A stretch of DNA of 64,000 bases, from NCBI RefSeq assembly GCF_014962245.1, contig NZ_CP063144.1, positions 486,582-550,581 of the forward strand. Reading direction: 5' to 3'. Below the pieces are notes generated by a model. It did not search any database, was not told the origin of the DNA, and saw only the letters and a program-made list of their open reading frames with translations. This DNA comes from Thermosphaera aggregans. GTDB lineage: Archaea; Thermoproteota; Thermoprotei_A; Sulfolobales; Desulfurococcaceae. Positions within the stretch are counted from its first letter, which is position 1, and every line of letters begins with the position of its first letter. Made by a program: the position numbers and the translations under genes. Shown in pieces: positions 1-64,000 of the stretch.

Positions 1-2
1 AC

Positions 3-1088
3 CAGGTAGTCTACTTCGGACCCCAGCACCCCGGGGTTCCTGGCAACATTGCCTACAAACTCTGGCTGGACGGTGACAGGGTTGTTAAAGCAGAGGTTGT
101 CCCGGGATTCCTCCACAGGGGTTTCGAGAAAATGATGGAGAACAGGACTTGGGAGATGAATGTTGCAATGAGCTACAGGTTCTGCGTCGAAGACCCTGAC
201 CACCTTGAAATAGCCTACTCGCTAGCCGTTGAAGATATTTACAAGGCTGAGATACCTGAGAACGCTAAATGGCTCAGGATGATCCAGGCTGAAATGGGCA
301 GGATAGCATCACACCTGTTCTGGAGCCACTTCATAGGCGGGAGCATTGGCCTGCGGACCCCGGCCTACTGGGCTGTCGCCGCTAGGGAGGAGATTCTGAA
401 ATGGTTCGCGAGGATTTCCGGGCACAGGGTTTACCACAACCTCAGCGTACCAGGAGGCATCAGGTACTCGCTCCCAGAGAACTTTAAGGAGGAGACAACG
501 CGCGTTGTAGAGTTCGTGGAGGAGAAGGCCAGGGATGTGGAGGAAGCTTTACTGGGAAACAGCATTTTCAAGGCCAGGTTGAAAGGACTGGGGAAGCTAT
601 CGATTGAGGATGCTTTAAACCTGGGGGTTACTGGCCCCGTGCTGAGGGCTTCAGGGCTGAGGTATGATTTAAGGGTTCACGCACCCTACTTAAACTATGA
701 CAAGGTAAGGTTCGAGGTACCTGTCGGAGCATCGGGCGACTCCTACGACAGGGCTGTCGTAAGGTTCAAGGAGATACATCAATCCCTCTCAATAATAAGG
801 CAGGCGCTCGACGAGGTTAGGCCCGGCGAGTCCCTCAGGGTTAAGCTTGGGCTCACCGCTCCCGTAGGCGAGGGAGTAGCCAGGGTTGAGTCAGCAAGGG
901 GCGAGTACATGATCCACATCATCAGCCAGGGAGGCAGGAAGCCCTACAGGGTGAGGCTGAGAAGCATGTCAATGCCTCTTCTAACAACAGTGGTTGACCA
1001 CATTGTCTCCAGGGAAGAGGTGACTATTGCCGACTTCCCCGTGATCCTTGCATCCCTGGACCCCTGCCCGCCCGACCTGGACAGGTGA
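3..1088 (+). CDS. Mbx/Mbs-type hydrogenase-like large subunit (NuoD family), 5' partial
   Basis: The frame is open to the left edge, so the N-terminus lies outside the window. The visible start of the protein carries the NuoD/group 4 hydrogenase signature GPQHPG followed by FLHRGFEKMME. In true NiFe hydrogenases of this family, two CxxC motifs bind the nickel-iron centre. Here the N-terminal one reads RFCVED (CxxD) and the C-terminal one reads DPCPPD (CxxD). That pattern argues against H2 chemistry and for the Mbx/Mbs branch, which reduces sulfane sulfur (polysulfide) with electrons from ferredoxin. It is the first visible gene of an operon of Mrp-antiporter-like and NuoH/NuoI-like subunits; its GTGA-type junction couples it to the ferredoxin subunit. 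The catalytic role is inferred from family knowledge. Confidence 0.88.
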   Translation, partial: QVVYFGPQHPGVPGNIAYKLWLDGDRVVKAEVVPGFLHRGFEKMMENRTWEMNVAMSYRFCVEDPDHLEIAYSLAVEDIYKAEIPENAKWLRMIQAEMGRIASHLFWSHFIGGSIGLRTPAYWAVAAREEILKWFARISGHRVYHNLSVPGGIRYSLPENFKEETTRVVEFVEEKARDVEEALLGNSIFKARLKGLGKLSIEDALNLGVTGPVLRASGLRYDLRVHAPYLNYDKVRFEVPVGASGDSYDRAVVRFKEIHQSLSIIRQALDEVRPGESLRVKLGLTAPVGEGVARVESARGEYMIHIISQGGRKPYRVRLRSMSMPLLTTVVDHIVSREEVTIADFPVILASLDPCPPDLDR

Positions 1089-1576
1089 TTCGCATGGTGT
1101 TGCCTACACTGGTTAAATCCTTGAAACACCTTGCCAGCAAACCCTACACCCGTCTAGTCCCGAGGAAGTCAAACCCGTTTAAAACAGAAAGGATTAGGGG
1201 AGCCCATGTCCTAGACATGCTTAAATGCACCGGCTGTAGCATGTGCCAGCAGGTCTGCCCGGCAGCATGCATAGACATGGTTTCAGTTGAAGGCAACTAC
1301 CCCCAGAACCCTAGGAGGAGATTCCCGAGAATAGACCACTCAAAGTGCACTTTCTGCGGACTTTGCGTTGAATACTGCCCGGTAGGAGCTCTCTCGATGA
1401 CCACTGTCACAGGCTACGAGCTATTCACCACAAACAAGGACACTACTTTCAAACAGCCTCTACAGCTCAAGGAGCCGTTGGGCAGGGTTACAGTGACCAA
1501 GGAATTGTTCACCAAGGCTTACAGCGGGGGCGCTCTCTCAAAAGGCGAGGCAACCACAAGCAAGGGTGAGGAGTAA
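1085..1576 (+). CDS. Ferredoxin-like subunit with two 4Fe-4S motifs (NuoI/MbxN-like)
   Basis: A 163-residue NuoI-type electron-transfer subunit. Two classical 4Fe-4S motifs are visible: CTGCSMCQQVCP at about residues 42-53 and CTFCGLCVEYCP at about 83-94. It would pass electrons from ferredoxin to the small (NuoB-like) subunit, which must be encoded upstream of the window. The GTG start overlaps the stop of the large-subunit gene (GTGA); an ATG three codons later is an alternative start. The C-terminal 40 residues are polar and not conserved-looking. Confidence 0.9.
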   Translation: MIRMVLPTLVKSLKHLASKPYTRLVPRKSNPFKTERIRGAHVLDMLKCTGCSMCQQVCPAACIDMVSVEGNYPQNPRRRFPRIDHSKCTFCGLCVEYCPVGALSMTTVTGYELFTTNKDTTFKQPLQLKEPLGRVTVTKELFTKAYSGGALSKGEATTSKGEE

Positions 1577-1857
1577 TGGTAGCGGTGGAATCCCTGGCCT
1601 CTGTAACCCCGTTTCTAATAGGATTGTTCACCGTGGCGATGATTGTTTACTCAATAAGGGTTTTCACCTCGAGAAACCTCGGTGACGCTGTCCTAGCTAT
1701 TGACGCGTTAACGGTTGACTTGATCGTTTTAATGATGCTTGTCGCCCTGCACTACAGGTCTCCCTACCTGTTAGTGGGAGTTATACCGCTCGGCGCCTGG
1801 ATATTCCTGCTTGACCTTATCGTTGCGAAATACCTGGAGAAGAGGTGGGCTAGGTGA
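1576..1857 (+). CDS. MrpF-like antiporter subunit (MbxB-like)
   Basis: A 93-residue protein with three predicted membrane segments and the MrpF/PhaF pattern, including the stretch GDAVLAIDALTVDLIV. MrpF is a small subunit of Na+/H+ antiporters and is part of the ion-pumping arm of Mbh and Mbx complexes. Its ATG overlaps the upstream stop codon (TAATG), so translation is probably coupled. Identification rests on length, hydrophobic pattern and position between NuoI-like and MrpG-like genes. Confidence 0.82.
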   Translation: MVAVESLASVTPFLIGLFTVAMIVYSIRVFTSRNLGDAVLAIDALTVDLIVLMMLVALHYRSPYLLVGVIPLGAWIFLLDLIVAKYLEKRWAR

Positions 1858-2228
1858 TTGATCAACTGCTTTTCTACCTGGGCATCAGTCTCCTCGCTGT
1901 CGGCGGAGTATTGGACATAGTCGCGTCCTTAGGCTTCTTCAAGTTTAAAGAGTTCTACACTAGGCTCCACGCTGCCACCGTAGGAGCCATCGGGGGAGGC
2001 TTCTACCCGCTTATAGGCGTAGCGTTTACAGTCCTAGGGCTCGATGTTGAATTCTGGCTTAAAGCCGTGTTCTCAGGGGTATCCCTGGTCGCTGCAGCTG
2101 TTATAGCCCTGGGTGTTCCAGCAGGCTCCCATGCCCTTGCAAGGGGGGTTTACAGGTCGAGGGAGGCTGAGCCCAGCGTGGTTGCGGACAGGTTGAGGGA
2201 GGATTTGGAGAAGGGTGAGAAGAAATGA
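1854..2228 (+). CDS. MrpG-like antiporter subunit (MbxC-like)
   Basis: A 124-residue membrane protein of the MrpG/PhaG family. The first membrane segment is followed by GFFKFKEFYTRLHAAT, the conserved family block, and two further membrane segments. In Mrp-type antiporters and in Mbh/Mbx complexes MrpG belongs to the ion-translocating arm. The GTG start overlaps the preceding stop (GTGA). The C-terminal tail is charged. Confidence 0.85.
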   Translation: MIDQLLFYLGISLLAVGGVLDIVASLGFFKFKEFYTRLHAATVGAIGGGFYPLIGVAFTVLGLDVEFWLKAVFSGVSLVAAAVIALGVPAGSHALARGVYRSREAEPSVVADRLREDLEKGEKK

Positions 2229-2473
2229 TAATGCTTATCCTCGCATCCTTAGCTGCAACCCTTGCCTTGATATCAACAATAGTGGTTGTCCAGGAGAAGG
2301 ATGTTGCCAAAGCCGTGGTGTTGGCTGGTGTTGAATCCGTGTTCTACGCTCTCATACTTTCAATCTTCCTGGCGCCTGACCTGCTAATAGCCTACGTTGC
2401 CATAGGCCTTGGGCTGAACACGGTTATACTTCTCTACGTGCTCTCGAAGGGTGAGAGGTATGAGGAGGCTTGA
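2225..2473 (+). CDS. MrpB N-terminal-like subunit (DUF4040, MbxD-like)
   Basis: An 82-residue hydrophobic protein with three membrane segments, matching the DUF4040/MbhD-MbxD type of subunit. In bacterial Mrp systems this unit is fused to MrpA; in archaeal Mbh and Mbx operons it stands alone. The segment KDVAKAVVLAGVESVFYALI is the conserved part. ATGA overlap with the upstream gene. Function within the proton/sodium path is family knowledge. Confidence 0.8.
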   Translation: MIMLILASLAATLALISTIVVVQEKDVAKAVVLAGVESVFYALILSIFLAPDLLIAYVAIGLGLNTVILLYVLSKGERYEEA

Positions 2474-3245
2474 GGTTTTAATCCCGGTTTCGATAGGGGT
2501 TTTGATTTTCACGCTGGCTTACTCTCTGGGAATGCTCAGCCCTGAAAGAGGGCTCACGGGCTTAGCTGAAACGCTTCTCACAGTCATACCTCTCCAAAGC
2601 TCCATCCTTACTTCAATGAGTTTCGAAGTTGTTACAGCAGTAATATGGGATCAAAGAGGGTTTGACACGTTCTTCGAGACAAGCGTCCTCTTCCTAGCAA
2701 TAGTTGCATCCCTCTCATTAATAGCTGGAACCCGTCAGGCGATTGCTAAAACCCAAGCCTCCACAGTGATAGTTAGGCTTGTGTCAAGGATTCTCGCACC
2801 GGTCATAGTTGTTGTAAGCGTATCTGTCGCCGTCCACGGGCATGTAACACCCGGGGGAGGCTTCCAAGGCGGCTCGGTATTTGTCGTAGCCCCGCTGATT
2901 TTAATGCTGGCTTTCTCAAGCCAGCGTTTAACCATGCTAGGGTTCAAAGGCGAGAGGCTCTTATTCCTGAGAGCCCTCGGCGTATCGTTGATCGGTTTAA
3001 CCGGGTTGCTACCAGTTATATACTCTAGAGCTGTGAACGTGGAAGCATACTTGTTCCAGAACCTGGGGAAGCCTGGGACAGGCTTCAGCTACCCAGCTCT
3101 CATAGAAACCCCGTTTTTCAAAATGCTACTCTCGGGCTCCATATTTATTTATAACATTGCCGAATACCTTGCAGTCTTAACGGGCTTCACTCTCGCACTC
3201 TACTATTTAACCGCAGAGTTTGAGAAGGGAGGTGTTGGCAAGTGA
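2460..3245 (+). CDS. MrpB-like subunit fused to DUF4040 C-terminal part (MbxE+MbxF-like)
   Basis: About 261 residues with seven or so membrane segments. The N-terminal part has VIWDQRGFDTFFETSVLF, typical of the MrpA C-terminal/MbhE unit. The C-terminal part has the MrpB block HGHVTPGGGFQGGSV. It thus looks like a fusion of two subunits that are separate in some Thermococcales operons. The ATG at 2460 was chosen; an in-frame GTG at 2451 is an alternative. The start overlaps the previous gene by 14 bases. Confidence 0.85.
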   Translation: MRRLEVLIPVSIGVLIFTLAYSLGMLSPERGLTGLAETLLTVIPLQSSILTSMSFEVVTAVIWDQRGFDTFFETSVLFLAIVASLSLIAGTRQAIAKTQASTVIVRLVSRILAPVIVVVSVSVAVHGHVTPGGGFQGGSVFVVAPLILMLAFSSQRLTMLGFKGERLLFLRALGVSLIGLTGLLPVIYSRAVNVEAYLFQNLGKPGTGFSYPALIETPFFKMLLSGSIFIYNIAEYLAVLTGFTLALYYLTAEFEKGGVGK

Positions 3246-3652
3246 TCGAGGAGGCTTTATGGTACTATATAGGCTTCACATTGACCCTGACAATAGGGTT
3301 CTCTATCTACGGCATCGCCTCCAGGCCCCACCTGGTTAAGAAAATGGCTCTGTTCACAATCCTCGGCGACGCGATATACGTGCTCCTAGTATACCTTGGC
3401 TACACGCTATCGTCAACCACCCCGCCAGTCTACCCCGGCGGAAGTCTCGAGAACCCTGTGTTCCCTGAGGCTGGTCAAATCTCCATGTTCTCCGCAGGAA
3501 GCGTTGACCCTGTTCCACAGGTCCTGATAGTCACCGCAATAGTCATCGGCTTATCAGTCTTACTGCTCCTAGCTGCAATCTCCATCCGGATTGCAAGGGA
3601 GTATGGTTCTTTGATAACGACTAAGTTGAAGGAGGTTGAGAGCGGTGGGTAA
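3242..3652 (+). CDS. MrpC/NuoK-like subunit (MbxG-like)
   Basis: A 136-residue protein with three membrane segments and the NuoK/MrpC topology, including GDAIYVLLVYLGY and VPQVLIVTAIVIG. The loop between segments two and three is unusually rich in Pro and Gly (about residues 59-78). In Mrp and complex I relatives this subunit carries part of the membrane ion path. The GTG start overlaps the upstream stop by GTGA. Confidence 0.83.
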   Translation: MIEEALWYYIGFTLTLTIGFSIYGIASRPHLVKKMALFTILGDAIYVLLVYLGYTLSSTTPPVYPGGSLENPVFPEAGQISMFSAGSVDPVPQVLIVTAIVIGLSVLLLLAAISIRIAREYGSLITTKLKEVESGG

Positions 3653-4145
3653 GGTTTCCGCTATAATTCCAACCCTACTGCTAGCCTTAATATACCTGGT
3701 TTACACAGGCTCCTACGGGGTGCTAGAGGTTGGTATAGCCCTGCTAACCGGCCTAGGCGTGTCGCTACTGCTTGGGCAGGACCTTGTGAGAAACCCTGGG
3801 AAGCTCTCGATAGCAAGGTTTTCCAGGGCTGTAGCCTACCTTGTCAAATACTTCACTGTTGTAGAGGCTAAGGCTCATTGGGAGGTGATTAAGCTCATTC
3901 TTAAGCCTAGTGCTAAATACAAGCCAGCTATTGTAAGAGTTCCCTACGGTGTTAGCAGCGAGTACTCGATTGTCTCAATAGCGAACTCGATAACAAACAC
4001 TCCGGGAACAGTGGTGATCGATGTTGACGAGGATAGGAAGCTGTTCTATGTTCACTGGATCAACGCCCAGGCCCTCGAGGACCAGGAGGCTAGGAAAAGT
4101 GTTTCCGAGGTGTTTGAGAAAGACGTATCTAAAATCTTCGAGTAG
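3645..4145 (+). CDS. MrpE-like antiporter subunit (MbxA-like)
   Basis: About 166 residues of the MrpE family: two N-terminal membrane segments, then a cytoplasmic domain with the conserved TPGTVVIDVDEDRKLFYVHWI-type strand (near residues 118-140). The GTG at 3645 was chosen because GGAGG lies nine bases upstream; a TTG at 3636 directly abuts the GGAGG and is less likely. The gene overlaps the previous one by eight bases. MrpE supports assembly of Mrp antiporter modules. Confidence 0.83.
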   Translation: MGKVSAIIPTLLLALIYLVYTGSYGVLEVGIALLTGLGVSLLLGQDLVRNPGKLSIARFSRAVAYLVKYFTVVEAKAHWEVIKLILKPSAKYKPAIVRVPYGVSSEYSIVSIANSITNTPGTVVIDVDEDRKLFYVHWINAQALEDQEARKSVSEVFEKDVSKIFE

Positions 4146-4157
4146 CAGGTGGTTATG

Positions 4158-4496
4158 ATGGATGTGTACGAGTTCACCATAATATATACTGGGATGGCGG
4201 TCTTAACAGGGCTTACAGTATATCTCGTTTTCTACGTGGTTTTTCAGAAACTAGCCGCTTCTAAAACACCTGAGCAGAGAGATGATGTATCAGGTTTAAT
4301 AGTGATGGGAGGCTTCGTTGTTGACGAACCCCTTAGGCTCTCAGCGATCAGGATTCTCAAGGACATTCTTAGGAGAGCGCTGGGGAGGAGGGTGCTGAGG
4401 CTTGAATCCTTCAGCCGAGAAATCAGTTCATGGTACCTGCTCGCGCTTATTTTCCTCGCAGCCCTTGTCGCTGCATCCTTCCTGCTGGGGTGGTAG
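4158..4496 (+). CDS. Small membrane protein of the Mbx operon, family unclear
   Basis: A 112-residue protein with an N-terminal membrane helix, a charged middle part and a C-terminal membrane helix ending in LLGW. It lies between the MrpE-like and NuoH-like genes, so it is probably a structural subunit of the same complex, but I do not recognise a specific Mrp or Nuo family. AGGTGG five bases upstream supports the ATG at 4158; ATG at 4155 and GTG at 4149 are alternatives. Confidence 0.6.
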   Translation: MDVYEFTIIYTGMAVLTGLTVYLVFYVVFQKLAASKTPEQRDDVSGLIVMGGFVVDEPLRLSAIRILKDILRRALGRRVLRLESFSREISSWYLLALIFLAALVAASFLLGW

Positions 4497-4499
4497 TGG

Positions 4500-5474
4500 A
4501 TGGCCGGCATCCTAGATCTCATAATCCAAGCGCTGGTCTACCCGGGCCTAGTCTTCACCATAATCCTAATAATATTTACTCAGTGGCTGGCTCGAAAACT
4601 ATCGGCGAGAATACAGTTCAGGAGGGGCCCTATTCATGCCGGCCCTGCCGGTATACTGCAACCTCTAGCAGATCTCTTAAAGCTGGTGGCTAAGAGGGAC
4701 ATGGTTAACAAGTACTCGCTAATGCACAGCCCTGTAATCGTTGTAAGCCTTGGGATAGGTGTCTTAATAGTAGCCCAGCTTGCACTACCCGTGGCTTACA
4801 GCCCGATCTATGCGAGATACGATGCTATAGCAGTGCTCTACTTCCTCCTCATAGCTCCCTTTGCAATAGCATACCTTGCAGTGGCTCACCCAAACCCCTA
4901 CACAACCATTGGCGCTGCCAGGTTCCTCGCAGTCCTCGCCGTCTCAGAGCCTGTTTTCGCCGCATCCCTCTTAGTTCCGCTGATAATCTCCTCGAGAACA
5001 GGAGGCGATTTCAGCATCTACCTCACCTCTCTGAGAGCGGCTGGTGCTTGGACATCCGGGTTTTCAGAATCAATAGCGATGATCCTTGCAACAATATCGG
5101 GCTTCCTAGGCATGCTCGGAGCCCTCATGGTTAAGCCTTTTGACACTGCGGAGGCTGAGTCTGAAATATACTGGGGGGTTTTTACAGAGCTCGGCGGCCC
5201 CAGGCTTGCCTTCGGCTTCTTCCTCAAGTTCGCTGAAAGAATCGTTATGCCAATGATATTTGCAGTATTGTTCCTAGGAGGAGTCTGGCCTGCCGACCCT
5301 TCAAACTGGATGGCCTCAGCGCTCGTGGTTTACCTGAAAACCATAGTGGTTTTCACAATCCTGGTGGTCGCTGACTCGATCCTTCCAAGGTATAAGCCAG
5401 AGCAGGCTGTAGCGTTCCTGCTGAAATATGCTTACCCGCTGGCTGTGGCAGCGATTCTTCTATCGCTAGTCTAG
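4500..5474 (+). CDS. NuoH-like membrane subunit (MbxM-like)
   Basis: A 324-residue, eight-helix NuoH/complex I ND1 family protein. Diagnostic features are RIQFRRGPIHAGPAGILQPLADLLKL-type N-terminal block (about residues 37-60) and the acidic PFDTAEAESEI motif (about residues 212-222). NuoH joins the peripheral redox arm to the membrane ion-pumping arm. It appears to be the last gene of the operon: the next gene is on the other strand and convergent. No MrpD-like, NuoB-like or NuoC-like gene is in view, so these should be upstream. Confidence 0.92.
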   Translation: MAGILDLIIQALVYPGLVFTIILIIFTQWLARKLSARIQFRRGPIHAGPAGILQPLADLLKLVAKRDMVNKYSLMHSPVIVVSLGIGVLIVAQLALPVAYSPIYARYDAIAVLYFLLIAPFAIAYLAVAHPNPYTTIGAARFLAVLAVSEPVFAASLLVPLIISSRTGGDFSIYLTSLRAAGAWTSGFSESIAMILATISGFLGMLGALMVKPFDTAEAESEIYWGVFTELGGPRLAFGFFLKFAERIVMPMIFAVLFLGGVWPADPSNWMASALVVYLKTIVVFTILVVADSILPRYKPEQAVAFLLKYAYPLAVAAILLSLV

Positions 5475-6523
5475 CCTCGGCGCTGGAAGAACCATGAGGT
5501 GTCGAAAGGCCTAGCTCTTCTAACCCCGCTCTCCAACAATGCGTGAGAGATTAACGGTAGGGCTATTGTAGCGTCAACGTAAACAGTCCTCTTCCTTGCA
5601 ACAGGAGATACCTTACCCCAGCTCACAGCTTCTTCAAGGGTTGCCCCGCTCAGCCCTCCCCACTGGGGCGCATCGGTTGTGAACTGTACAACGTATTCGA
5701 GAGACTTGTAGTAGTCGTGAACCCCTTCCTCATACTCTCCTATGAGGGTTTGCGCCACGGTGACGAGGTTGACGTAGTCCTTGGGAACCCCTCCCCCTAC
5801 GTATATTGCTGAGAGCTTTCTGGAGCGCTTCCCCAGCTCGACAATATCGCTGAAATCCTTCACCATGTCTATTACAACCTTGTGTCCCTTCCTGTAGGCG
5901 AGGAGGGTTGCCATACCGTAAGCACTGTCAACTAGGGCTGGGGAGAAAACGGGTACTCCAGCCCTGTATGCTGCTGAGACAATGCAGTCTATTCCTTTCT
6001 CGCTAAGCCATTTACCGAACTCGTGTAGGAATTCAGCGGTCGAGAAGGGCTTTCCCGGCGGGAGTGTTTCGACGAACTCTCCTATGAGCTTCTCCATCTC
6101 CCTGTACTCCAGCTCGCTTGCCACGGTATCGTAGAATCTGTCGTACTTGTGTTTCAACAGCTTCTCATCGTCAACGGTGGGCAGGGTTTTATAGTATTTA
6201 AACCCCATTGCCTCGAAAATATCCTCGCTAATGACCGCTCCTGTTGAGACGACGATGTCAACATACCTCTGCTCCACAAGCCACTTCACAATCCTCCACA
6301 TCCCGGCCGTGCTGAGCGAGCCGGCCAGGCCTAGGAAAATAGTGTTCTCGGGGTCCTTGAACATTTCCAGCAAAACCTTGTAGGCCTCCCCTAAAGCCCT
6401 CCCCTGGAAGGCTGTGTCAGCCATTGCCAGGAGCAGTTCGTGTATGCTCCTCTTCTCAACGCTTAAGGATTTAACCTCTCCGAGTATAAAGCTTAAATCA
6501 TCAGGTAAGCCTGCCTCGTGCAA
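5471..6523 (-). CDS. dys: Deoxyhypusine synthase
   Basis: A 350-residue deoxyhypusine synthase. It transfers the aminobutyl group of spermidine to a lysine of translation factor aIF5A, using NAD. The catalytic lysine lies in the strongly conserved C-terminal motif EAVSWGKVSP, and the N-terminal block FLGLAGSLSTAGM also fits the family. The start is a TTG; no ATG fits the conserved N-terminus. It overlaps the end of the NuoH-like gene by four bases on the opposite strand. An AT-rich stretch at about 6555-6570 is a likely TATA element. Confidence 0.93.
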   Translation of the reverse strand: MHEAGLPDDLSFILGEVKSLSVEKRSIHELLLAMADTAFQGRALGEAYKVLLEMFKDPENTIFLGLAGSLSTAGMWRIVKWLVEQRYVDIVVSTGAVISEDIFEAMGFKYYKTLPTVDDEKLLKHKYDRFYDTVASELEYREMEKLIGEFVETLPPGKPFSTAEFLHEFGKWLSEKGIDCIVSAAYRAGVPVFSPALVDSAYGMATLLAYRKGHKVVIDMVKDFSDIVELGKRSRKLSAIYVGGGVPKDYVNLVTVAQTLIGEYEEGVHDYYKSLEYVVQFTTDAPQWGGLSGATLEEAVSWGKVSPVARKRTVYVDATIALPLISHALLESGVRRARPFDTSWFFQRRG

Positions 6524-6634
6524 TCCGTCTCAACCGTGAAAACCCTATATCGCATGGTTTTTTAAATGTTTCCAGGTCAGTCCGCTGAAAGATCATCATT
6601 TCTCAGTTTCTAGCGGTTTCATCAAGCCTTGAGA

Positions 6635-6709
6635 TGGGGCCGCGGGGATTTGAACCCCGGGTCACGGGGGCCCAAGCCCCGCATCCTAGCCAGGCTAGAC
6701 TACGGCCCC
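6635..6709 (-). tRNA. tRNA-Pro(TGG)
   Basis: A complete cloverleaf on the minus strand: acceptor GGGGCCG/CGGCCCC, anticodon stem CGGGG/CCCCG with loop CTTGGGC (anticodon TGG), T-arm CGGGG-TTCAAAT-CCCCG, discriminator A. No intron and no encoded CCA. Confidence 0.95.
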
Positions 6710-6805
6710 CTCCTTACTATCATGATAAACCATGACCTTATTAAAAACTTAAGAATGACTACGGGTTTCCCCGTTATCAGAAAGGTTGGGAGGTAGTTTA
6801 AAAAA

Positions 6806-7471
6806 TTATACTGGCGGGGGAAGGGCTGGGCTGGGTTGAGGGGTTGCCGGCGGGGGTGGTTGCATGGTGCTGTATTTTCTGACGGCGTCTCCCAGCGCTA
6901 CGTACATGAGAATGTATGCGATGAATGATAGGATTGGGATGAATATTCCTATGATGAGGAGGATGCCTGCTACCAGGTAGAGGCTGTTGCCCTCGCTCGA
7001 GTTGAGGTTGAAGCATAGGATGATCATTCCAACGTATCCAAGTATCAGCAGGATGTAGCCTATTAACACTAGGAGTATTCCAATCAATATCAACGTCAGG
7101 ATTACACCTATGATGACTAGTACTAACCCCCAGATGAAGCCTATCCTGATCAACGTGGCGGCTGTCGAGTACTCGGGCCGGGCTTTCCTAAGCTCTTCTA
7201 CCCCAGGGATGAATTTCCCGTAGAAACCCCACAGCCACAGTACTCCTCCTATTAAGACTCCTACCACGCTGGCCAGCAACACCCCTAATGCTGAGGCACC
7301 TCCTCCATCGCCGCTGGAGGCGGTGGAGGCTAGCATCCCGAAGAGAAGGAACATCAGGGAGGCCCCGGCTAAGACTGAGCCTATGATACCGTAGAGAAGG
7401 CCTTCACGCATCTTGCTGAAAGAACCCGCTAAATCAGCCTGTGATGAAGGCGTGACAATCATAACATGCAC
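6806..7471 (-). CDS. DUF973-like multi-pass membrane protein
   Basis: A 221-residue protein with about five membrane helices and a short Pro-rich tail (PPPPATPQPSP). The pattern of a short cytoplasmic N-terminus with SSQADLAGSFSKMREGLLYGIIGS, long hydrophobic Ile/Leu-rich helices and a Pro-rich end fits the archaeal DUF973 family, whose function is not established. It stands alone between two tRNA genes transcribed from opposite strands. The first ATG is used; the ATG three codons later is equally possible. Confidence 0.65.
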   Translation of the reverse strand: MHVMIVTPSSQADLAGSFSKMREGLLYGIIGSVLAGASLMFLLFGMLASTASSGDGGGASALGVLLASVVGVLIGGVLWLWGFYGKFIPGVEELRKARPEYSTAATLIRIGFIWGLVLVIIGVILTLILIGILLVLIGYILLILGYVGMIILCFNLNSSEGNSLYLVAGILLIIGIFIPILSFIAYILMYVALGDAVRKYSTMQPPPPATPQPSPALPPPV

Positions 7472-7566
7472 CTCTATTATTACTTACGATTCAAAGCTAT
7501 ATTAACGTTTAGAAGGTGTAATGGAGAACACTCCCCAATCCCGTGACGGGCTGTCGAGGTAAACAC

Positions 7567-7574
7567 TTATAAAC
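7567..7574 (+). promoter_or_regulatory. TATA-like element of tRNA-Arg(CCT)
   Basis: TTATAAAC lies about 30 bases before the mature 5' end of the tRNA, the spacing expected for an archaeal TATA box with a short tRNA leader. Confidence 0.5.
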
Positions 7575-7601
7575 AAGACAACATAATCCCAATACTGAGG
7601 A

Positions 7602-7676
7602 GGGCCCGTTGCCTAGCCAGGATAGGGCGCCGGCCTCCTAAGCCGGAGGCCCGGGGTTCGAATCCCCGCGGGCCCG
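7602..7676 (+). tRNA. tRNA-Arg(CCT)
   Basis: Cloverleaf with acceptor GGGCCCG/CGGGCCC, D-stem GCCT/GGGC, anticodon stem CCGGC/GCCGG, loop CTCCTAA (anticodon CCT), T-arm CGGGG-TTCGAAT-CCCCG and discriminator G. No intron, no encoded CCA. It is nearly identical in body to the tRNA-Arg(TCG) at 25112-25186. Confidence 0.95.
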
Positions 7677-8228
7677 CGTTCTCTTAAAAACACCAGCATT
7701 AAACACCAGGTTTTCACATCAAAATCAGCATACGAGACGTTAGTTCCCCATCCTAAGAGTGTTCTAAGGCTTAAAAAGAAGTGTTGATACAGGCTCTGCA
7801 ATCACGCCAAGAAAGGCTGGATGCCTCCAGTCCTAAACCAGCCTATCAGGTATGGAGTAAATACATTGTGAAAACATGAAGAAGGCCTGGATTCCCTATG
7901 TTTAGAGCGGTTGAAAACTTCGAATGGCCGGTCCCTGGATTACACAGTTTCGACGAAACTTTAAAGAAGGGGAATCCCTGGATTACGCGGCGATTCTGGG
8001 AAATAACCCGGCACGGAGGTGCCTGCTTGATCCCGGGTAAACTTCAGCATCAACAAACCCCCTCCCGTGTTTAGAGCACTGAGCATTTACCGGAAATAGG
8101 CGTCTAAACGCGTTTGCTCCTGAATGCTCAGGAATGGATGCTTAAGGTTCGCGGAAAACCTGGGATTTTATATTAAATGCTTTTATACAATATATACCTA
8201 AAATAATATTTAGAGAGGTTGAATACTC
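7677..8228 (+). other. Intergenic stretch of about 550 bases without a recognised gene
   Basis: No convincing reading frame. It holds a 12-base direct repeat, TCCCTGGATTAC, at 7932-7943 and 7975-7986. A block resembling the leader of the next gene (TTTAGAGCGGTTGAAAACT near 7902) is seen again as TTTAGAGAGGTTGAATACT near 8209. The last 60 bases are AT-rich and form the promoter of the nuclease-like gene. It may hold remnants of older sequence. Confidence 0.5.
8182..8202 (+). promoter_or_regulatory. AT-rich promoter of the nuclease-like gene
   Basis: TTTATACAATATATA-like sequence lies 30-45 bases before the GTG at 8229, fitting a TATA box. A GAGAGG ten bases before the GTG could act as ribosome binding site. 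Confidence 0.5.
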
Positions 8229-10205
8229 GTGAGTATTAAACCTATCCCTATTTTAACTCTCCTAATCCTGCTAACAACTCTAACCCCGCTTGCAGCATCA
8301 CCAGATCCTGTGGGCGTTCACGGCGACTTCCCGCATGCCAGGGTAGTTGTCACAGAAGTGGTGGACGGGGACACGTTCTGCATATCCCCGCCGGTCTACG
8401 TAGGGGGAGAGTACAGGACGGTTGTCAGGCTAGCAGATATTGACGCGCCGGAGCTTGATACCTCTGAAGGACAGCAGGCATAGCAGGCCTTAACCAATCT
8501 ACTAGCACAGCATGGAGGAGTAGTATATCTGGACATAGACAAAGCTGGGGGCGTAGACGGTGAAGGAAGAGTTATAGCAGTAGCCTATGTAAGGGAGAAC
8601 ACAACCCACTTGTTAAACGTAAACAAGTGGATGATTGACAACAACCACGCTGTAGTAGAGGACTATCCAAACGACTTTGATCCTTCACAGTGGAACCTGT
8701 ACATAGAATACCCGATACAAAATGAGAAACTACCAACCATAACCAGGATACCCCTGCACAGTGGGGCAATAGCTAACAGTACTTCCTGGGGTGTTAGAGT
8801 AGCCGTCACACCTGATGGAAACTACATTGGAGTAGCATTCTCGGATTACGGTGGAGACTATACACTGCATGTTAGAATACTGGACAGAGAGGGGAACATC
8901 GTCAACAGCTACGACTACGGTCCAGATAAGGGATCTGACTGGTACGCCAACGTATGGCGCGGGATGTTGGACATAGCGGCTAATGAAACAGGCTTCATGG
9001 TAGCGTGGACAAACCTCACCAGAAGTGGTAATAGTAGAGTTGTACTGTACAGCTTCGTGCCAGTAACAGGCACTCCTACACAGCCACAACATATCTACCT
9101 GGATACTTATCAGAACCATCCGTTAGTCGCATTCTTCGAACACTCCAACGGCACTAGATGGTGGATTATAGGCTACGGCAAGCAGACCACCTCTGTATCC
9201 AGGTATACATTAAACCTCTTAGACTTGACGCCCCAATATACCAACAGATTCGCTAATGTAAATCTAGCTGGAGCACCTGCGGCTGACGTAAAGATTGGAG
9301 TAGACGTTATGGGCGGTTTAATATTTGATAATGTAACCAAATCGTTCCTCGTAGTTGCTAGGAATAAAACAACCGATCACAACATCATAGGTATTCATGG
9401 AAATTCTCATAGTACATTAGGCTTCTTTATATTCACCTACACCATTGACTCCAGGACCGGTGATCAAGGGCCAGAGCCTGATATGACTGGTAGCTACTCC
9501 TACTACAACGTCTACCCAATGTACACTGCACTGCTCGGTAGTGGCCGTTACTTGTTGACCGCTTATAATGAAAACTCCAGCGCGCTGGCATACGCTGTTT
9601 TCGATTTAGATACTAAGATTGTATCTCGCATATCTTTGTATGATTATGGTTCCGCTACAACCTATTACCCGTGGATTGCGGGAGGTAGCGGGAAGTGGTT
9701 GCTTGCCTACAGTGCAAGAGGCTATGTTAACATCACGCTGGTTAGTCCTGATGGCTCGAACACGGGCCTGGTCTCCCTGGCTGACAGGAGCTCCAGCTAT
9801 GTTAGAGTAGCCTATGATGCAGGAGCAGGGTTGTTCCCTGTAGCGTACTCGGTAAGGGATCTCGGCACGAGCAACTACGACCTGTTCCTGGCACTGGTCG
9901 GGGAGGACGGCGGCATCGGGAGTTTCGTCATACCGGTTAGCACAGACGATAGCGTTAGCAATATACCGGTGAACATGGTTGTGTTGCCAGGCGGATCACC
10001 TGGAACAGTGGTAGTCTTTGCTGTAGAGGGCAACGATCTCGTCGCATACTACGTGTCGAGCAATTATCCGGAAACCCTGCAGCCAATGCCTATTCCTGAG
10101 CCCGTCATCGTTTCACTAGCAGTTGCCGGCACCGGCGGAGCATTAGTAACATATATACGAAGAAGATTGAAGAGGAGTAAGCTCTCTTTCACAAACCTTT
10201 TTTAA
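8229..10205 (+). pseudogene. Secreted SNase-like nuclease/large extracellular protein with one in-frame TAG and a PEP-CTERM-like tail
   Basis: One reading frame runs from the GTG at 8229 to 10205, broken only by TAG at 8481-8483. The first 84 codons give a signal peptide (about residues 5-23) and the first half of a staphylococcal nuclease-like domain: VDGDTF with two Asp, then RLADIDAPE with the Arg, Asp and Glu of the active site. After the TAG the same frame continues the domain (GEGRVIAVAYV, where Arg matches the second catalytic Arg, then VNKWMIDNNHA). About 420 residues of repeat-rich, beta-strand-like extracellular sequence follow. The end reads PMPIPEP, a hydrophobic stretch of about 16 residues, then an Arg/Lys cluster: a sorting-signal or anchor layout. 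Either a fresh nonsense mutation, a sequencing error, or readthrough; if not read through, the downstream part could start at the TTG at 8610, but it would lack a signal peptide. Confidence 0.75.
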
Positions 10206-10409
10206 CACCCATTCCCGACTTCTTATCTGCCCAAGCAGCCCGGGACTGCTTGGAGCGCTGTGGAAAAACCCTGCTATGTAATCTTAATGGTTGCGCGACT
10301 GGGAAACGTCCAAGGCCCGCCCTCTCTGTAGCTGACCAGGGAATTATACTACTCTGGGTTTAGGGAGGCGTAAGACGTGAAACCACTGCATCAATTGGTT
10401 GCCGCTGGC

Positions 10410-10958
10410 TCAGGGGCTCGGGTAGGCTTGGAGTTTTTTCTTAACAACCTTGTGTTTTCTTTCAGCAGCTACTAGGCCTATTGCCGTGTTGTATAGTGTG
10501 AGTGCTGTTATCAACGGGTCCAGACGGATCCCCCAGGGAGTGTAGTTGAGGAGGAGGCCTATCAAGGGGATTACGGCGAGGGATAGGCCTATTGAGAGTG
10601 CGAGTCTTTCAAGGGGTTTTAAATCATCCTCACCTGGGTACAAGGCCTCTACGAGTACGTATCCTGGTAGGAAGAGAACGTATACTGTCCCGAGCAGGTA
10701 CCTCAGCGGTGTTAGAGTAGGCATGATGCCGCTGGCGTAGACTGTGGCTGCCGTTGCGATGGTTAAGATGATCAGGGTCCAGAACCATGCGGAGTAGTCT
10801 AGCCTGAGGATGTAGCTTCCAAGGGTTTTAGGAGGATCGGGGTCCACCAGCCTTATCCTTCCACGTGAGGCATTCTCGTAAGCAGTTTTCAGCGCTTTCC
10901 ACCTGCTCTTCTTCCCTAGCTTCGCAACATACTCCTCTAGAGTGATCTCGCGCTTCAT
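10410..10958 (-). CDS. DUF1616 membrane-domain protein
   Basis: About 182 residues. The conserved DUF1616 block is clear: LRYLLGTVYVLFLPGYVLVEALYP followed by LERLALSIGLSLAVIPLIGLLLNYTPWGIRL (given here in pieces of a longer motif, residues about 85-155). The protein has four membrane helices and a cytoplasmic N-terminus. Most DUF1616 proteins carry a C-terminal extracellular domain; here that part seems to be the separate gene just upstream (10961-11446). Start chosen at the ATG two bases after the upstream stop. Last gene of the archaeosortase/MoxR operon. Function unknown. Confidence 0.75.
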   Translation of the reverse strand: MKREITLEEYVAKLGKKSRWKALKTAYENASRGRIRLVDPDPPKTLGSYILRLDYSAWFWTLIILTIATAATVYASGIMPTLTPLRYLLGTVYVLFLPGYVLVEALYPGEDDLKPLERLALSIGLSLAVIPLIGLLLNYTPWGIRLDPLITALTLYNTAIGLVAAERKHKVVKKKLQAYPSP

Positions 10959-10960
10959 AA

Positions 10961-11446
10961 CTACCACTGTGTAACGTTCACGTATAGGTGAACCCACCTG
11001 CCAGTGTAAACCCAGCCCTCCCCAGTATTGTGAACCCAGAGCTCGAAAACCAGTGCAACCCTGGAGGGAAGGGTGGGGGAGTACACTGGGATTTTAACAG
11101 GGGTTTCCCACGACTCGTTGTGAGCTAGAACCAGCCTCCATTCCTTGAGAACCGGGGCTGGCGACTCCGTGGTGTTCGAGGGTAGGGTTTCACCCGTTGC
11201 GATCTTGTAGACTACTTTAAAATACCCTGTGCGTCCCAGGTTGTTGAACACGTATATGCACAGGTCCAGTGTCGACCCGTTGAGAACATTGCTAGGGTAC
11301 TCCCCTATTTTACAGTCCTGGTTGAGCAGGCCGATTGCCGTGAAGGGTTCAGGGTTCTCCGGCCTCAGAATCAAGGCTATCCCGAGCACAGCACCGATGA
11401 TCGAGACAGCGAGGACTACGGCGAATACTTCCTCATCCATGATCAT
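10961..11446 (-). CDS. Extracellular beta-rich protein resembling the C-terminal part of DUF1616 proteins
   Basis: A 161-residue protein: an N-terminal membrane helix (about residues 7-27) and an extracellular domain with two Cys, several NxS/T sites and the pattern FTAIGLLNQDCKIGEYP, similar in layout to the outer domain of DUF1616 proteins. It directly precedes the DUF1616 membrane gene with two bases between stop and start, so the two probably make one functional unit as a split protein. Function unknown. Confidence 0.6.
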   Translation of the reverse strand: MIMDEEVFAVVLAVSIIGAVLGIALILRPENPEPFTAIGLLNQDCKIGEYPSNVLNGSTLDLCIYVFNNLGRTGYFKVVYKIATGETLPSNTTESPAPVLKEWRLVLAHNESWETPVKIPVYSPTLPSRVALVFELWVHNTGEGWVYTGRWVHLYVNVTQW

Positions 11447-11447
11447 G

Positions 11448-11867
11448 CTAATACTCCCTCACAACCCACTTCCTCCTGGTTTTAAACCATAAGTAGATGT
11501 AAGCGCGTGGAAGCAGAGTGTAAACTAGGAGAGGAATGAGGGCGAGAACAGCCACGGAAGCAGCCTTCGAGGCTGTGTGGAGGAGGTATGCTTGCTGAGA
11601 ACCCTCCTCAAGATCCGCGATCATCGTGTCAACCTCGCTGAGGATTAAGCCAGCCCTGGCATGGTCACCCTGCTCAAATGCTTTAACAGCTTCATTAAGC
11701 TTATCTACAACGCTGCTAGCATCAACATGCTTAGCCTCCAGCTCCGCAATTCTTTCAACATACTCCGCGATCCTGGCGTCAAAGTCCTCGTTGTAAGCAG
11801 TGTAGAGCATGCTGAGCGAAAACGTGGCAAGCATCAACAAAGCTACCACAAACACTTTCCTATGCAT
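11448..11867 (-). CDS. Membrane protein with extracellular coiled-coil region
   Basis: A 139-residue protein: signal anchor at residues 4-24, a helical, charged region (about 30-90, with AELEAKHVDASSVVDKLNEAV) and a C-terminal helix (about 103-128) followed by a basic tail. I do not recognise a family. It lies one base from the next gene and shares the operon with DUF58 and MoxR genes, so it may be an envelope accessory protein. Similar small helical membrane proteins often accompany MoxR/DUF58 systems. Confidence 0.55.
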   Translation of the reverse strand: MHRKVFVVALLMLATFSLSMLYTAYNEDFDARIAEYVERIAELEAKHVDASSVVDKLNEAVKAFEQGDHARAGLILSEVDTMIADLEEGSQQAYLLHTASKAASVAVLALIPLLVYTLLPRAYIYLWFKTRRKWVVREY

Positions 11868-11915
11868 GGAAACCCCTGCGCTGTAATATTGGAATGTTGG
11901 GGAGGAGTAAAATAC

Positions 11916-13679
11916 CTAATCGCCAGGTAGGTTAACGAAGTACCCGTTATCCCTGAGCACCGTGGCTACCACTCCATACTTGTAGGCAAGAGGTTTCGAA
12001 AATATTAGGGTAACGTTCCTGACTCCTGGAGCCCTGGATTTAAAGGCATCGGCTAATCCTGCTCCAATACCTTTATAGTAGTCTTCGAGCTCGCCCACGA
12101 AACCCGTTGCCTCCCCCAGCTTAATAGTCCTTGTCCTGCTCCACGTGCTGTAATCGTGTAATGCTTTAACACCGTGCTTCCGGAAGATACTGTTGAATGC
12201 TGCGAGCACGTCGAGGATACTTCCATGAATATAGTATAGCTCCTCCCCGGGGATTTTCACGAAGAAGTGAACGCTGGATAACCCTCCATTCCCCCTCAGC
12301 CCACTTAACAGCTCCACGTATGTAGCAGTTACCAGCAAGTCCAGCTCCACCGGGTTTGCTGCAGTTAGATCCGAATACACGATTTTCTCCCCCAGGCCCC
12401 GTCCCCCGCCCCCCTCGGCCTCTTTGGTGAACAACTTGATGAACAAGCTTTCCTCCAACTCAAGCTTTAAACTCTTCTTCCAGTGAATCAGGTGCGGGTT
12501 GTCACCTGGGCTGTATTCGCGGGCGCCTGCGTAATCTCCTGTATAGGATTGAGCAAGCATCTTGGACACGTATTCCGCGACTTCACGCATCATCTTAGCT
12601 GCGAGGAGGAATCTGCTCCGTAAGCGTTGCTTACCCATAATGCTAGCTTTTGAAGAAGGCTCCGTTTCCTCACCCCCATGTTGCATCGTTCCCAAGTAAA
12701 GCGTGTCTAAACCAGCAGGCAGGAAAGCTTGTTTTTCAAGATCTTCACCACCAGTCCCGGGGCCTCCCCCTCCACCGGTAAGCCCCCTACCCAGCGATCC
12801 GTGTCCTAGTCCATCGGGCACGAGGTGTTCGCCAGCACCGTATTCCCCTACGCCCCCACCCTTCTCCAGCCTCACCACGAGTATTCTAGGAGCCGCTATG
12901 TACCTAGCGTACTCCTTCAGTATTCTCTCCGCTTCCCTTAGAAGCTGAACCGCCTTAACCATGACGGTGTACTGGAGGACAAACGGCCCGTGCACGGTGC
13001 TTGCAAGCCCTTTACCATCGCTCACGACTACTTGAACAAATGTCTCGTTAACCCCTACTTTCAACGCTTTAACCGCTAGCTCCAGATCCGCCTGGTTTAC
13101 AGCGCTCCCGCTTCTCACCTCACGCCCGTCCGCGAGCACTCTGTACTTGAAAAAGCCTGGGCACTTTATGGAAACCAGGTAATTAACCTGTCCACCAGCA
13201 TACACGGTTTTCCCAGCCTGCCTAACCTCTACCCGTGATCTTCCCACCCTAGCGCTCTCCTTCAACAAGCAAGCGGTGAAGCCAGCCACCACGGCTGTCA
13301 GCGGTACCAGTGAGTATGGGTTAACAATGAGCACTGGTGTGTAGAAGAACAGGGTTACTGCTACGGTTTTCCTTATACTTCCACGACCCTTCGCGTAGAG
13401 GATGAGGAACCCGAGGAAGGCTGTGGTGGACGCGGCTATAAGGATTACCGTGTTCCCGTTAAAGGATGATAGGAAGCTGGCACCTGTTGCTGCTGCGAAG
13501 AGAAGCCTTGAATCCCTGCTGAGAGCCATGAGGATGAACACAGGTAGTACTGCAATATACCAGTGAGCATCCAGGGTTAAACCCTCCACGCCCAGCCTGG
13601 CTATAAACGGGGCTGAGACGAGGAGGACAGCCGTGAAACCCTTTACAGCCTTACTCCGCGTAAACTGTCCTAGCAACAT
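11916..13679 (-). CDS. DUF58-domain membrane protein
   Basis: A 587-residue protein with five or so N-terminal membrane helices (residues 12-140), a beta-rich segment, and a DUF58 domain whose signature AREYSPGDNPHLIHWKKS lies near residues 384-401. DUF58 proteins are usually encoded beside MoxR AAA+ ATPases and are thought to act with them in maturation of envelope or secreted protein complexes. A Gly-rich, low-complexity insertion (about residues 279-325) precedes the DUF58 signature and is unusual. It overlaps the next upstream gene by 29 bases, indicating tight coupling. Confidence 0.85.
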   Translation of the reverse strand: MLLGQFTRSKAVKGFTAVLLVSAPFIARLGVEGLTLDAHWYIAVLPVFILMALSRDSRLLFAAATGASFLSSFNGNTVILIAASTTAFLGFLILYAKGRGSIRKTVAVTLFFYTPVLIVNPYSLVPLTAVVAGFTACLLKESARVGRSRVEVRQAGKTVYAGGQVNYLVSIKCPGFFKYRVLADGREVRSGSAVNQADLELAVKALKVGVNETFVQVVVSDGKGLASTVHGPFVLQYTVMVKAVQLLREAERILKEYARYIAAPRILVVRLEKGGGVGEYGAGEHLVPDGLGHGSLGRGLTGGGGGPGTGGEDLEKQAFLPAGLDTLYLGTMQHGGEETEPSSKASIMGKQRLRSRFLLAAKMMREVAEYVSKMLAQSYTGDYAGAREYSPGDNPHLIHWKKSLKLELEESLFIKLFTKEAEGGGGRGLGEKIVYSDLTAANPVELDLLVTATYVELLSGLRGNGGLSSVHFFVKIPGEELYYIHGSILDVLAAFNSIFRKHGVKALHDYSTWSRTRTIKLGEATGFVGELEDYYKGIGAGLADAFKSRAPGVRNVTLIFSKPLAYKYGVVATVLRDNGYFVNLPGD

Positions 13680-14514
13680 ATATGATCGCCACCGTGGCTA
13701 TTAAAGTGATGAAAGCCAGGTAGAAGGGGGATATGCCGTGCTGCCCGTGGAGAAGAGATTTCATATAGAGGAGTAGGTTGGGTCTCACCCATGACTGATC
13801 TATAAGGATGCTCCTGCCCGCTCTTACAGCTGAAAACCAGTCCCTGTTGAACTCGAGGACGCGGTTGGTTAAAACCCCTTTCGCCGACACTATTAGCATA
13901 AACCCCCTTCCCACCTCTATTTCAAACCCTACAGGAACCTCGCCCAGGTACTCGCCCACCGTGTAAAGGCCATCGCCGTGTTCGTCGATAAATGAGAAGT
14001 TGCTTGTGTATATAATTGGATGTACAGCGAGAGCTGGAGTGCTTGGAAGCCTTAAAGCAAACGGTGTGTCGATCACCAGGGTTGTGTTCAAGCGTGTGTC
14101 CCACGCTACTACGGTGCGGGAGTCTCCGGCATTGAAAACCGGGTCGTACACGTATCCCTCCAGCTCAGCGTCCAGGCCTAGAGTCTTCAGCAGTTGGAGG
14201 ATTACCTCAGGGGTTCCGAAAACAATCGCCAAGCCTCCTTTCTCGGAAAAATTAATTACGTAGTCCAGCTCGCCCTTATCCAGTAGCCTATCCCTCCCTA
14301 CCACGAGCAGTGCTGATTCAGCCTGGTTCTTCTCCAGCTCTTTCAGGCTGTACAGGGTAAGGCTTGACTCATGGCAGAGTGTAGAGTAGCCGTTGTCTCC
14401 CGTGTCCAGCACGTAGTAGTCGAGATTGGTGGGTAGCACTGCTATCAGGGATAGAGCTGTGAGCAGGCCTAGGAGTACGCTGTACGCTAGTATAGGGCTA
14501 GGCTTCCTCCTCAC
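13651..14514 (-). CDS. DUF4350-like membrane protein
   Basis: A 287-residue protein: an N-terminal membrane helix (about residues 8-27), a Rossmann-like domain with ALLVVGRDRLLDKGELDYVINFSEKGG and GLAIVFGTPE, and a C-terminal helix (about 262-282). This layout matches DUF4350 proteins, which are common partners of DUF58 and MoxR genes. The domain resembles glutamine-amidotransferase-like folds used as ligand or partner binding modules. Overlaps its neighbours on both sides. Function unknown. Confidence 0.65.
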   Translation of the reverse strand: MRRKPSPILAYSVLLGLLTALSLIAVLPTNLDYYVLDTGDNGYSTLCHESSLTLYSLKELEKNQAESALLVVGRDRLLDKGELDYVINFSEKGGLAIVFGTPEVILQLLKTLGLDAELEGYVYDPVFNAGDSRTVVAWDTRLNTTLVIDTPFALRLPSTPALAVHPIIYTSNFSFIDEHGDGLYTVGEYLGEVPVGFEIEVGRGFMLIVSAKGVLTNRVLEFNRDWFSAVRAGRSILIDQSWVRPNLLLYMKSLLHGQHGISPFYLAFITLIATVAIIYVARTVYAE

Positions 14515-16276
14515 TTAGAACACTCTCGTACACTTCTTTAGCTTCTTCTATGCTTGGCTTCTCCTTTGAATACATGTCTTTCTCCGCCAGGATTAGCAGC
14601 TTCCACGCTAACTCCTTGACTCTCCTGTTACCTACTACGTTTTCAACAACGAGAGAGTAGTGTTCTCGGAGAGTTTCATATGCTAGGGGAAGCCGTTGCG
14701 TCAGACGTCTAAGCAACTTATAGTATACCAGAGCCACCGCCGAGCCTAGGCCTGTGACATAGGGCTTCAGCAAATCCTGTGTTAGGTCGCGTATACCTCT
14801 GCTCATTTTCTCCACACCTCTCCGCAACCCCTTTTCCAGAAAGATGAAGAAAACCTTTTCCCGGTCTCGGAGGATGATAGTGGATGACACGCCCAGGATG
14901 AGGGTCAGGATTAACGACAACGTGTTGAAGACTACTACACGAGTCGTGTAACTGTAAGGATCGTAGTACCCGCTCGGATCCCTTACGGAGACCACTACTT
15001 CAATGAGGGAAAGGGGGAGCACGCTGCCGAGAACACGTAGAGAACAGTTAATGTTGAGTATGCTGGAAACCCTGCTTGTAAACAATCCCTTTGACTCAAC
15101 CTCGACGAGGAGATCATTGCCCGGGTCTCCCTGAATCAATACTGGGATCTCTCCATACGTGGTGAGTATTATTGATGGAACCATGATCTCAAGGCGGGGA
15201 TGCCTAGGCTCGTAGAACACCGGCTTATCGATGCAGTAGGAGAGCGTTGTCTCGGTGGAGTTAACGCAGAGTCTGATCAAGTTCTCGCCAAGAGTGAAGT
15301 TGTACATTGAGGTGTTAACACCTATTACCAGCGGGGTTGGCGCAACAGTTATGTTTCCAATAAGGGTTTCCCCAGCCCGGTTTCTAACGCTCACAATGCC
15401 CGGTATTTCAACAGAGGTTTCAGAGTAGATGGTCAGGTTTAAGTATTCTCCTCTCGTGATCTTTGACGGTGCCTCCAACGCGATTCTCGGGCGGGAGTAA
15501 AGCACCGTAATCCTTCTGTAGGGCTTGTAGACCATTTCCCCGCAAACTGCTTCAGCCATGACCGTGATCTTCACTGCTCCTTCTCTCCCAACATACTTCT
15601 CTACTAAGTAGGCTGGCGGGGTTGGGATTGAGGCGTTGCACTCGGTGGAGTTGCACTGGAAAATAGTGTTACCTAATACCTCTACCCCGGTGGACAAGTA
15701 TATGTTGCTGACCATGCAGCTCGAGTTTTTCACGGCTACGGTAACTAGCACGTCCTCCCCTGCTCTATAAGTGTCCCGGTTAGTGGTGATCGTGAGAGGC
15801 GAGTCTCTCTGCGAGATAACTGCTTTAAGCTCCCATATCCTGCTCTTCAGCTCTTCCAGCATCAGCTCTGCACTAGCTCTTAATGCGTAAGCCGACTCCC
15901 TATCCTGAGAGCAAGAGTGGAGCCGTTGCAGGTATTGGGTTACAGAGTCGACTCCTTCGTAAACCTCTCCTAGGATTCTAAGAGCCTCAGATCCCTCGTA
16001 TTCGCCGGATAACAGGCTGTAGTACTTGAGGAAAGCCCTGTACACTTTCTCGTGCAGGCTTGAAAGAGTAGGCTCTACTCGTGTTTCAAGCATTACTCTC
16101 GCATAGTATTCTCCAACGGGGGATCCGTCCAGAGCCTCGGTTAAAACCTTCTTAAAAACAGCTAACAAGTAGGTGCAGTCGGTAACGGGTTGAGGAGTAC
16201 TCAGGGTTTCAACAAGAAGTGTCTGCAGGATGAGGGTTGCAAGCAGTATTACAGCGACCGTTGCAACGAGTCTCAC
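14498..16276 (-). CDS. Large extracellular protein with Ig-like beta domains and a membrane anchor
   Basis: A 592-residue protein: signal peptide or anchor (residues 5-25), an alpha-helical part up to about 150, then beta-rich Ig-like segments (about 155-440) with NxS/T sites and Cys pairs, a membrane helix near 455-475, and a charged cytoplasmic helical region ending in acidic residues. The C-terminal cytoplasmic part, with REHYSLVVENVVGNRRVKELAWKLL, has the flavour of DUF4129-type tails found next to DUF58 genes, but this is weak. Sits in the middle of the MoxR/DUF58 operon. Confidence 0.6.
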   Translation of the reverse strand: MRLVATVAVILLATLILQTLLVETLSTPQPVTDCTYLLAVFKKVLTEALDGSPVGEYYARVMLETRVEPTLSSLHEKVYRAFLKYYSLLSGEYEGSEALRILGEVYEGVDSVTQYLQRLHSCSQDRESAYALRASAELMLEELKSRIWELKAVISQRDSPLTITTNRDTYRAGEDVLVTVAVKNSSCMVSNIYLSTGVEVLGNTIFQCNSTECNASIPTPPAYLVEKYVGREGAVKITVMAEAVCGEMVYKPYRRITVLYSRPRIALEAPSKITRGEYLNLTIYSETSVEIPGIVSVRNRAGETLIGNITVAPTPLVIGVNTSMYNFTLGENLIRLCVNSTETTLSYCIDKPVFYEPRHPRLEIMVPSIILTTYGEIPVLIQGDPGNDLLVEVESKGLFTSRVSSILNINCSLRVLGSVLPLSLIEVVVSVRDPSGYYDPYSYTTRVVVFNTLSLILTLILGVSSTIILRDREKVFFIFLEKGLRRGVEKMSRGIRDLTQDLLKPYVTGLGSAVALVYYKLLRRLTQRLPLAYETLREHYSLVVENVVGNRRVKELAWKLLILAEKDMYSKEKPSIEEAKEVYESVLSEEEA

Positions 16277-16536
16277 GCAGCAAGCACCCCGTAAACCCTG
16301 TAAGCTATGATGAGCGCGAACAATGCTAGGAGCGCAATGTTAAGGACTCTGACATGCCTGTACCCTGTGGCAGGACGGGTTAGAGCGTAGGAAACATAGT
16401 AGGCTAGGATGCTTAACGAGGCGTAGAAGTCCACCCGCTCCTCCCTGATAAGGCTCAGGGAGAGGGTTGAAACAGCCGTGAGCACTGTGAACATGAAGAT
16501 GAATGCGAGAACCCTATCCTGCAACTTCCCCAACAC
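16273..16536 (-). CDS. Small three-helix membrane protein
   Basis: An 87-residue protein with three hydrophobic segments (about residues 8-27, 36-50 and 64-84). No family recognised. Its start overlaps the previous gene by 23 bases and its end overlaps the next by four (ATGA type), so it is a genuine part of the operon. Confidence 0.55.
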   Translation of the reverse strand: MLGKLQDRVLAFIFMFTVLTAVSTLSLSLIREERVDFYASLSILAYYVSYALTRPATGYRHVRVLNIALLALFALIIAYRVYGVLAA

Positions 16537-17209
16537 CCAGCGTGATCAATACTCCATCAAGCGTTTGAGTTTTCTCAATAACTCTTAGATAATTAATCAT
16601 TGCAGCCCGGGCCAGCGTTGACGCAATAATGATCGAGTAGGGGTCAACCGGGTACTTCACATACTCTTTCAACGCATCAGCCAGCCCGCTAACGTAGACC
16701 CTGTAGATGTTCCCGGTTGCGGAAACCCCTACATCCCTAGCCATGCCTAGCTCCTCAATCACGATGGTTCGCAAAGCTTTCTCTATGGTATCCAGCTCCC
16801 CCGTGGACGACTCCACCAACTCCAACACAGGCATGTCAAGGGGTATTGCAAGGTAGGGTGAGCCACCGGCGAACCCGAGGCCCGGGTCAACCCTGCTAGG
16901 GCACGGTATCTTCGAGTAGACTGCGAGCACCTCGCTCCCTTTTGTAACAATGCACAAGCTGGCATCTAGCAGGTCGAGGTCTTCAATAGTGCTCGTAACC
17001 CCTTCCACCAGGATTTTCGAATAGTTTAGGAGAGATGAGACAGCAGGGTCTCGCGGTATCCTACTGTACGCTATGAACACTCCCCCTAGCACTCCCAGCG
17101 AAGCCGCTACACCGACTAAATTGTTATAGCCGGTTGCAAGCCCGTAGGCAGCTAAGAGCCCCGCTATTATAAGCATGTTCAACCCTAGCACGAGCAATTG
17201 CTGTGTCAT
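16514..17209 (-). CDS. Membrane-anchored cytoplasmic-domain protein of the MoxR operon
   Basis: A 231-residue protein with two N-terminal membrane helices (residues 5-48) and a soluble domain with the block GSPYLAIPLDMPVLELVE. Family not recognised. The start overlaps the end of the upstream gene by four bases. Its position between the small membrane proteins and the MoxR ATPase suggests it is a structural partner of the same system. Confidence 0.55.
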   Translation of the reverse strand: MTQQLLVLGLNMLIIAGLLAAYGLATGYNNLVGVAASLGVLGGVFIAYSRIPRDPAVSSLLNYSKILVEGVTSTIEDLDLLDASLCIVTKGSEVLAVYSKIPCPSRVDPGLGFAGGSPYLAIPLDMPVLELVESSTGELDTIEKALRTIVIEELGMARDVGVSATGNIYRVYVSGLADALKEYVKYPVDPYSIIIASTLARAAMINYLRVIEKTQTLDGVLITLGVGEVAG

Positions 17210-17898
17210 GCCAGCACCACCGCGAAGGGTCTCAATGCCAGGTCAAACACTAGTATGAGCCCTGCGGCACGGTGTTTCGCAAGTAAAATGTAAGCGTTCC
17301 TAGCCAGGTGGAGGCCGAGGAGTACTAGTAGGGCGGGGAGCCCCATGTTCACGAATGGCTGGGAGTAGAGCGTGAGGAATGCTAGAAGGGTGATCGCAAG
17401 CTTCAGCTCAACCCGCTTCTTAGACTCGAAGACAGGTATTGCTGAGAAAGCATCGATCAACCCGAGAACGATGAGTAGAAGAGGTTTATCGACACCCAAG
17501 TATACCCCTGCTATAATGCTTGCTAGAACCCCTACAGGTAGAAGTGGGGTTGCAACATGGCTGAAGCCCTCCTTAGCGTGAAACTGGTTTAGAATAAGAA
17601 GTATTAGTAAAATGTAAGCCGTGGATAACACTATTTCAACATTGAAGCCGGGGAAATAATCCACGAGTGCTTCGCATAGACACGTAGCAAGGAGGATCCC
17701 TGAGTAAACAATTAGCAAATCGCTAAGCTCGGCGGGGATACGGGCAAGGAAGAGGAGGTTTATCAAAATAATTGATAAGGCAAGCCCTGCAAAATAGCCT
17801 TGGCTTAGAACCCCGGCTTTAATGATAATGCTTGCTAATGCTATAGCAGAGATTAAGGCTACGTCCAGGTCGACAAGCCTACTTGGGGACTGGGACAT
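17206..17898 (-). CDS. Multi-pass membrane protein of the MoxR operon
   Basis: A 230-residue, highly hydrophobic protein with about seven to eight membrane helices and very short loops. No catalytic motif seen and no family recognised. It overlaps the MoxR gene by 20 bases and the next gene by four, so it is translated together with them. Could be a membrane scaffold for the archaeosortase/MoxR machinery. Confidence 0.55.
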   Translation of the reverse strand: MSQSPSRLVDLDVALISAIALASIIIKAGVLSQGYFAGLALSIILINLLFLARIPAELSDLLIVYSGILLATCLCEALVDYFPGFNVEIVLSTAYILLILLILNQFHAKEGFSHVATPLLPVGVLASIIAGVYLGVDKPLLLIVLGLIDAFSAIPVFESKKRVELKLAITLLAFLTLYSQPFVNMGLPALLVLLGLHLARNAYILLAKHRAAGLILVFDLALRPFAVVLA

Positions 17899-18841
17899 TT
17901 TTCAAAGCCTCTTCCGCTACAGCCTGGGTTGTCAACCCTTCCAGCTCGAACTCCTCGCCAAGCTTGAACCTGTGCGCTACCACCGGGATGAAAGCTTTCT
18001 TGACATCGTCGGGGATGACATAATCTCTCTTATCGATAAGCGCCATCACCCTGCTCACGTTGAGCAGGTTTATTGTTGCACGGTGTGATGGACCGTACAA
18101 AACGGCTTTATGGTTTCTCACGTAGTTGACAAGCCTCACCACGTAGTCAAGGATTTCATCGCTCGCGTGGACTAGTTCGTGAAGCCTTCTCGACACCTCT
18201 AAAACCCGTTTAGGAGTTGTCACCTGCTCTATGGGAAGGGTAACTATGTAATCCGACCTTCTCAATACTTCCAGCTCCTCCTCAGGCGGGTTGTAATAGC
18301 TGGGTGCAGACAGCGTGAACCTGTCGAGAAGGGTTTCCAACACTTTAAAAGCACCGCTCGAGATTTTCTCGGGAACCTGGGTGGCTATGACGGTGAAAGG
18401 TCTTTCAAGTGGAAGGGTGACACCCTCTATAGTAACCTGGTACTCCTGCATTGCCTCCAGGAGTGCGGCCTGGGACCGGGTGGGAGTTATGTTGAGCTCG
18501 TCGAACATAAGGATGTTGGTAAATATGGGGCCCTTTACAAGTATTCTCTCCCCTGTGATCCTGTATATGTGGAACCCTAGGATATCGCTGGGTAGCACGT
18601 CTGGGTGTCCCTGTATACGGTTGTACGTTCCCCCGATGGCTTTTGCAAGGGCTTTGGCTAGGAGCGTCTTACCTGTTCCAGGGTAGCCCTCTATTAGCAA
18701 GTGCCCGCCTGACAATAGAGCCCCTATCGATAGCTCCACGAGCTCCTTCTTCCCCACGTACACCCTTGAGATCTCGGAGAGTAAGTCGCCTATCTCCCGG
18801 CTTACCTCGTCGAACCCCATTCTCACCGCCTCGCTCATCAA
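17879..18841 (-). CDS. MoxR-family AAA+ ATPase
   Basis: A 320-residue MoxR-type AAA+ ATPase. Walker A is GYPGTGKT (about residues 52-59), Walker B is MFDELN (112-117), followed by the MoxR-typical SQAALLEAMQEYQVTIEG and PFTVIATQVP. The C-terminal lid domain carries GPSHRATINLL. MoxR proteins act as chaperones that insert cofactors or assemble complexes, with DUF58 and membrane partners such as those encoded next to it. The ATG overlaps the archaeosortase stop (ATGA). Confidence 0.92.
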   Translation of the reverse strand: MMSEAVRMGFDEVSREIGDLLSEISRVYVGKKELVELSIGALLSGGHLLIEGYPGTGKTLLAKALAKAIGGTYNRIQGHPDVLPSDILGFHIYRITGERILVKGPIFTNILMFDELNITPTRSQAALLEAMQEYQVTIEGVTLPLERPFTVIATQVPEKISSGAFKVLETLLDRFTLSAPSYYNPPEEELEVLRRSDYIVTLPIEQVTTPKRVLEVSRRLHELVHASDEILDYVVRLVNYVRNHKAVLYGPSHRATINLLNVSRVMALIDKRDYVIPDDVKKAFIPVVAHRFKLGEEFELEGLTTQAVAEEALKNVPVPK

Positions 18842-20499
18842 ACTTCACCACGCGTTCTACGCATCCTACCTATGAGAAGCACTGCTGATATATAGGCTAT
18901 GAGGATTACTAGTATTAAATACGTGCCGGCAGAGGATATGGTGATGAGGTCTGGTCCAACAAACCGGTTGGAGTACGGTATGGTGTTTGAGGACAGCTCA
19001 CTTAACAATACGGTTAACCGGGAGGCCAGGCTACCTGGTTCCCCGCTCTTCATTGCTGATACCCTGATGTAAACAGTGGTTTCAGCGTTGCCGATTCCTG
19101 CAGGGATGGGTAGCAGGGTGTAGGCTAGAACCCCTCTCCATCCCTGCTTCTCCAGTGATATGAAAACCACCCTCGTATTGTTTACTTCTTCAGCCCAGGA
19201 TGCTAGGATGTTGTACCCTTGGAGTGTGAGGCATAGCTGCCAGGTATGTAGTCTAGCAGGGGTGTCCACGACCTCAACATATCCAGTGTAGTACTCGTTG
19301 AAAGCTCTAATACCCACCCTGTACACTGCGAGAGCGCCGAGCACTCTTGTCAGGAAGGAATCATACTGCTTACTGGTGAAAGCGATGCTTCCTGTTGAAA
19401 GATACTTCTCAGGGTTTTCAACAATCTCCTCCACGCTTCCTGGGCGGATACCAACTGATTGACCCGGAGGTGTTCCCGTAGCGTGTACAGCCGCCGCGGT
19501 GAAGATGCTGGTGAATATTATTGACACGGCGAAGACTCCTAGAACATAGCTCCACGTAACTCTCTCTCCAACCTGTTTAACCAGAATTCTCGAGAATGTT
19601 TTTCTAAACCGTGCGTGTTTTTCAACAATCCTGAAAGCTATTACTGTGGAGATTGCGGAGTAGATCAGGGATGGGGAGTAGTGGAAGAAGTCGTAGGCTT
19701 GCTCCACCCCGAACCATTTAGCCATGTAAACCACTGTTAAAACCCTTATGATATTCCCCAGTATCCCTATGAAGAGGGAAGCGGCTACAGCAGCTATTGA
19801 AATGCCAGCTTTTCTAAGAGGCTTGTCAACACCGAATGTTAACATGTAGATGATTAAAGGTGCTATAGCGATCAGCGAGCTCACGGTTACAATCCCGGTG
19901 CACGCAGCCTCAACGCTCAGGATCGCTGTCTCCCCTGTTGACGTAACCACCTCTAGCTGGGTGAAACCCGGGGCCTCAACCACTCTAACCCCTGCGATAA
20001 AGCCCACCAGCCTCCCAACATACCTGGATAGGACAGGAGTTACTGAGTCGAGAAAGCTGGCCGGCAGAGGAGTTAGGAGGAGAGGTGTGAAAAGCGGAAT
20101 TAGCTCTCCGGGAGTGTTCGGCTCATACACCAGGGTTACGAGAGCTATGAAGAAGAGTGAGAAGCTTAAGGCTTGTAACTGAACCCTGTATTCTAGATCG
20201 ATGATTGAGAATTGGTAAATCGACAGGGAAAGTAGGGCTAGTAAAATTGATGCAAGTATCTTGCTAACTCTTAAACCGTAGGAGAACCCGGTGTACCTCA
20301 GTGAGAGGTATATCACGAAAAGCGTGGAGAAAAGCGCGACGAGGATGTAACTATACTCCTCAGTCAGGGCTAGCTTTACGAGGGAGGAGAAAAGGTCTCT
20401 GTAAACAGTTTGAATCGTTAACCCGAGCAGGAGAGAGATGAATGTGAACCCTATTGTCAACTTGTACGTGTAGTCCCTGTATGTGGTCTCGAGCACCAC
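18838..20499 (-). CDS. Archaeosortase fused to an EpsI-like C-terminal domain
   Basis: A 553-residue membrane protein. Residues about 15-295 form an exosortase/archaeosortase domain with eight or so helices and the catalytic triad in the expected order: Cys200 in EAACTGI, Arg252 in GNIIRVL, His273 in FFHYSP. These enzymes are thought to cut C-terminal sorting signals and attach the protein to a lipid or glycan. Residues about 320-515 are extracellular and include LHTWQLCLTLQGYNI, similar to the H-x-C-L-x-G pattern of EpsI (DUF3485) domains that accompany exosortases; a final helix (523-545) and basic tail end the protein. It is the first gene of the operon with its own TATA box. The EpsI assignment is inference. 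Confidence 0.82.
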   Translation of the reverse strand: MVLETTYRDYTYKLTIGFTFISLLLGLTIQTVYRDLFSSLVKLALTEEYSYILVALFSTLFVIYLSLRYTGFSYGLRVSKILASILLALLSLSIYQFSIIDLEYRVQLQALSFSLFFIALVTLVYEPNTPGELIPLFTPLLLTPLPASFLDSVTPVLSRYVGRLVGFIAGVRVVEAPGFTQLEVVTSTGETAILSVEAACTGIVTVSSLIAIAPLIIYMLTFGVDKPLRKAGISIAAVAASLFIGILGNIIRVLTVVYMAKWFGVEQAYDFFHYSPSLIYSAISTVIAFRIVEKHARFRKTFSRILVKQVGERVTWSYVLGVFAVSIIFTSIFTAAAVHATGTPPGQSVGIRPGSVEEIVENPEKYLSTGSIAFTSKQYDSFLTRVLGALAVYRVGIRAFNEYYTGYVEVVDTPARLHTWQLCLTLQGYNILASWAEEVNNTRVVFISLEKQGWRGVLAYTLLPIPAGIGNAETTVYIRVSAMKSGEPGSLASRLTVLLSELSSNTIPYSNRFVGPDLITISSAGTYLILVILIAYISAVLLIGRMRRTRGEV

Positions 20500-20526
20500 T
20501 CCTTACACCGTGCCCAAAACTCTAAT

Positions 20527-20535
20527 TAATATAAG
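20527..20535 (-). promoter_or_regulatory. TATA box of the archaeosortase operon
   Basis: On the minus strand the sequence reads CTTATATTA, centred about 30 bases before the start codon at 20499. That spacing puts the transcription start at or just before the start codon, so the message is probably leaderless. Confidence 0.55.
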
Positions 20536-20662
20536 ATACACTTTTTTTAAAAAAATACCTAACTTCAAAACCGGGTTACTCCTTATTCGAAGAGGTTGAA
20601 AAATTTAAACTGTCCTCATTTTTAACAGACCCTTGTGATCCCCTATTTATAGGTCATGGCGT

Positions 20663-23600
20663 GTGGGGAGGCACGGATTCGACGAGAGGGGCAGGTTTTA
20701 CATAGAGAACTACAACGTGTTCAGGCCTTTCGCAAGCTTCCTGCCGGGCATAGCAGGGCAGAAGGGCATTCCCCTCTGGGTGTTCTACGTTAATAGGGCG
20801 CAATGCGTGAGCTCTTTCGGATTCCAGGACAAGGATCACCCGATAATGGAGTTCGACTCCGCTGTTATAGCGTACTAAAGAGTATGGACCCATGGCTTCA
20901 GGACATTTATAAAGCTACCTGACGAGGGGTTTTCCACAAGCCTTTCACCATGCCTGGCGAAGGAATCATTCAGAGAATGTACATAGGAAGGGGCGAGCTG
21001 GAAATAGAGGAGGTTAACGATAAGCTCGGCCTTAAGATCAACATCCTATGCTATACAATCCCACTGGAGAGGATTCCAGCGCTTGTGAGAAGGGTGGTCG
21101 TTGAGAACCTCTCCGCCGACGCTAGACGGGTTGAAATACTCGACGGCATGCCCTTCATAGTACCCTCCGGAGTGAACGACTGGGTTTTAAAACACATGCT
21201 TACAACGATTAAAGCTTGGATGGAGGTCTACAACCTCGACAAAGGGGTTCCATTCTTCAAGCTGAGGTCTTCGACGGAGGATGTCCCCAGGGTTGAGGAG
21301 TTAACCCAGGGCAACTTCTACGTTTCCATCGCTGTATTGGATGGGAGGAGCGTGTTGCTGAAGCCCATAGTCGACCCTGACCTGGTCTTCGGCAGCGACA
21401 CCTCCTTGTTTAAACCTGTAAACTTCATTGCTAAACCCTTGAGGGAGTGGGCCGGTGGAAGACAGGTGACTTTCAACAAGCCGCCGTCAGCCTTCTCACC
21501 TGTTGAGACAAGGCTTGAACCAGGCGGGGTGGTCAAGCTTTACACTGTAATAGGCTATGCTCCGAGCATGGCGGTGCTTGAGGAGTACGTTGGGAAATTC
21601 ACAAATCCAGAATACCTTGAGGGGAAGCGTGCCGAGGCAAATGCAGTGTTAGAGGAGATAGTGAAGGATGTCTCCACGAAGACTTCTTCAAAGCTTTTCG
21701 ACGAGTATGTTAAGCAATGCTACCTGGACAATGTCCTGAGAGGAGGCTACCCTCTCGTGCTCGATGAGGAGAAGCCCCTCGTCTACTATCTCTACCTTAG
21801 GAAGCATGGGGATCAGGAGAGGGATTACAACTACTTCGTCATGACTCCCGAGTACTATTCAACAGGGAACGCTAACTACAGGGATGTTAACCAGAACAGA
21901 CGTGAATACGTCTTCCTCCACCCTGAGATACGAGACTACGATGTGAAGTTCTTCGTAAACCTGTTGCAGACTGACGGCTACAATCCCCTGGTGATAAATG
22001 GTGTGAAATACCGTTTGAAAAACATTGATGTAAAGATGCTCGAAGACCTGGTGGATAAGCCAGAGCTACTAGCGGAGTTCCTGAGGGAGCCCTTCACGCC
22101 CGGTAAGCTCTCAATGTTTATAGAGGAGAAGGGGATAAGGCTTAAAGTTCCTGATGACGAGTTCCTCAGGAGGCTTATCAAGCACTGCGAGGAGGAAGTA
22201 GACGCTGTCCACGGCGAGGGCTTCTGGGTGGATCACTGGACCTACAACTTGGACCTGATAGAGAGCTACCTGGGGGTGTACCCCGAGAGGAAGAGAGACC
22301 TCCTTTTCAGAGACCGTAGCTACACGTACTACGACAACACAATGGTGGTGCTCCCCAGGAGCAAGAGATACGTTGTTCAGGGAGGTAGGATCAGGCAGTA
22401 CGGCTCGCTTGCCGAAGACCCTGAGAAGAAGTCGTTGATAGAGTCGAGATGGGAGTTCAAGCACTTGATGAGGGCTCAGAGAGGGAGGGGTGAGATATAT
22501 AGGACAACGCTTGCTGTGAAGCTCTTAAACCTAGCGCTGGTAAAGTTCGCAACCCTTGACCCAGCCGGTGTTGGAATAGAAATGGAAGCCGGCAAGCCGG
22601 GCTGGTATGATGCTTTGAACGGCTTGCCGGGGCTGTTCGGCTCATCGGTTGGGGAGGCGGCAGAGCTGGTTAGGCTATTGGACTTCCTGACCGAGTCCTT
22701 CCAGGAATACCCTGGCGAGGAGCTGGGAATTCCTGTCGAAGTGTGGGAGCTGTACCGGAAGGAGCTTGAACTGCTTGAAGAATACGGTAAGATGAGCGGT
22801 GGGGGAAGGGATCACTGGCTGTGGGACAATCTCTCCAAGCTCAGAGAGGAGTATAGGGAGAAGACCAGGCTGGGCTTTGAAGGTAAGGAATTAGCTGTTA
22901 AAGCCGGGGAACTGGTTGACGGGTTGAAGAAGCTGAGAGACAAGCTGTGGACCGGTGTTAAGCAAGCCATGGATGAGAATGATGGGCTGCTCCCAATGTA
23001 TTACTACTACGAGCCTGTGGAGTATGAGGTGGGGGTGGACGGGGAGGTCAGGATCACCAAGTTTGAAAAGAAGAGGATGCCTCTCTTCCTCGAGGGCGTG
23101 GTCAAGCAGTTCAGGATTGTAAAAGACAAAGATGCTCTCAAGGAGATCTACGGGAAGGTCAGGGAGAGCGAACTATATGATAGGAAGCTGGGAATGTACA
23201 AGGTTAACGCCCCGCTTAGAGACCAGCCAATGGAGATCGGGAGGGCTAGGGCGTTCCCGCCTGGATGGTTGGAGAACGAGTCTATATGGCTTCACATGGA
23301 GTACAAGTACATGCTCGAGCTCATCAGGAATGGGCTTTACGACGAGTTCTACCAGGACTTCAGAAACGTCGTGGTCGCATTCCTAGACCCGGGCGTCTAC
23401 GGGAGGAGCCCGCTTGAAAACTCATCCTTCATTGTCAGCAGCGCCTATCCTGATGAATCCCTTCATGGAGCCGGCTTTGTGGCAAGGCTGACAGGGGCTA
23501 ACGCAGAGTTCCTCAGCATATGGAAGAACATGTTTATTGGTGGCAAACTGCTCACAATGGAGAACGGGGAGCTAGTGCTAGAATTTAAGCCGGCTCTACC

Positions 23601-23844
23601 GGGGTGGCTCTTCGACGAAGAGGGGAACGCAGGGTTCACCCTCTTCGGCAAGTGCCGAGTAACCTACCACAACCCGCGCAGAGCGGATACGTGGAGGCTT
23701 GACCTCGAGAAAGCAAGAATAACACTACATTTGGAGAACGGTGAGAGAGTTGAGATACCAGGGTGCAAAGTAAGAGGAAACCTTGCATTGAAAATCAGGA
23801 ACGGGGAAGTTACGGCCATAGATGTATACCTGCCGGACAGCTAG
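20663..23844 (+). pseudogene. GH94/COG3459-like glycoside phosphorylase family gene with a broken N-terminus
   Basis: The intact part, 20950-23844, encodes 964 residues. It matches in my recollection the cellobiose-phosphorylase-like COG3459 group, with the block NYRDVNQNRREYVF and the final part carrying a beta-sandwich. The true N-terminus is visible upstream in another frame: 20663-20878 encodes [20 protein letters not shown] and DKDHPIMEF, a conserved start of this family. This part ends at TAA (20876-20878); the same frame then continues with THGFRTFIKL, and a one-base frame change near 20915-20940 leads into the long frame. So the gene has at least two lesions. It could be a pseudogene or suffer from sequence errors; translation from the ATG at 20950 would give a truncated protein. 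Substrate cannot be told. Confidence 0.65.
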
Positions 23845-23868
23845 ATTCCCTCCCGCTTGGAGTAAAAA

Positions 23869-24233
23869 CTTAAAACAAATAATCTTTGAGTCGTACTTAT
23901 TGTCAAAAACAAACCTGTTTGATCACGAGTACTGGAAGGATTACAATAAGAAAGAGGATGAATTAGGGAATCACTTGAATAATCCATCCAGAAGCATTGA
24001 TAATGTTAGAGTAAAGGTTTGCGCGTTCTCGCTAGACATGATAACGTAGCCCAGGAAGATTGAAGATGTTATAGAACGGTTGCTACAACCATTCTTAAAG
24101 AAGAATAGCCCGAGGTTGTTTTAGATACTACAACTAGGTACAAGGGTTTTGTGCTCAAGGTTAAATATGTGGTGGAAGACATATTTGGTGTTATAGATGG
24201 CTTCAAACATTTTGAAATTGTTGAACATTGTAG
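23869..24233 (+). pseudogene. Remnant of an unidentified gene
   Basis: The stretch reads as coding but is broken. One frame gives KTNLFDHEYWKDYNKKEDEL and then VRVKVCAFSLDMIT before TAG at 24047-24049. The same frame goes on with PRKIEDVIERLLQPFLKKNSP. A frame change near 24105 then gives EVVLDTTTRYKGFVLKVKYV and FGVIDGFKHFEIVEHC. The composition is typical of a real cytoplasmic protein. I do not recognise the family. No start codon with a convincing ribosome site is seen upstream. Confidence 0.4.
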
Positions 24234-24954
24234 CTTTCACGGTCGTGGTCATTGTTAACTTCCTGGCTGGTAGCACGACAATTATTGGCGGTAAGACTAC
24301 TGCTCAAGTCTCCGACGCGTATCCGACCTTGGTGACCCCGGCGGGTATGTCTTCGCCATATTGGGGGTTATCTATGTACTGCTCGAAATATTTGTTTATT
24401 CTCAAGCACTTTCAAACCGTCAAGCAGAGGAGTTAAGGGAGAGAATAGGCTACCTGTTCGCAGCTAGCTGCGCATTGAACACAGCCTGGCTATTCCTCTG
24501 GCAGTTTGAGTACCTTGTTCCATCCGTTGCCGTCATGTTCCTGCTCCTAGCTAGTTTAATAGCTATTTACCTCAGACTAGGCGTTGCAACATCTGAGCTC
24601 CCAGCACGGATTAAAATAGGATTTCACGTGCCTTTCAGCATCTATCTTGGATGGATTACCATTGCTACCATAGCAAACGTGGCTGTTACACTGGTTTCAA
24701 TCAACTGGGACGGTTTCGGGATAAGCCCTGAGGCATGGGCTGTTACAATCATAATAATTGCTCTGTTGATCACGGAGCTGGTTGCATTGACCAGGAAAGA
24801 CATAGCATTCGGCTTAGTAGTCGTGTGGGCTTTACTTGGCATTGCGGTTAATCAAAGCAAGAATCAAAGCATCGTAGCTGCGGCAGTGGTAAGCGCTGCA
24901 ATGGTGGCTGCAACCTTTGTTGCCAAAATCCTTCATGCAAAGCTGAGACGTTAA
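24197..24954 (+). pseudogene. TspO/MBR-like membrane protein gene with a one-base frameshift
   Basis: Two overlapping frames make one protein. The first (from ATG 24197) gives a membrane helix and KTTAQVSDAYPTLVTPAG. At about 24345 the frame changes and continues as YVFAILGVIYVLLEIF, then four more helices to 24954. The whole has the five-helix pattern of the TspO/MBR (tryptophan-rich sensory protein) family, which binds porphyrins and other hydrophobic ligands. The simplest explanation is loss of one G in a GGGG run (GCGGGGTAT to GCGGGTAT), by mutation or sequencing error. The Trp expected in the AIWG motif is Leu here, which favours real decay. Confidence 0.65.
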
Positions 24955-25111
24955 GAGCAACCATAATTCACAGCAAGCATCACCCATTGTGAGCCAGGAG
25001 TATTTCCCCTAACACTGGCCATGGCTGGCACGAAGAAACCGGGTTAGCGGGGGAGGTGAGAAAACGTGGAGAACTGTAAAACATTGAATAATCTCAATTT
25101 CCCGGTGGATG

Positions 25112-25186
25112 CGGGCCCGCCGGGATTTGAACCCGGGTCCTCCGGCTCCGAAGGCCGGCGCCCTATCCTGGCTAGGCAACGGGCCC
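25112..25186 (-). tRNA. tRNA-Arg(TCG)
   Basis: Cloverleaf on the minus strand: acceptor GGGCCCG/CGGGCCC, anticodon stem CCGGC/GCCGG, loop CTTCGGA (anticodon TCG), T-arm CCGGG-TTCAAAT-CCCGG, discriminator G. No intron, no encoded CCA. Confidence 0.95.
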
Positions 25187-25200
25187 TTTCAAACTCTTAC

Positions 25201-25788
25201 CTACGGGTTTTCCTTCTTATATTTTCTTGAAAGCCTGTCTGCATGGTGGAGGGGTATTGGTAGGTGGCTTCCCTCCCTCAACAGTTTCCCAACTATTTCC
25301 ACGGCTGATTCAAGGCTTAACCCGTACCCGATGCTCACGTACAGGCGGCGTCCGCCGTGATGAATTACTTTCCCGAGCCTAAGCCCGTGGGCTATTATGT
25401 AGCCTTCTCCGTCAACTACTCCGTGGAGAGGCTTCTTCGCAACCCCTATCGACGGGGTCTTGGCCACGAGCCCGAGGTGTGTGGCTATTCCGAAGGCTCG
25501 CGGATGGGTTAACCCGTGGCCATCCACCAGTAGCATATCCGGCTTCACTTTAAGGAGGGATAGGGTTTTCAAGTAGCCCGGGAGCTCCCTGAACGCTAGG
25601 AGCCCTGGAACATAAGGGATTGCCGCCTCCCTGCGGACTACCTTTTCTTCGACAACGATGTCTTCACGGACATCGTACACGACTGCCGCGGCGACTTGAA
25701 TACTGTTGATGAAGGAGGAGTCGAGTCCTGCTACAAGCCTAACCCTTGAGAACTCTAGTTTGGGAAACCGGCTTACCTGTTTCAGCAC
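25201..25788 (-). CDS. nfi: Endonuclease V
   Basis: A deoxyinosine 3' endonuclease, which cuts DNA one base past a deaminated adenine. Clear family motifs: VAGLDSSF with the first catalytic Asp, YVPGLLAFRELP, LVDGHGLTHPRAFGIATHLG with the second Asp, and PSIGVAKKPLHG. The GTG at 25788 is the only standard start, but family-like sequence (NYERAVHAQKVLGERVL) continues in frame upstream to about 25839, where only a CTG is available. See findings. It lies just downstream, in its own direction, of nothing else and ends 15 bases before tRNA-Arg. Confidence 0.9.
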   Translation of the reverse strand: MLKQVSRFPKLEFSRVRLVAGLDSSFINSIQVAAAVVYDVREDIVVEEKVVRREAAIPYVPGLLAFRELPGYLKTLSLLKVKPDMLLVDGHGLTHPRAFGIATHLGLVAKTPSIGVAKKPLHGVVDGEGYIIAHGLRLGKVIHHGGRRLYVSIGYGLSLESAVEIVGKLLREGSHLPIPLHHADRLSRKYKKENP

Positions 25789-25907
25789 TCTTTCCCCCAG
25801 AACCTTCTGGGCGTGGACAGCTCTTTCATAGTTGAACAGTCTTTCACACCAGGCTTATTTAATATTTGCCTAATCCGATTTATATTTACAGCTAGGGGGA
25901 TGGTCTA

Positions 25908-26465
25908 ATGGGTTTCAGCGTTGACAGTCTTGCCAGCGTGCTCTCACGGCTCAGCGAGAGCGGTGTCGACTACGTGTTGATCGGGGACACGGTTGTCCAG
26001 CTACACCTCGGCTTTAAAACGCTTGAGGGGGATGTAGACTTGTTCGTCCTAGCCCCCAGCCCCTTAGGGGAGCAGGAGTTCTACTCCTCCCTCGCGGAGG
26101 CGAACGGGTGGGAGGTTGCTTCAACCGAGCTCGGCACCCCTAAGCTGATATGCGCTGTGAACGGGGAGACCGTGGAGGTTGAGTTCTATGAGAATTTCAT
26201 GGATCTTGAAATACCAGAGGAATTGCTAAACCTGTCTGTCACATTAACCGTGGGCAGTGTGAGAGCCAGGGCTTTGAGGCCGGAGCACTACTTTGTTTTA
26301 AAGGCTAGGCAGGGGGTTGACCTTGACAAGCTGAAGCGATGGCTTAAACAGGTTGAGAGAGCAGGCTTCAACAAGAAGGTTGTGGAGGAGGCAATAAGCT
26401 GCTTCCCAGGCTACGAGGAGAAGACGATCAGGGAGAGGCTTAGAAGCATAGGTTTAACGGTGTAA
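25908..26465 (+). CDS. Nucleotidyltransferase-fold protein
   Basis: A 185-residue protein. The N-terminal part has VLIGDTVVQLHLGFKTLEGDVDLFVL, in which GDVDLF gives the paired Asp of the nucleotidyltransferase fold, as in AbiEii/MNT-like proteins (motif at about residues 23-50). The C-terminal half is helical and charged. No HEPN or antitoxin partner is adjacent, so a toxin-antitoxin role is not supported. It is divergent from endonuclease V. Promoter: AT-rich TTTATATTTA about 25-30 bases upstream. Confidence 0.65.
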   Translation: MGFSVDSLASVLSRLSESGVDYVLIGDTVVQLHLGFKTLEGDVDLFVLAPSPLGEQEFYSSLAEANGWEVASTELGTPKLICAVNGETVEVEFYENFMDLEIPEELLNLSVTLTVGSVRARALRPEHYFVLKARQGVDLDKLKRWLKQVERAGFNKKVVEEAISCFPGYEEKTIRERLRSIGLTV

Positions 26466-26516
26466 CCCAATATTTTTAAACACGTGTTCTAATTCAAAGG
26501 ATAAGGGTGGTTGCTA

Positions 26517-26693
26517 ATGCCGATTAACGACCCGGAGTTGCTGAAAATAGTGCAGGCAAGAGTCTTGAACAAAATGGTCTGCAGGAGATGCGGTGCTTTA
26601 AACCCTCCCGGGGCTACAAAGTGCAGGAGATGCAAATCCAAGGGCACGCTGAGGCCGAAGAAGGCTGTTAGAACAGCAACTAAAGCAGGCTAA
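26517..26693 (+). CDS. rpl40e: Ribosomal protein eL40
   Basis: A 58-residue zinc-ribbon ribosomal protein of the large subunit. Four Cys in [18 protein letters not shown] bind zinc, and the tail is basic ([11 protein letters not shown]). The ATG at 26517 gives the usual [11 protein letters not shown]-terminus; the TTG at 26511 is not needed. A TATA-like ATATTTTTAAA lies about 45 bases upstream. Confidence 0.93.
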
Positions 26694-26748
26694 ATTATTT
26701 AGGCGGTCCCTAACTCTCTTTCTTGAAAAATCTTACCCCCACGACCTA

Positions 26749-26765
26749 ACTCACAAATTGTGAGT
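26749..26765. promoter_or_regulatory. 17-base palindrome, operator-like
   Basis: ACTCACAA-A-TTGTGAGT is a perfect 8-base inverted repeat around one base. It directly precedes an AT-rich AATATTTATTT (26770-26780), the likely TATA box of the bactofilin-like gene starting at 26813. It is well placed to bind a dimeric winged-helix regulator, possibly the one encoded at 27483. Confidence 0.6.
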
Positions 26766-26812
26766 CAAGAATATTTATTTCAAACAGCAGACTCGTTAAA
26801 CAGGTGTGTTGA

Positions 26813-27457
26813 ATGGGTATTGGAGACTTATCCGTAGGAGGGAGTGTTAAGCTTAAAGGACCTGTCAAGCTTGGGACTCTCTCAATCGCTGGAAGCCTGA
26901 GTGTTGAGGGGGATCTTGAAACAGATGTCCTCGAAGTAAGCGGGTCGGCGAGGATCACGGGCGTGCTGAGGTCGGGTAGAATCACGGTTTCAGGCTCCCT
27001 AACTGTTGAGAAAAACGTCGAGGCAGGTAAAATAGAGGTTTCAGGATCATTAAGTGTTTCTGAAAAGGTTGAGGCTGAAAACCTAAGCGTTTCAGGCTCT
27101 TTGAAAGCCGGCGAGGCTCGCGCAAATCGGCTTGAGATATATGGGATGGCGAGAGGCGGTAGCTTCAAGGGTCGAGAGGTAGAGGTTGGCAGGAAATCCG
27201 AGGTTCACGGCTTAATGGTAGGCTGCAACGTGGTGGTTGCGAGAAACGCTTCGGTTGACAGAGTGGTGGGCAAGCAGGTGAGGATTGGCAGAGGTGCAGA
27301 GGTGGATTACTTGGAAGCTGAGGAGGCTGTTGTAGAGGATTCGGCCACGGTTGGAGTGCTAGTGTATGTTGTGAAAGCCGAGCTGAGCGATAAATCCCGG
27401 GTAGGGGAGTTGAGAAAAACCGATAAGCTGAGCATCGCCTTGGATTGCAACGTTTAA
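26813..27457 (+). CDS. Bactofilin-like polymer-forming beta-helix protein
   Basis: A 214-residue protein built almost fully of short beta-helix repeats: GSLSVEGDLETDVLEVSGSA, then repeated VSGSL units about every 17-20 residues. This is the layout of bactofilins and related polymer-forming cytoskeletal proteins. No catalytic residues, signal peptide or membrane segment is seen, so it probably acts in the cytoplasm or at the membrane face. The pairing with the winged-helix gene downstream and the palindrome upstream suggests autoregulation. Whether it forms filaments is inference. Confidence 0.7.
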   Translation: MGIGDLSVGGSVKLKGPVKLGTLSIAGSLSVEGDLETDVLEVSGSARITGVLRSGRITVSGSLTVEKNVEAGKIEVSGSLSVSEKVEAENLSVSGSLKAGEARANRLEIYGMARGGSFKGREVEVGRKSEVHGLMVGCNVVVARNASVDRVVGKQVRIGRGAEVDYLEAEEAVVEDSATVGVLVYVVKAELSDKSRVGELRKTDKLSIALDCNV

Positions 27458-27482
27458 ACAAGCGGGGAAGAGTGGAGGCTTT

Positions 27483-27770
27483 TTGGCCATCACGAGGAGA
27501 AACAGGTGTGTTCACGACATCGTATACGATATTTTAACCGTTTTAAGCAGGAATGGTGAGATGTGTAAGACAGCCCTATGCTTGAGCGCTAACCTGCCAG
27601 TGGACAGATGCAACAGGATCTTAAAGCTATTAGAGGCGAACGGGCTTATACGTCGAGAACCTGATGAACGGGTCAAGCGATACCGAATTTGCGAGAGAGG
27701 ATATGTCTACCTTGGATTATATGTGAAGGTTCACGAGATACTCCTGTTCCCGAAGCCGGGTGGAAGGTAG
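27483..27770 (+). CDS. Winged-helix DNA-binding protein
   Basis: A 95-residue winged-helix protein: helices at about residues 10-25 (HDIVYDILTVLSRNG), a recognition helix near 38-52 and a wing with RREPDERVKRYRICERG. It has three Cys in the first 40 residues. The start is a TTG with GGAGG five bases upstream. It lies 25 bases after the bactofilin-like gene, so the two are probably co-transcribed. A role as repressor of the operon is inference. Confidence 0.7.
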   Translation: MAITRRNRCVHDIVYDILTVLSRNGEMCKTALCLSANLPVDRCNRILKLLEANGLIRREPDERVKRYRICERGYVYLGLYVKVHEILLFPKPGGR

Positions 27771-27850
27771 GAAAAAAGCTTCGAATTTTTAACGTAAATT
27801 GCTACACGTTTTTAGGTGGAGAAGATTGGGGAAAAATGGATTGATTCTTT

Positions 27851-28078
27851 CTAAGATTTGAAGACTCTGCCCTTCAACAATTCATCGATCAGAACTAGTA
27901 CCCCGTTTATTATCAAATATATCGCTATTAGTAAAGCTACGAGGTCGGGCCATATCCATATGACTATGCCGAAGAGAAGCATCAGTATACCTATGATAAT
28001 TCTCGGCGCGCTTATCTTGAAATATTTTTTCAACAATTCGTCTACAGTTTTCTCAGCCATCTCCACCAACCTCTCCAC
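27851..28078 (-). CDS. DUF3096-like small membrane protein
   Basis: A 75-residue protein: a short amphipathic N-terminus (MERLVEMAEKTVDELLKKYF) and two membrane helices. The stretch GILMLLFGIVIWIWPDLVALLIAIYLI is close to the DUF3096 pattern (given as motif; residues about 30-57). Function unknown. First in a run of small membrane protein genes on the minus strand, but separated from the next by about 27 bases. Confidence 0.6.
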   Translation of the reverse strand: MERLVEMAEKTVDELLKKYFKISAPRIIIGILMLLFGIVIWIWPDLVALLIAIYLIINGVLVLIDELLKGRVFKS

Positions 28079-28105
28079 ATTGGTTATATATAAATCTTTA
28101 CTTTT

Positions 28106-28525
28106 CTATTTAAATTTTTCGATAATCCCCAGCATCTCGTCCAGCGAGGATATTGCCGAGTATATGGCAAGGAATGATGCTAAAGTATATATAATAATTG
28201 AAAAGTTAGCACTCACAATCACATTATCCATTGAGATCTCGGCAACACCGTAGTTAGTAGCTACGAGGAACACGTAGATTATCACTAAGCTTCTAAGTAT
28301 TTTGAACCCGATTGAGACAGGGCTTGAAGCTACTACCGCATTTATGGCTGAGAGAGCGATCACGATGGCGAAATATACTGCCAGCCAGGAGGGCCCTAGG
28401 CCTACGGGTAGTCCAAAGTTACTCATCAACATAGGGATTAACACTAGGTATAACACGTATTGAACAGCCCCGTACGCTAGCTCTTTCGAAACCCTCATCG
28501 CAGTGTCTTTCAAAGAATCACTCAT
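28106..28525 (-). CDS. Four-helix membrane protein, unknown
   Basis: A 139-residue protein with four hydrophobic segments and short polar loops. No family recognised. Its start overlaps the end of the upstream gene by four bases (ATGA), so the two are coupled. Part of a set of three coupled small genes (28106-29162). Confidence 0.5.
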   Translation of the reverse strand: MSDSLKDTAMRVSKELAYGAVQYVLYLVLIPMLMSNFGLPVGLGPSWLAVYFAIVIALSAINAVVASSPVSIGFKILRSLVIIYVFLVATNYGVAEISMDNVIVSANFSIIIYTLASFLAIYSAISSLDEMLGIIEKFK

Positions 28526-28851
28526 GGCTGCCCACCTGTAGTGTTTAATCTTATCTCAAAAGGGTACAGCCCCGCTACGGTGAAAGAGATCCTGATTGGC
28601 TCGCTCATCACGTCGCAGTCCACGGGGCGTTCCCGCACAGAACCCTTCTCCAGGTCTCCAATCACTACTTCCGACTGACCCATCCACAATGTGAATCCAA
28701 CCAGCTTAACGTTCCCCTCGTAGGAGACTCTTACACCGCAGTACTCACCATCTCTAATAGGCTCCAACCCGATTATCTCCCCGTTTGAGGCTGAAATATC
28801 GGTGACGAAAATCGCGAGCGGAGACATCAAGACGATCAAGGTGAAAAACAA
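28522..28851 (-). CDS. Short extracellular protein with N-terminal anchor
   Basis: A 109-residue protein with a short hydrophobic N-terminus and a beta-rich outer domain with two Cys (GEYCGVRVSYEG, RPVDCDV). The TTG at 28851 is used because no ATG or GTG is in frame; the frame stays open and hydrophobic for several codons upstream, so the true N-terminus may be longer. Function unknown. Confidence 0.45.
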   Translation of the reverse strand: MFFTLIVLMSPLAIFVTDISASNGEIIGLEPIRDGEYCGVRVSYEGNVKLVGFTLWMGQSEVVIGDLEKGSVRERPVDCDVMSEPIRISFTVAGLYPFEIRLNTTGGQP

Positions 28852-28859
28852 TAGGATTA

Positions 28860-29162
28860 TTAACCCTGCTTTGAAGACTCCGAACGTTGCGGAACACCTT
28901 TCTCAATTCTACGTAGCTCCAGGAGCATGTGAACCCCATTTCTCAGCAAGACAGAGCCCCCGTAGATCACCAATCCTATGAATCCTAACTTAGCAACCAG
29001 GCCCAGAAGCTCGTACAGGATTCCTGATAAAGCCTCCTCGGGCCCTCCTGAGACAATTCTAGGCACGTAGGTGTAGAGCTGAACGAGAGCCAGCGCAACC
29101 CCTAGACCGATAAGGAGTATCCCTAAAAGGAATAGAATAATGCTCTGAGTTTCAGGCTTCAA
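28860..29162 (-). CDS. Two-helix membrane protein, unknown
   Basis: A 100-residue protein with two membrane helices (about residues 8-30 and 55-78) and a charged tail (ELRRIEKGVPQRSESSKQG). No family recognised. First gene of the three-gene set, with an AT-rich region upstream. Confidence 0.5.
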   Translation of the reverse strand: MKPETQSIILFLLGILLIGLGVALALVQLYTYVPRIVSGGPEEALSGILYELLGLVAKLGFIGLVIYGGSVLLRNGVHMLLELRRIEKGVPQRSESSKQG

Positions 29163-29254
29163 AATACCACTCTCAAACCACCAGTATGAGGGGAGGGGTT
29201 TTTAAACATGGTGGAAAATTTTTAATTCCCGGTGAAAAGTAATACTTGTTTAAA

Positions 29255-29343
29255 GGGCCCGTCGTCTAGCCTGGTTAGGACGCCGCCCTTACAAGCCATC
29301 CTGGGAGAGGCGGAGGCCCGGGGTTCAAGTCCCCGCGGGCCCA
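29255..29343 (+). tRNA. tRNA-Val(TAC) with a 14-base intron
   Basis: Acceptor GGGCCCG/CGGGCCC, anticodon stem CCGCC (29283-29287)/GGCGG (29309-29313), loop CTTACA-A with anticodon TAC, T-arm CGGGG-TTCAAGT-CCCCG, discriminator A. The loop is interrupted between positions 37 and 38 by AGCCATCCTGGGAG (29294-29307), the canonical archaeal intron site. Confidence 0.93.
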
Positions 29344-29419
29344 TTCCAAGTCCTTGAGCTCAGGGTTTTCAATGAGCAAAGATCGATTTGGATAGTATGT
29401 GAGAAAGCTTTTTAATGGA

Positions 29420-29504
29420 TCCCGCGGGGGGGAATTGAACCCCCGGCCACCCGGTGACTGTGGTCCCACTACAGCCGGGCGCTCTGCCGCTGAGCTACCG
29501 CGGG
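29420..29504 (-). tRNA. tRNA-Tyr(GTA) with a 13-base intron
   Basis: Minus-strand cloverleaf: acceptor CCCGCGG/CCGCGGG giving the archaeal Tyr identity pair C1-G72, D-stem GCTC/GAGC, anticodon stem CCCGG/CCGGG, loop CTGTAG-A (anticodon GTA), T-arm GGGGG-TTCAATT-CCCCC, discriminator A. An intron TGGGACCACAGTC (29456-29468) sits between positions 37 and 38. Confidence 0.93.
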
Positions 29505-29572
29505 ATCCATTTTTAATCTAGATTAAGGGCTTCTTATAAGTTTTACCAGGGATAGTTTAAAACGGTGTTACC

Positions 29573-30199
29573 ATGGGTTTTGAGCCACAGGTGTTGAGTG
29601 TTTTAAGGAGAGATATTGAGACTGTTTCTAAAATGCTTGACGAGAAGGATAAGGTTAGGGAGGAGGCGATCAGGCTTGTGAGAGAGATTGTCAGGCTGTC
29701 AGGCGATCTTATCTCATCAGTTCATGCTAAAAGAGTAGAGAATGCCGTAAAAATCCTGGAGAGCCTTAAGGCTAGGAAGGAGGAGTTTCTCGCTCTCCTA
29801 TCAAAGCATCCTGACCTACTATACTCTGGGCTTTCCTATAACGCTTTAAGCGAGTTCGCGGAAGCGGTCATCGTGTATCATTTAGTGTTGGAGGGGAGAA
29901 TGCCGTCTCTCGAGGAGATCGATGTACCAATACCTGCTTACCTGCAGGGGCTTGGGGATGTTGTGGGAGAGCTTAGAAGGTACATTGTAGATCTTCTCGA
30001 CCGCGCACTGGTTGAAGAAGCAACGCGCTATTTAAGGATCATGGAGGCAATCTATGAGAGCCTGAAGCGTCTCGACTACCCTGACGCGATAACCCCTGGG
30101 CTGAGGCACAAGGTAGATGTTGCTGCGAGGCTTGTGGAGGATACGAGGGTTTTGATTTTAACCACCAAGAACTCTTTGAGAACGCTTGGAAACCTTTAA
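29573..30199 (+). CDS. Translin-family protein
   Basis: A 208-residue, mostly helical protein of the translin/TRAX family, which makes octameric ring-like RNA-binding or RNA-cleaving assemblies. The family blocks are YLQGLGDVVGELRR (near residues 123-136), MEAIYESLKRLDYPDAITPGLRHKVD (about 160-185) and the final DTRVLILTT. Archaeal translin-like proteins are known but little studied. It is a single gene with an AT-rich region 25 bases upstream. Confidence 0.85.
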   Translation: MGFEPQVLSVLRRDIETVSKMLDEKDKVREEAIRLVREIVRLSGDLISSVHAKRVENAVKILESLKARKEEFLALLSKHPDLLYSGLSYNALSEFAEAVIVYHLVLEGRMPSLEEIDVPIPAYLQGLGDVVGELRRYIVDLLDRALVEEATRYLRIMEAIYESLKRLDYPDAITPGLRHKVDVAARLVEDTRVLILTTKNSLRTLGNL

Positions 30200-30332
30200 A
30201 ACTCGGCGTTAACCTCGCTGAGAACATCTCGGCTAAGCCTCTGCAAGGCCTGGGAACGCTGGACTCAGACTATTCCTCAATGCGTCAACTCTACGTGCAT
30301 CAGTCGTTACTCGCTGGCGAGAGCTTTTAAGA

Positions 30333-30411
30333 TGGTTCAGGTTTTTCACCTTCATCTAATCCGGGTATGACGTAGGAGTATATTCAGAACGGCTCTTCCT
30401 CATCATTCCTG
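30333..30411 (-). ncRNA. Candidate C/D-box sRNA
   Basis: Minus-strand order: C box ATGATGA (30400-30406), 12-base guide-like spacer, CTGA (30384-30387), a spacer of about 25 bases, AGATGA (30352-30357), 11-base spacer, CTGA (30337-30340). The guide lengths fit; the D'-C' spacer is longer than usual, which lowers confidence. It lies just after the stop of the glycosyltransferase gene. Confidence 0.3.
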
Positions 30412-30432
30412 TGTCAGGTCCGCAATTTCCAA

Positions 30433-31554
30433 TCATCCATAATAAATGTATTTTCTTAATGCCTGATATACTTTAAAGTGAAATGTTTCCCTGTCGAAGA
30501 AGAACGACCTGGTTCTCGCGTTCCTGCTTAATTTTTCCCACTCCTCCTTATTGCCAGCTAGTCTGCTTATTATCTCAACAGCCTCCTCCAGGGTTTCATA
30601 AGGCTTGACAATATCGGGATTGTAGTTCCCTATATCGCTCCACCCTCCACTATCTATAGGGGTAATAACGGGTGTTCCAGCCGCCATTGCCTCCACGATT
30701 GAGATCCCGAAATGCTCCCTCGGGGTTAGATGGATGTAGAGAAGGGATTCTCTATATAATTTTAGAAGCTCGCTTCTCGGGGCGTTGGGAAAGATTTCAA
30801 GAGACTCTTCGAGACCCTCGCTACTTATAGTGTTTTTTAAATTGCGATACAGGTCGTTATTGTATTCTGAGAGGGAGCCTGCTAGAACAACCTTCACACC
30901 AATCTTCTTCTTCTTCAGTAGCGATGCCAGCTCGACAGCTCTCTCGGGCTTTTTCTCAGGGCTTATTCTGGAGACTGTTAATACGTAAGGTTTTCTTTCG
31001 TAAAAGCCCAGGGGTTCCTGGATGAGAAGCGGTTTAAGGTTGGCTGGGGGGTGTATGATCAAAGGTTTTATTCCGTAGTATCTTCTGAGGAACCTTGCAG
31101 TGAATGAGGAGTTGGCCACGAATGCTTTAGCTCTTCTAAACACGAATGGGAATGCCACAGCATTTATGAGTGAGTAGGCTTTTCCAACGATTCTTCCAAT
31201 CCCTTTCACCCCGGGATAGTATGTATCGTGGGGCATTAGGCTAGGGTAGTGGAAGTATATTACATCTCCGATACCTGAAATAGCGTCGCCGCTAGTGTTT
31301 ACTGTTAAAACAGGCTTCCCGGGCGGCTCGCCTAGCCCGATATCATAGTTCTCCAACTCGTCAACCCATATGCCGAAGAATCCTGTGATCCTTAGCAAAT
31401 CCTCAGGCTTTCGAAGGGTCCACGAGTCAATGTATGCTTCAAACCCTTTCTTCGCGAAAGCAATTGCTGTTTCTATGGTAACGTACTCGCTTCCGCCAGG
31501 CCCCATTACCATTGTGTTAATCATATGATGTTTCACTACAATGTGTTTTGTCAT
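30433..31554 (-). CDS. Glycosyltransferase family 4 type
   Basis: A 373-residue GT-B glycosyltransferase. The C-terminal half carries VLTVSRISPEKKPERAVE and the family signature EHFGISIVEAMAAGTPVITP, where Glu binds the sugar nucleotide. The N-terminal half has GPGGSE typical of GT4 and several basic or aromatic patches. It likely transfers a sugar from a nucleotide donor to a lipid, glycan or protein; the acceptor is unknown. ATGA overlap with the MBL-fold gene links it to that operon. Confidence 0.85.
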   Translation of the reverse strand: MTKHIVVKHHMINTMVMGPGGSEYVTIETAIAFAKKGFEAYIDSWTLRKPEDLLRITGFFGIWVDELENYDIGLGEPPGKPVLTVNTSGDAISGIGDVIYFHYPSLMPHDTYYPGVKGIGRIVGKAYSLINAVAFPFVFRRAKAFVANSSFTARFLRRYYGIKPLIIHPPANLKPLLIQEPLGFYERKPYVLTVSRISPEKKPERAVELASLLKKKKIGVKVVLAGSLSEYNNDLYRNLKNTISSEGLEESLEIFPNAPRSELLKLYRESLLYIHLTPREHFGISIVEAMAAGTPVITPIDSGGWSDIGNYNPDIVKPYETLEEAVEIISRLAGNKEEWEKLSRNARTRSFFFDRETFHFKVYQALRKYIYYG

Positions 31555-32609
31555 AAGCAGTATTCCTCAATCTGCGACTCTTGATCTCCGGGAAGCGTGA
31601 CAGTGCAGTAACCCTTCTCCCTGAGGGAAGAGGCAAGCCCTTGAGGATCCCCATTCCTCGACGCATCCACTACGACAAGGCCTGGTTTAGCCGTCTCCAC
31701 GTACTGGACTAGATCGTCGAAATCGCTGTGATCGCTGAGGGCTACCAGGTACGTGTAGTCATCCACCCTCCTGAAGGGCTCGCGGAACTCCCAGCCGCTT
31801 AAGACTATGTGAAGGGCTGATCCGTCAAGCCTGCGCCTTGAAGCGGACATCATGTGTTTGAACACCACGCTTCTCTCAAACCTTCTCCCAGGGCCTTCCT
31901 TGAAAACATTGGCTATTCTGAAACCGTATTTCTCAAGCGCCTTAGTGATCTCGTAAATCTTCTCAGTTAACACGAAGGGCTCGCTCACGCCTTTCTCCCT
32001 GAGGATCTTCATGGCTTCCTGCACCTTACCGTGGTACCCATATATGAACACCTGCCCGTAGTATGACAGGCCGTAGTTGACCAGCTCGTAGAGAATTCCT
32101 GGTACAGAGTCTTTGAAAGGCCTGCGATGCGTGGGATTACCGTAGGTTGCTTCTATGACTAGGACATCCAGGTTTTTCATTACAGCTGTCTTCTTGGTTA
32201 GCTTAAAATCGCCGGTGTATCCTAATCTATATCCTTTGTACTCGACCATGACCTGTGCAGAGCCTACTATATGGTCAGCTGGTAGCAGGGTTACTTTCTC
32301 AACCCCTGTTGAGAAAACCTGGTTGTACTCTAACGCCTTAGCCTTCATTTTAAACAGTGTTCTAAGAGACCTGCCCACGTATCCCAAGAGTTCAATCATT
32401 TCAATAGTAACTGGTGTGGCTAGTATAATCTCCGATTCTCTCACGCTGTCCGAGAGCTGATTTACATGGTCGGAGTGGGCGTGGGTCACTACCCTTATCC
32501 TTCTGCCTCCATGACCGTCAACGGATATGTTCTCCCCTAGCAGTATAGCACCGTTTTCGAGAATATTCACATGTTTCAGTAGTTCGCGGTAGTAGTATTG
32601 ATTGAGCAA
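31551..32609 (-). CDS. MBL-fold nuclease-like hydrolase
   Basis: A 352-residue metallo-beta-lactamase-fold protein. The metal motif is THAHSDHV (about residues 42-49); LPADHIVGSAQVMVEY and LGYTGDF (Asp metal ligand) follow, then VIEATYG. The C-terminal ALSDHSDFDDL contains the second His of beta-CASP/SNM1-like nucleases. It resembles the exonuclease group found with DNA ligases and the RNA-cleaving CPSF group but is shorter than the latter and lacks KH domains. Starts with a TTG nine bases after the RHH gene. Confidence 0.8.
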   Translation of the reverse strand: MLNQYYYRELLKHVNILENGAILLGENISVDGHGGRRIRVVTHAHSDHVNQLSDSVRESEIILATPVTIEMIELLGYVGRSLRTLFKMKAKALEYNQVFSTGVEKVTLLPADHIVGSAQVMVEYKGYRLGYTGDFKLTKKTAVMKNLDVLVIEATYGNPTHRRPFKDSVPGILYELVNYGLSYYGQVFIYGYHGKVQEAMKILREKGVSEPFVLTEKIYEITKALEKYGFRIANVFKEGPGRRFERSVVFKHMMSASRRRLDGSALHIVLSGWEFREPFRRVDDYTYLVALSDHSDFDDLVQYVETAKPGLVVVDASRNGDPQGLASSLREKGYCTVTLPGDQESQIEEYCL

Positions 32610-32618
32610 CTCAGACCC

Positions 32619-33326
32619 CTACTCAGGGTTTTTGAACAAAGGCTTCCAAACCCTTGTCTTAGGGTCGTAGATTATGAGGTTGTCATCGTAAAGGGCTCTC
32701 CAGAGCGCGAACCCTTTCTCCCCCAGGGCCTGCTTTATCTCATCCTCCTTGTTCGTTGTAACCGTTTTGAAAAGCTTTTCTTTGAACTCCTCCCAGAAGC
32801 CTCTGTCCACGGCTATTCTCTCCCTGCTCAGCTTCAACACTACAGCCCCTTCTCTTTCAAGGTAGGAGAAGAAAGCATCCCGTTGAATCCGGGGAGGGAG
32901 AGTGCTCTCGAACAGGATTTTATCCTCGCTAAGCCTTTCAATACCTGTTTTATAAGCCCTACCCCGTTGAACAGGCGGGGGCGGTTTCGCCTCAGCCTTT
33001 TTCTCAGACAACTCCTTAACAACGCTCTCGATATGGTCAACCCTCTCGTAAAGCTCGGTTAACTGTCTCCTTAAAGAATCAATAACTGAGAGGGACTTGT
33101 TCAGCTCATCCTGGAGCCTGCGCTCAAGCTTCTGCCTCAGCTTCTCGAGCTCAACCTCTCTAGCGGCCTCAGGTCCTAGCACCTGTTGCTTAACGATTTC
33201 CTCTATAAGGGCTGAGACATCCGTGAAACCCTTCCTCTCCGCCAAAGCTTTCAGCTTCTCGTAAGTATCGCGGGAAACCCGTATTTTCAGCTCAAACGTT
33301 TCATCAGCTTCCATAATAGCATCCAA
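32619..33326 (-). CDS. Ribbon-helix-helix protein with coiled coil
   Basis: A 235-residue protein. The N-terminus (about residues 8-50) has the ribbon-helix-helix pattern FELKIRVSRDTYEKLKALAE; residues 55-115 form a long coiled coil; a Pro-rich linker (KPPPPVQRG) leads to an alpha/beta C-terminal domain. This layout suggests a DNA-binding dimer with an effector or partner domain. First gene of the operon with the MBL-fold protein and the glycosyltransferase. Targets unknown. Confidence 0.65.
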   Translation of the reverse strand: MDAIMEADETFELKIRVSRDTYEKLKALAERKGFTDVSALIEEIVKQQVLGPEAAREVELEKLRQKLERRLQDELNKSLSVIDSLRRQLTELYERVDHIESVVKELSEKKAEAKPPPPVQRGRAYKTGIERLSEDKILFESTLPPRIQRDAFFSYLEREGAVVLKLSRERIAVDRGFWEEFKEKLFKTVTTNKEDEIKQALGEKGFALWRALYDDNLIIYDPKTRVWKPLFKNPE

Positions 33327-33376
33327 ACCTATATTATTAGTTTAAACTCTCATTTAAACAAGGAGGGTTTTAAGAA

Positions 33377-34234
33377 TTGCTGTACGCTGACTCACACCTT
33401 CACACAAACCCTCTCCAAGGCTTAGGGGCGGGCAGGGTAGCTAAGAAGTTTAAGAAGGAAGGAGGCTGGTTCATATCGCTTGTCTCTCTCCCACCATACC
33501 ATTACGGTTTCACCGAGATATCGGTCGACTCCTACAGGAAGACCCTTGACCTGCTTGTAAGGGAGGCGGAGTCCGCTAGGAGTGAGGGGTTGAGCGTTGT
33601 AGCCCTAGCAGGATTCCACCCGAGCGAAGTAGACGAGTATTTGAGAAGGGGCCTCAGCAAGAAGGAGGTTTACGAGCTGGCGGTGAAGGTTCTCAACTTG
33701 ATAATTGACTATGTAAGGAAGGGCCTGATCCACGGGATAGGCGAGGTTGGGCGGCAGCACTACGGCACGAGTCCGGAGAGGCTGGTATTATCAGAGACGA
33801 TAATGATGGAGGCCCTGGAGCTAGCCTGTCAGCACCAAGCCCTCGTCCACCTACACCTTGAGCAGGGGGGTTGGGCAACAGCTTTCAACATTGCGAAAAT
33901 ACTTGATAAAATCCCTTGCAAGAGCAACAGGGTGGTGCTCCACCATGTTAACTATGAGACAGGATTGTGGAGCAGCGTGCTCGGTCTCCCGGCAACCCTC
34001 CCGGTTAAGACTAGCTTGGAGAAAATCCTGGGAACGCCTGGAATACGGCTCGACGGGTTCCTGGTAGAGTCCGACTTTATAGATGATCCTAAGCGGCCCG
34101 GGGTTTCAGCATACCCGTGGGAGATTCCCAGGTTTTTCAACGAGAAGCTTGAGAGGAGTGAGGTTTCCGAGGAAACCGTGTTCAAGCTGAACGTTGACAA
34201 TGTTTCGAAAATCTACGAGGTGCCTCCTCCATGA
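33377..34234 (+). CDS. TatD-like metal-dependent hydrolase
   Basis: A 285-residue amidohydrolase-fold protein of TatD type. Metal-binding motifs seen: DSHLHT at the N-terminus, GIGEVG (Glu ligand, about residue 121), VHLHLEQ and HHVNYE. TatD proteins are DNases or act in DNA and RNA quality control. The start is a TTG; conserved sequence begins right after it. Divergent from the RHH gene, and its end overlaps the next gene by four bases (ATGA). Confidence 0.75.
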   Translation: MLYADSHLHTNPLQGLGAGRVAKKFKKEGGWFISLVSLPPYHYGFTEISVDSYRKTLDLLVREAESARSEGLSVVALAGFHPSEVDEYLRRGLSKKEVYELAVKVLNLIIDYVRKGLIHGIGEVGRQHYGTSPERLVLSETIMMEALELACQHQALVHLHLEQGGWATAFNIAKILDKIPCKSNRVVLHHVNYETGLWSSVLGLPATLPVKTSLEKILGTPGIRLDGFLVESDFIDDPKRPGVSAYPWEIPRFFNEKLERSEVSEETVFKLNVDNVSKIYEVPPP

Positions 34235-34572
34235 GCAATGCTTTGCAACAGAGATGCGAGATCTGCATGGTTAACGACGCGGTCTACACATGCAGGTTGT
34301 GCGGTAGAAGGGTGTGCAGGCAGGACTTCGATGATCAGCGAGGAATCTGCAAAGTATGCTCTCTCACGCTTTGCGAGCTCTGTGGGAAACAGTTATCAGT
34401 AGGCTACTGCGTAGTATGCGGTAGGCTGGGATGTGAGGACTGTATGATCCAGGTTTCAAACGTAGCCTACATATGCCGGGACTGCTTCGCCAGGAACAAG
34501 AGTGTTAAAACTGCTTATAAATTCCTCATTAACCCTAACAGGTGGTGGTTTGATGGTTTTGAAAACCGGTAA
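34231..34572 (+). CDS. Multi-zinc-finger protein
   Basis: A 113-residue protein with about fourteen Cys in repeated CxxC pairs: CEICMVNDAVYTCRLCGRRVC, then CKVCSLTLCELCG, CVVCGRLGCEDC and CRDC (pieces of one Cys-rich region, residues 9-86). The first part resembles B-box/HIT-type fingers. Probably an RNA, DNA or protein binding adaptor. Translationally linked to the TatD-like gene and overlapping the AIR-synthase-like gene by 20 bases. Confidence 0.6.
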   Translation: MSNALQQRCEICMVNDAVYTCRLCGRRVCRQDFDDQRGICKVCSLTLCELCGKQLSVGYCVVCGRLGCEDCMIQVSNVAYICRDCFARNKSVKTAYKFLINPNRWWFDGFENR

Positions 34573-35554
34573 GCTAGATTGGATGACAATGTCCCAGCTT
34601 CTTGGAAAACTACCTGTTAAAGATCCGGACGTGGTTCTAGGCCCGTCTCAAGGAGAAGATGCCGGGGTTGTAAGGCTTGGAGACGGGTTCATGGTGACTC
34701 ACTCAGACCCGATTACAACCGGTGTGGAGCACGCCGGGTACTTAGCTGTTCACGTCGCGGCTAACGACCTAGCTGTGAGAGGTGTTCACCCCAGGTGGTT
34801 CCTGCCCACAATACTCGTATCGCCCGAGTTAAACATGGAGGAGCTTGAGAAGATCTTCACGGATATAGGGAGGGCTCTAGGGGAGATTAATGGTGTGGTT
34901 GTAGGCGGGCACACAGAGGTTACTCCCGGCCTCCAGCGGACCATAATAGTGATGACGGCTATCGGGTACACCAATGGTAGGGTCGTATTGACGAGGGATG
35001 CCCGGCCCGGCGATGTAGTAGTCGTGGTTGGGAAGATAGGTGGAGAGGGCGCGGGGGTTCTAGCATGGGATTGGGAGGAGAAGTTGCTGGAGAAGAATGT
35101 CCCGGTTGAATTCATCGAGATCGCTAAGAGCTACATGTACAATATCAGCGTCGTGAAAGTAGCCCTCGGGCTTAGAAACATCGTTAACGCCATGCACGAT
35201 GTCACGGAGGGCGGGTTGATCCAGGCTCTGAGAGAGCTAGCGGTGGCAAGCCGTAAAAAAGTCGTCGTAGACGCCTCCCGTATAAGGTTGGACCCGGTGG
35301 TGGATAGGATAGTCTCCTCATTGGGTCTCGACCCGTTGAGAATATTGAGCAGTGGGTGCATCATTGCAACCCTGCCGGAGTCCAGGTTGAAAACAGCGGA
35401 AAAAGTAGCAGCGGAGAGCGGCAAGGAGTTTAACATTATAGGCTGGGTTGAAGACTCGGAGAAGCCCGAGGTGTTGCTGAGGAAGGGAAGCGAGACCGTT
35501 TCAATAGACTCTGATATTGTTGATGAGATTTATAAGGTGTGGGAGTTATTTTAA
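34553..35554 (+). CDS. AIR synthase-related protein (HypE/PurM superfamily)
   Basis: About 333 residues with the PurM-like fold: GPSQGEDAGVVRLGDG at the N-terminus, ANDLAVRGVHPRWFL (the ATP/metal region), GGHTEVTPG, and MHDVTEGGLIQALRELA. It resembles HypE, but lacks the C-terminal Cys that HypE uses to carry the cyanide ligand; it ends in YKVWELF. It is therefore more likely an AIR-synthase-like ATPase of unknown substrate. The ATG at 34553 was chosen because conserved sequence starts shortly after. Confidence 0.75.
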   Translation: MVLKTGKLDWMTMSQLLGKLPVKDPDVVLGPSQGEDAGVVRLGDGFMVTHSDPITTGVEHAGYLAVHVAANDLAVRGVHPRWFLPTILVSPELNMEELEKIFTDIGRALGEINGVVVGGHTEVTPGLQRTIIVMTAIGYTNGRVVLTRDARPGDVVVVVGKIGGEGAGVLAWDWEEKLLEKNVPVEFIEIAKSYMYNISVVKVALGLRNIVNAMHDVTEGGLIQALRELAVASRKKVVVDASRIRLDPVVDRIVSSLGLDPLRILSSGCIIATLPESRLKTAEKVAAESGKEFNIIGWVEDSEKPEVLLRKGSETVSIDSDIVDEIYKVWELF

Positions 35555-35571
35555 AACCATTGGTGTTTACT

Positions 35572-36108
35572 ATGACGAGTGTTTCAAGCGGACTCTTGAT
35601 CGCTTCAGAGACCCTGTTAAGCATTGCCGAGAAGATAACGAGTAATGTGCTAAAGGAGTCTGGCAAGATGAACCGTAAGGTTGTGAGCCTTGTTTCAAGA
35701 GTTAGGGAGGATGTTGAGATGCTTGGAAAACTTGTTAAAGCATTAGGCGAGAAAGCACAGTTGCTACAGGGGGGCGGGGAAGGCATTAAACTAGCTCCTT
35801 ATCTCTATGCTTATGCTTTAAAGAATCAGGTAGTGTTCGCTAAGGCAAGCCCTAGGAGGTTCATGGTTTCCTTCAGCCCCGAAAACCGCGAGGTCTGGGT
35901 TTCAGCCGGCAGGTTTAAAGCATTGTTCTCGCCTGGAAGGATTAAAGTAATTTCTAAAGGATTCTCAGTGGAATTCGACCCTTACAATAGGGGAGACTAT
36001 GTTGAAAAATACAATGACATAAAATTCCTGGTCGATGAGTTAGAAACCGTGGTTAATAAAAAACTAATCCAGAGTTTAAATGTTAAGCTTGGAAAAATCA
36101 GTGTTTAA
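35572..36108 (+). CDS. Hypothetical cytoplasmic protein
   Basis: About 178 residues: helical N-terminal half (residues 1-65) with coiled-coil character, then a beta-rich half with MVSFSPENREVWVSAGRF. No family recognised. The ATG at 35572 with GGTG ten bases upstream was preferred to the GTG at 35539, which lies inside the previous gene. Convergent with the ESCRT-III gene, five bases apart. Confidence 0.55.
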   Translation: MTSVSSGLLIASETLLSIAEKITSNVLKESGKMNRKVVSLVSRVREDVEMLGKLVKALGEKAQLLQGGGEGIKLAPYLYAYALKNQVVFAKASPRRFMVSFSPENREVWVSAGRFKALFSPGRIKVISKGFSVEFDPYNRGDYVEKYNDIKFLVDELETVVNKKLIQSLNVKLGKISV

Positions 36109-36113
36109 GGATT

Positions 36114-36758
36114 TTAAGGAGTAGCAGTTGTTTTCGAGGCTTCTCCTTCCCCAACACCGATAGTTCTTGGAAGCTCCGCGAACCTCTCCTTAATCTTCTG
36201 CTCAGCCACAACCTTGGCCTCCTCTAACACCTTCTTAGCCTCGCCATCCAATCCAGTGCCAACCTCTATCGACAGGTCGACCATCCCTGCACCCATCGCG
36301 GTCTCAAGCTCTCTCACAGCGTATTGGAGGTCGATCCAAATGTCCGGTGCAACACCCTTCAGTATTCCAAGCGCCTCCTTCATAACACCCAGTACTGGCG
36401 CAACCTCGTTGACAGCTCCACCATATATCACGAAGGTCTCAAGCTTCAACGCAGCGTGCTCCAAGGCGTATTGAACGGTTAACAGCTGCTTGGTAATCTT
36501 CCTTATCTCGGCTACTTCGCGAGCATACATTCTAGCCCTTACTTCATCCCTTCTTGACAAAGCGTCCACGATGATTTCAAATAACTCACGGTCCCTTTCT
36601 GAGAGCTTCTCGATGTAACCATTTATCCTGCCAATAGCTGTTTTAACCCTGTATTGAGCAACAATCGCTTTCTTCTCAATCGGCTCCTTGTCATTGGTGA
36701 AGAGTCTCCTCAACTTGTCGCCAATGGTTTCCTCACGTCTGATTCCTGCCCAACTCAT
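36114..36758 (-). CDS. ESCRT-III/Snf7-family protein (CdvB-like)
   Basis: About 214 residues. The core has the crenarchaeal CdvB-paralogue pattern: VAQYRVKTAIGRINGYIEKL, RDRELFEIIVDALSRRDEVR, REVAEIRKITKQLLTVQYALE and FVIYGGAVNEVAPVLGVMKEAL. These proteins polymerise at membranes and drive cell division and vesicle release. No winged-helix or MIM2-type CdvA/CdvC binding end is obvious, so it looks like a CdvB1-3 type paralogue. The ATG at 36758 with GGTGG upstream was preferred to the longer frame from 36830. No CdvA or Vps4 gene is adjacent. Confidence 0.87.
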   Translation of the reverse strand: MSWAGIRREETIGDKLRRLFTNDKEPIEKKAIVAQYRVKTAIGRINGYIEKLSERDRELFEIIVDALSRRDEVRARMYAREVAEIRKITKQLLTVQYALEHAALKLETFVIYGGAVNEVAPVLGVMKEALGILKGVAPDIWIDLQYAVRELETAMGAGMVDLSIEVGTGLDGEAKKVLEEAKVVAEQKIKERFAELPRTIGVGEGEASKTTATP

Positions 36759-36923
36759 ATTTTCCACCAGTTTAAGGCTCACTCTTCTTATCGAAGTTGA
36801 AATGTTTTTAAAGAATAGGACTCTAGACAACTGTTCAGGGTATCTGGATAACTTGTGGCACTGGGAATATTAATAATATTTTACGTAGATAACTCTAATA
36901 CAAGCAGAGGGGTCGAAGCCTGC

Positions 36924-37235
36924 ATGGAGTCTTCAAGTCAGTTTGACATTTACATTACGTGTGAGAAAGACTGTCCACTTCGATATGTTGAGGCCTTGGC
37001 AATGATTGGCTTGCTGGAAAAGGCTGAGGTTGTGGAGTGTGGAGAGGAGAGATTCAGGAAGATAAGAGGGGTGGTTGTCACCGGCAGGGTTGTTGAAACC
37101 AGGTGTTTTCTGGATGAGGAGGTTAATCAATCACTTAGAATAATCAACATCTACCTGGGCTTCGCCAGGTCAAACAAGGCCAGGGAGAAGCTAACGGTTG
37201 TCGAGCCTGGGGCCAGCGGGAGCGAAGCATTATAA
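36924..37235 (+). CDS. Hypothetical protein, divergent from the ESCRT-III gene
   Basis: About 103 residues, with an N-terminal part containing three Cys (YITCEKDCPLRYVEALAM, VECGEERFRK) and a helical C-terminal half. No family recognised. The ATG at 36924 has GAGGGG about ten bases upstream; a longer frame from 36855 would cover the promoter. Function unknown. Confidence 0.5.
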   Translation: MESSSQFDIYITCEKDCPLRYVEALAMIGLLEKAEVVECGEERFRKIRGVVVTGRVVETRCFLDEEVNQSLRIINIYLGFARSNKAREKLTVVEPGASGSEAL

Positions 37236-37344
37236 CCGGGGAATACTGAAAGTATAGTGAGTGATGAATGGTATTACCGGGGAGCGGTAGCGATGAACGG
37301 GCCCCAGATCTGACATCATAATCTGCTCAGGATGGAGGGTGCTG

Positions 37345-37668
37345 GTGTTGGAGGGTGGCTGGGTGGTTGTCCTAATAACAGCAAGCACGCGTGAAGAGGC
37401 TTTGAAAATAGGCAGAATGCTTGTCGAGGCTAAGTTAGCGGCATGCGTTAACATTGTAAGAGATGTTACAAGCATATACTGGTGGGAGGGCAAGGTTGAG
37501 GAGGGTGGAGAGCTCCTCTTAATTGTTAAGACTACTTTTGAAAAACTAGAATCCCTTATCAAGGAGGTTAGGAAAATCCACTCTTATAGTGTCCCCGAAA
37601 TCATAGCAATACCGGTTGTTGCGGGCAACCCGGACTACCTGAGATGGGTGCGTGAATCAACGAGTTGA
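37345..37668 (+). CDS. cutA: CutA1-like divalent cation tolerance protein
   Basis: About 107 residues of the CutA1 family, small trimeric proteins found in all domains. Typical blocks: VVLITASTREEALKIGRMLVE, AACVNIVRDVTSIYWWEGKVEE and HSYSVPEIIAIPV (each a piece of the fold). Its exact role is unsettled; heavy-metal tolerance is only established in bacteria. GGAGG six bases upstream supports the GTG at 37345; the GTG at 37339 touches the GGAGG. Confidence 0.9.
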   Translation: MLEGGWVVVLITASTREEALKIGRMLVEAKLAACVNIVRDVTSIYWWEGKVEEGGELLLIVKTTFEKLESLIKEVRKIHSYSVPEIIAIPVVAGNPDYLRWVRESTS

Positions 37669-37673
37669 GTTCA

Positions 37674-37871
37674 ATGGAGGAAACCCTGACAAGGATAACT
37701 CAGCCGATAAACAACACTCGTCTTCAGGACTGGGTTGAAGGCCTTGACCCGTTCTCCTACATTGCTTTGCTCATTGTTTTCACGGTTTTCATCACTTTAA
37801 CCATTCTCGAGTTCAAACAGGAAGGGATTAGAAGTGCATTACTCGACCAACGGGATTCCCCGGTCAAGTGA
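37674..37871 (+). CDS. Small single-helix membrane protein
   Basis: About 65 residues: a polar N-terminus, one membrane helix (about residues 28-46, YIALLIVFTVFITLTILEF) and a charged tail. It starts six bases after the cutA stop and overlaps the convergent gene by 33 bases. No family recognised. Confidence 0.45.
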   Translation: MEETLTRITQPINNTRLQDWVEGLDPFSYIALLIVFTVFITLTILEFKQEGIRSALLDQRDSPVK

Positions 37872-38495
37872 TCTTTGAGCTTTCACATAAGCCTGGAGGG
37901 GTGTCACCGCTTTACCTATACCCACCTTGAAGTCAAGCCCAAGGCTTAAAAACTCGCTAATGCTTGAAGGATCTAGCAGACCCACCGACCTTGCATCCCT
38001 GCACTCTAGCAGCAACCCTCCGTTTCTAAACATTAGCTTAGAGATTTCAGCACAATAGTACTTACTAACGTAAACGCTGAGGGCTAGGTCATTGGGAGGT
38101 AGCTCACTACTGTAATCGAAGAGCGCGATCACCACTTCACCTGTCTCTCCCGCTAAAAAGGTGAATCCAGGCTTATCGAACAAGTATTTCGAAGCAAGTA
38201 GCAGTGTAGTGTATGGTTTACTATGGCTAACAGATACGAATGAAACCCCGTGTTCAACCATCTGGTTCAACTGCTGGTAAACCATTTTCTCATCCAGCTC
38301 GCTAGCATTTCCTGGCAGAACCGTGAAGAATCCGCTCATTGTGTGAAATACGAGCCCCTCATGCTTCAGATAGTATTGAAACAGGGTTTCGCGAACCCTC
38401 ATTGTCAAACCTTCAAACTCGTCATAGCCGAGATATCCCTTGGAGAGACGGATTCTATCCTCCCCTAGTATTCTCACATAAGTTACACGGGGCAA
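37839..38495 (-). CDS. Hypothetical protein with a possible ferredoxin-like/GGDEF-type fold
   Basis: A 218-residue soluble protein. It begins MPRVTYVRILGEDRIRLSKG and has alternating strands and helices, which loosely recall archaeal GTP cyclohydrolase III, a GGDEF-like fold; but the catalytic signature is not seen. I therefore leave it unassigned. No neighbours in the same direction. The frame overlaps the small membrane protein gene at its 3' end. Confidence 0.5.
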   Translation of the reverse strand: MPRVTYVRILGEDRIRLSKGYLGYDEFEGLTMRVRETLFQYYLKHEGLVFHTMSGFFTVLPGNASELDEKMVYQQLNQMVEHGVSFVSVSHSKPYTTLLLASKYLFDKPGFTFLAGETGEVVIALFDYSSELPPNDLALSVYVSKYYCAEISKLMFRNGGLLLECRDARSVGLLDPSSISEFLSLGLDFKVGIGKAVTPLQAYVKAQRSLDRGIPLVE

Positions 38496-38539
38496 CCCGC
38501 ATCTTACTCCATGACGCGCTTATTGGAGACACATTGTTT

Positions 38540-38549
38540 CACTATAAAT
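38540..38549 (+). promoter_or_regulatory. TATA-like element before the GlmS-like gene
   Basis: ACTATAAATATG lies about 40 bases before the ATG at 38585 and fits an archaeal TATA box; a second AT-rich block (CATATATATC) lies closer to the start codon. Confidence 0.4.
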
Positions 38550-38584
38550 ATGGTTATTCCTCATATATATCTTGAGGGCTGGGC

Positions 38585-40399
38585 ATGGGCGGTATATTTG
38601 CCGCGGTTTGTAAGGAGAGAATACCTGAAGGCGTCTTGTACAATGGCTTGAGGAGGCTTGTCTACAGGGGTTATGACGGAGCTGGTGTTGCTTTTCTACG
38701 AGGGGATAAAATCGTTGTATTGAAATCACCCGGGCATTTAGAGAAGATTGCTCCACAATTAAGCTTTTTAAACGTTGACTCGGACGTCGCGGTTGCACAT
38801 ACAAGATATGCTAGCAGGGGCTGGCCTGTCTTAGAGAATACTCATCCCCTGCTGGATTGCACCGGTAGAATCGCCGTTGTAGGAGACGGCATAATCGAGA
38901 ATTACGAGGAGTTTCGAAGAGTACTCGAGGATAGGGGGCACCAGTTCAAGGGGAGGACGGACACGGAGGTAGGGGCCCACCTGCTTGAAGAAGAGTTGAA
39001 CCAGCGGGTCAACGTGTTAGAAGCGCTTCAAAACCTGAGTAGACAGTTGAAAGGGTTGTACGCTCTGGCATTTCTTGTCGAGCCGTATAGGAAGATATTC
39101 TTTATCGCGAATGGTCAGCCATTGGTCATCGGTGCAGGGGGGAATTGCTACTTCCTTTCAAGCGACATCCCCTCTTTATACGGCTTCGCTGAAACCGCGT
39201 ACGTGGTTGAGGATGGAACAGTGGGCTGGGTGGATGCTGAAGGCTTCTCAGGAGTAAGGATCGCTGACGGAAGCATTATCACCCCTTCAGGGCTTCAGGG
39301 TAAAAGGGTAAAGCACTTTGCCGAGGCTGGGGAGAAAGGCGGCTTCCCCCACTTCATGCTTAAGGAGATATATGAAACGCCCGAGGCTTTAAACAGGGTT
39401 TTGCTCGCGGTAATGGAGAAGTATCTCCGCTTAGCATCAATGATCGTGTACGGTGCGAAGAATGCTTTCATACTTGCCAATGGGACGAGCCTTCACGCCG
39501 GAATGATAGGTTCTTACTACTTTAACGACTTAGCGGGTGTGAGTGTTGACCCGGTTTCAGCAGCAGAGTTTCCCTACTATGCTTTGGAAACTGTTGAGAC
39601 CGGCACTGTGGTTATTGCGATAAGCCAGAGCGGTGAAACCTCCGATGTGATATCGAGCATTAAGCTTGCTAAGCAGAGAGGGGCTGTGGTTATAGGGATT
39701 ACCAACAACGTCGGGTCAAGGCTTGCCTTGGAGTCTAACGTTTACCTTCCGATAGGTGCTGGGCCGGAGATAGCGGTGCCGGCGACGAAGTCGTTTACTG
39801 CGACGCTTGCGACACTGCTTCTCTTCGCATCCTACACGGGGATGTTCACAGGTAAAACCACTCGGGATGATTACCGGAGAATAGTTGACGAGGTTAGGAA
39901 TGCTTCCGCATTGTTGAAGGAGAAGATATCGGAGTTTGACAAGAGTGTGACCAGTATTGTTCAGCTGGACTATGACTGGAAGAGCGCTTACGTTGCGAGC
40001 AGCGGGATAAACTACCCCCTTGCTCTCGAGGGCGCATTGAAGCTTAAGGAGGCAGCGATAATTCACGCTGAAGGATTCCAGCTTGGCGAGATGAGGCATG
40101 GACCCATGGTGTTGATCTCCAATGATTTCCCAATGATACTGATAGAGCCCGCGGAGGATCAGGCTAAACCACTGTACGTTAAGGTTTTGGAGGAAGCCCG
40201 CAATAAGGGTGCTAAACCCATCGTGATCGGTCCTGGCAGGTTTGGCGACAGCGTCACTATTCAAACACCCAGCGTTCCAAGGTATCTCTCCCCGATCATA
40301 TCCAGCATTCCAATCCAATTGCTCGCATACAGGCTTGGGGTAGGGTTTAATAGACCTATCGACACTCCTCCTGGCCTCGCGAAAGCTATAACCACCTAG
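38585..40399 (+). CDS. GlmS-like protein without glutaminase nucleophile
   Basis: A 604-residue homologue of glucosamine-6-phosphate synthase, with an N-terminal glutaminase-like domain and two SIS sugar-isomerase domains. The isomerase part is intact: NGTSLHAG, SQSGETSDV, AGPEIAVPATKSFTATL, HAEGFQLGEMRHGPM and the final GLAKAITT with the Schiff-base Lys. The glutaminase part is not: active enzymes begin MCGI and use Cys at position 2 (mature 1), but here it is MGGI; the oxyanion Asn in the VHNG motif is Asp (VVGDGIIENY). A stop codon lies just upstream in frame, so no other start restores the Cys. It may use free ammonia, or work as a deaminase/isomerase. Amino-sugar synthesis is the likely pathway. 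Confidence 0.88.
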   Translation: MGGIFAAVCKERIPEGVLYNGLRRLVYRGYDGAGVAFLRGDKIVVLKSPGHLEKIAPQLSFLNVDSDVAVAHTRYASRGWPVLENTHPLLDCTGRIAVVGDGIIENYEEFRRVLEDRGHQFKGRTDTEVGAHLLEEELNQRVNVLEALQNLSRQLKGLYALAFLVEPYRKIFFIANGQPLVIGAGGNCYFLSSDIPSLYGFAETAYVVEDGTVGWVDAEGFSGVRIADGSIITPSGLQGKRVKHFAEAGEKGGFPHFMLKEIYETPEALNRVLLAVMEKYLRLASMIVYGAKNAFILANGTSLHAGMIGSYYFNDLAGVSVDPVSAAEFPYYALETVETGTVVIAISQSGETSDVISSIKLAKQRGAVVIGITNNVGSRLALESNVYLPIGAGPEIAVPATKSFTATLATLLLFASYTGMFTGKTTRDDYRRIVDEVRNASALLKEKISEFDKSVTSIVQLDYDWKSAYVASSGINYPLALEGALKLKEAAIIHAEGFQLGEMRHGPMVLISNDFPMILIEPAEDQAKPLYVKVLEEARNKGAKPIVIGPGRFGDSVTIQTPSVPRYLSPIISSIPIQLLAYRLGVGFNRPIDTPPGLAKAITT

Positions 40400-40436
40400 T
40401 ATTTAAGTCTACAAAGACTTTTCTTGATCGATGAAG

Positions 40437-40492
40437 GCGATGAAGGATCCTAGTCCAGGATGATGTGTGATGAGGAATCTCCGGGACTGAGC
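40437..40492 (+). ncRNA. Candidate C/D-box sRNA between glmS-like and trpS genes
   Basis: GCGATGA (40437-40443, C-like), an inner GTGATGA (40467-40473, C') and CTGA (40487-40490, D), with a 13-base spacer between C' and D. Short flanking complementarity (GGC/GCC) could close a terminal stem. A canonical D' box is not obvious, so this is tentative. Confidence 0.3.
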
Positions 40493-40597
40493 CGGATCAT
40501 TCATCTCTGCGGGTTTCCCCGTTTCCACGGGTTGCTGGCTTCCTGTTAAGGTTATAATGGCTTGTTAAGGATTGAAATATGCTAAGGAGGATTGTGG

Positions 40598-41704
40598 ATG
40601 AGCGCTAGGCTAGACCCCTGGGGGCATTTCGCAATAGAGGATTATGAGAAATTGCTGGAAGAGTTCGGGATACGGCCTATTAACGAGGTTTACGGGTTGA
40701 TGAGCAGGCTACACCCGTATTTCACCCGTAGAGTGGTTTTCGGGCACAGGGATTTTGACAAGTGGCTGGAGGATCTTAGGGCTGGCCGCAGGGTAGCGGC
40801 TCTCACAGGATTCATGCCGAGCGGTAGGCCTCACTTAGGCACTGCTATGGTTTACGAGGAGTTAAGGTTCTTCCAGGAGCTAGGGGCTCACGTTAAAATC
40901 GCGATCGCTGATGCGGAGGCATATGTGGTGAGGAGGGAGGATAGGAGATCAACTATTTTAAACGGTGTGGACTTCATAGCCCACGCTATCGCATGGGGTT
41001 TAGATCCGGAGAGAACAGAGTTCTACTTCCAAACCTCTATGAAGGAGGAATACTATCGTCTGATACAGATGTTTTCCAGGAAAATAACTATGGCGGAAAT
41101 GGAGGCGATATATGGGGAGCTGTCCCCGGGTAAAATCATTGCTTCTCTAACGCAGGCAGCGGATATCCTGCACTTGCAGCTAGACTCCTACGGGGGGTTT
41201 AAGAACGTTCTCGTCCCTGTGGGTGCTGATCAAGACCCCCACCTTCGGTTGACGAGGGACATAGCCGACAGGTTTGAAGGAGAGCTAGGCTTGAAGCGCC
41301 CGGGATCTATATACCATAAGCTTATCCGAGGGCTGGACGGCAATAAGATGAGTAAGAGCAGGCCGGAGTTCGCTATCCATTTAGACGATGATGAAGAAGT
41401 GGTTAGGAAGAAGTTCGTAAGCGCTTTAACAGGGGGGCGGGCGACGGCTGAGGAGCAGAGGAGGCTGGGGGGTGAGCCGTGGAAGTGCACGGTTTATGAG
41501 ATGTATCTCTACCACCTGCTGTATGATGATGAGAAGCTTAAGGAAGTATACGATGATTGCGTTAGCGGCAGGATTCTATGCGGGCAGTGCAAGAGGAAGG
41601 CCTTGGACCTCCTTCTCGAAAGAATAAGAGAGCACCGTAGAAGGTATCAGGAAGTAAAGGAGAGTAATATTGTTGGAAAAATAGTTAACATACCGTCCTT
41701 CTAA
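40598..41704 (+). CDS. trpS: Tryptophanyl-tRNA synthetase, archaeal type
   Basis: About 368 residues. Class I motifs: PSGRPHLGT (HIGH-type, about residues 75-83) and NKMSKSRP (KMSKS). The archaeal/eukaryotic TrpRS blocks ADAEAYVVRRE, PVGADQDPHLRLTRDIA and GRATAEEQRRLGGEPWKCTVY are present. It charges tRNA-Trp. GGAGG about nine bases upstream supports the ATG at 40598; the TTG at 40592 is an alternative. Convergent with the hexulose-phosphate synthase gene and overlapping it by four bases. Confidence 0.95.
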   Translation: MSARLDPWGHFAIEDYEKLLEEFGIRPINEVYGLMSRLHPYFTRRVVFGHRDFDKWLEDLRAGRRVAALTGFMPSGRPHLGTAMVYEELRFFQELGAHVKIAIADAEAYVVRREDRRSTILNGVDFIAHAIAWGLDPERTEFYFQTSMKEEYYRLIQMFSRKITMAEMEAIYGELSPGKIIASLTQAADILHLQLDSYGGFKNVLVPVGADQDPHLRLTRDIADRFEGELGLKRPGSIYHKLIRGLDGNKMSKSRPEFAIHLDDDEEVVRKKFVSALTGGRATAEEQRRLGGEPWKCTVYEMYLYHLLYDDEKLKEVYDDCVSGRILCGQCKRKALDLLLERIREHRRRYQEVKESNIVGKIVNIPSF

Positions 41705-42357
41705 TCATAGCCCATTTCTCTAAGTATCTGCTTAACAACGTTCTCCGGCTCAGGATTCTTAGTTATCGCGCCGCCTACCACGACGATGTCAACACCTGAG
41801 TCGATCAACGGCTTTATGTCGCCTGGCTTCAGCCCTCCAGCCACTGCTATCCTGGATGAAACAAGTCTTCTCAGCTCCCTCACCTCGTTGATCAAGTCTT
41901 TCGCAGAAACCCCGCGGGCTTTCTGAACGCTGATACCGATGTGGAACAGTAGCACGTCGACGCCGTAGTTAGCTAGCTCAATGCCTCTTTTCAACGGTTC
42001 AGGATGGTTTATCAAGTCCGCTATCACGGTCTTACCGCTCTCGTGTGCAAACCTGACCCCTTCCTTCACGACTTCGTCGTCAGCAACCGCGAGTATAGTG
42101 TAAGCATCTGCTCCAGCGCTGAAGACGGTCGCGCCTTCGACCTCGGGAACATCCATGGTTTTCGTGTCAGCCACTATGAAGCAGTCTGTTATGTTTTTCA
42201 AGGCTTTCACAGCTATCTTGCCCCAGGATTTCAGAAGAGGCGTGCCCACCTCGATCCAGATGTTCTCGCAGGTGACTGCGGAAACTATCCTAGTAGATAT
42301 TTCAACAGCTTTCGTAAGCTCCAGGAGATCTAGGGCAATCTGTAGCTTTCCCGGCAT
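41701..42357 (-). CDS. 3-hexulose-6-phosphate synthase
   Basis: A 218-residue TIM-barrel protein of the OMP decarboxylase superfamily. Motifs LQIALDLLEL, ADTKTMDV (the DxKxxD metal/phosphate site), VIADLINH and LLFHIGISVQK mark the HPS type. In many archaea HPS works in reverse with phospho-hexuloisomerase to make ribulose 5-phosphate, since the oxidative pentose pathway is absent. No isomerase partner is adjacent. Divergent from the MTHFS-like gene. Confidence 0.88.
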   Translation of the reverse strand: MPGKLQIALDLLELTKAVEISTRIVSAVTCENIWIEVGTPLLKSWGKIAVKALKNITDCFIVADTKTMDVPEVEGATVFSAGADAYTILAVADDEVVKEGVRFAHESGKTVIADLINHPEPLKRGIELANYGVDVLLFHIGISVQKARGVSAKDLINEVRELRRLVSSRIAVAGGLKPGDIKPLIDSGVDIVVVGGAITKNPEPENVVKQILREMGYD

Positions 42358-42420
42358 CTAGACCACAACAACCTATAATTCCCACACATAATTAAATATG
42401 TGAGAGCCTGGTAGGTAGAG

Positions 42421-43146
42421 ATGACTTTAAACATTAAGGCGCAGAAGCAGCTTATTCGGGAGAGAATCTGGAGGTTGCTAGAGGAGAAGAATGTAGCGTT
42501 GTTTCCGAGACCTGTTTACGGTAGAATACCTAACTTTGCAGGGGCTGAAAGGGCTGCTCAGCGCTTATTGAGTTTGAAAGTGTGGGAGAATGCTGAAGTC
42601 GTGAAGTCCAACCCGGACTCGCCCCAGGCCCATTTAAGAGAGCACGCGTTGAGGCAGGGGAAGACTCTTGTAATGGCGACTCCTAGACTGTTGAACGGCT
42701 TCCTAGTGCTGAAGCCTAGCTCAATAGAGCCTTCACGTATACGGCAGGCTACAACTATTAAGGGAGCTTTCAAGCATGGTAGGAGGGTCTCGCTGAGAGA
42801 AATTCCCCCAGTAGATCTTGTTGTTACTGGATGCGTCGCAGTCGACTTAAAGGGTAGAAGGCTTGGGAAGGGAGGCGGCTACTCAGAGCTCGAGTACGCT
42901 ATTCTAAGAGAACTGCATCTTCTCGACGAGAAAACCCCTATTTTAACAACCATTCACGACCTCCAAATCGTTGACGAGGTTCCACTGGAGCCTCATGACT
43001 ACACGGTAGACTATGTTGCGACACCGGCTAAGCTGATAAGGATTGATGGAGAGATGGTTAGACCCAAGGGGATTTTCTGGGAGTTGCTAGGCGATAAGGA
43101 GAACCTTGAAGTGGTAAGGGAGCTTAAATCAATACTGAGCAAGTAG
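42421..43146 (+). CDS. 5-formyltetrahydrofolate cyclo-ligase-like (MTHFS) protein
   Basis: A 241-residue protein of the MTHFS/NagB-like fold. The family pattern KGRRLGKGGGYSELEYAIL (nucleotide loop, about residues 150-170) and the N-terminal IRERIWRLLEEKNVALFPRP fit. Archaeal homologues are often annotated as 5-FTHF cyclo-ligases though the substrate is not always shown. It is followed 40 bases later by the GGPP synthase gene and may share its promoter. Confidence 0.78.
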   Translation: MTLNIKAQKQLIRERIWRLLEEKNVALFPRPVYGRIPNFAGAERAAQRLLSLKVWENAEVVKSNPDSPQAHLREHALRQGKTLVMATPRLLNGFLVLKPSSIEPSRIRQATTIKGAFKHGRRVSLREIPPVDLVVTGCVAVDLKGRRLGKGGGYSELEYAILRELHLLDEKTPILTTIHDLQIVDEVPLEPHDYTVDYVATPAKLIRIDGEMVRPKGIFWELLGDKENLEVVRELKSILSK

Positions 43147-43190
43147 CTTAATAACTCACCATAGTAATCAATACTTAACGGGATGATTTG

Positions 43191-44288
43191 ATGGAAGAGT
43201 TTTCCAACCTGTTGAACTATAGCGTGAAACTCGTTGAGTCAAGGCTAAGTGAAGTTTTCAACGAGCTTGAGAGAGAAGCAGGCGGTGTAAGCCCTCATTT
43301 AAACAATATCCCGTTTATTGCGAGAGATTATACTTTACGCGGGGGGAAAAGGATTCGCGCTTTCCTAGCCTTAGTGGGCTACTGGAGCAGGACCTGGGGC
43401 TCAGGAGATGTCGAAACTATTTCAAAGCTAATGGCAGCGCTTGAATTGCTTCAGAGCTACCTCCTAGTCCACGACGATATCATGGATATGGATGAGCTGA
43501 GGAGGGGAGGTCCAACCGTGCACGCATGGTTCAGGGATGAGTGCTTGAAGGCTTGCACATCGTCAAACTGCACACACTACGGTGTTTCACAAGCAATTAC
43601 CGTCGGAGACTATCTTGAAGCAACAGCCGTGGAAAACCTGGCCATGCTCAAGCTCCCTAGCGAAGCCTTCGTAAAACTTATCACCACTTACTCTAAAGGT
43701 TTGAGAATGGTTGCTTACGGCCAATACCTGGATGTCCTATACTCCAATCTGCCGTTAGCTAGGGTGGGTGAAAACGATATCCTACTTGTTCACAAGTTGA
43801 AGACAGCATCCTACACGGTGGAGTTACCCTTACATTTAGGCGCCATAGCCTCTTTAAAGTACACTGACAGGCTTCTAAACGAGCTCTCCTCTTACGCTAT
43901 GCCGGCTGGAATAGCCTTCCAGCTTAGGGATGACATAATAGGCTTATTCGGAGACCCGCGCACCACGGGGAAGCCCAGTGGAAGTGATGTTAAAGGAAAG
44001 AAGAAAACCCTTCTCATTATAAAAGCATACGAGCTCTCTTCCAGCAGTGATAAAGAGTTTCTCGAGGAAGTGTATGACGAACTGCCTAGTGAGAGGATAA
44101 CGGAAGAGCATGTTGAACGAGTAAGGGAGATCGTTAAATCAACCGGTAGCTTAGACTACAACTTGAAGCTCATAGACGAGTTGGTCTCACAGGCGTTGCG
44201 AGAGGTTGAGAAGGCTGTTGAAGTAAACCGTGAAGCGAAGGAGGTTTTAACCTGGCTCCTCAATAAGCTAGCCTACAGGGAGAAGTAA
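43191..44288 (+). CDS. Geranylgeranyl diphosphate synthase-like prenyltransferase
   Basis: About 365 residues of the trans-prenyl synthase family, which makes the C20 precursor of archaeal ether lipids. First Asp-rich motif VHDDIMDMDELRRG (near residues 94-107), second QLRDDIIGLFGD. Tyr at the fifth position before the first motif suggests product length of about C20, as in type I GGPP synthases. A two-Cys insertion (ECLKACTSSNCTHYG) follows the first motif. The pathway links to the isopentenyl phosphate kinase at 52.6 kb. Confidence 0.9.
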   Translation: MEEFSNLLNYSVKLVESRLSEVFNELEREAGGVSPHLNNIPFIARDYTLRGGKRIRAFLALVGYWSRTWGSGDVETISKLMAALELLQSYLLVHDDIMDMDELRRGGPTVHAWFRDECLKACTSSNCTHYGVSQAITVGDYLEATAVENLAMLKLPSEAFVKLITTYSKGLRMVAYGQYLDVLYSNLPLARVGENDILLVHKLKTASYTVELPLHLGAIASLKYTDRLLNELSSYAMPAGIAFQLRDDIIGLFGDPRTTGKPSGSDVKGKKKTLLIIKAYELSSSSDKEFLEEVYDELPSERITEEHVERVREIVKSTGSLDYNLKLIDELVSQALREVEKAVEVNREAKEVLTWLLNKLAYREK

Positions 44289-44294
44289 TATTTC

Positions 44295-44558
44295 CTACCG
44301 CATCTCCTCACGTTCCTTACCCGTATTCGCTCTCTTAATTCTCTCCCTAACCTCCTGAGGGGTTAACGTGGGGGTTTTAAAGAACCCGTAGCCTATTAGA
44401 AAGAGAGAGGCCGCGAATATGAACACTAGAGAGTATATTGTAATTTTCAACGTAACCTCTTGGAGGCTTTTGCTCGAGAAGAATAACAGGTATGTGTAGA
44501 AACCCATGAAAACAGTTGTTGAAAACATCAGTAGTGCTCCAATAGTTCTCTTTCTCAA
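44295..44558 (-). CDS. Two-helix membrane protein, unknown
   Basis: An 87-residue protein with two membrane helices (about residues 5-27 and 37-59) and a charged tail (VRERIKRANTGKEREEMR). It overlaps nothing and lies seven bases from the GGPP synthase stop on the other strand. No family recognised. Confidence 0.5.
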   Translation of the reverse strand: MRKRTIGALLMFSTTVFMGFYTYLLFFSSKSLQEVTLKITIYSLVFIFAASLFLIGYGFFKTPTLTPQEVRERIKRANTGKEREEMR

Positions 44559-44629
44559 ACAGGTTCACCAAGCCTTTTATTTTAAACTAATATAATAGTA
44601 ACCCGGCTTTTAACGTATCTCGTGGTGGA

Positions 44630-44887
44630 ATGTTGACTAGGAGGAAGGGAGAGATCGAGGAATGGTTGAAGAAGATTTTCTTCGGAGGCCGTAAAAACGA
44701 TTACGTTGTCTACGTTAAATACAGGGATGAAGGGGTTGACGTTTTGAAGCCGGTGCCCGGCGAGTTTATAACTGATGTAAGAAGAGGCTACATCTTCACC
44801 GGGGAGGATCAAATACCTTTTCACAGAGTTGTAGAGATAAGGTTAAAAAACGGGAAAATGGTTTATAGGCGTGGCGAAAAGCCCTAG
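44630..44887 (+). CDS. DUF504/UPF0248-like protein
   Basis: An 85-residue basic protein. Motif GEDQIPFHRVVEIRLKNGKMV is the DUF504 signature (residues about 60-80) found in many archaea. The N-terminal half is charged (RRKGEIEEWLKKIFFGG). Function unknown. The last four bases overlap the stop of the convergent glutamate dehydrogenase gene. Confidence 0.75.
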   Translation: MLTRRKGEIEEWLKKIFFGGRKNDYVVYVKYRDEGVDVLKPVPGEFITDVRRGYIFTGEDQIPFHRVVEIRLKNGKMVYRRGEKP

Positions 44888-46164
44888 ATCCAGCCTCTAA
44901 GCTTCATTGCTTTTACTACTCTGTCAACAGCTATGGCGTAGGCGGCAATTCTCATCGGGTATTGCGAGAACCTTTTCTGCCAGTCGTCGTAAACTCTGTG
45001 GAAGTTTATGGTCATCATTTTGTCAAGCCTGCTTAACGCTTCATCGTCTGTTAACCAGCAACCCATCCTGTTGTGGCTCCACTCAATCCAGCTCATTGTA
45101 ACGCCTCCAGCGTTCGCAAGGATGTCTGGGACGACTACGACTCCTTTTTCGTGGAGAACTATATCTGCTTCAGGAGTTGTAGGTCCGTTTGCGCCCTCTG
45201 AGATTACCTTGGCCTTAATCCTGTGAACGTTCTCCATCGTTATAACGTTCTCGGTGGCGGCAGGTATTAAAACGTCAACTGGTAGCTCCAGGAGCTCTAA
45301 GTGGTTTGTTGAAACCTTTACATCACCCTTCTTGTAATTGGTCACCTTACCGGTCTCGTTCTTAACCCTGATCGCTTCCTCCACATCAATACCCTTGGGG
45401 TCGTAGATGTACCCGCTGCTGTCGCTAACCGCTACTACTATCGCACCCCACTCCTGGGCATATTTAGCAGCGTACATTCCAACGTTTCCGAAACCATGTA
45501 CAGCAACGGTTTTGCCCTCGAACGTTCCTAAAGCCTTCTTAGCCGCCTCTCTTGCCGCTAGCGCTGTGCCGTATCCTGTGGACACGACTCTGGCGTTCAA
45601 CCCTCCTAGGTCCACGGGTTTCGCTGTTACAACTCCCCATGCATTGTAGCCTGCGATCTTGCTGTATTCGTCGAAGTACCATGCCATTGTCTGCGGGTTG
45701 GTGTAGACGTCTGGCGCTGGGATGTCGACGTCGGGGCCCACATCTCTTGCAATACCTGCGAAGAACTTCCTGCTCAACTCTTCCAGCTCTCTTGGACTCA
45801 TAGCCTTCGGGTTCACTCTTACGCCTCCTTTACCGCCACCGTATGGTAGTCCTGCAAGCGAGGTCTTCCAGGTCATCCATATAGATAGTGCGACTACCTC
45901 ACCTGGGGTAACGTTTTCACCGTATCTTACGCCTCCCTTGTAGGGTCCTAAAGCACTGTTGTGCTGGCTTCTCCAGCCCAGGTATGTTTCAAGCTTACCG
46001 TTGTCTCTTTTAATCGTTATTCTAACCTGAACAAGCTTCTCAGGGTGTCTCAGTATTTCAACATACTCCTCGGGGTAACCAAGAATATTGATTGATTCCT
46101 TAAGCTGTTTAACAGCCATCTGGTATACGGGGTCATTTTCGTATAGTGATGCAAGTGAATTCAT
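44884..46164 (-). CDS. gdhA: Glutamate dehydrogenase
   Basis: A 426-residue NAD(P)-dependent glutamate dehydrogenase. Substrate motif GPYKGGVRY, catalytic PYGGGKGG with the Lys, and PAPDVYTNPQTMAW; the Rossmann motif VHGFGNVGMYAA comes later. In peptide-fermenting archaea it releases electrons from glutamate and is often very abundant. GGTGA upstream of the ATG and a TATA-like element at 46198-46206 support high expression. Confidence 0.96.
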   Translation of the reverse strand: MNSLASLYENDPVYQMAVKQLKESINILGYPEEYVEILRHPEKLVQVRITIKRDNGKLETYLGWRSQHNSALGPYKGGVRYGENVTPGEVVALSIWMTWKTSLAGLPYGGGKGGVRVNPKAMSPRELEELSRKFFAGIARDVGPDVDIPAPDVYTNPQTMAWYFDEYSKIAGYNAWGVVTAKPVDLGGLNARVVSTGYGTALAAREAAKKALGTFEGKTVAVHGFGNVGMYAAKYAQEWGAIVVAVSDSSGYIYDPKGIDVEEAIRVKNETGKVTNYKKGDVKVSTNHLELLELPVDVLIPAATENVITMENVHRIKAKVISEGANGPTTPEADIVLHEKGVVVVPDILANAGGVTMSWIEWSHNRMGCWLTDDEALSRLDKMMTINFHRVYDDWQKRFSQYPMRIAAYAIAVDRVVKAMKLRGWI

Positions 46165-46197
46165 AACTTCACCAATCGGTTTTTATCCATGTCCGGA

Positions 46198-46206
46198 TTT
46201 AAAAAC
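46198..46206 (-). promoter_or_regulatory. TATA-like element of gdhA
   Basis: Minus-strand GTTTTTAAA lies about 38 bases before the gdhA ATG, with GGTGAAG directly before the ATG serving as ribosome binding site. Confidence 0.4.
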
Positions 46207-46379
46207 ATTAATAATTGATAAATACCGTATATACTCGTATGTAAGCATCCTGCTTAAAAAACGATCAATAATGATCAGCCCTCACACGGTTCTTCATCGC
46301 CGAGAGCTCGCGACCGAAGTCGTTCATCATTCGTTAACATAATAAGATGTTACGTCTTAATATTCATATAGTGGTCACC

Positions 46380-46928
46380 ATGAAGCCCGCCCTACTCATC
46401 ATTGACATGATAGAGGAGTTTGTCCACGGGAGACTGAGAAGCCCCAGCGCGGAAGCAATAATTCCCACTATCAGAATGCTTGCTGAGAACGCTAGGAGAC
46501 ATGGCATTCCCGTGATCTACTTAATAGATAATCATCTTCCGTTTGACAGGGAATTATCGATATGGGGTCCTCACGCACTAACCCATGGTGAGGAGTCTGG
46601 AATAGTGAGGGAGTTGCAGCCTGGTGAGATGGACTTGGTCTTGCAGAAGAGGTCTTACAGCGGCTTCCGTGACACAGGATTGGCTAATGTGCTACGGGAC
46701 CTAGGGGTTAACACGGTTGTGTTAACCGGGATCCACACGCACATATGTGTTCTCCACACAGCTATCGACGCCTTCTACGAGAGGTTCAACATCATAGTTG
46801 TTTCTGACGCTGTCGCAGCCTTCTCCGAGAGCGATCACATGTACGCTTTAGAATACATGAGGAAGGTGCTGGGCGCAAAGGTTTTAAACAGTGCAGAAGT
46901 TGTTGAAACCGTCATGGGAGGCCGTTAA
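46380..46928 (+). CDS. Nicotinamidase/isochorismatase-like hydrolase
   Basis: About 182 residues. The catalytic triad is visible: Asp in LLIIDMIEEF, Lys in LVLQKRSYSGF and Cys in TGIHTHICVLHTAIDAF. Metal-ligand region: IDNHLPFD. It most likely converts nicotinamide to nicotinate for NAD salvage. The ATG at 46380 was chosen over the upstream frame start at 46347. Its stop overlaps the next gene by one base. Confidence 0.85.
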   Translation: MKPALLIIDMIEEFVHGRLRSPSAEAIIPTIRMLAENARRHGIPVIYLIDNHLPFDRELSIWGPHALTHGEESGIVRELQPGEMDLVLQKRSYSGFRDTGLANVLRDLGVNTVVLTGIHTHICVLHTAIDAFYERFNIIVVSDAVAAFSESDHMYALEYMRKVLGAKVLNSAEVVETVMGGR

Positions 46929-47527
46929 TGAGCCTTCAATGCAGTGATTTTATAGAAGCTTTGAGAGCTCTTAGAAACGTCCAAGGGTTCAGCGAGCTAA
47001 CACTCCTCCAGGTCTTGCTAGCACACAGTTGGAAGGGCTTGGGGAGAGTTGGGGCTTCTAAAGTTTTGAAAATGAGTGAGAGAAGGGTTCGGAAAATAAT
47101 CGAGTATTTGAGAGTTAGGGGACTCATAGATGACTCCGGGGGCGTGATTGAGGAGTCTCTCAAGAAACTGTTCAATACCCTTGAGATCAAAACTATTAGC
47201 AACAACAAGGGGTTTCATATAACTGCTTACGCGCCGCTATCCACACATCTCTTAGAAATGGCCGCGTCCAGGATTGTTGATCTAAGAGACTACCTGGTTA
47301 TTGGGACAGGATCGTCTAGTAGTATTTGGATGATAGGCGTCTCGTTAGGCTCTGCTCGCGGCATAATTTTTCCACGCGTACCCGCCGATTACGTAAGTAA
47401 GATTCTCGAGGGAGACAGCTGGGTAGAGTTAGAGAACTCCTTGGTTGTTGTCTGGAGGGTTTACGAGGGGATAAGGTCTGACTCTGTAGTTATCCACTCT
47501 TTAGCCCAGTTATGTGCATCTCCTTAA
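46928..47527 (+). CDS. Winged-helix protein, DUF4443-like
   Basis: A 199-residue protein: N-terminal winged-helix domain (about residues 18-75, KVLKMSERRVRKIIEYLRVRGLID) and a C-terminal alpha/beta domain with DYLVIGTGSSSSIWMIGVSLG. This two-part layout resembles archaeal DUF4443 proteins. Overlaps the nicotinamidase stop by one base, so it may regulate or sense NAD-related metabolites; that is inference. Confidence 0.6.
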   Translation: MSLQCSDFIEALRALRNVQGFSELTLLQVLLAHSWKGLGRVGASKVLKMSERRVRKIIEYLRVRGLIDDSGGVIEESLKKLFNTLEIKTISNNKGFHITAYAPLSTHLLEMAASRIVDLRDYLVIGTGSSSSIWMIGVSLGSARGIIFPRVPADYVSKILEGDSWVELENSLVVVWRVYEGIRSDSVVIHSLAQLCASP

Positions 47528-47591
47528 AGAATTCACCGATACAGGACTTCAGCCGCTCTGCACGATCCTCCATTTTCACTGCTTAACGCTT

Positions 47592-48368
47592 CTAACCCTG
47601 TGGTTTGAAGGGGAGGGGAATCAATACCTCGTAATCCCCTACTTCAACAGTAGTAAACGGCGTGTCATATACTTCTTCAAGAACCCCCGGGTTTCGGAGT
47701 AGTTGGTCAAGGGGACCCGAGAAAACCAGCCTTCCACGGGATAAGAGCATTAAGTAGTCGCAGGTCAAGGATGCGAAGTAAGGGTCGTGAGTAGACAACA
47801 CTATTGTTATCTTGTCAGACATGCTCTTCAAGAATCTTGAAAGCCATATTTTAGAGCGCATGTCTAAATGGCTCTCGGGCTCGTCGAGGAGAAGGATTTC
47901 CGGGCTTCTCACGATAGCTGAGGCTATGAGAACTTTTTGAAGCTCCCCGCTACTGAGCTCGTTAACCCTTCTACGTAGGAGGTGCTTAATACCCATGGAT
48001 TCAGCGGTTTTGACTGACTCCTCCACATCTTTAATGCTTGTTAAGAATTTATCGGAGACAGGGTATCTCGAGTAAACGAGAAGGTCCAGCACTGTTACGC
48101 CTAGAAGGTCTCTAACCTCTACTGCTGACACGTAGGCGAGGACTCGTCTCAAGGTTTTAACAATCTTTCTAGCGTCTCTCCCGTCGAACTCGATTATCCC
48201 CTTGTAATCGACTAGCTGGGCTATTGCCTTAAGCAGGGTGGTTTTACCGGAAGCGTTAGGACCCATGACGCAGGACACGGAACGCTCAGGTATCACGGCG
48301 GTTACGTTTTTCAACGCGTCTATGAGGTTTTTCCCATATCTCACCGAAACCTCTCTCAACTCGATCAA
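47592..48368 (-). CDS. ABC transporter ATPase, BtuD/FecE type
   Basis: A 258-residue ABC ATPase: Walker A GPNASGKTTLLKA (about residues 37-49), signature LSSGELQKV, Walker B ILLLDEPESHLD, and a final His loop STHDPY. It powers uptake of a metal chelate such as cobamide, haem or siderophore iron. Last gene of a three-gene operon with permease and binding protein. Confidence 0.9.
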   Translation of the reverse strand: MIELREVSVRYGKNLIDALKNVTAVIPERSVSCVMGPNASGKTTLLKAIAQLVDYKGIIEFDGRDARKIVKTLRRVLAYVSAVEVRDLLGVTVLDLLVYSRYPVSDKFLTSIKDVEESVKTAESMGIKHLLRRRVNELSSGELQKVLIASAIVRSPEILLLDEPESHLDMRSKIWLSRFLKSMSDKITIVLSTHDPYFASLTCDYLMLLSRGRLVFSGPLDQLLRNPGVLEEVYDTPFTTVEVGDYEVLIPLPFKPQG

Positions 48369-48370
48369 TG

Positions 48371-49330
48371 CTAAACACCTCTAAGCCTTTTGATAAGTAG
48401 TGTGAGGAAGAATGGGGCTCCAACTGCCGATGTTACCGCTCCAGCAGGTATCTCCCCTACTACTCCTGCAGCGATGGTTCGGGAAAACAAGTCGGTGACG
48501 TAGAGTAAGAGGGAGCCCAGGCCCATGGCTAATGGTGTAATCAGCCTGTTATCGCTTGTCTTTAAAAAGAGCCTAGCCATGTGCGGTGTTACAAGACCTA
48601 TGAAGCCTATCATTCCAAAAATTGAAACAATCAGGCTTGAGGAAACCCCAACTATCAGTGCAGTGGTCAGCCTAACTCTTCTAGGATTAACCCCTAATTG
48701 CAACGCGTAGTCATCCCCTATCACCACAGTGTTCATCTTTTTAGCCAAGGCGAAGTAGGAGATGATCATCACTGCGGCGGGCGTGAGAACATAGGGCATC
48801 ATCTCCTTCCTTGAATGCACGAAGCTCCCGGTCAGCATCAGGGAGGCAAGTCCATACCTTGGCGCAACATAATAGAGTAGGAGAATGGAGAGCCCTGAGA
48901 ACATGCTTGTCACTCCAAGCCCTGACAGCACGTATGCTGCATCGCTTCCCGACATAACCTCGGCGATCCCTACCGATAGGGAGAGCGCGAGCAAGCCTCC
49001 GGCCGAGGCGGCGAGGGCGATAATAAACATGCTGGAGTATCCGTGTATGAGAATGGTTAGGTATACAGCGAATAATGCTCCTGCTCCAACCCCGAGTATG
49101 TGATGGTCTACAAGAGGGTTTCTAAAAGTTGATTGAAGCATGCATCCCGATGATGCCAGGACTATCCCCGCTAGTACCGTGTAGACTGAACGGTAGAAAC
49201 GGTACGAGAGTATGATATCTGATACATCCTGGTTAACGCTTGAGAAGTACGTGTAAGCGATTGGGAGAATTATCGAGGCGATGAAGACTGAAAACGCTAC
49301 GCCGGTTTTCAGCCTTAGTTCCTGTTTCAA
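48371..49330 (-). CDS. ABC transporter permease, BtuC/FecCD family
   Basis: A 319-residue permease with about ten membrane helices. FecCD-family blocks: STFRNPLVDHHILGVGAGAL near the N-terminus, GDDYALQLGVNPRRVR (coupling region), IGFIGLVTPHMARLFLKTSD and a final GEIPAGAVTSAVGAPFFLTLL. Works with the neighbouring ATPase and binding protein. Gap of two bases to each neighbour. Confidence 0.92.
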   Translation of the reverse strand: MKQELRLKTGVAFSVFIASIILPIAYTYFSSVNQDVSDIILSYRFYRSVYTVLAGIVLASSGCMLQSTFRNPLVDHHILGVGAGALFAVYLTILIHGYSSMFIIALAASAGGLLALSLSVGIAEVMSGSDAAYVLSGLGVTSMFSGLSILLLYYVAPRYGLASLMLTGSFVHSRKEMMPYVLTPAAVMIISYFALAKKMNTVVIGDDYALQLGVNPRRVRLTTALIVGVSSSLIVSIFGMIGFIGLVTPHMARLFLKTSDNRLITPLAMGLGSLLLYVTDLFSRTIAAGVVGEIPAGAVTSAVGAPFFLTLLIKRLRGV

Positions 49331-49331
49331 G

Positions 49332-50381
49332 CTACTTCCTCCCTACATAGTACCCTATCATGAATGCTAACGCGAATCCTGCAAGCAGTAGGATGAGCGC
49401 GAAGCTCTCGCTGAGCCTTAAACCATAGGCATCGGTGTTAGTGGGTTTTGAAGAATCAAAAGCCTCCGCCAAAGCCGCGTTCAGGATTTCAGGGATTTTC
49501 ACGATCATTGGACCAGGTCTCGATATAATGTCTACTTCTTCCTGGCCCAAAACAATAACGGGTACGCCTAGGTCAAATAGTCCAGCCTCCTTAACAGTTT
49601 CCTGTGTAGCATAAGACGTAGCCACTAGGATGACGTCTGGTTTCCACTCATGTATTTTCTCAATACTTACTGCACTCCACCCGTATGTTGAAGCAGCGTT
49701 CGACAGGCCAAGCCTAGCTAGTACGTCGTCGATGTAGGTTGCCCTTCCCGCAACCCATATTCCCTGCCAGAAATCCACTACTACGAGCACTTTAAGGCCA
49801 CGGTATTTCTCGAGGAGCATTCTCCCCTCTTCAAGAGAGCTTATCAACCTGTCAGCGAGGGATTGTGCTTCAGCGGTTGAGTTGAAAATTTCGCCGATCA
49901 AGTAAATATCGCTTAACACGTCGTTGAAGCTTCTTGCCGAACCCCCGTTCAAGAAAACAACAGTCACATTGTAGGATTGGAACACCTCGAGAAGGGGTTT
50001 GTGAGCGCCTTTGTCAGCGAGAACTACGTCAGGGTTCAAGCTCAATATTGTTTCAATGTTGACAGTGCTCCACCAGTAACCTCCAACCGAAGGAGTATTC
50101 TGCTTTTTCAACAACAAGCTTATGTTTAAATACCAATCCCCTTGCGAGAAATCGTCAACCCCTACGATGTATTGCTGAGTATTTAATTCGAAGAGGATCT
50201 CCGTTATGGAAGGTGCTAGTGAAACAACCCGTGCAGGAGGACTTGGAAGTTCAACTTTCCTCCCCAACGCATCATTAACTACTAGGGTCGTCGACTCCGC
50301 GGTTAGGGGTGTGAGGCACATAAGTATTGTAATAACTGTTAGTGCTGGGATAAGCTTGGACATTTTGTCCAACACCATCAA
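49332..50381 (-). CDS. ABC transporter substrate-binding protein, BtuF-like, membrane anchored
   Basis: A 349-residue helical-backbone binding protein: signal peptide (about residues 10-28), then the BtuF/FhuD-type ARVVSLAPSITEILFEL and SVGGYWWSTVNIETILSLNPDVVLA, and a C-terminal membrane helix (about 326-346) with a basic end. The C-terminal helix keeps it on the cell surface. Ligand could be cobamide, haem or chelated iron. First gene of the transporter operon. Confidence 0.87.
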   Translation of the reverse strand: MMVLDKMSKLIPALTVITILMCLTPLTAESTTLVVNDALGRKVELPSPPARVVSLAPSITEILFELNTQQYIVGVDDFSQGDWYLNISLLLKKQNTPSVGGYWWSTVNIETILSLNPDVVLADKGAHKPLLEVFQSYNVTVVFLNGGSARSFNDVLSDIYLIGEIFNSTAEAQSLADRLISSLEEGRMLLEKYRGLKVLVVVDFWQGIWVAGRATYIDDVLARLGLSNAASTYGWSAVSIEKIHEWKPDVILVATSYATQETVKEAGLFDLGVPVIVLGQEEVDIISRPGPMIVKIPEILNAALAEAFDSSKPTNTDAYGLRLSESFALILLLAGFALAFMIGYYVGRK

Positions 50382-50465
50382 AACTGTAATATTATCAAGC
50401 AGGATTTAATAAAAATCGCTTAGGAATTTAGGGAAATGATTATTTAGACCGGTAATTACACCGGC

Positions 50466-51236
50466 TCACTCTGGAAGCTTACATATGAGTTTTAAGCCTT
50501 CCATCTCAACCGGGAGCGGGGTTGAAACTATTACCAGGCTGTGGGGAGGAGGCGGGAAATCGTATTTCACCAGTCTTGGCAGCAGGTCAGCCTGAACCCG
50601 CTCATCCCTCCATGAAAGCCTGGCCACCCCGATAGCTAGCGAGTTGTCAAGCTTGTTTTCCAGCTCATCATCAAGTTTCAACAATATTTCAACCGCTTCG
50701 TGTATGGTCATGGCTCTCCCATGCTCTAGTCTCAGGTCGAGCAGGACGATTGTGTGAAGCCTTCTATTCAGGTTTTCATATATTGTTTCAATGGTTGAGT
50801 AGGGCTTGAAGTAATCCGGATACACTAGGGTCACAGTTTTACCAAACCTGTATGCTTGAAGGCCAAGCCTACTCTGTATCAGGGTTAGAACGGAGATGGA
50901 GTTAACTACTTTAACCTCAACCCCCTTCTTAATCGCTTCGACACGCAGGGAGTCGTGGGTCGTCGCTATAAACGGGTCGCCGGGTACGGCTAGAACGATG
51001 GTTTTGAAGCGCGCCTCCTCGATTAATTTGCTCATTCCTTCTCCTTCCAGATCCTTCCTAGAAGCGTAGACTACCTCGCCCTTAGTGTATTTCGCCAACT
51101 CCGCTGGGTCGTCCTCGTAGAGCGATGTGTACCTGTCAATCACTATCTTATCAGCCTTGCCCAAGTATTCTATGGCTTCCAGAGTTAGATGCTTGAGAGA
51201 ATAGCCGATTCCGAGGAAGACTAGCACCGTTATCAC
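50466..51236 (-). CDS. dph5: Diphthine synthase (Dph5)
   Basis: About 256 residues of the SAM-dependent methyltransferase family that makes diphthine on elongation factor 2. Motifs LVFLGIGYSLKHLT, VLAVPGDPFIATTH (SAM/tetrapyrrole-methylase loop), and DNSLAIGVARLSWRDE. The GTG at 51236 overlaps the upstream stop as GTGA and gives the usual N-terminus, so it is preferred to the TTG at 51257. Confidence 0.93.
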   Translation of the reverse strand: MITVLVFLGIGYSLKHLTLEAIEYLGKADKIVIDRYTSLYEDDPAELAKYTKGEVVYASRKDLEGEGMSKLIEEARFKTIVLAVPGDPFIATTHDSLRVEAIKKGVEVKVVNSISVLTLIQSRLGLQAYRFGKTVTLVYPDYFKPYSTIETIYENLNRRLHTIVLLDLRLEHGRAMTIHEAVEILLKLDDELENKLDNSLAIGVARLSWRDERVQADLLPRLVKYDFPPPPHSLVIVSTPLPVEMEGLKLICKLPE

Positions 51237-52552
51237 CGGGTCTTCGCGATTGCCCAAGTTTCTTTTAAAATGTAGATGAGGTAAGCGTTGTACAGTAATG
51301 TGAAAAATATTTGGGAAACCGGCTTGCTCTGATTCAGCATAGTGAAAAGGATGTTCAGCAGCGGGTTAGACCTGCACGCCTGGACTAGTGTGTAGAGGAG
51401 TGAGGAAGCGCTCGTGCTTCTTAAAATCACTTCCTCAGCGGAGACCCAGTTCAGGTCTTCAACCATGAATATTTCAGAGCTAACCACTGCTGCGGCGAAC
51501 AGGGTTGACGCGTAGTAGATCACGCTTGATATTATAGGTATTGACACGTAGAGTGTTTCAAACAAGTGGTTGCCTGAACGTGGAGCGTTTTCCATGATGA
51601 AAACAACTAGAAAAGGGGCAAGCCATGTGAAGTAGTTGAAACCCCCTATCTTGTTGAAAACAAGTAAGCCTATTAACAGAGTGATGAAGTATTTTAAAAG
51701 CACTTTTCCATCATAAACCGGTTCTTTAAGAAAGTAAAAGTAAACCAGGAGAGTGTAAATCGCTAAGGGTATTATCCAGATCCATACCAGCCATGCCGGG
51801 ACAGCGTTAACGTTGTACCATGTCGCATATAGAGGGATGGCGAACAGGCTTAGCTCCTGAGGGTATCTTGCAGCGTGGAAGAAGAATACTCTATTAATAA
51901 ACGCGTAAGGGTCGGCAAGCAGGAAAGGCGTGACAAATACTAAGCCTACCCCGGCGGCTGTGGAAACCACGTGGAGTAATCCATTGAAATCACGGTTCTT
52001 AAGCTTAATCAGTAGCGGGATGAGGATGAAGACGGCTAAAACCTGCTTTACAAGTGTGGCAAGGGTCAGGTAAACAGTGCTCCTGAGGAAATTCTTCCGG
52101 GTTAGCTCGACATATCCGAGCAGGAGGAATAGGGCTGCTATAAGGTCGAACTGGTAGCCGCTGATTATAATGTATCCCGCAATATTTACCAGCCAAAGCA
52201 TGCCAGCCTTTCTCCCATACTGTTTTCTAAGGATAAAGTATATCGCGTTGAAGGATAGAATCAAGGGGAGTTTATCTATTAACCTTATTGCTTCAATGTT
52301 CCCGGTTAAACTCACAGCCACGTGGTGCGCGGAGACGAAAATAAGGACGGGTAAAGGCGGGTACGCGATTTTATCGTAAACAGATGAAGCATAGACGTAT
52401 AGAAGCCTCCCAGAGGAAAAGTATGTGTACCATTCGAGAAAGTATCTCACATCGTAGTAATTCCAGCTGGAAATAGCCAGTAATACGCATATGACATTAG
52501 CAACCACTATTTCAACATGGTTTTTCAAAAACCCTGCCAGTCTATGACCCAT
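51233..52552 (-). CDS. GT-C-like membrane glycosyltransferase
   Basis: About 439 residues with ten or so membrane helices. The first long outer loop contains the acidic, aromatic stretch NYYDVRYFLEWYTYFSSG followed by YDKIAYPPLPV, typical of GT-C enzymes (DUF2029/GT87-like). These enzymes use lipid-linked sugars outside the cell to build surface glycans. The ATG at 52552 was chosen over an in-frame start at 52567. Its stop overlaps the dph5 start. Confidence 0.65.
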   Translation of the reverse strand: MGHRLAGFLKNHVEIVVANVICVLLAISSWNYYDVRYFLEWYTYFSSGRLLYVYASSVYDKIAYPPLPVLIFVSAHHVAVSLTGNIEAIRLIDKLPLILSFNAIYFILRKQYGRKAGMLWLVNIAGYIIISGYQFDLIAALFLLLGYVELTRKNFLRSTVYLTLATLVKQVLAVFILIPLLIKLKNRDFNGLLHVVSTAAGVGLVFVTPFLLADPYAFINRVFFFHAARYPQELSLFAIPLYATWYNVNAVPAWLVWIWIIPLAIYTLLVYFYFLKEPVYDGKVLLKYFITLLIGLLVFNKIGGFNYFTWLAPFLVVFIMENAPRSGNHLFETLYVSIPIISSVIYYASTLFAAAVVSSEIFMVEDLNWVSAEEVILRSTSASSLLYTLVQACRSNPLLNILFTMLNQSKPVSQIFFTLLYNAYLIYILKETWAIAKTR

Positions 52553-52610
52553 CTCTACTCGTAACACCGTTTAATCTATAAAAACACAATGATATATTAA
52601 CCTTCCCAGA

Positions 52611-53417
52611 GTGGTGTCGTGTTTGAACAGGGATGTGGTGTTTTTAAAAGCAGGAGGTAGTTTCATAACGTTCAAGGACAAGCCTGTATCCGTTAACTAT
52701 GAAGCACTTAAAGCTTTAGCTGAAGCACTAAGGGCTACCCATAAAGAAGTAAGCATAGTCTTAGGCAACGGGGGAGGTAGTTTCGCACACCACGCAGTGT
52801 TGAAGCATGGATTAGAGAATCCTGTAAAGTTAATGGTTAAGTGCCAGCAGGCTACGAGGCTTTTGAACAGGCTGATAGTGGACTACTTATTGCTCAACGA
52901 TATACCGGTTACAAGCCTGCAGACAAGCGCGGTCATAGGCTACGGGAAGGGCTCGCTTAGAGCTTTCACTCCACCATTGGTAAACCTAGTGGGCAACGGG
53001 GTTATCCCCGTGCTACACGGGGAGTGCATTCTTACGGAGAACGGATCTGTTGAAATCTTCTCAACCGAAAAAGTTTTCGAAGTCGTGGCCAATATTTTAA
53101 AGCCTTCAAGAATTCTTCTCCTAACGGACGTGGAAGGCGTGTACACTTGCGATCCCAAGAAGTGCTCAACTCCTGAACTAATAAAGCGTATCGACAGCAG
53201 TAATTTAAACGCCGTGCTGGAGTCACTGAAAAGCGATGTTTCAAGGGATGCTACCGGGGGCATGTACTCGAAAATCATGTCGATGAGCGAGCTCTCCAGG
53301 AAGACAGGTGCCAAGGTCATAGTTACCTCAGGGTTTAACCATGAGAATGTTGTGAACGCTATAAGGGGCGTGACTCCCGAGAGATCTACGGTTATTGAAA
53401 TGCTTGAAGAACGCTAG
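52611..53417 (+). CDS. Isopentenyl phosphate kinase
   Basis: A 268-residue amino-acid-kinase-fold enzyme. Motifs FLKAGGSFITFKDKP, GNGGGSFAHHAVLKHG (with the catalytic His), GYGKGSLRAF, VLHGECIL and LLTDVEGVYTCDP match isopentenyl phosphate kinase, which makes isopentenyl diphosphate in the archaeal mevalonate pathway. Product feeds the GGPP synthase at 43.2 kb. A TTG at 52623 is another possible start. Divergent from the GT-C-like gene. Confidence 0.9.
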   Translation: MVSCLNRDVVFLKAGGSFITFKDKPVSVNYEALKALAEALRATHKEVSIVLGNGGGSFAHHAVLKHGLENPVKLMVKCQQATRLLNRLIVDYLLLNDIPVTSLQTSAVIGYGKGSLRAFTPPLVNLVGNGVIPVLHGECILTENGSVEIFSTEKVFEVVANILKPSRILLLTDVEGVYTCDPKKCSTPELIKRIDSSNLNAVLESLKSDVSRDATGGMYSKIMSMSELSRKTGAKVIVTSGFNHENVVNAIRGVTPERSTVIEMLEER

Positions 53418-53441
53418 CTTTAAAGGCTGAATGATCTTTGT

Positions 53442-53876
53442 TTAAACAATGTATATCGTGCACAAGCCCGTCAGCTTCTCAAAGTATACATCCCTTCCCC
53501 CGGGTAATTGAATATACGTCATGTCCTCTCCAATGACAATGTAGTCTGATAGGAAAGAGCCGGGGGTTAGAATAGTGATATAGTCCCCGTGAGGGGTGGC
53601 GGTAGCCTTCACTGTGAAATACCCTGTATTAACCTCGCTCTCCACATCACCCTTGCACTCTTCTTTTCGAAAACACTCAATTACCTGGTGTGAAACGTAA
53701 ACAGCTCTCTTTCTTCCACGGTGGAGGGTTGACACGGAAACGTCTCCACAGCCCGTCAACGATATCATTCTTGGCCTAACTTCAAGCTCGTAGTTTCTAG
53801 CTTTCACATGGAAGTATTCAGGCGAGTACTCCCCTATTATGCATGCTTCCTTGTAGCGTAAAACCGTATGATGCAA
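53442..53876 (-). CDS. Hypothetical beta-rich protein with many Cys
   Basis: A 144-residue protein, mostly beta strands, with six Cys (for example LTGCGDVSV, ECFRKEECKGDVE). No signal peptide or membrane helix at the start; the end is hydrophobic (LTGLCTIYIV). No family recognised. Divergent from the small gene at 53936. Confidence 0.5.
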   Translation of the reverse strand: MHHTVLRYKEACIIGEYSPEYFHVKARNYELEVRPRMISLTGCGDVSVSTLHRGRKRAVYVSHQVIECFRKEECKGDVESEVNTGYFTVKATATPHGDYITILTPGSFLSDYIVIGEDMTYIQLPGGRDVYFEKLTGLCTIYIV

Positions 53877-53935
53877 GATTTAAATCCCTGTTAAGATTAA
53901 AATCTCTTCATTGATTAATAAGGATTGGTGAGATC

Positions 53936-54157
53936 ATGGCTAAAAACCCGAGCGTGCTACTGGCTAGTGAGCTGGTTAAACACGGCTTCGTGCTTTTAGA
54001 TGTTTACCATACCCGAGAAGGAGACTTGATCAGGGCGGTTGAGAAGATTACTGGTAAGGTTGTGCTGGTGAAGAGTAAAACACCGGTTTCATCCATTACC
54101 GGATTGAACGATATAGCCGCGCTCGTGAACGAGGTCTCGAAGCAGGCTAAGCAGTAG
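53936..54157 (+). CDS. Small conserved-looking hypothetical protein
   Basis: A 73-residue alpha/beta protein: LASELVKHGFVLLDVYHTREGD, then VLVKSKTPVSSITGLND. GGTGAG precedes the ATG. No family recognised with confidence. Convergent with the radical SAM gene, three bases apart. Confidence 0.5.
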   Translation: MAKNPSVLLASELVKHGFVLLDVYHTREGDLIRAVEKITGKVVLVKSKTPVSSITGLNDIAALVNEVSKQAKQ

Positions 54158-54160
54158 TCT

Positions 54161-55303
54161 CTAATAGAGCCTGACGCATGATTTAAACCTGTATTTCAAC
54201 AGTTCTTCAACAATCTTCTTATCCCCTTTGACAACCTTGGCCTTGATGAAACCGTTTTCAAAACCCAAGTATTTCACCTTTACCTCCTCACCACTGACAC
54301 ACTCCTCCACCCCGATAATCTCGGGAGGCTCCTCAGCCGGGGGCTCAATCCCCATGGCTTTCATCCTCCAACACTTGTAGCCGTGTGAGAAAATGTTCGC
54401 CATGCAGGCGTAGGGGAGGAACAATAAGCCTTTCCTCAACGCATATTTCGCTATCTCTATCTTAATATCCCCAGTTCTAACATCGTATTGAACATTGTTC
54501 TCAAATTCTCTAGGGCTTCTCCCAGCTCTTTTCAACAACACGGTGGTGTCAACTCCGCACTCTTCAAGTTTTTCCAGTATCCTCCTAGTGATCCTCAGCG
54601 TCCCGGCGACAACTCCAACCGCACCGTGCTGAACAGCAGCATCTATCATATTCTTATACTCCCTCTCCGTAATACCGGGGATGATCGGCCTTAGGAAGAG
54701 GAAAGGCTTGAACCCGTGATTGCGGAGTATTTCAATGGTTTCAAATCTTTTATCAACGGGAGGGGCTCCCGGCTCCAACAACCTGTCTCTAGTCATTGTT
54801 GAAACACTGATTAGAGGAGAGAGGTAGGGGTCAATGGTTTTCAATCTTTCAACATCCCTATCTGTTAAGAACATTTTCGTGGAGAATTGGACCGGGTTCC
54901 CCAGATGTTTATTAATTGCTTCTATGTATTCAATCGTTTTCTCCTTCGTGATGGGGTGGAAGGGCTCTGTTACACTGCCTAGTGCTATGAACGTCCCGTT
55001 TGGGCCCGGGATGAAATACTTGTTCAAGCTTAAAGCGTAGACGAGCTGTATGCCTGTTAAAGGATACTCGGTGATTTCAGCTTTAAAGCCCATATCGTAA
55101 ATGTAGCAGTAGGCGCACTTGAAAGGACATCCTATTCCCGTGTGGACTGTTAACCCGCATGGACGGGGCGGACGCTTAGAGTGAGGGTCGCGTGAAGCCT
55201 TCTCAGCCTCTTCAACAGTCATTAACGATTTAATTTTCTCCCGTAGGTGTTTCTTGAATCCTTCAAGCTCGTGAAACCCGTTGTTCTTCATCTTTTTAAC
55301 CAC
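54161..55303 (-). CDS. Radical SAM protein
   Basis: A 380-residue radical SAM enzyme. The 4Fe-4S motif CPFKCAYC (CxxxCxxC) lies at about residues 59-66; SVTEPFHPITKEKTIEYIE and RPIIPGITEREYKNMI follow, as in SplB/MoaA-like archaeal proteins of unknown substrate. The C-terminal region adds Cys residues (PYACMANIFSHGYKC) that may bind another cluster. Its 5' end lies close to a divergent gene. Confidence 0.82.
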   Translation of the reverse strand: MVKKMKNNGFHELEGFKKHLREKIKSLMTVEEAEKASRDPHSKRPPRPCGLTVHTGIGCPFKCAYCYIYDMGFKAEITEYPLTGIQLVYALSLNKYFIPGPNGTFIALGSVTEPFHPITKEKTIEYIEAINKHLGNPVQFSTKMFLTDRDVERLKTIDPYLSPLISVSTMTRDRLLEPGAPPVDKRFETIEILRNHGFKPFLFLRPIIPGITEREYKNMIDAAVQHGAVGVVAGTLRITRRILEKLEECGVDTTVLLKRAGRSPREFENNVQYDVRTGDIKIEIAKYALRKGLLFLPYACMANIFSHGYKCWRMKAMGIEPPAEEPPEIIGVEECVSGEEVKVKYLGFENGFIKAKVVKGDKKIVEELLKYRFKSCVRLY

Positions 55304-55342
55304 TTTGTTCCAATAATAAATTGTGAGAAACAGGTTTTAGAA

Positions 55343-56242
55343 ATGATTTACTTAGCTTGTGACGGAGATGACTTATTCTGCTGGCTTGTCGAAGAGTTTC
55401 TGAGGGAGGCGGGAGCAAGCTTCGAGAAAGTTGGGCTGGAGAAGCTTGCCTCGGGGGGTGATATTCTCGAAGACAACACTACAATATACGCGGGAGGTTT
55501 AACCGAGGTTTTCCTAAGCTTTCTCAAAGCATACTCCAACACTGTTTCTGGCAGGCTAGTTGTATTTGTTAAGCCCGTGGAGAATTACCCCTATCACCTT
55601 TCCAGCCAGGTCAAGAGGTATCTCTTAAACATTCACAAGAAGAAATTACCTGTCTTATTCGTTGAAACCACGCCTGTTGAACATCAGGTTAACTCTTCCC
55701 TTTACCCGGAGTTTGAGCACGTTCTCATTCCTATATTCAACGTGGAACATATATTCGTGCGCGACACTCTCCCGAGGGATGGCGCCATAGTTACCAGGTT
55801 TGATAAGTGCAGGGTTTTAGAGGACTTAATATTGGAGTTAGGGAAAATAGGCTTTACCTCCCTGCTAATAAATGTGAACGCGCCCGACAAGCCCTGTTTC
55901 AACCCGTTCATCATAGATGTTTTCACCGAGAACCCTGTGAGCCTGTTGGAAAAGTCTATAATGGGGATCATAGGGGTTAACGACACGCTATCTAATATTG
56001 TCTTCCAAATGATGATAACCGATTCAAGGCCGGTCATAGCTTGTGGTCAGTCAGCGAAGAATACTCGATATGATCAAACAGGGTTGGTGGTGAAAGTTGA
56101 TCAATGCAATGCTTTAGACCTCGCGAACGCGGTGGTGAATGTTTTCAATAGTCTCGAGTCAATGAGGAAAAAGGGTACAGCCAGGTTCGTGGACGCGTAT
56201 TTTGAAAAGGATGTTGAGAGAATTAAATCCTTCCTGGCCTAG
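55343..56242 (+). CDS. Hypothetical protein, possibly GT-B-like
   Basis: About 299 residues, alpha/beta throughout. The end (MRKKGTARFVDAYFEKDVERIKSFL) and the Rossmann-like alternation resemble GT4 glycosyltransferases, but the donor-binding Glu motif is missing. I treat the product as unknown. The ATG at 55343 was preferred to a longer frame from 55247 that overlaps the divergent radical SAM gene. Confidence 0.5.
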   Translation: MIYLACDGDDLFCWLVEEFLREAGASFEKVGLEKLASGGDILEDNTTIYAGGLTEVFLSFLKAYSNTVSGRLVVFVKPVENYPYHLSSQVKRYLLNIHKKKLPVLFVETTPVEHQVNSSLYPEFEHVLIPIFNVEHIFVRDTLPRDGAIVTRFDKCRVLEDLILELGKIGFTSLLINVNAPDKPCFNPFIIDVFTENPVSLLEKSIMGIIGVNDTLSNIVFQMMITDSRPVIACGQSAKNTRYDQTGLVVKVDQCNALDLANAVVNVFNSLESMRKKGTARFVDAYFEKDVERIKSFLA

Positions 56243-56256
56243 GCAAGGATTGCAAA

Positions 56257-57702
56257 CTACTTGTTTAATGCTTGCTTCTTAACACGTATCCACGTTGTCT
56301 CAGGCCCCTTGTCGGATAAGGTTACACCGAGCCTCCCTAGTTCGCTCCTAATCATGTCTGCTAGGTCGTACATCTTCCTGTTTCTCAACTCCTTTCTAAC
56401 GTCAACAAGGATTTTGATGTAGGAGTCTACATCCTCTTCAACGAGAGCCTCCGGGGGAGTCTCAAGCACGCCGAAAACGTTGTCAAACTCCCGCAAGATC
56501 CTGAATGCAGTGTTGACAAGGATGTATTTTGGATTATGCTGTATGTCCCTGAAGACTATTGTGGTAAACTCGTTAAGAGATGCCACGGCTTCCGGCGTGT
56601 TGAAATCTTCGCTTAAAGCCGCGTGGAAGCTATAGTGGGTTTTCAAGAGGCTTCTAAGTATCTTCAAGTCTTCATCAGATGCTTTGTGAGGCTCAACAGC
56701 CTCCTTCCCCAGTTTTTGAAGAAGGCTTGAGACCTGGTTCAACCTTTTCAATTGCTCGCTAGCAATCTCTAAGGATTCCTCGGAGAACGATACAGGCTTC
56801 CTGTAGTGGCTCATCAAATACCAGTAGCGAAGGGTTCTACCTCCCCACTTCTTTACAACCTCTTTAATAGGTACAATGTTTTTCAAGCTCTTGCTCATCT
56901 TGTCGGCTCCAACCATGAGCATTCCAACATGCATCCAAACAGACACCCACGGCTTACTCCCTAGCGCTGACTCGCTCTGGGCCCTCTCGTTCTCATGGTG
57001 TGGGAAAATGAGGTCGGTTCCACCTCCATGAATATCGAATCTTTCACCGAGATACCTGGTGCTCATGACGCTGCACTCGATATGCCATCCAGGCCTCCCC
57101 TTGCCCCACGGGCTTTCCCAGAAGGGTTCACCCGGCTTAGCGGCCTTCCAAAGGGCGAAATCATACGGGTTCTTCTTCTCGGACAGGAAATCGGGTTCCT
57201 GGCTCCATGCCTCCTTTACCAGTCTTCCCGATAAGCGCCCATAATCCTCGTAGGTGTTTACGTCGAAGTATACGCTCCCGCTGGGTGTAACGTACGCATG
57301 CCCTCGCTCTATAAGCTTCTGGATGAACTCAATGATCTCGTCAATGTGTTGTGTAACCCTTGGGTGATGGTCTACTTGGACGTTGAGGCTGTTCAAAGCT
57401 TCCAAGTACTCTTTAGTGTAGGTCTCAACGATCTCCATCCAATCACGGTTTTCATCCCTGGCCCGGTTGATAATCTTGTCATCGATATCGGTAATGTTCA
57501 TGACGTGGATGACGTGGTATCCCCGCGAGTTTAAGTATCTTTTGAAAACATCATACATGACGTATGCTCTTCCATGCCCTACATGGGTTGAATCATAAAC
57601 TGTTGGTCCGCACACGTACATTTTCAGTAATCCTGGCTCAACCGGCTGAATCCTTTCCATGGTCTTAGTAAGGGTGTTATAGATTTTCAACTCGGGCAGC
57701 AT
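56257..57702 (-). CDS. cysS: Cysteinyl-tRNA synthetase
   Basis: A 481-residue class I synthetase with zinc-binding Cys in YVCGPTVYDSTHVGHGRAYVM (motif starting near residue 29; HIGH-type HVGHG), WHIECSVMS and HHENE zinc ligands, and DKMSKSLKN. It charges tRNA-Cys. Two bases after the nucleoside phosphorylase gene, so co-transcribed with it. A full-length CysRS means that the indirect SepRS route is not needed. Confidence 0.96.
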   Translation of the reverse strand: MLPELKIYNTLTKTMERIQPVEPGLLKMYVCGPTVYDSTHVGHGRAYVMYDVFKRYLNSRGYHVIHVMNITDIDDKIINRARDENRDWMEIVETYTKEYLEALNSLNVQVDHHPRVTQHIDEIIEFIQKLIERGHAYVTPSGSVYFDVNTYEDYGRLSGRLVKEAWSQEPDFLSEKKNPYDFALWKAAKPGEPFWESPWGKGRPGWHIECSVMSTRYLGERFDIHGGGTDLIFPHHENERAQSESALGSKPWVSVWMHVGMLMVGADKMSKSLKNIVPIKEVVKKWGGRTLRYWYLMSHYRKPVSFSEESLEIASEQLKRLNQVSSLLQKLGKEAVEPHKASDEDLKILRSLLKTHYSFHAALSEDFNTPEAVASLNEFTTIVFRDIQHNPKYILVNTAFRILREFDNVFGVLETPPEALVEEDVDSYIKILVDVRKELRNRKMYDLADMIRSELGRLGVTLSDKGPETTWIRVKKQALNK

Positions 57703-57704
57703 AA

Positions 57705-58451
57705 TCAGGATTCACCATAATACTTGTTGAAAACCTCCATTAAGACTTGGGCAGTTTTCGAGAACTTATCAGCAAGCTCCGCCGTGGTCAAGAACACGGC
57801 GTTAGGGTCTTTCCCGTGGAGTACGTTGCTAACCACTACAACACACCCTGTTTCCCACCCTCTCATCCATCCGAGGGTGAAGAGACCGGCTGCCTCCATC
57901 TCTACTGCGAGAGCACCATACCTGCTCAACCTGGAAGCCATTTCAGGGCTTTCAGCGTAGAAAGCATCGCTTGTGAACAAGGGGCCTTTCTTAAAAGGAA
58001 GCCCTGACCCCTCCAACTCCCTGATAATCCGGTATGTTAGCACGGGGTCCGGGGATGATGCTCCACAGTAACCCGGCATGTACTGGGCTAGGCCGCATCC
58101 CCCGTTAACATACATTGCCCCGGTTGCAACCACTACATCCCCTATTCTAACGTTTTCATGCAAACCCCCTGCTGTGCCTAGCCTGATTATTCTTTTAGCC
58201 CCGAGTAGACCTAGTTCTTCAAATACTATGTTGGCGCTGGGACACCCCATTCCATGCGTTGCAATGGTTACTTTGGCATTCTTGTAGTGACCGGTTACAA
58301 CGATCAATCCTCTATGCTTGTTGACAACCTTGGGGTCCTCTAACAATGTTGCGAGAAGCTCAACCCTTCCCGGGTCTCCCACAGCTATGACGTTTTTACT
58401 GATATCCCCTGGTTTAGCATTAACTATGTGGGGGAGGCTCATTTTTCTCAC
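57705..58451 (-). CDS. Purine/uridine nucleoside phosphorylase
   Basis: A 248-residue PNP/UDP-family phosphorylase. Phosphate site GDPGRVE, nucleoside site HGMGCPSANI, RLGTAGGL and the base/ribose site AVEMEAAGLF. It splits nucleosides for salvage; whether purine or uridine is preferred cannot be told. ATGA overlap with the upstream gene. Confidence 0.9.
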   Translation of the reverse strand: MRKMSLPHIVNAKPGDISKNVIAVGDPGRVELLATLLEDPKVVNKHRGLIVVTGHYKNAKVTIATHGMGCPSANIVFEELGLLGAKRIIRLGTAGGLHENVRIGDVVVATGAMYVNGGCGLAQYMPGYCGASSPDPVLTYRIIRELEGSGLPFKKGPLFTSDAFYAESPEMASRLSRYGALAVEMEAAGLFTLGWMRGWETGCVVVVSNVLHGKDPNAVFLTTAELADKFSKTAQVLMEVFNKYYGES

Positions 58452-59062
58452 CTTTTACGTGTCTTCCTTCTTCTACTCTTCTTCTTTCTACGCTTTTTAA
58501 CACCGCTTAAGGCTTTACTCTTCCTCATCCTAGTCGAGCTTTTCCTTTTCCTCCTGGTTTTAACAGATTCTTTCACAGGTGGTAGGACGATTTCGTTTGG
58601 AAACATCGGCCTCCAATCCTCGGATGTCTCCACCACTATGAAATCGTAGCTCATAGTTGCCGGGATTGAGACGAATCCATCATATACGAAAACCTCGCCG
58701 GGAGGCTTGTACTCATGAACCAGTACAGGCCTCCCCTCCTGGTCCAACTTATACAGCCTGACGGCTTTCAACGTGGTTGGCTTAGGAGATATTATTGTCT
58801 CAGATGAAGCCGTCTCACCCTCCCCAAGGGTTAGTAACAGCCCGGGTGATTCCACGGTTACGAACAAGTAGTTGTTCTCTGGTCTATGCTTGACTATAGT
58901 GTTCTGGGCTACTTCAAGCATCCTATCCATTATGTTTGAGCTGCTGACCTCCTGCTCTACTTCAAACCAGTCCTCGTTAACGAGATTGTAAACTCTCAGC
59001 TTTAAAAAATCATCCCCCGTTTCAACAGGGTTTAACTGGTTGAGCTTGACGATAAATTTCAA
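58448..59062 (-). CDS. Hypothetical protein with Lys/Arg-rich tail
   Basis: A 204-residue protein: a beta-rich domain (about residues 1-160) and a tail of about 40 residues almost all Lys, Arg and Ser (TRRKRKSSTRMRKSK and KKRRKKKSRRRKTRKR). The tail suggests binding to RNA, DNA or the ribosome. No family recognised. First gene of the set with the nucleoside phosphorylase and cysS. Confidence 0.55.
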   Translation of the reverse strand: MKFIVKLNQLNPVETGDDFLKLRVYNLVNEDWFEVEQEVSSSNIMDRMLEVAQNTIVKHRPENNYLFVTVESPGLLLTLGEGETASSETIISPKPTTLKAVRLYKLDQEGRPVLVHEYKPPGEVFVYDGFVSIPATMSYDFIVVETSEDWRPMFPNEIVLPPVKESVKTRRKRKSSTRMRKSKALSGVKKRRKKKSRRRKTRKR

Positions 59063-59146
59063 AGCAAGACACCCTTAAATCTTGCGGGCTGGGTTTAACA
59101 AGTTTTATGAGATTAAAAGTTATTAAGTATATAACGTGGTGTTGAA

Positions 59147-59635
59147 ATGTCTGCCAACATACGCCTCGTAACTGTTAAAATACCTGAGGGAACGAACGTT
59201 ATAATCGGCAGAAGCCACTTCATTAAGACTGTCGAAGACATTTACGAGGCCTTGGTAACCTCGGTTCCGGGAATAAGGTTCGGGGTAGCTTTCAACGAGG
59301 CAAGCGGTAAGAGACTCATAAGATACGAAGGCAACGATCCCGAGCTCGTTAACCAGGCTATTGAAACCTCTAAAGCTATTGGAGCGGGACACACTTTTAC
59401 CCTGTTTATTAGAAACGCGTACCCTATAAACGTTCTCAACCAGTTGAAAAACATTCAGGAGATTGTGCAACTCTACGTTGCCACGGCTAACCCTGTCCAG
59501 GTAATAGTCATGGATACCGATCAGGGGAGTGCTATAATAGGCGTGGTTGACGGGTATTCCCCGCTGGGTGTTGAAAGCGAGGAGGATAAAAAAGAGCGTC
59601 ACAGCTTCCTTAGGAAGATTGGCTATAAAAAATAG
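59147..59635 (+). CDS. Adenosine-specific kinase family (DUF355)
   Basis: A 162-residue protein of the adenosine-specific kinase family: [46 protein letters not shown] and [17 protein letters not shown] (pieces of conserved blocks). The founding member from Pyrobaculum was crystallised as a possible adenosine kinase; activity is not firmly settled. Single gene, TATA-like TTAAGTATATAACG just upstream. Confidence 0.88.
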
Positions 59636-59638
59636 TTT

Positions 59639-60004
59639 TTAAACACCCTGCTTTTCCAATCCGCAACGGGTTACGTTATCCTCGAGAATATTCTCTATCC
59701 TCTCCCATTCTTTCTCAACGTATTCCTTGAGGTAAGCTACTGATTTATCATTGGTTTTAATGAGGTAGAAGAGGTAGCGGGATTCAATAAGTATTGCGAA
59801 AGAGTAGCATTCGTCTTCCTCTACTTCTTCATTCTCATACAATACTTGATAGTCATGCTTCCTCACTAGGAGATCTCTTATCTTCCACGCTACTTCTCCT
59901 TCAACGGGTTCTCCAAGCCGGAGAATGCTGGCTTCTTCCACACCTATCTTGCTTGATATTGTGAGGAAGGGATCCCTGCTCCTAGTATGTTTCATCAGCT
60001 TCAC
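59639..60004 (-). CDS. Hypothetical small protein
   Basis: A 121-residue acidic alpha/beta protein (EEVEEDECYSFAILIESRYLFYLIK). No family recognised. Its start overlaps the TRAM gene by 23 bases, so both are one unit. Confidence 0.5.
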   Translation of the reverse strand: MKLMKHTRSRDPFLTISSKIGVEEASILRLGEPVEGEVAWKIRDLLVRKHDYQVLYENEEVEEDECYSFAILIESRYLFYLIKTNDKSVAYLKEYVEKEWERIENILEDNVTRCGLEKQGV

Positions 60005-60284
60005 TCAAAGTCTCAATGATCTCGGCGTAGGCTGTATCGCCCGCTACCCTTGAGATTCTGACCTTGACCTTTGACCCCAGGCTGGCCCCGTAGACGATGA
60101 TCTTTGTATCTTTTAAGGAGACTATGCCGTTTCCTTTCTGATCCACATCGTTTATGTCGACTGTTAGGATCATTCCAGGTTTTAATGATTCATCCTTTGG
60201 TTGTTGAATCCGCGGGTATATGCTGAACCTCTGCACGTCACTTGTATACGGGTTCCAACTATGCTTTTTCTGCTGTCTAGTCAA
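59982..60284 (-). CDS. TRAM-domain protein
   Basis: A 100-residue protein. Residues about 30-92 form a TRAM domain (LKPGMILTVDINDVDQKGNGIVSLKD, VKVRISRVAGDTAYAEI), a small beta barrel that binds RNA. Stand-alone archaeal TRAM proteins act as RNA chaperones. The N-terminal 28 residues are basic and polar. Co-transcribed with the small gene downstream. Confidence 0.85.
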   Translation of the reverse strand: MTRQQKKHSWNPYTSDVQRFSIYPRIQQPKDESLKPGMILTVDINDVDQKGNGIVSLKDTKIIVYGASLGSKVKVRISRVAGDTAYAEIIETLSEADETY

Positions 60285-60366
60285 ACTCTAATCCCATTCC
60301 CAAGCTATGAACTGTATTTTCTAATGTATTAAAAAGGTTTATAATATTATCTTTCACGGTGGATTA

Positions 60367-60960
60367 ATGAGCGTTGACTTCACAAGACACATAGTTAACC
60401 CCGTACTAAGCAAGGTTATAGATGTTAGGAAGAGCGAGCATGTCAAAATATTGGATGAGATAAGAAAAATCATACATGATTGCGAGGAAAAATACGGTTT
60501 CAGCATTTATGGCGGGGATGTTGAGAAATTAGCTGAATTCTTAATGAGCGATGACTTCAATAACTTGGTCAAAGTTTTCGATACATATGGTCTTAGAAAC
60601 GCGCTGGTGAAAATACTCGAGGAGGCGTTGGAAGCTTACCGCGACTATGTCGAAGTCTCAAAGGCTTTGGAGTCGAGGATAAGCATGTTGAAGAATAATA
60701 AGGCAGGTAGTCATGGAAAGAATAACCGGGGTCGAAGCATAGGGGAGTTGATTACATTACTGAAGTCTAAGTATCCTAACATGGAGTCGGATCCTGATAG
60801 GAAAGAGGTCAGGGTTGAGCTAGGAGAGGGCAGGTTTGCGAAGATCAAGTTTTACAGGAAAAAGATCGTGGTTAACATGGTTATCGAGCTCAAAGAGGAC
60901 GATCCCAGCCTCTTGTCCAGGGATTTGCAGAGTATTCTCGAATGCCCTAGTTCGCGTTAG
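60367..60960 (+). CDS. Hypothetical helical protein
   Basis: A 197-residue protein: helical, charged N-terminal 115 residues; a basic linker (NNKAGSHGKNNRGRS); then a beta-rich end (KEVRVELGEGRFAKIKFYRKK). No family recognised. Possibly DNA- or RNA-binding given the linker, but this is speculation. Divergent from the TRAM gene. Confidence 0.5.
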   Translation: MSVDFTRHIVNPVLSKVIDVRKSEHVKILDEIRKIIHDCEEKYGFSIYGGDVEKLAEFLMSDDFNNLVKVFDTYGLRNALVKILEEALEAYRDYVEVSKALESRISMLKNNKAGSHGKNNRGRSIGELITLLKSKYPNMESDPDRKEVRVELGEGRFAKIKFYRKKIVVNMVIELKEDDPSLLSRDLQSILECPSSR

Positions 60961-61018
60961 ATCTGTAATCATTAATTACCCTTAAGCCAGATGATTTTAA
61001 AACGGTGATAGGTAAGTT

Positions 61019-61654
61019 ATGAAGCCCCTAGTGGTTTTCGACTGCGACGGTGTCCTAACCGAGAACAATAGTAGTTGGCGGGTCCTACACGAATTCTTCG
61101 GTAGCCGTGACAACTCGTATTTCGCTGAACTATACGAGAAAGGGTTGATAAGCTATCTAGACTGGATGAAGATAGATATATCACTGATGATACACAGCTT
61201 CGGCTCCCCTATCAAGAAGCACCATGTGGAGGAGGCTTTCTCAAAGATTAAGCCTAAGAAATCAGCGGCTAGAGTTGTAGGTGAACTGCTCAGGAACAAC
61301 TACCCTGTCGCCGTGGTGAGCAGTGGCATAGGCATCCTCGTCTCCCGGATCTGCAGGGAGCTCGGGGTTAGCGACTGCTTATTCAACGACGTGTTATTTG
61401 TTAATGACGAGCTGGTGCCAGGGGGTGTTGCCAGGGTTCCTTTAAAGGAGAAGTGGCTTGTAATTAAAAAGCTCGCTGAATCCAAAGGGTATAGAATGGA
61501 GAGTGTGGCTTATGTTGGAGACAGCAAGTGGGATATCCCTGTTTTCAAGCAAGTAGGCATCTCTATCGCTGTCAAGCCGTGCGGGATTGCGTGTGAGCAT
61601 GCTAAATATGTTGTGGAAGATCTCGAGGAGGTATTGAGTCTTCTAATCAGGTAA
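61019..61654 (+). CDS. HAD-family phosphatase, SerB-like
   Basis: A 211-residue HAD hydrolase: motif I FDCDGVLTENNSS (nucleophile Asp), motif II VVSSGIG, and motif III YVGDSKWDIPVFKQVGISIAV. The cap domain is helical, as in phosphoserine phosphatases (SerB), but substrate cannot be fixed from sequence. Single gene on this strand, convergent with the tdh-like gene. Confidence 0.82.
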   Translation: MKPLVVFDCDGVLTENNSSWRVLHEFFGSRDNSYFAELYEKGLISYLDWMKIDISLMIHSFGSPIKKHHVEEAFSKIKPKKSAARVVGELLRNNYPVAVVSSGIGILVSRICRELGVSDCLFNDVLFVNDELVPGGVARVPLKEKWLVIKKLAESKGYRMESVAYVGDSKWDIPVFKQVGISIAVKPCGIACEHAKYVVEDLEEVLSLLIR

Positions 61655-61672
61655 AAATATTGGTTGGAGAAA

Positions 61673-62656
61673 CTACTTAATTCTCTCCAAAATTTCAGTC
61701 TTACCAAGCCTGTATGCAAGCTTGCCCAACATATCCTTAACCATGGCTTCAAAACTCCAGTCAGGGCTCCAGCCCCACTCGCTTCGCGCCACACTATCGT
61801 CAAGCGATTTAGGCCATGAATCAGCAATCTTCTGGCGGAAGTCAGGGGCGTACTCTACCTTGAAATCCGGAATGTACTTCTTGATTTCAAGCTCTAGCTG
61901 CTTCGGAGTGAAGCTGAAAGCTGCTACGTTGTAGCCGCTCATAATCGTCAGCTTGCTCCTGTCAGCATTCATTAGCTGAATAGCTGCTTTCACAGCGTCA
62001 GGCATGTACATCATTGGAAGCATTGTATCCTCCCTCAGGTAGCAGCGGTACTTTTTCCCTTCAAGAGCGTAGTAGAATATTTCCACAGCGTAATCAGTGG
62101 TCCCACCGCCTGGAAGGGCTTCACTGCTTATAATCCCGGGGTATCTCACCCCGCGGACGTCAACGTTGAACTTGTACGCGTAGTATCTTGTCAACAGTTC
62201 ACCAGCATACTTTGTGATCCCGTACATTGTTGTGGGATCCATGATGGTTACCTGGGGGGTGTTGACTTTTGGAGAGCTTGGTCCGAAAGCTGCTATGGAG
62301 CTCGGCCAGAAGATCCTGAAACCATACTCTCTCGCCAGCTCGAGCACGATATATAATCCATCCATGTTAACCCTCCAGGCATGCTGAGGGTTTTTCTCCC
62401 CGGCAGCTGACAGGATTGCAGCCATATGGTATACTTCGTTGATATCGTACTTCTTGATAGCTTTTTCGACAGACTCCCTGCTCAGGACGTCCACCTGCTC
62501 TATAGGGCCTTCTGTCAGCTTGCCTGTGGGCGGCTTGCTATGGTATCCAGCCACCACGTTATCGTTCCCGTATAGCTTGCGTAGAGCTGGAACCAGCTCG
62601 GTGCCGATCTGTCCTGTTGCGCCAATAACCAGGATTCTCTTCATAGGTTGCGTCAC
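61673..62656 (-). CDS. tdh: L-threonine 3-dehydrogenase, epimerase-like type
   Basis: A 327-residue short-chain/extended dehydrogenase. NAD motif VIGATGQIGTELV, catalytic Tyr-Lys in YGITKYAGE, and the block VRYPGIISSEALPGGGTTDYA that marks the UDP-galactose-epimerase-like threonine dehydrogenases. It oxidises threonine to 2-amino-3-ketobutyrate, which the next gene product cleaves. ATG overlaps the kbl stop (stop and start share bases around 62656). Confidence 0.88.
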   Translation of the reverse strand: MTQPMKRILVIGATGQIGTELVPALRKLYGNDNVVAGYHSKPPTGKLTEGPIEQVDVLSRESVEKAIKKYDINEVYHMAAILSAAGEKNPQHAWRVNMDGLYIVLELAREYGFRIFWPSSIAAFGPSSPKVNTPQVTIMDPTTMYGITKYAGELLTRYYAYKFNVDVRGVRYPGIISSEALPGGGTTDYAVEIFYYALEGKKYRCYLREDTMLPMMYMPDAVKAAIQLMNADRSKLTIMSGYNVAAFSFTPKQLELEIKKYIPDFKVEYAPDFRQKIADSWPKSLDDSVARSEWGWSPDWSFEAMVKDMLGKLAYRLGKTEILERIK

Positions 62657-63841
62657 CTAGATCAGTCCGAGTTTTCTACCGGCTTTCTCATAGGCTGCTA
62701 AAGCCTTATCTAGGTCTTCAATCGTGTGTCCAGCGTTAACCTGGTTTCTAATTCTCTCTGTCCCTCTCGCCACCATTGGGTACACTATTGGGACCACGAA
62801 GATGCCATCGTTCCAGAGCATTTTCGCCAGCTCCCTCGCCTTCTTAGTGTCTCCGACTATCACGGGCACTATTGGCGTTTGGCTCTTACCAGTGTTGAAC
62901 CCCATTTCATCAAGCCTTTTCTTGAAGTAGTTCCTGTTGTCCCACAGCCTCCTGATTCTCTCCTTCTCCGTCATCACTATCTCGAGAGCTTTCAAGTTAG
63001 CTGCTGCCACCGCTGGAGGGAATCCTGTGCTGAGGAGCCATGTTCTAGCCTTGTTTCTAATGAATTCTATGACCTCATAATCCCCTCCTATCATGCCGCC
63101 CGAGGATCCAAGGGCTTTAGAGAACGTGCCCACGTGGAAGTCTACCTCCTCGTCAACGCCGAAGTGTGCAGGGCTTCCATGCCCATCTCCTAACACTCCT
63201 TCACCGTGGGCATCGTCAACGTACACCATTGCGTTGAACTCCCTGGCCAGCTTAACTATTTTATCGAGAGGCGCTATGTCGCCATCCATCGAGAAGACGC
63301 CGTCTGTGACTATGAGTATCTTGTTATACTTCCCGTGAACCTGCCTAAGCTTATCCTCAAGATCGCCCACGTCGCAGTGCTTGTACACAACTTTCTCAGC
63401 CCTTGAAAGCCTTATCCCGTCTATGATGCTTCCATGGTTCAGCTCGTCGGATAAAATAACATCTCCCTGCTCCACGATTGCTGGGATTGTGCCAGCGTTA
63501 ACAGCAAAGCCTGTTGGGAAGACAAGCCCGGCCTCTGTTCTCTTAAACTCCGCTATCTTTCTATGGAGTTCGTCCAAGAGTTCATGATAACCTGCAATAG
63601 CCCATACAGCCCCCGGTCCCCAGCCATACTTCTCCATCGCCTCGACGGCTGCTTTTTTCAACCGCGGGTCATTAGCTAGGTTCAAGTAATTATTTGAGGA
63701 TAGAATGATCATTTCCCTACCGTTCACAAGCGCGCGGGGGCCTGTGGGGCCGTTCAACCTCCTTATCTCCCAGATCTCCCCCCTCTCAATCATTTCTTGA
63801 AGCTTTTTAGCATAGATTTCTCTAACCCAGCTCTTACCCAT
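62657..63841 (-). CDS. kbl: Glycine C-acetyltransferase (2-amino-3-ketobutyrate CoA ligase)
   Basis: About 394 residues of the alpha-oxoamine synthase family (PLP enzyme). Motifs: NNYLNLANDPRL, SDELNHGSIIDG, VYVDDAHGEGVLG (PLP Asp), and GTFSKALGSSGG with the Schiff-base Lys. It makes glycine and acetyl-CoA from aminoketobutyrate, so tdh and kbl together degrade threonine. The ATG at 63841 was chosen over an upstream start at 63868. First gene of the pair. Confidence 0.92.
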   Translation of the reverse strand: MGKSWVREIYAKKLQEMIERGEIWEIRRLNGPTGPRALVNGREMIILSSNNYLNLANDPRLKKAAVEAMEKYGWGPGAVWAIAGYHELLDELHRKIAEFKRTEAGLVFPTGFAVNAGTIPAIVEQGDVILSDELNHGSIIDGIRLSRAEKVVYKHCDVGDLEDKLRQVHGKYNKILIVTDGVFSMDGDIAPLDKIVKLAREFNAMVYVDDAHGEGVLGDGHGSPAHFGVDEEVDFHVGTFSKALGSSGGMIGGDYEVIEFIRNKARTWLLSTGFPPAVAAANLKALEIVMTEKERIRRLWDNRNYFKKRLDEMGFNTGKSQTPIVPVIVGDTKKARELAKMLWNDGIFVVPIVYPMVARGTERIRNQVNAGHTIEDLDKALAAYEKAGRKLGLI

Positions 63842-63906
63842 AAATCCATCACCATATAGTATATACATGTCGTTAAAGTATAAAGAGTTTTAAGAGGGTG
63901 GTACGC

Positions 63907-64000
63907 GTGGAGAATGAGGAGTCAACCACTAGGGAGAGAATACTCACCCTCCTGTATAAGGCTTCGAAGCCTTTGAGCGTGGAGGAGATCATCAGCCTCC
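63907..64000 (+). CDS. Winged-helix protein, 3' truncated by the window
   Basis: The last 94 bases encode an N-terminus with RERILTLLYKASKPLSVEEI, typical of winged-helix regulators. It is divergent from kbl. GTG at 63907 with GAGGGTGG just upstream is preferred; a GTG at 63898 is also in frame. TATA-like AGTATAAAG lies about 30 bases before. Confidence 0.5.
   Translation, partial: MENEESTTRERILTLLYKASKPLSVEEIISL

Follow-up and report, generated by a model that had tools for sequence, protein, structure and literature searches.

Many bacteria and archaea carry MoxR/DUF58 modules. Archaeosortase A of the Haloferax PGF-CTERM system is an archaeal membrane enzyme whose targets bear tripartite signals at their C-termini, as would those of the enzyme described here. 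This system was the subject of Haft 2012 and Abdul Halim 2013 (both as cited in PMC8241124). In the PEP-CTERM/exosortase system (EpsH; Haft 2006, PMC1569441), the EpsH core carries Cys/Arg/His residues, and secreted proteins end in a P-E-P motif, a transmembrane segment (TM) and a basic tail. The arCOG01314 predicted secretion system, an earlier published prediction from gene neighborhood, comprises DUF4350, a MoxR/GvpN ATPase, an Ig + vWA-type protein, an Ig S-layer-like protein, DUF1616 (pfam07760) proteins and a membrane protein with two or three TMs, all in one neighborhood. Finally, bacterial MoxR-DUF58-transglutaminase/FN3 clusters, such as the Bifidobacterium PFNA operon (PMC8430577), combine MoxR and DUF58 with an Ig/FN3-type surface protein.

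We analyzed an eleven-gene operon within a 64,000-nucleotide stretch of Thermosphaera aggregans DNA (the window) that has features in common with each of these systems. The arCOG01314 gene set (DUF4350, MoxR, DUF58-type, Ig and DUF1616) is present together; the published prediction covers the older core of the operon. The arCOG01314 paper mentions no sortase, whereas here an archaeosortase and a membrane protein, m1, are added in one clade; the paper marks Thaumarchaeota as lacking arCOG01314, whereas we find the module in Nitrososphaeria-labelled and Asgard-labelled genomes; and the Ig protein here has a DUF4129 tail, unlike the system as published. Compared with archaeosortase A, the motif is P[IV]PEP rather than PGF, there is no ArtA match, and the operon setting is different. 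Unlike the PEP-CTERM/exosortase enzymes, the enzyme here is crenarchaeal, falls below every named subfamily cut-off, carries a fused outer domain without a DUF3485 match and sits in a MoxR/DUF58 operon. No transglutaminase or kinase was found, unlike in the bacterial clusters; DUF4350, DUF1616 and the archaeosortase are there instead. A paper on a Thermococcales Ig module (PMC8416519), searched for MoxR, DUF58 and DUF1616, mentions none of them. An earlier sequence-only reading knew of no description of an archaeosortase joined to a MoxR/DUF58 module, and no account of this link was found in the papers searched.

The eleven-gene operon

The operon runs on the minus strand from 20499 to 10410. 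All eleven open reading frames proposed earlier were recovered at the same positions, and the overlaps ascribed to the whole series are present at eight of the ten junctions: archaeosortase/MoxR (-4), MoxR/m1 (-20), m1/m2 (-4), m2/m3 (-23), m3/Ig (-4), Ig/DUF4350 (-17), DUF4350/DUF58 (-29) and DUF1616-C/DUF1616-N (-37). The other two do not overlap: the coiled-coil gene, cc, is separated from the DUF58 gene by 48 bases, and the cc/DUF1616-C junction is at +1. A chance cluster was rejected because the same linked gene set recurs across dozens of archaeal genomes.

The archaeosortase/exosortase-family gene (18838..20499, 553 aa) is followed by that of a MoxR-family AAA+ ATPase (17879..18841, 320 aa; AAA_3 1e-41, AAA_lid_2 2e-16). 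Two membrane proteins have no Pfam match: hydrophobic m1 (17206..17898, 230 aa), present only in modules of the archaeosortase clade, and m2 (16514..17209, 231 aa), which has a soluble C-terminal region and is conserved in TACK archaea. Almost every module retains the small membrane protein m3 (16273..16536, 87 aa) at this position, with m2 on one side and the Ig gene on the other. DUF4350 (13651..14514, 287 aa, arCOG01314-like) has a C-terminal TM and matches PF14258 at 1.7e-6; the window copy scores 28.8 bits against a cut-off of 30.4, and orthologs match well above it (4e-16 and 2e-17). The DUF58 protein (11916..13679, 587 aa) has no Pfam match in the window, and a PF01882 search by itself misses this genome's DUF58; assignment rests on the family alignment, in which seven of nine members match PF01882 and the block GxYxGxRxYxxGDxxxxIHWKKS (PGD-x-x-IHWKKS type) is invariant. 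The gene for cc (11448..11867, 139 aa; C-terminal TM) is represented in many modules by an ortholog at the corresponding position. DUF1616 is split into an extracellular C-terminal half (10961..11446, 161 aa; PF07760 positions 152-274, 1e-10) and a membrane N-terminal half (10410..10997, 195 aa; PF07760 positions 2-123, 3.4e-32), each with its own gene. In several relatives, DUF58 and DUF4350 are fused into one protein, and in some cc and DUF1616-C are joined.

The domain names given to these genes from sequence inspection thus hold (PF09721, AAA_3, PF14258, PF07760, with DUF58 via relatives and motif). For the Ig/MG-like surface protein (14498..16276, 592 aa), the Ig domains were correctly recognized, but a C-terminal DUF4129 domain was missed; it matches PF13559 in 6/13 members (best 1e-7). 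The protein consists of an N-terminal hydrophobic segment, a helical bundle, three Ig-like domains, a TM and DUF4129. Its AlphaFold2 model (pLDDT 84) matches alpha-2-macroglobulin/Ig arrays by Foldseek (E 2e-10), with a low TM-score.

An archaeosortase-family protein with an outer domain

The window archaeosortase matches PF09721 (3e-15; 56.6 bits against a cut-off of 25.7) and TIGR04178 (31.7 bits, cut-off 23). It is built of a multi-TM EpsH core with the triad C200/R252/H273, an extracellular C-terminal domain with residues E409, H418, C423, Q427 and W435, and a last TM; the AlphaFold2 model has a pLDDT of 81 and a pTM of 0.83. No named subfamily (ArtC, ArtE, XrtA, XrtV and others in NCBIfam) was matched above its cut-off, the best scores being 32.5 against 313 for XrtV and 30.2 against 208 for XrtA. 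A resemblance of the outer domain to EpsI (H..W..CL..QGY) was considered but is not borne out by Pfam or NCBIfam: none of 16 members had a DUF3485/EpsI match in either at E 1. A PDB fold search with this domain gave weak PsbP/START-like matches (E 0.01), and a PDB sequence search gave no relatives for DUF58 or the archaeosortase.

The archaeosortase is an addition to an older module

The nine genes for MoxR, m2, m3, Ig-DUF4129, DUF4350, DUF58, cc and split DUF1616 form an ancient archaeal envelope module, to which the archaeosortase and m1 are a lineage-specific addition in one crenarchaeal clade. In the core-gene tree, 23 of 24 rows labelled as having the archaeosortase fall in one clade (support 100), and 38 of the 39 rows outside it lack the enzyme (1/39 has it), which argues for a single main gain; several members of the clade have dropped the enzyme entirely and retained the core. 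The core is present without the archaeosortase in most archaea and hence does not need it. That the eleven genes form one machine, as had been suggested, is not supported; the core is older, was described before as a predicted secretion system and mostly occurs without the enzyme. The sequence-only reading had said that it would be refuted if most genomes carried the module with no linked archaeosortase, and this is largely what is seen: within the order 16 of 37 genomes having the core gene DUF1616-N lack the enzyme, as do nearly all modules outside. The named genome set was collected with DUF1616-N and thus samples modules rather than archaeosortases.

Where the archaeosortase does occur, the proposed tie to the MoxR/DUF58 module is borne out. 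The enzyme lies beside module genes in 24 of 25 assessable positive genomes, in several gene orders: it may open the operon at the 5' end, follow DUF58, separate MoxR from m1 or be transcribed divergently. Archaeosortase and strong DUF1616-N matches co-occur (Fisher 4e-9, uncorrected for kinship) in a comparison that had been suggested earlier, and the family with the outer domain is hardly found away from the module. Of 17 loci with m1, 15 have the archaeosortase; those without a linked copy are a Thermogladius-like pair, one with a dead and unlinked enzyme (L069) and one with none in the locus (L096). We conclude that the archaeosortase is a dedicated accessory of the module in one clade, where it is often catalytically dead.

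A candidate sorting signal

A P[IV]PEP motif followed by a TM and a basic tail is probably the cognate signal of the archaeosortase; this proposal is new here. The PIPEP pattern occurs at four places in this genome (sampled as 20 spaced 20-kb stretches, ~31%, plus pattern searches), three of them 28-38 residues before the end of an open reading frame and followed by a TM. The candidate substrates are an SNase-type, a 332-aa and a 230-aa protein; a signal-like hydrophobic segment opens the 332-aa and 230-aa frames, and the remaining one, interrupted, is that of the SNase-type protein, the one near the operon. This gene for a surface protein and probable archaeosortase substrate (8229..10205, plus strand) is broken in the present sequence by an in-frame TAG at 8481-8483, and its signal, PIPEP, TM and RRRLKR, lies at 10089..10192 on the same strand (pattern match, contig position 496670). 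Its ortholog (L159) has an SNase domain (PF00565, 2.7e-6) and the same C-terminal signal; PIPE(P) is kept in two archaeosortase-positive relatives and missing in one without the enzyme (G041). When the 37-residue tail was used as a protein query against this genome, it matched itself alone. With TIGR02595 (PEP_CTERM), the tail of L286, a PVPEP version from a same-genus genome, scored barely above the cut-off (16.2 against 16), and this genome's three candidates were not matched.

In 40 other genomes, ten exact PIPEP + TM tails were found, each with an intact-triad enzyme, and none in the 6 dead-enzyme or the 20 enzyme-absent genomes. With this genome included, 7/15 intact-triad genomes have such a tail compared with 0/26 others (p 3e-4), and by PIPEP matches the figures are 13/36 and 0/30 (p 1e-4); these Fisher tests take no account of shared ancestry, and the positive genomes span four families. 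That the signal occurs solely alongside catalytically intact enzymes supports the role in surface-protein processing suggested earlier. Against it stands that about half of the intact-enzyme genomes lack the exact tail and that substrates are few, three in this genome with one of them near the operon. A wider motif, sought in nine genomes with the matches partly read, was found in two. PVPEP versions occur in two same-genus genomes, some on proteins like the candidate substrates here, and P[IV]PEP-type tails are also present on secreted hydrolases of relatives.

Repeated loss of catalytic residues

The full triad is present in 21 of 33 archaeosortase homologs; catalytic residues are lost in the other 12. 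Well-supported branches force at least eight separate changes of catalytic state. Dead homologs retain long open frames and structural residues: P144, P146 and W435 are kept in every one. C423, by comparison, is found in all 20 intact enzymes (20/20) but in only 3/9 dead ones (p 2e-4). Linkage to the module is kept by dead copies L054, L051, L032, L036, L089 and L095. Plain pseudogenes are an unlikely explanation, given long frames on end branches of up to ~4 changes/site and the structural residues kept; the contig-edge fragments L040 and L053 and the short divergent L072, L073 and L087 are weaker cases.

Such losses, with frames, structural residues and linkage retained, would be expected of a protein that is chiefly a structural subunit, its catalysis secondary or vestigial. 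We regard this as unlikely, since 21/33 homologs hold the whole triad over deep divergence, the PIPEP signal tracks exactly those, and several clade members lost the gene entirely yet kept the core.

Discussion

We think it fairly probable that the locus joins an ancient envelope module to a clade-added PEP-CTERM-type archaeosortase that processes P[IV]PEP-tailed secreted proteins beside it. Sec would export such proteins, and their tail would then keep them in the membrane; the archaeosortase would cut at the motif via C200/R252/H273, aided by C423/Q427 of the outer domain, and attach the cleaved protein to an anchor at the surface. The module would be a platform adjoining the sorting step, with Ig and DUF1616 domains outside and MoxR remodeling its DUF58/DUF4129 partners. 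Where a lineage has no PIPEP proteins, the enzyme may decay to a non-catalytic subunit or disappear. We infer the cleavage and anchoring chemistry, and likewise any physical or functional contact of the archaeosortase with the module that would couple sorting to it.

A stronger coupling, in which the module is a machine dedicated to delivering and assembling surface proteins tagged by such tails, with the archaeosortase as its docked subunit and in many lineages as a dead pseudo-sortase kept for its structural part, seems to us tentative and rather unlikely; if it is true, substrates beside archaeosortase-less Nitrososphaeria modules would represent the same coupling with the enzyme unlinked. 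The opposite view, that enzyme and module are independent and co-transcribed merely as surface-related genes, fits a core that in most archaea functions with no such enzyme and substrates that are scattered generic secreted hydrolases; we find it quite doubtful, as the linkage survives many rearrangements (24/25 genomes) and the enzyme family with the outer domain hardly occurs apart from the module. That the archaeosortase acts on module subunits (DUF4350, cc, Ig) rather than on separate secreted proteins is very improbable: the DUF4350 and cc C-termini do consist of a TM and basic residues, but these window tails lack P[IV]PEP, on which ground both proteins were rejected as substrates, and modules that have no archaeosortase show tails of a similar kind.

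An envelope module with an added processing enzyme, our preferred reading, offers a handle on the module from one clade: a linked enzyme, an identifiable tail signal and a few candidate clients, which together make the role of the module testable in organisms with intact, dead and absent enzymes. It would also carry PEP-CTERM-type sorting into hyperthermophilic Crenarchaeota and would supply naturally inactive archaeosortases for structure-function work.

Operon layout and domain assignments

The operon is real and non-random. All eleven ORFs of the sequence-only reading were found on the minus strand (20499 to 10410), and the stop/start overlaps it described hold at eight of ten junctions (4-37 bases); the exceptions flank the coiled-coil membrane protein gene, with gaps of 48 bases (DUF58/coiled-coil) and 1 base (coiled-coil/DUF1616C). 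Pfam supports the archaeosortase (PF09721, 3e-15), MoxR and DUF1616 assignments, places the window's DUF4350 match slightly below cut-off, and detects no DUF58 in the window's DUF58 copy. PF01882 was matched in seven of nine aligned DUF58 relatives, and the block GxYxGxRxYxxGDxxxxIHWKKS is invariant across the aligned DUF58 proteins. In loci L042, L044, L046, L051, L053 and L054, DUF4350 and DUF58 apparently form one fused protein of ~790-850 aa, which suggests that the two may be in direct contact where they are separate.

The predicted structure of the Ig-like protein runs from an N-terminal hydrophobic segment through a helical bundle, three Ig/MG-like domains and a transmembrane (TM) segment to a C-terminal helical domain. 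In 6 of 13 relatives it is identified as DUF4129, a link between this operon and MoxR-DUF58-DUF4129 modules.

In the window, the gene for the C-terminal half of DUF1616 precedes that for the N-terminal half. DUF1616 is a single N-to-C chain in the Methanoculleus-labelled contig L154, whereas in several Nitrososphaeria-type contigs (L117, L142) it is a single chain with the C half first; the order is thus permuted in these archaea and, here, the chain is also cut into two genes. Some relatives (L058, L060) have the coiled-coil protein fused to DUF1616C.

The archaeosortase is an addition to an old core

The core module (the operon less the archaeosortase and membrane protein m1) is old and already described: it is the counterpart of the secretion system predicted around arCOG01314 (Makarova, Galperin and Koonin, 2015, PMC5898192), a text that does not mention sortases. 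Among 80 named loci gathered with DUF1616-N as bait, the order DUF1616C, DUF1616N, m2, m3 (both membrane proteins), Ig-DUF4129, DUF4350, MoxR, DUF58 is repeated on contigs that carry the labels Nitrososphaeria, Bathyarchaeota, Brockarchaeota, Methanosuratincola, Caldivirga and Vulcanisaeta; a Baldrarchaeum-labelled contig carries the module rearranged. Genes resembling, by eye, dolichol-phosphate-mannose-synthase-type glycosyltransferases adjoin the core in several lineages (L119, L132, L142), a possible link to surface glycosylation.

The archaeosortase was added to this core in one clade. The archaeosortase is present in 27 of 117 genomes from the organism's order, in one of them as a broken remnant, and DUF1616-N gives a strong match in 37. 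The two occur together in 21 genomes; the other 16 with the core gene have no archaeosortase. The archaeosortase adjoins module genes in 24 of the 26 genomes with a non-remnant copy, the exceptions being G083 (located elsewhere and catalytically dead) and G115 (at a contig end). It lies variously before MoxR, between MoxR and m1 or after DUF58, or is divergent. In a tree built from six core proteins (67 rows, by a quick method with SH-aLRT as the sole support measure), every archaeosortase-labelled row except L145 falls within a single 28-row clade with 14 intact, 9 dead and 5 absent, and 38 of 39 rows outside it lack the gene, absence for named contigs (L084, L096) meaning absence from the locus. 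m1 is confined to this clade.

In a survey of the phylum (398 genomes), members of the full-length family are nearly restricted to the order; outside it, two matches are strong (G442, G404) and the rest weaker, mostly core-only within longer proteins. Proteins of ~590-750 aa with the archaeosortase core as N-terminal part, present in many other genomes of this phylum (G191, G194, G268, G389, G396 and others), have a distinct, longer architecture. At ~9572-10339, locus L050 of a same-family genome (G030) holds DUF1616-N remnants together with a piece of archaeosortase interrupted by an internal TGA, a module decaying in place.

Repeated inactivation

Of 33 aligned archaeosortases, 21 are intact, defined as having all of C200, R252 and H273; in each remaining row one or more of these residues is missing. 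Nine changes of state are required on the gene tree, and well-supported branches force eight of them; several dead rows are long branches of unsure placement. Dead rows retain P144 and P146 (12/12) and W435 (10/10). N249, F272, and C423 and Q427 of the outer domain are invariant in intact rows and present in 4/12, 1/11, 3/9 and 5/9 dead rows, respectively. Loss of C423 is associated with triad loss (p 2e-4, uncorrected for kinship). From this pattern we infer a catalytic role for C423 and Q427 and some other reason for the retention of dead copies. The likeness of the outer domain to EpsI is by eye only, with no profile match.

A candidate sorting signal

The SNase-type protein encoded beside the operon (8229-10205, plus strand) ends in PMPIPEP, a TM segment and RRRLKR. 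Its gene is one frame with a single in-frame TAG (8481-8483), which may reflect a pseudogene, sequence error or readthrough; the G067 ortholog is open. The motif is kept in G067, is PIPEN in G101, and is missing from the protein's end in archaeosortase-free G041.

The PIPEP pattern matches the 1.3-Mb genome at four places, and at three of them it falls in the final 28-38 residues of an ORF. Ten exact C-terminal PIPEP tails with a following TM were found among 40 other genomes, always with an intact triad (G003 and G014, three each; G013, G033, G067, G101), and none in the 6 dead or 20 archaeosortase-free genomes. Including the window's own genome, tails occur in 7/15 intact versus 0/26 other genomes (p 3e-4), or 13/36 versus 0/30 matches (p 1e-4), with classes assigned ahead of the search and the criteria for a C-terminal tail (20-55 residues, hydrophobicity, ORF length) chosen for this test. 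Near misses were L217 and L243 of G014 (contig edges) and L222 of G105. Extending the search in nine genomes to a wider motif yielded three PVPEP tails, each in one of the two same-genus archaeosortase-positive genomes; this is not a fair count, the matches having been inspected in part. Subtilases, a PLD-type protein and an Amidase_3 protein are among the others that carry a tail. The last (L248:1204-2574, G003; N-acetylmuramoyl-L-alanine amidase, 1e-52), with its PIPEP tail, appears to be an archaeal peptidoglycan hydrolase anchored at the surface.

Possible coupling of module and sorting

The operon is conserved, its archaeosortase is lineage-specific, and the motif co-occurs with it. By analogy with the known superfamily, the archaeosortase would cleave at the motif and anchor the protein; more tentatively, the module might provide the platform. 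PEF-, PLFP- or similar tails (P-rich motif, TM, basic residues) occur on proteins encoded beside archaeosortase-less modules, on contigs labelled Nitrososphaeria or Brockarchaeota (L110, L112, L114, L138, L132) and in L120; some such genomes carry archaeosortases elsewhere. These tails may be common there, which leaves them no more than suggestive of module-sorting coupling.

In the literature searched, which covered papers free of subscription, no paper joined archaeosortase with MoxR or DUF58, and only a Haloferax glycoproteome paper contained both archaeosortase and DUF1616. As far as searched, three things are new, and testable: the coupling of the archaeosortase, the enzyme's probable signal, and its inactivation on repeated occasions.
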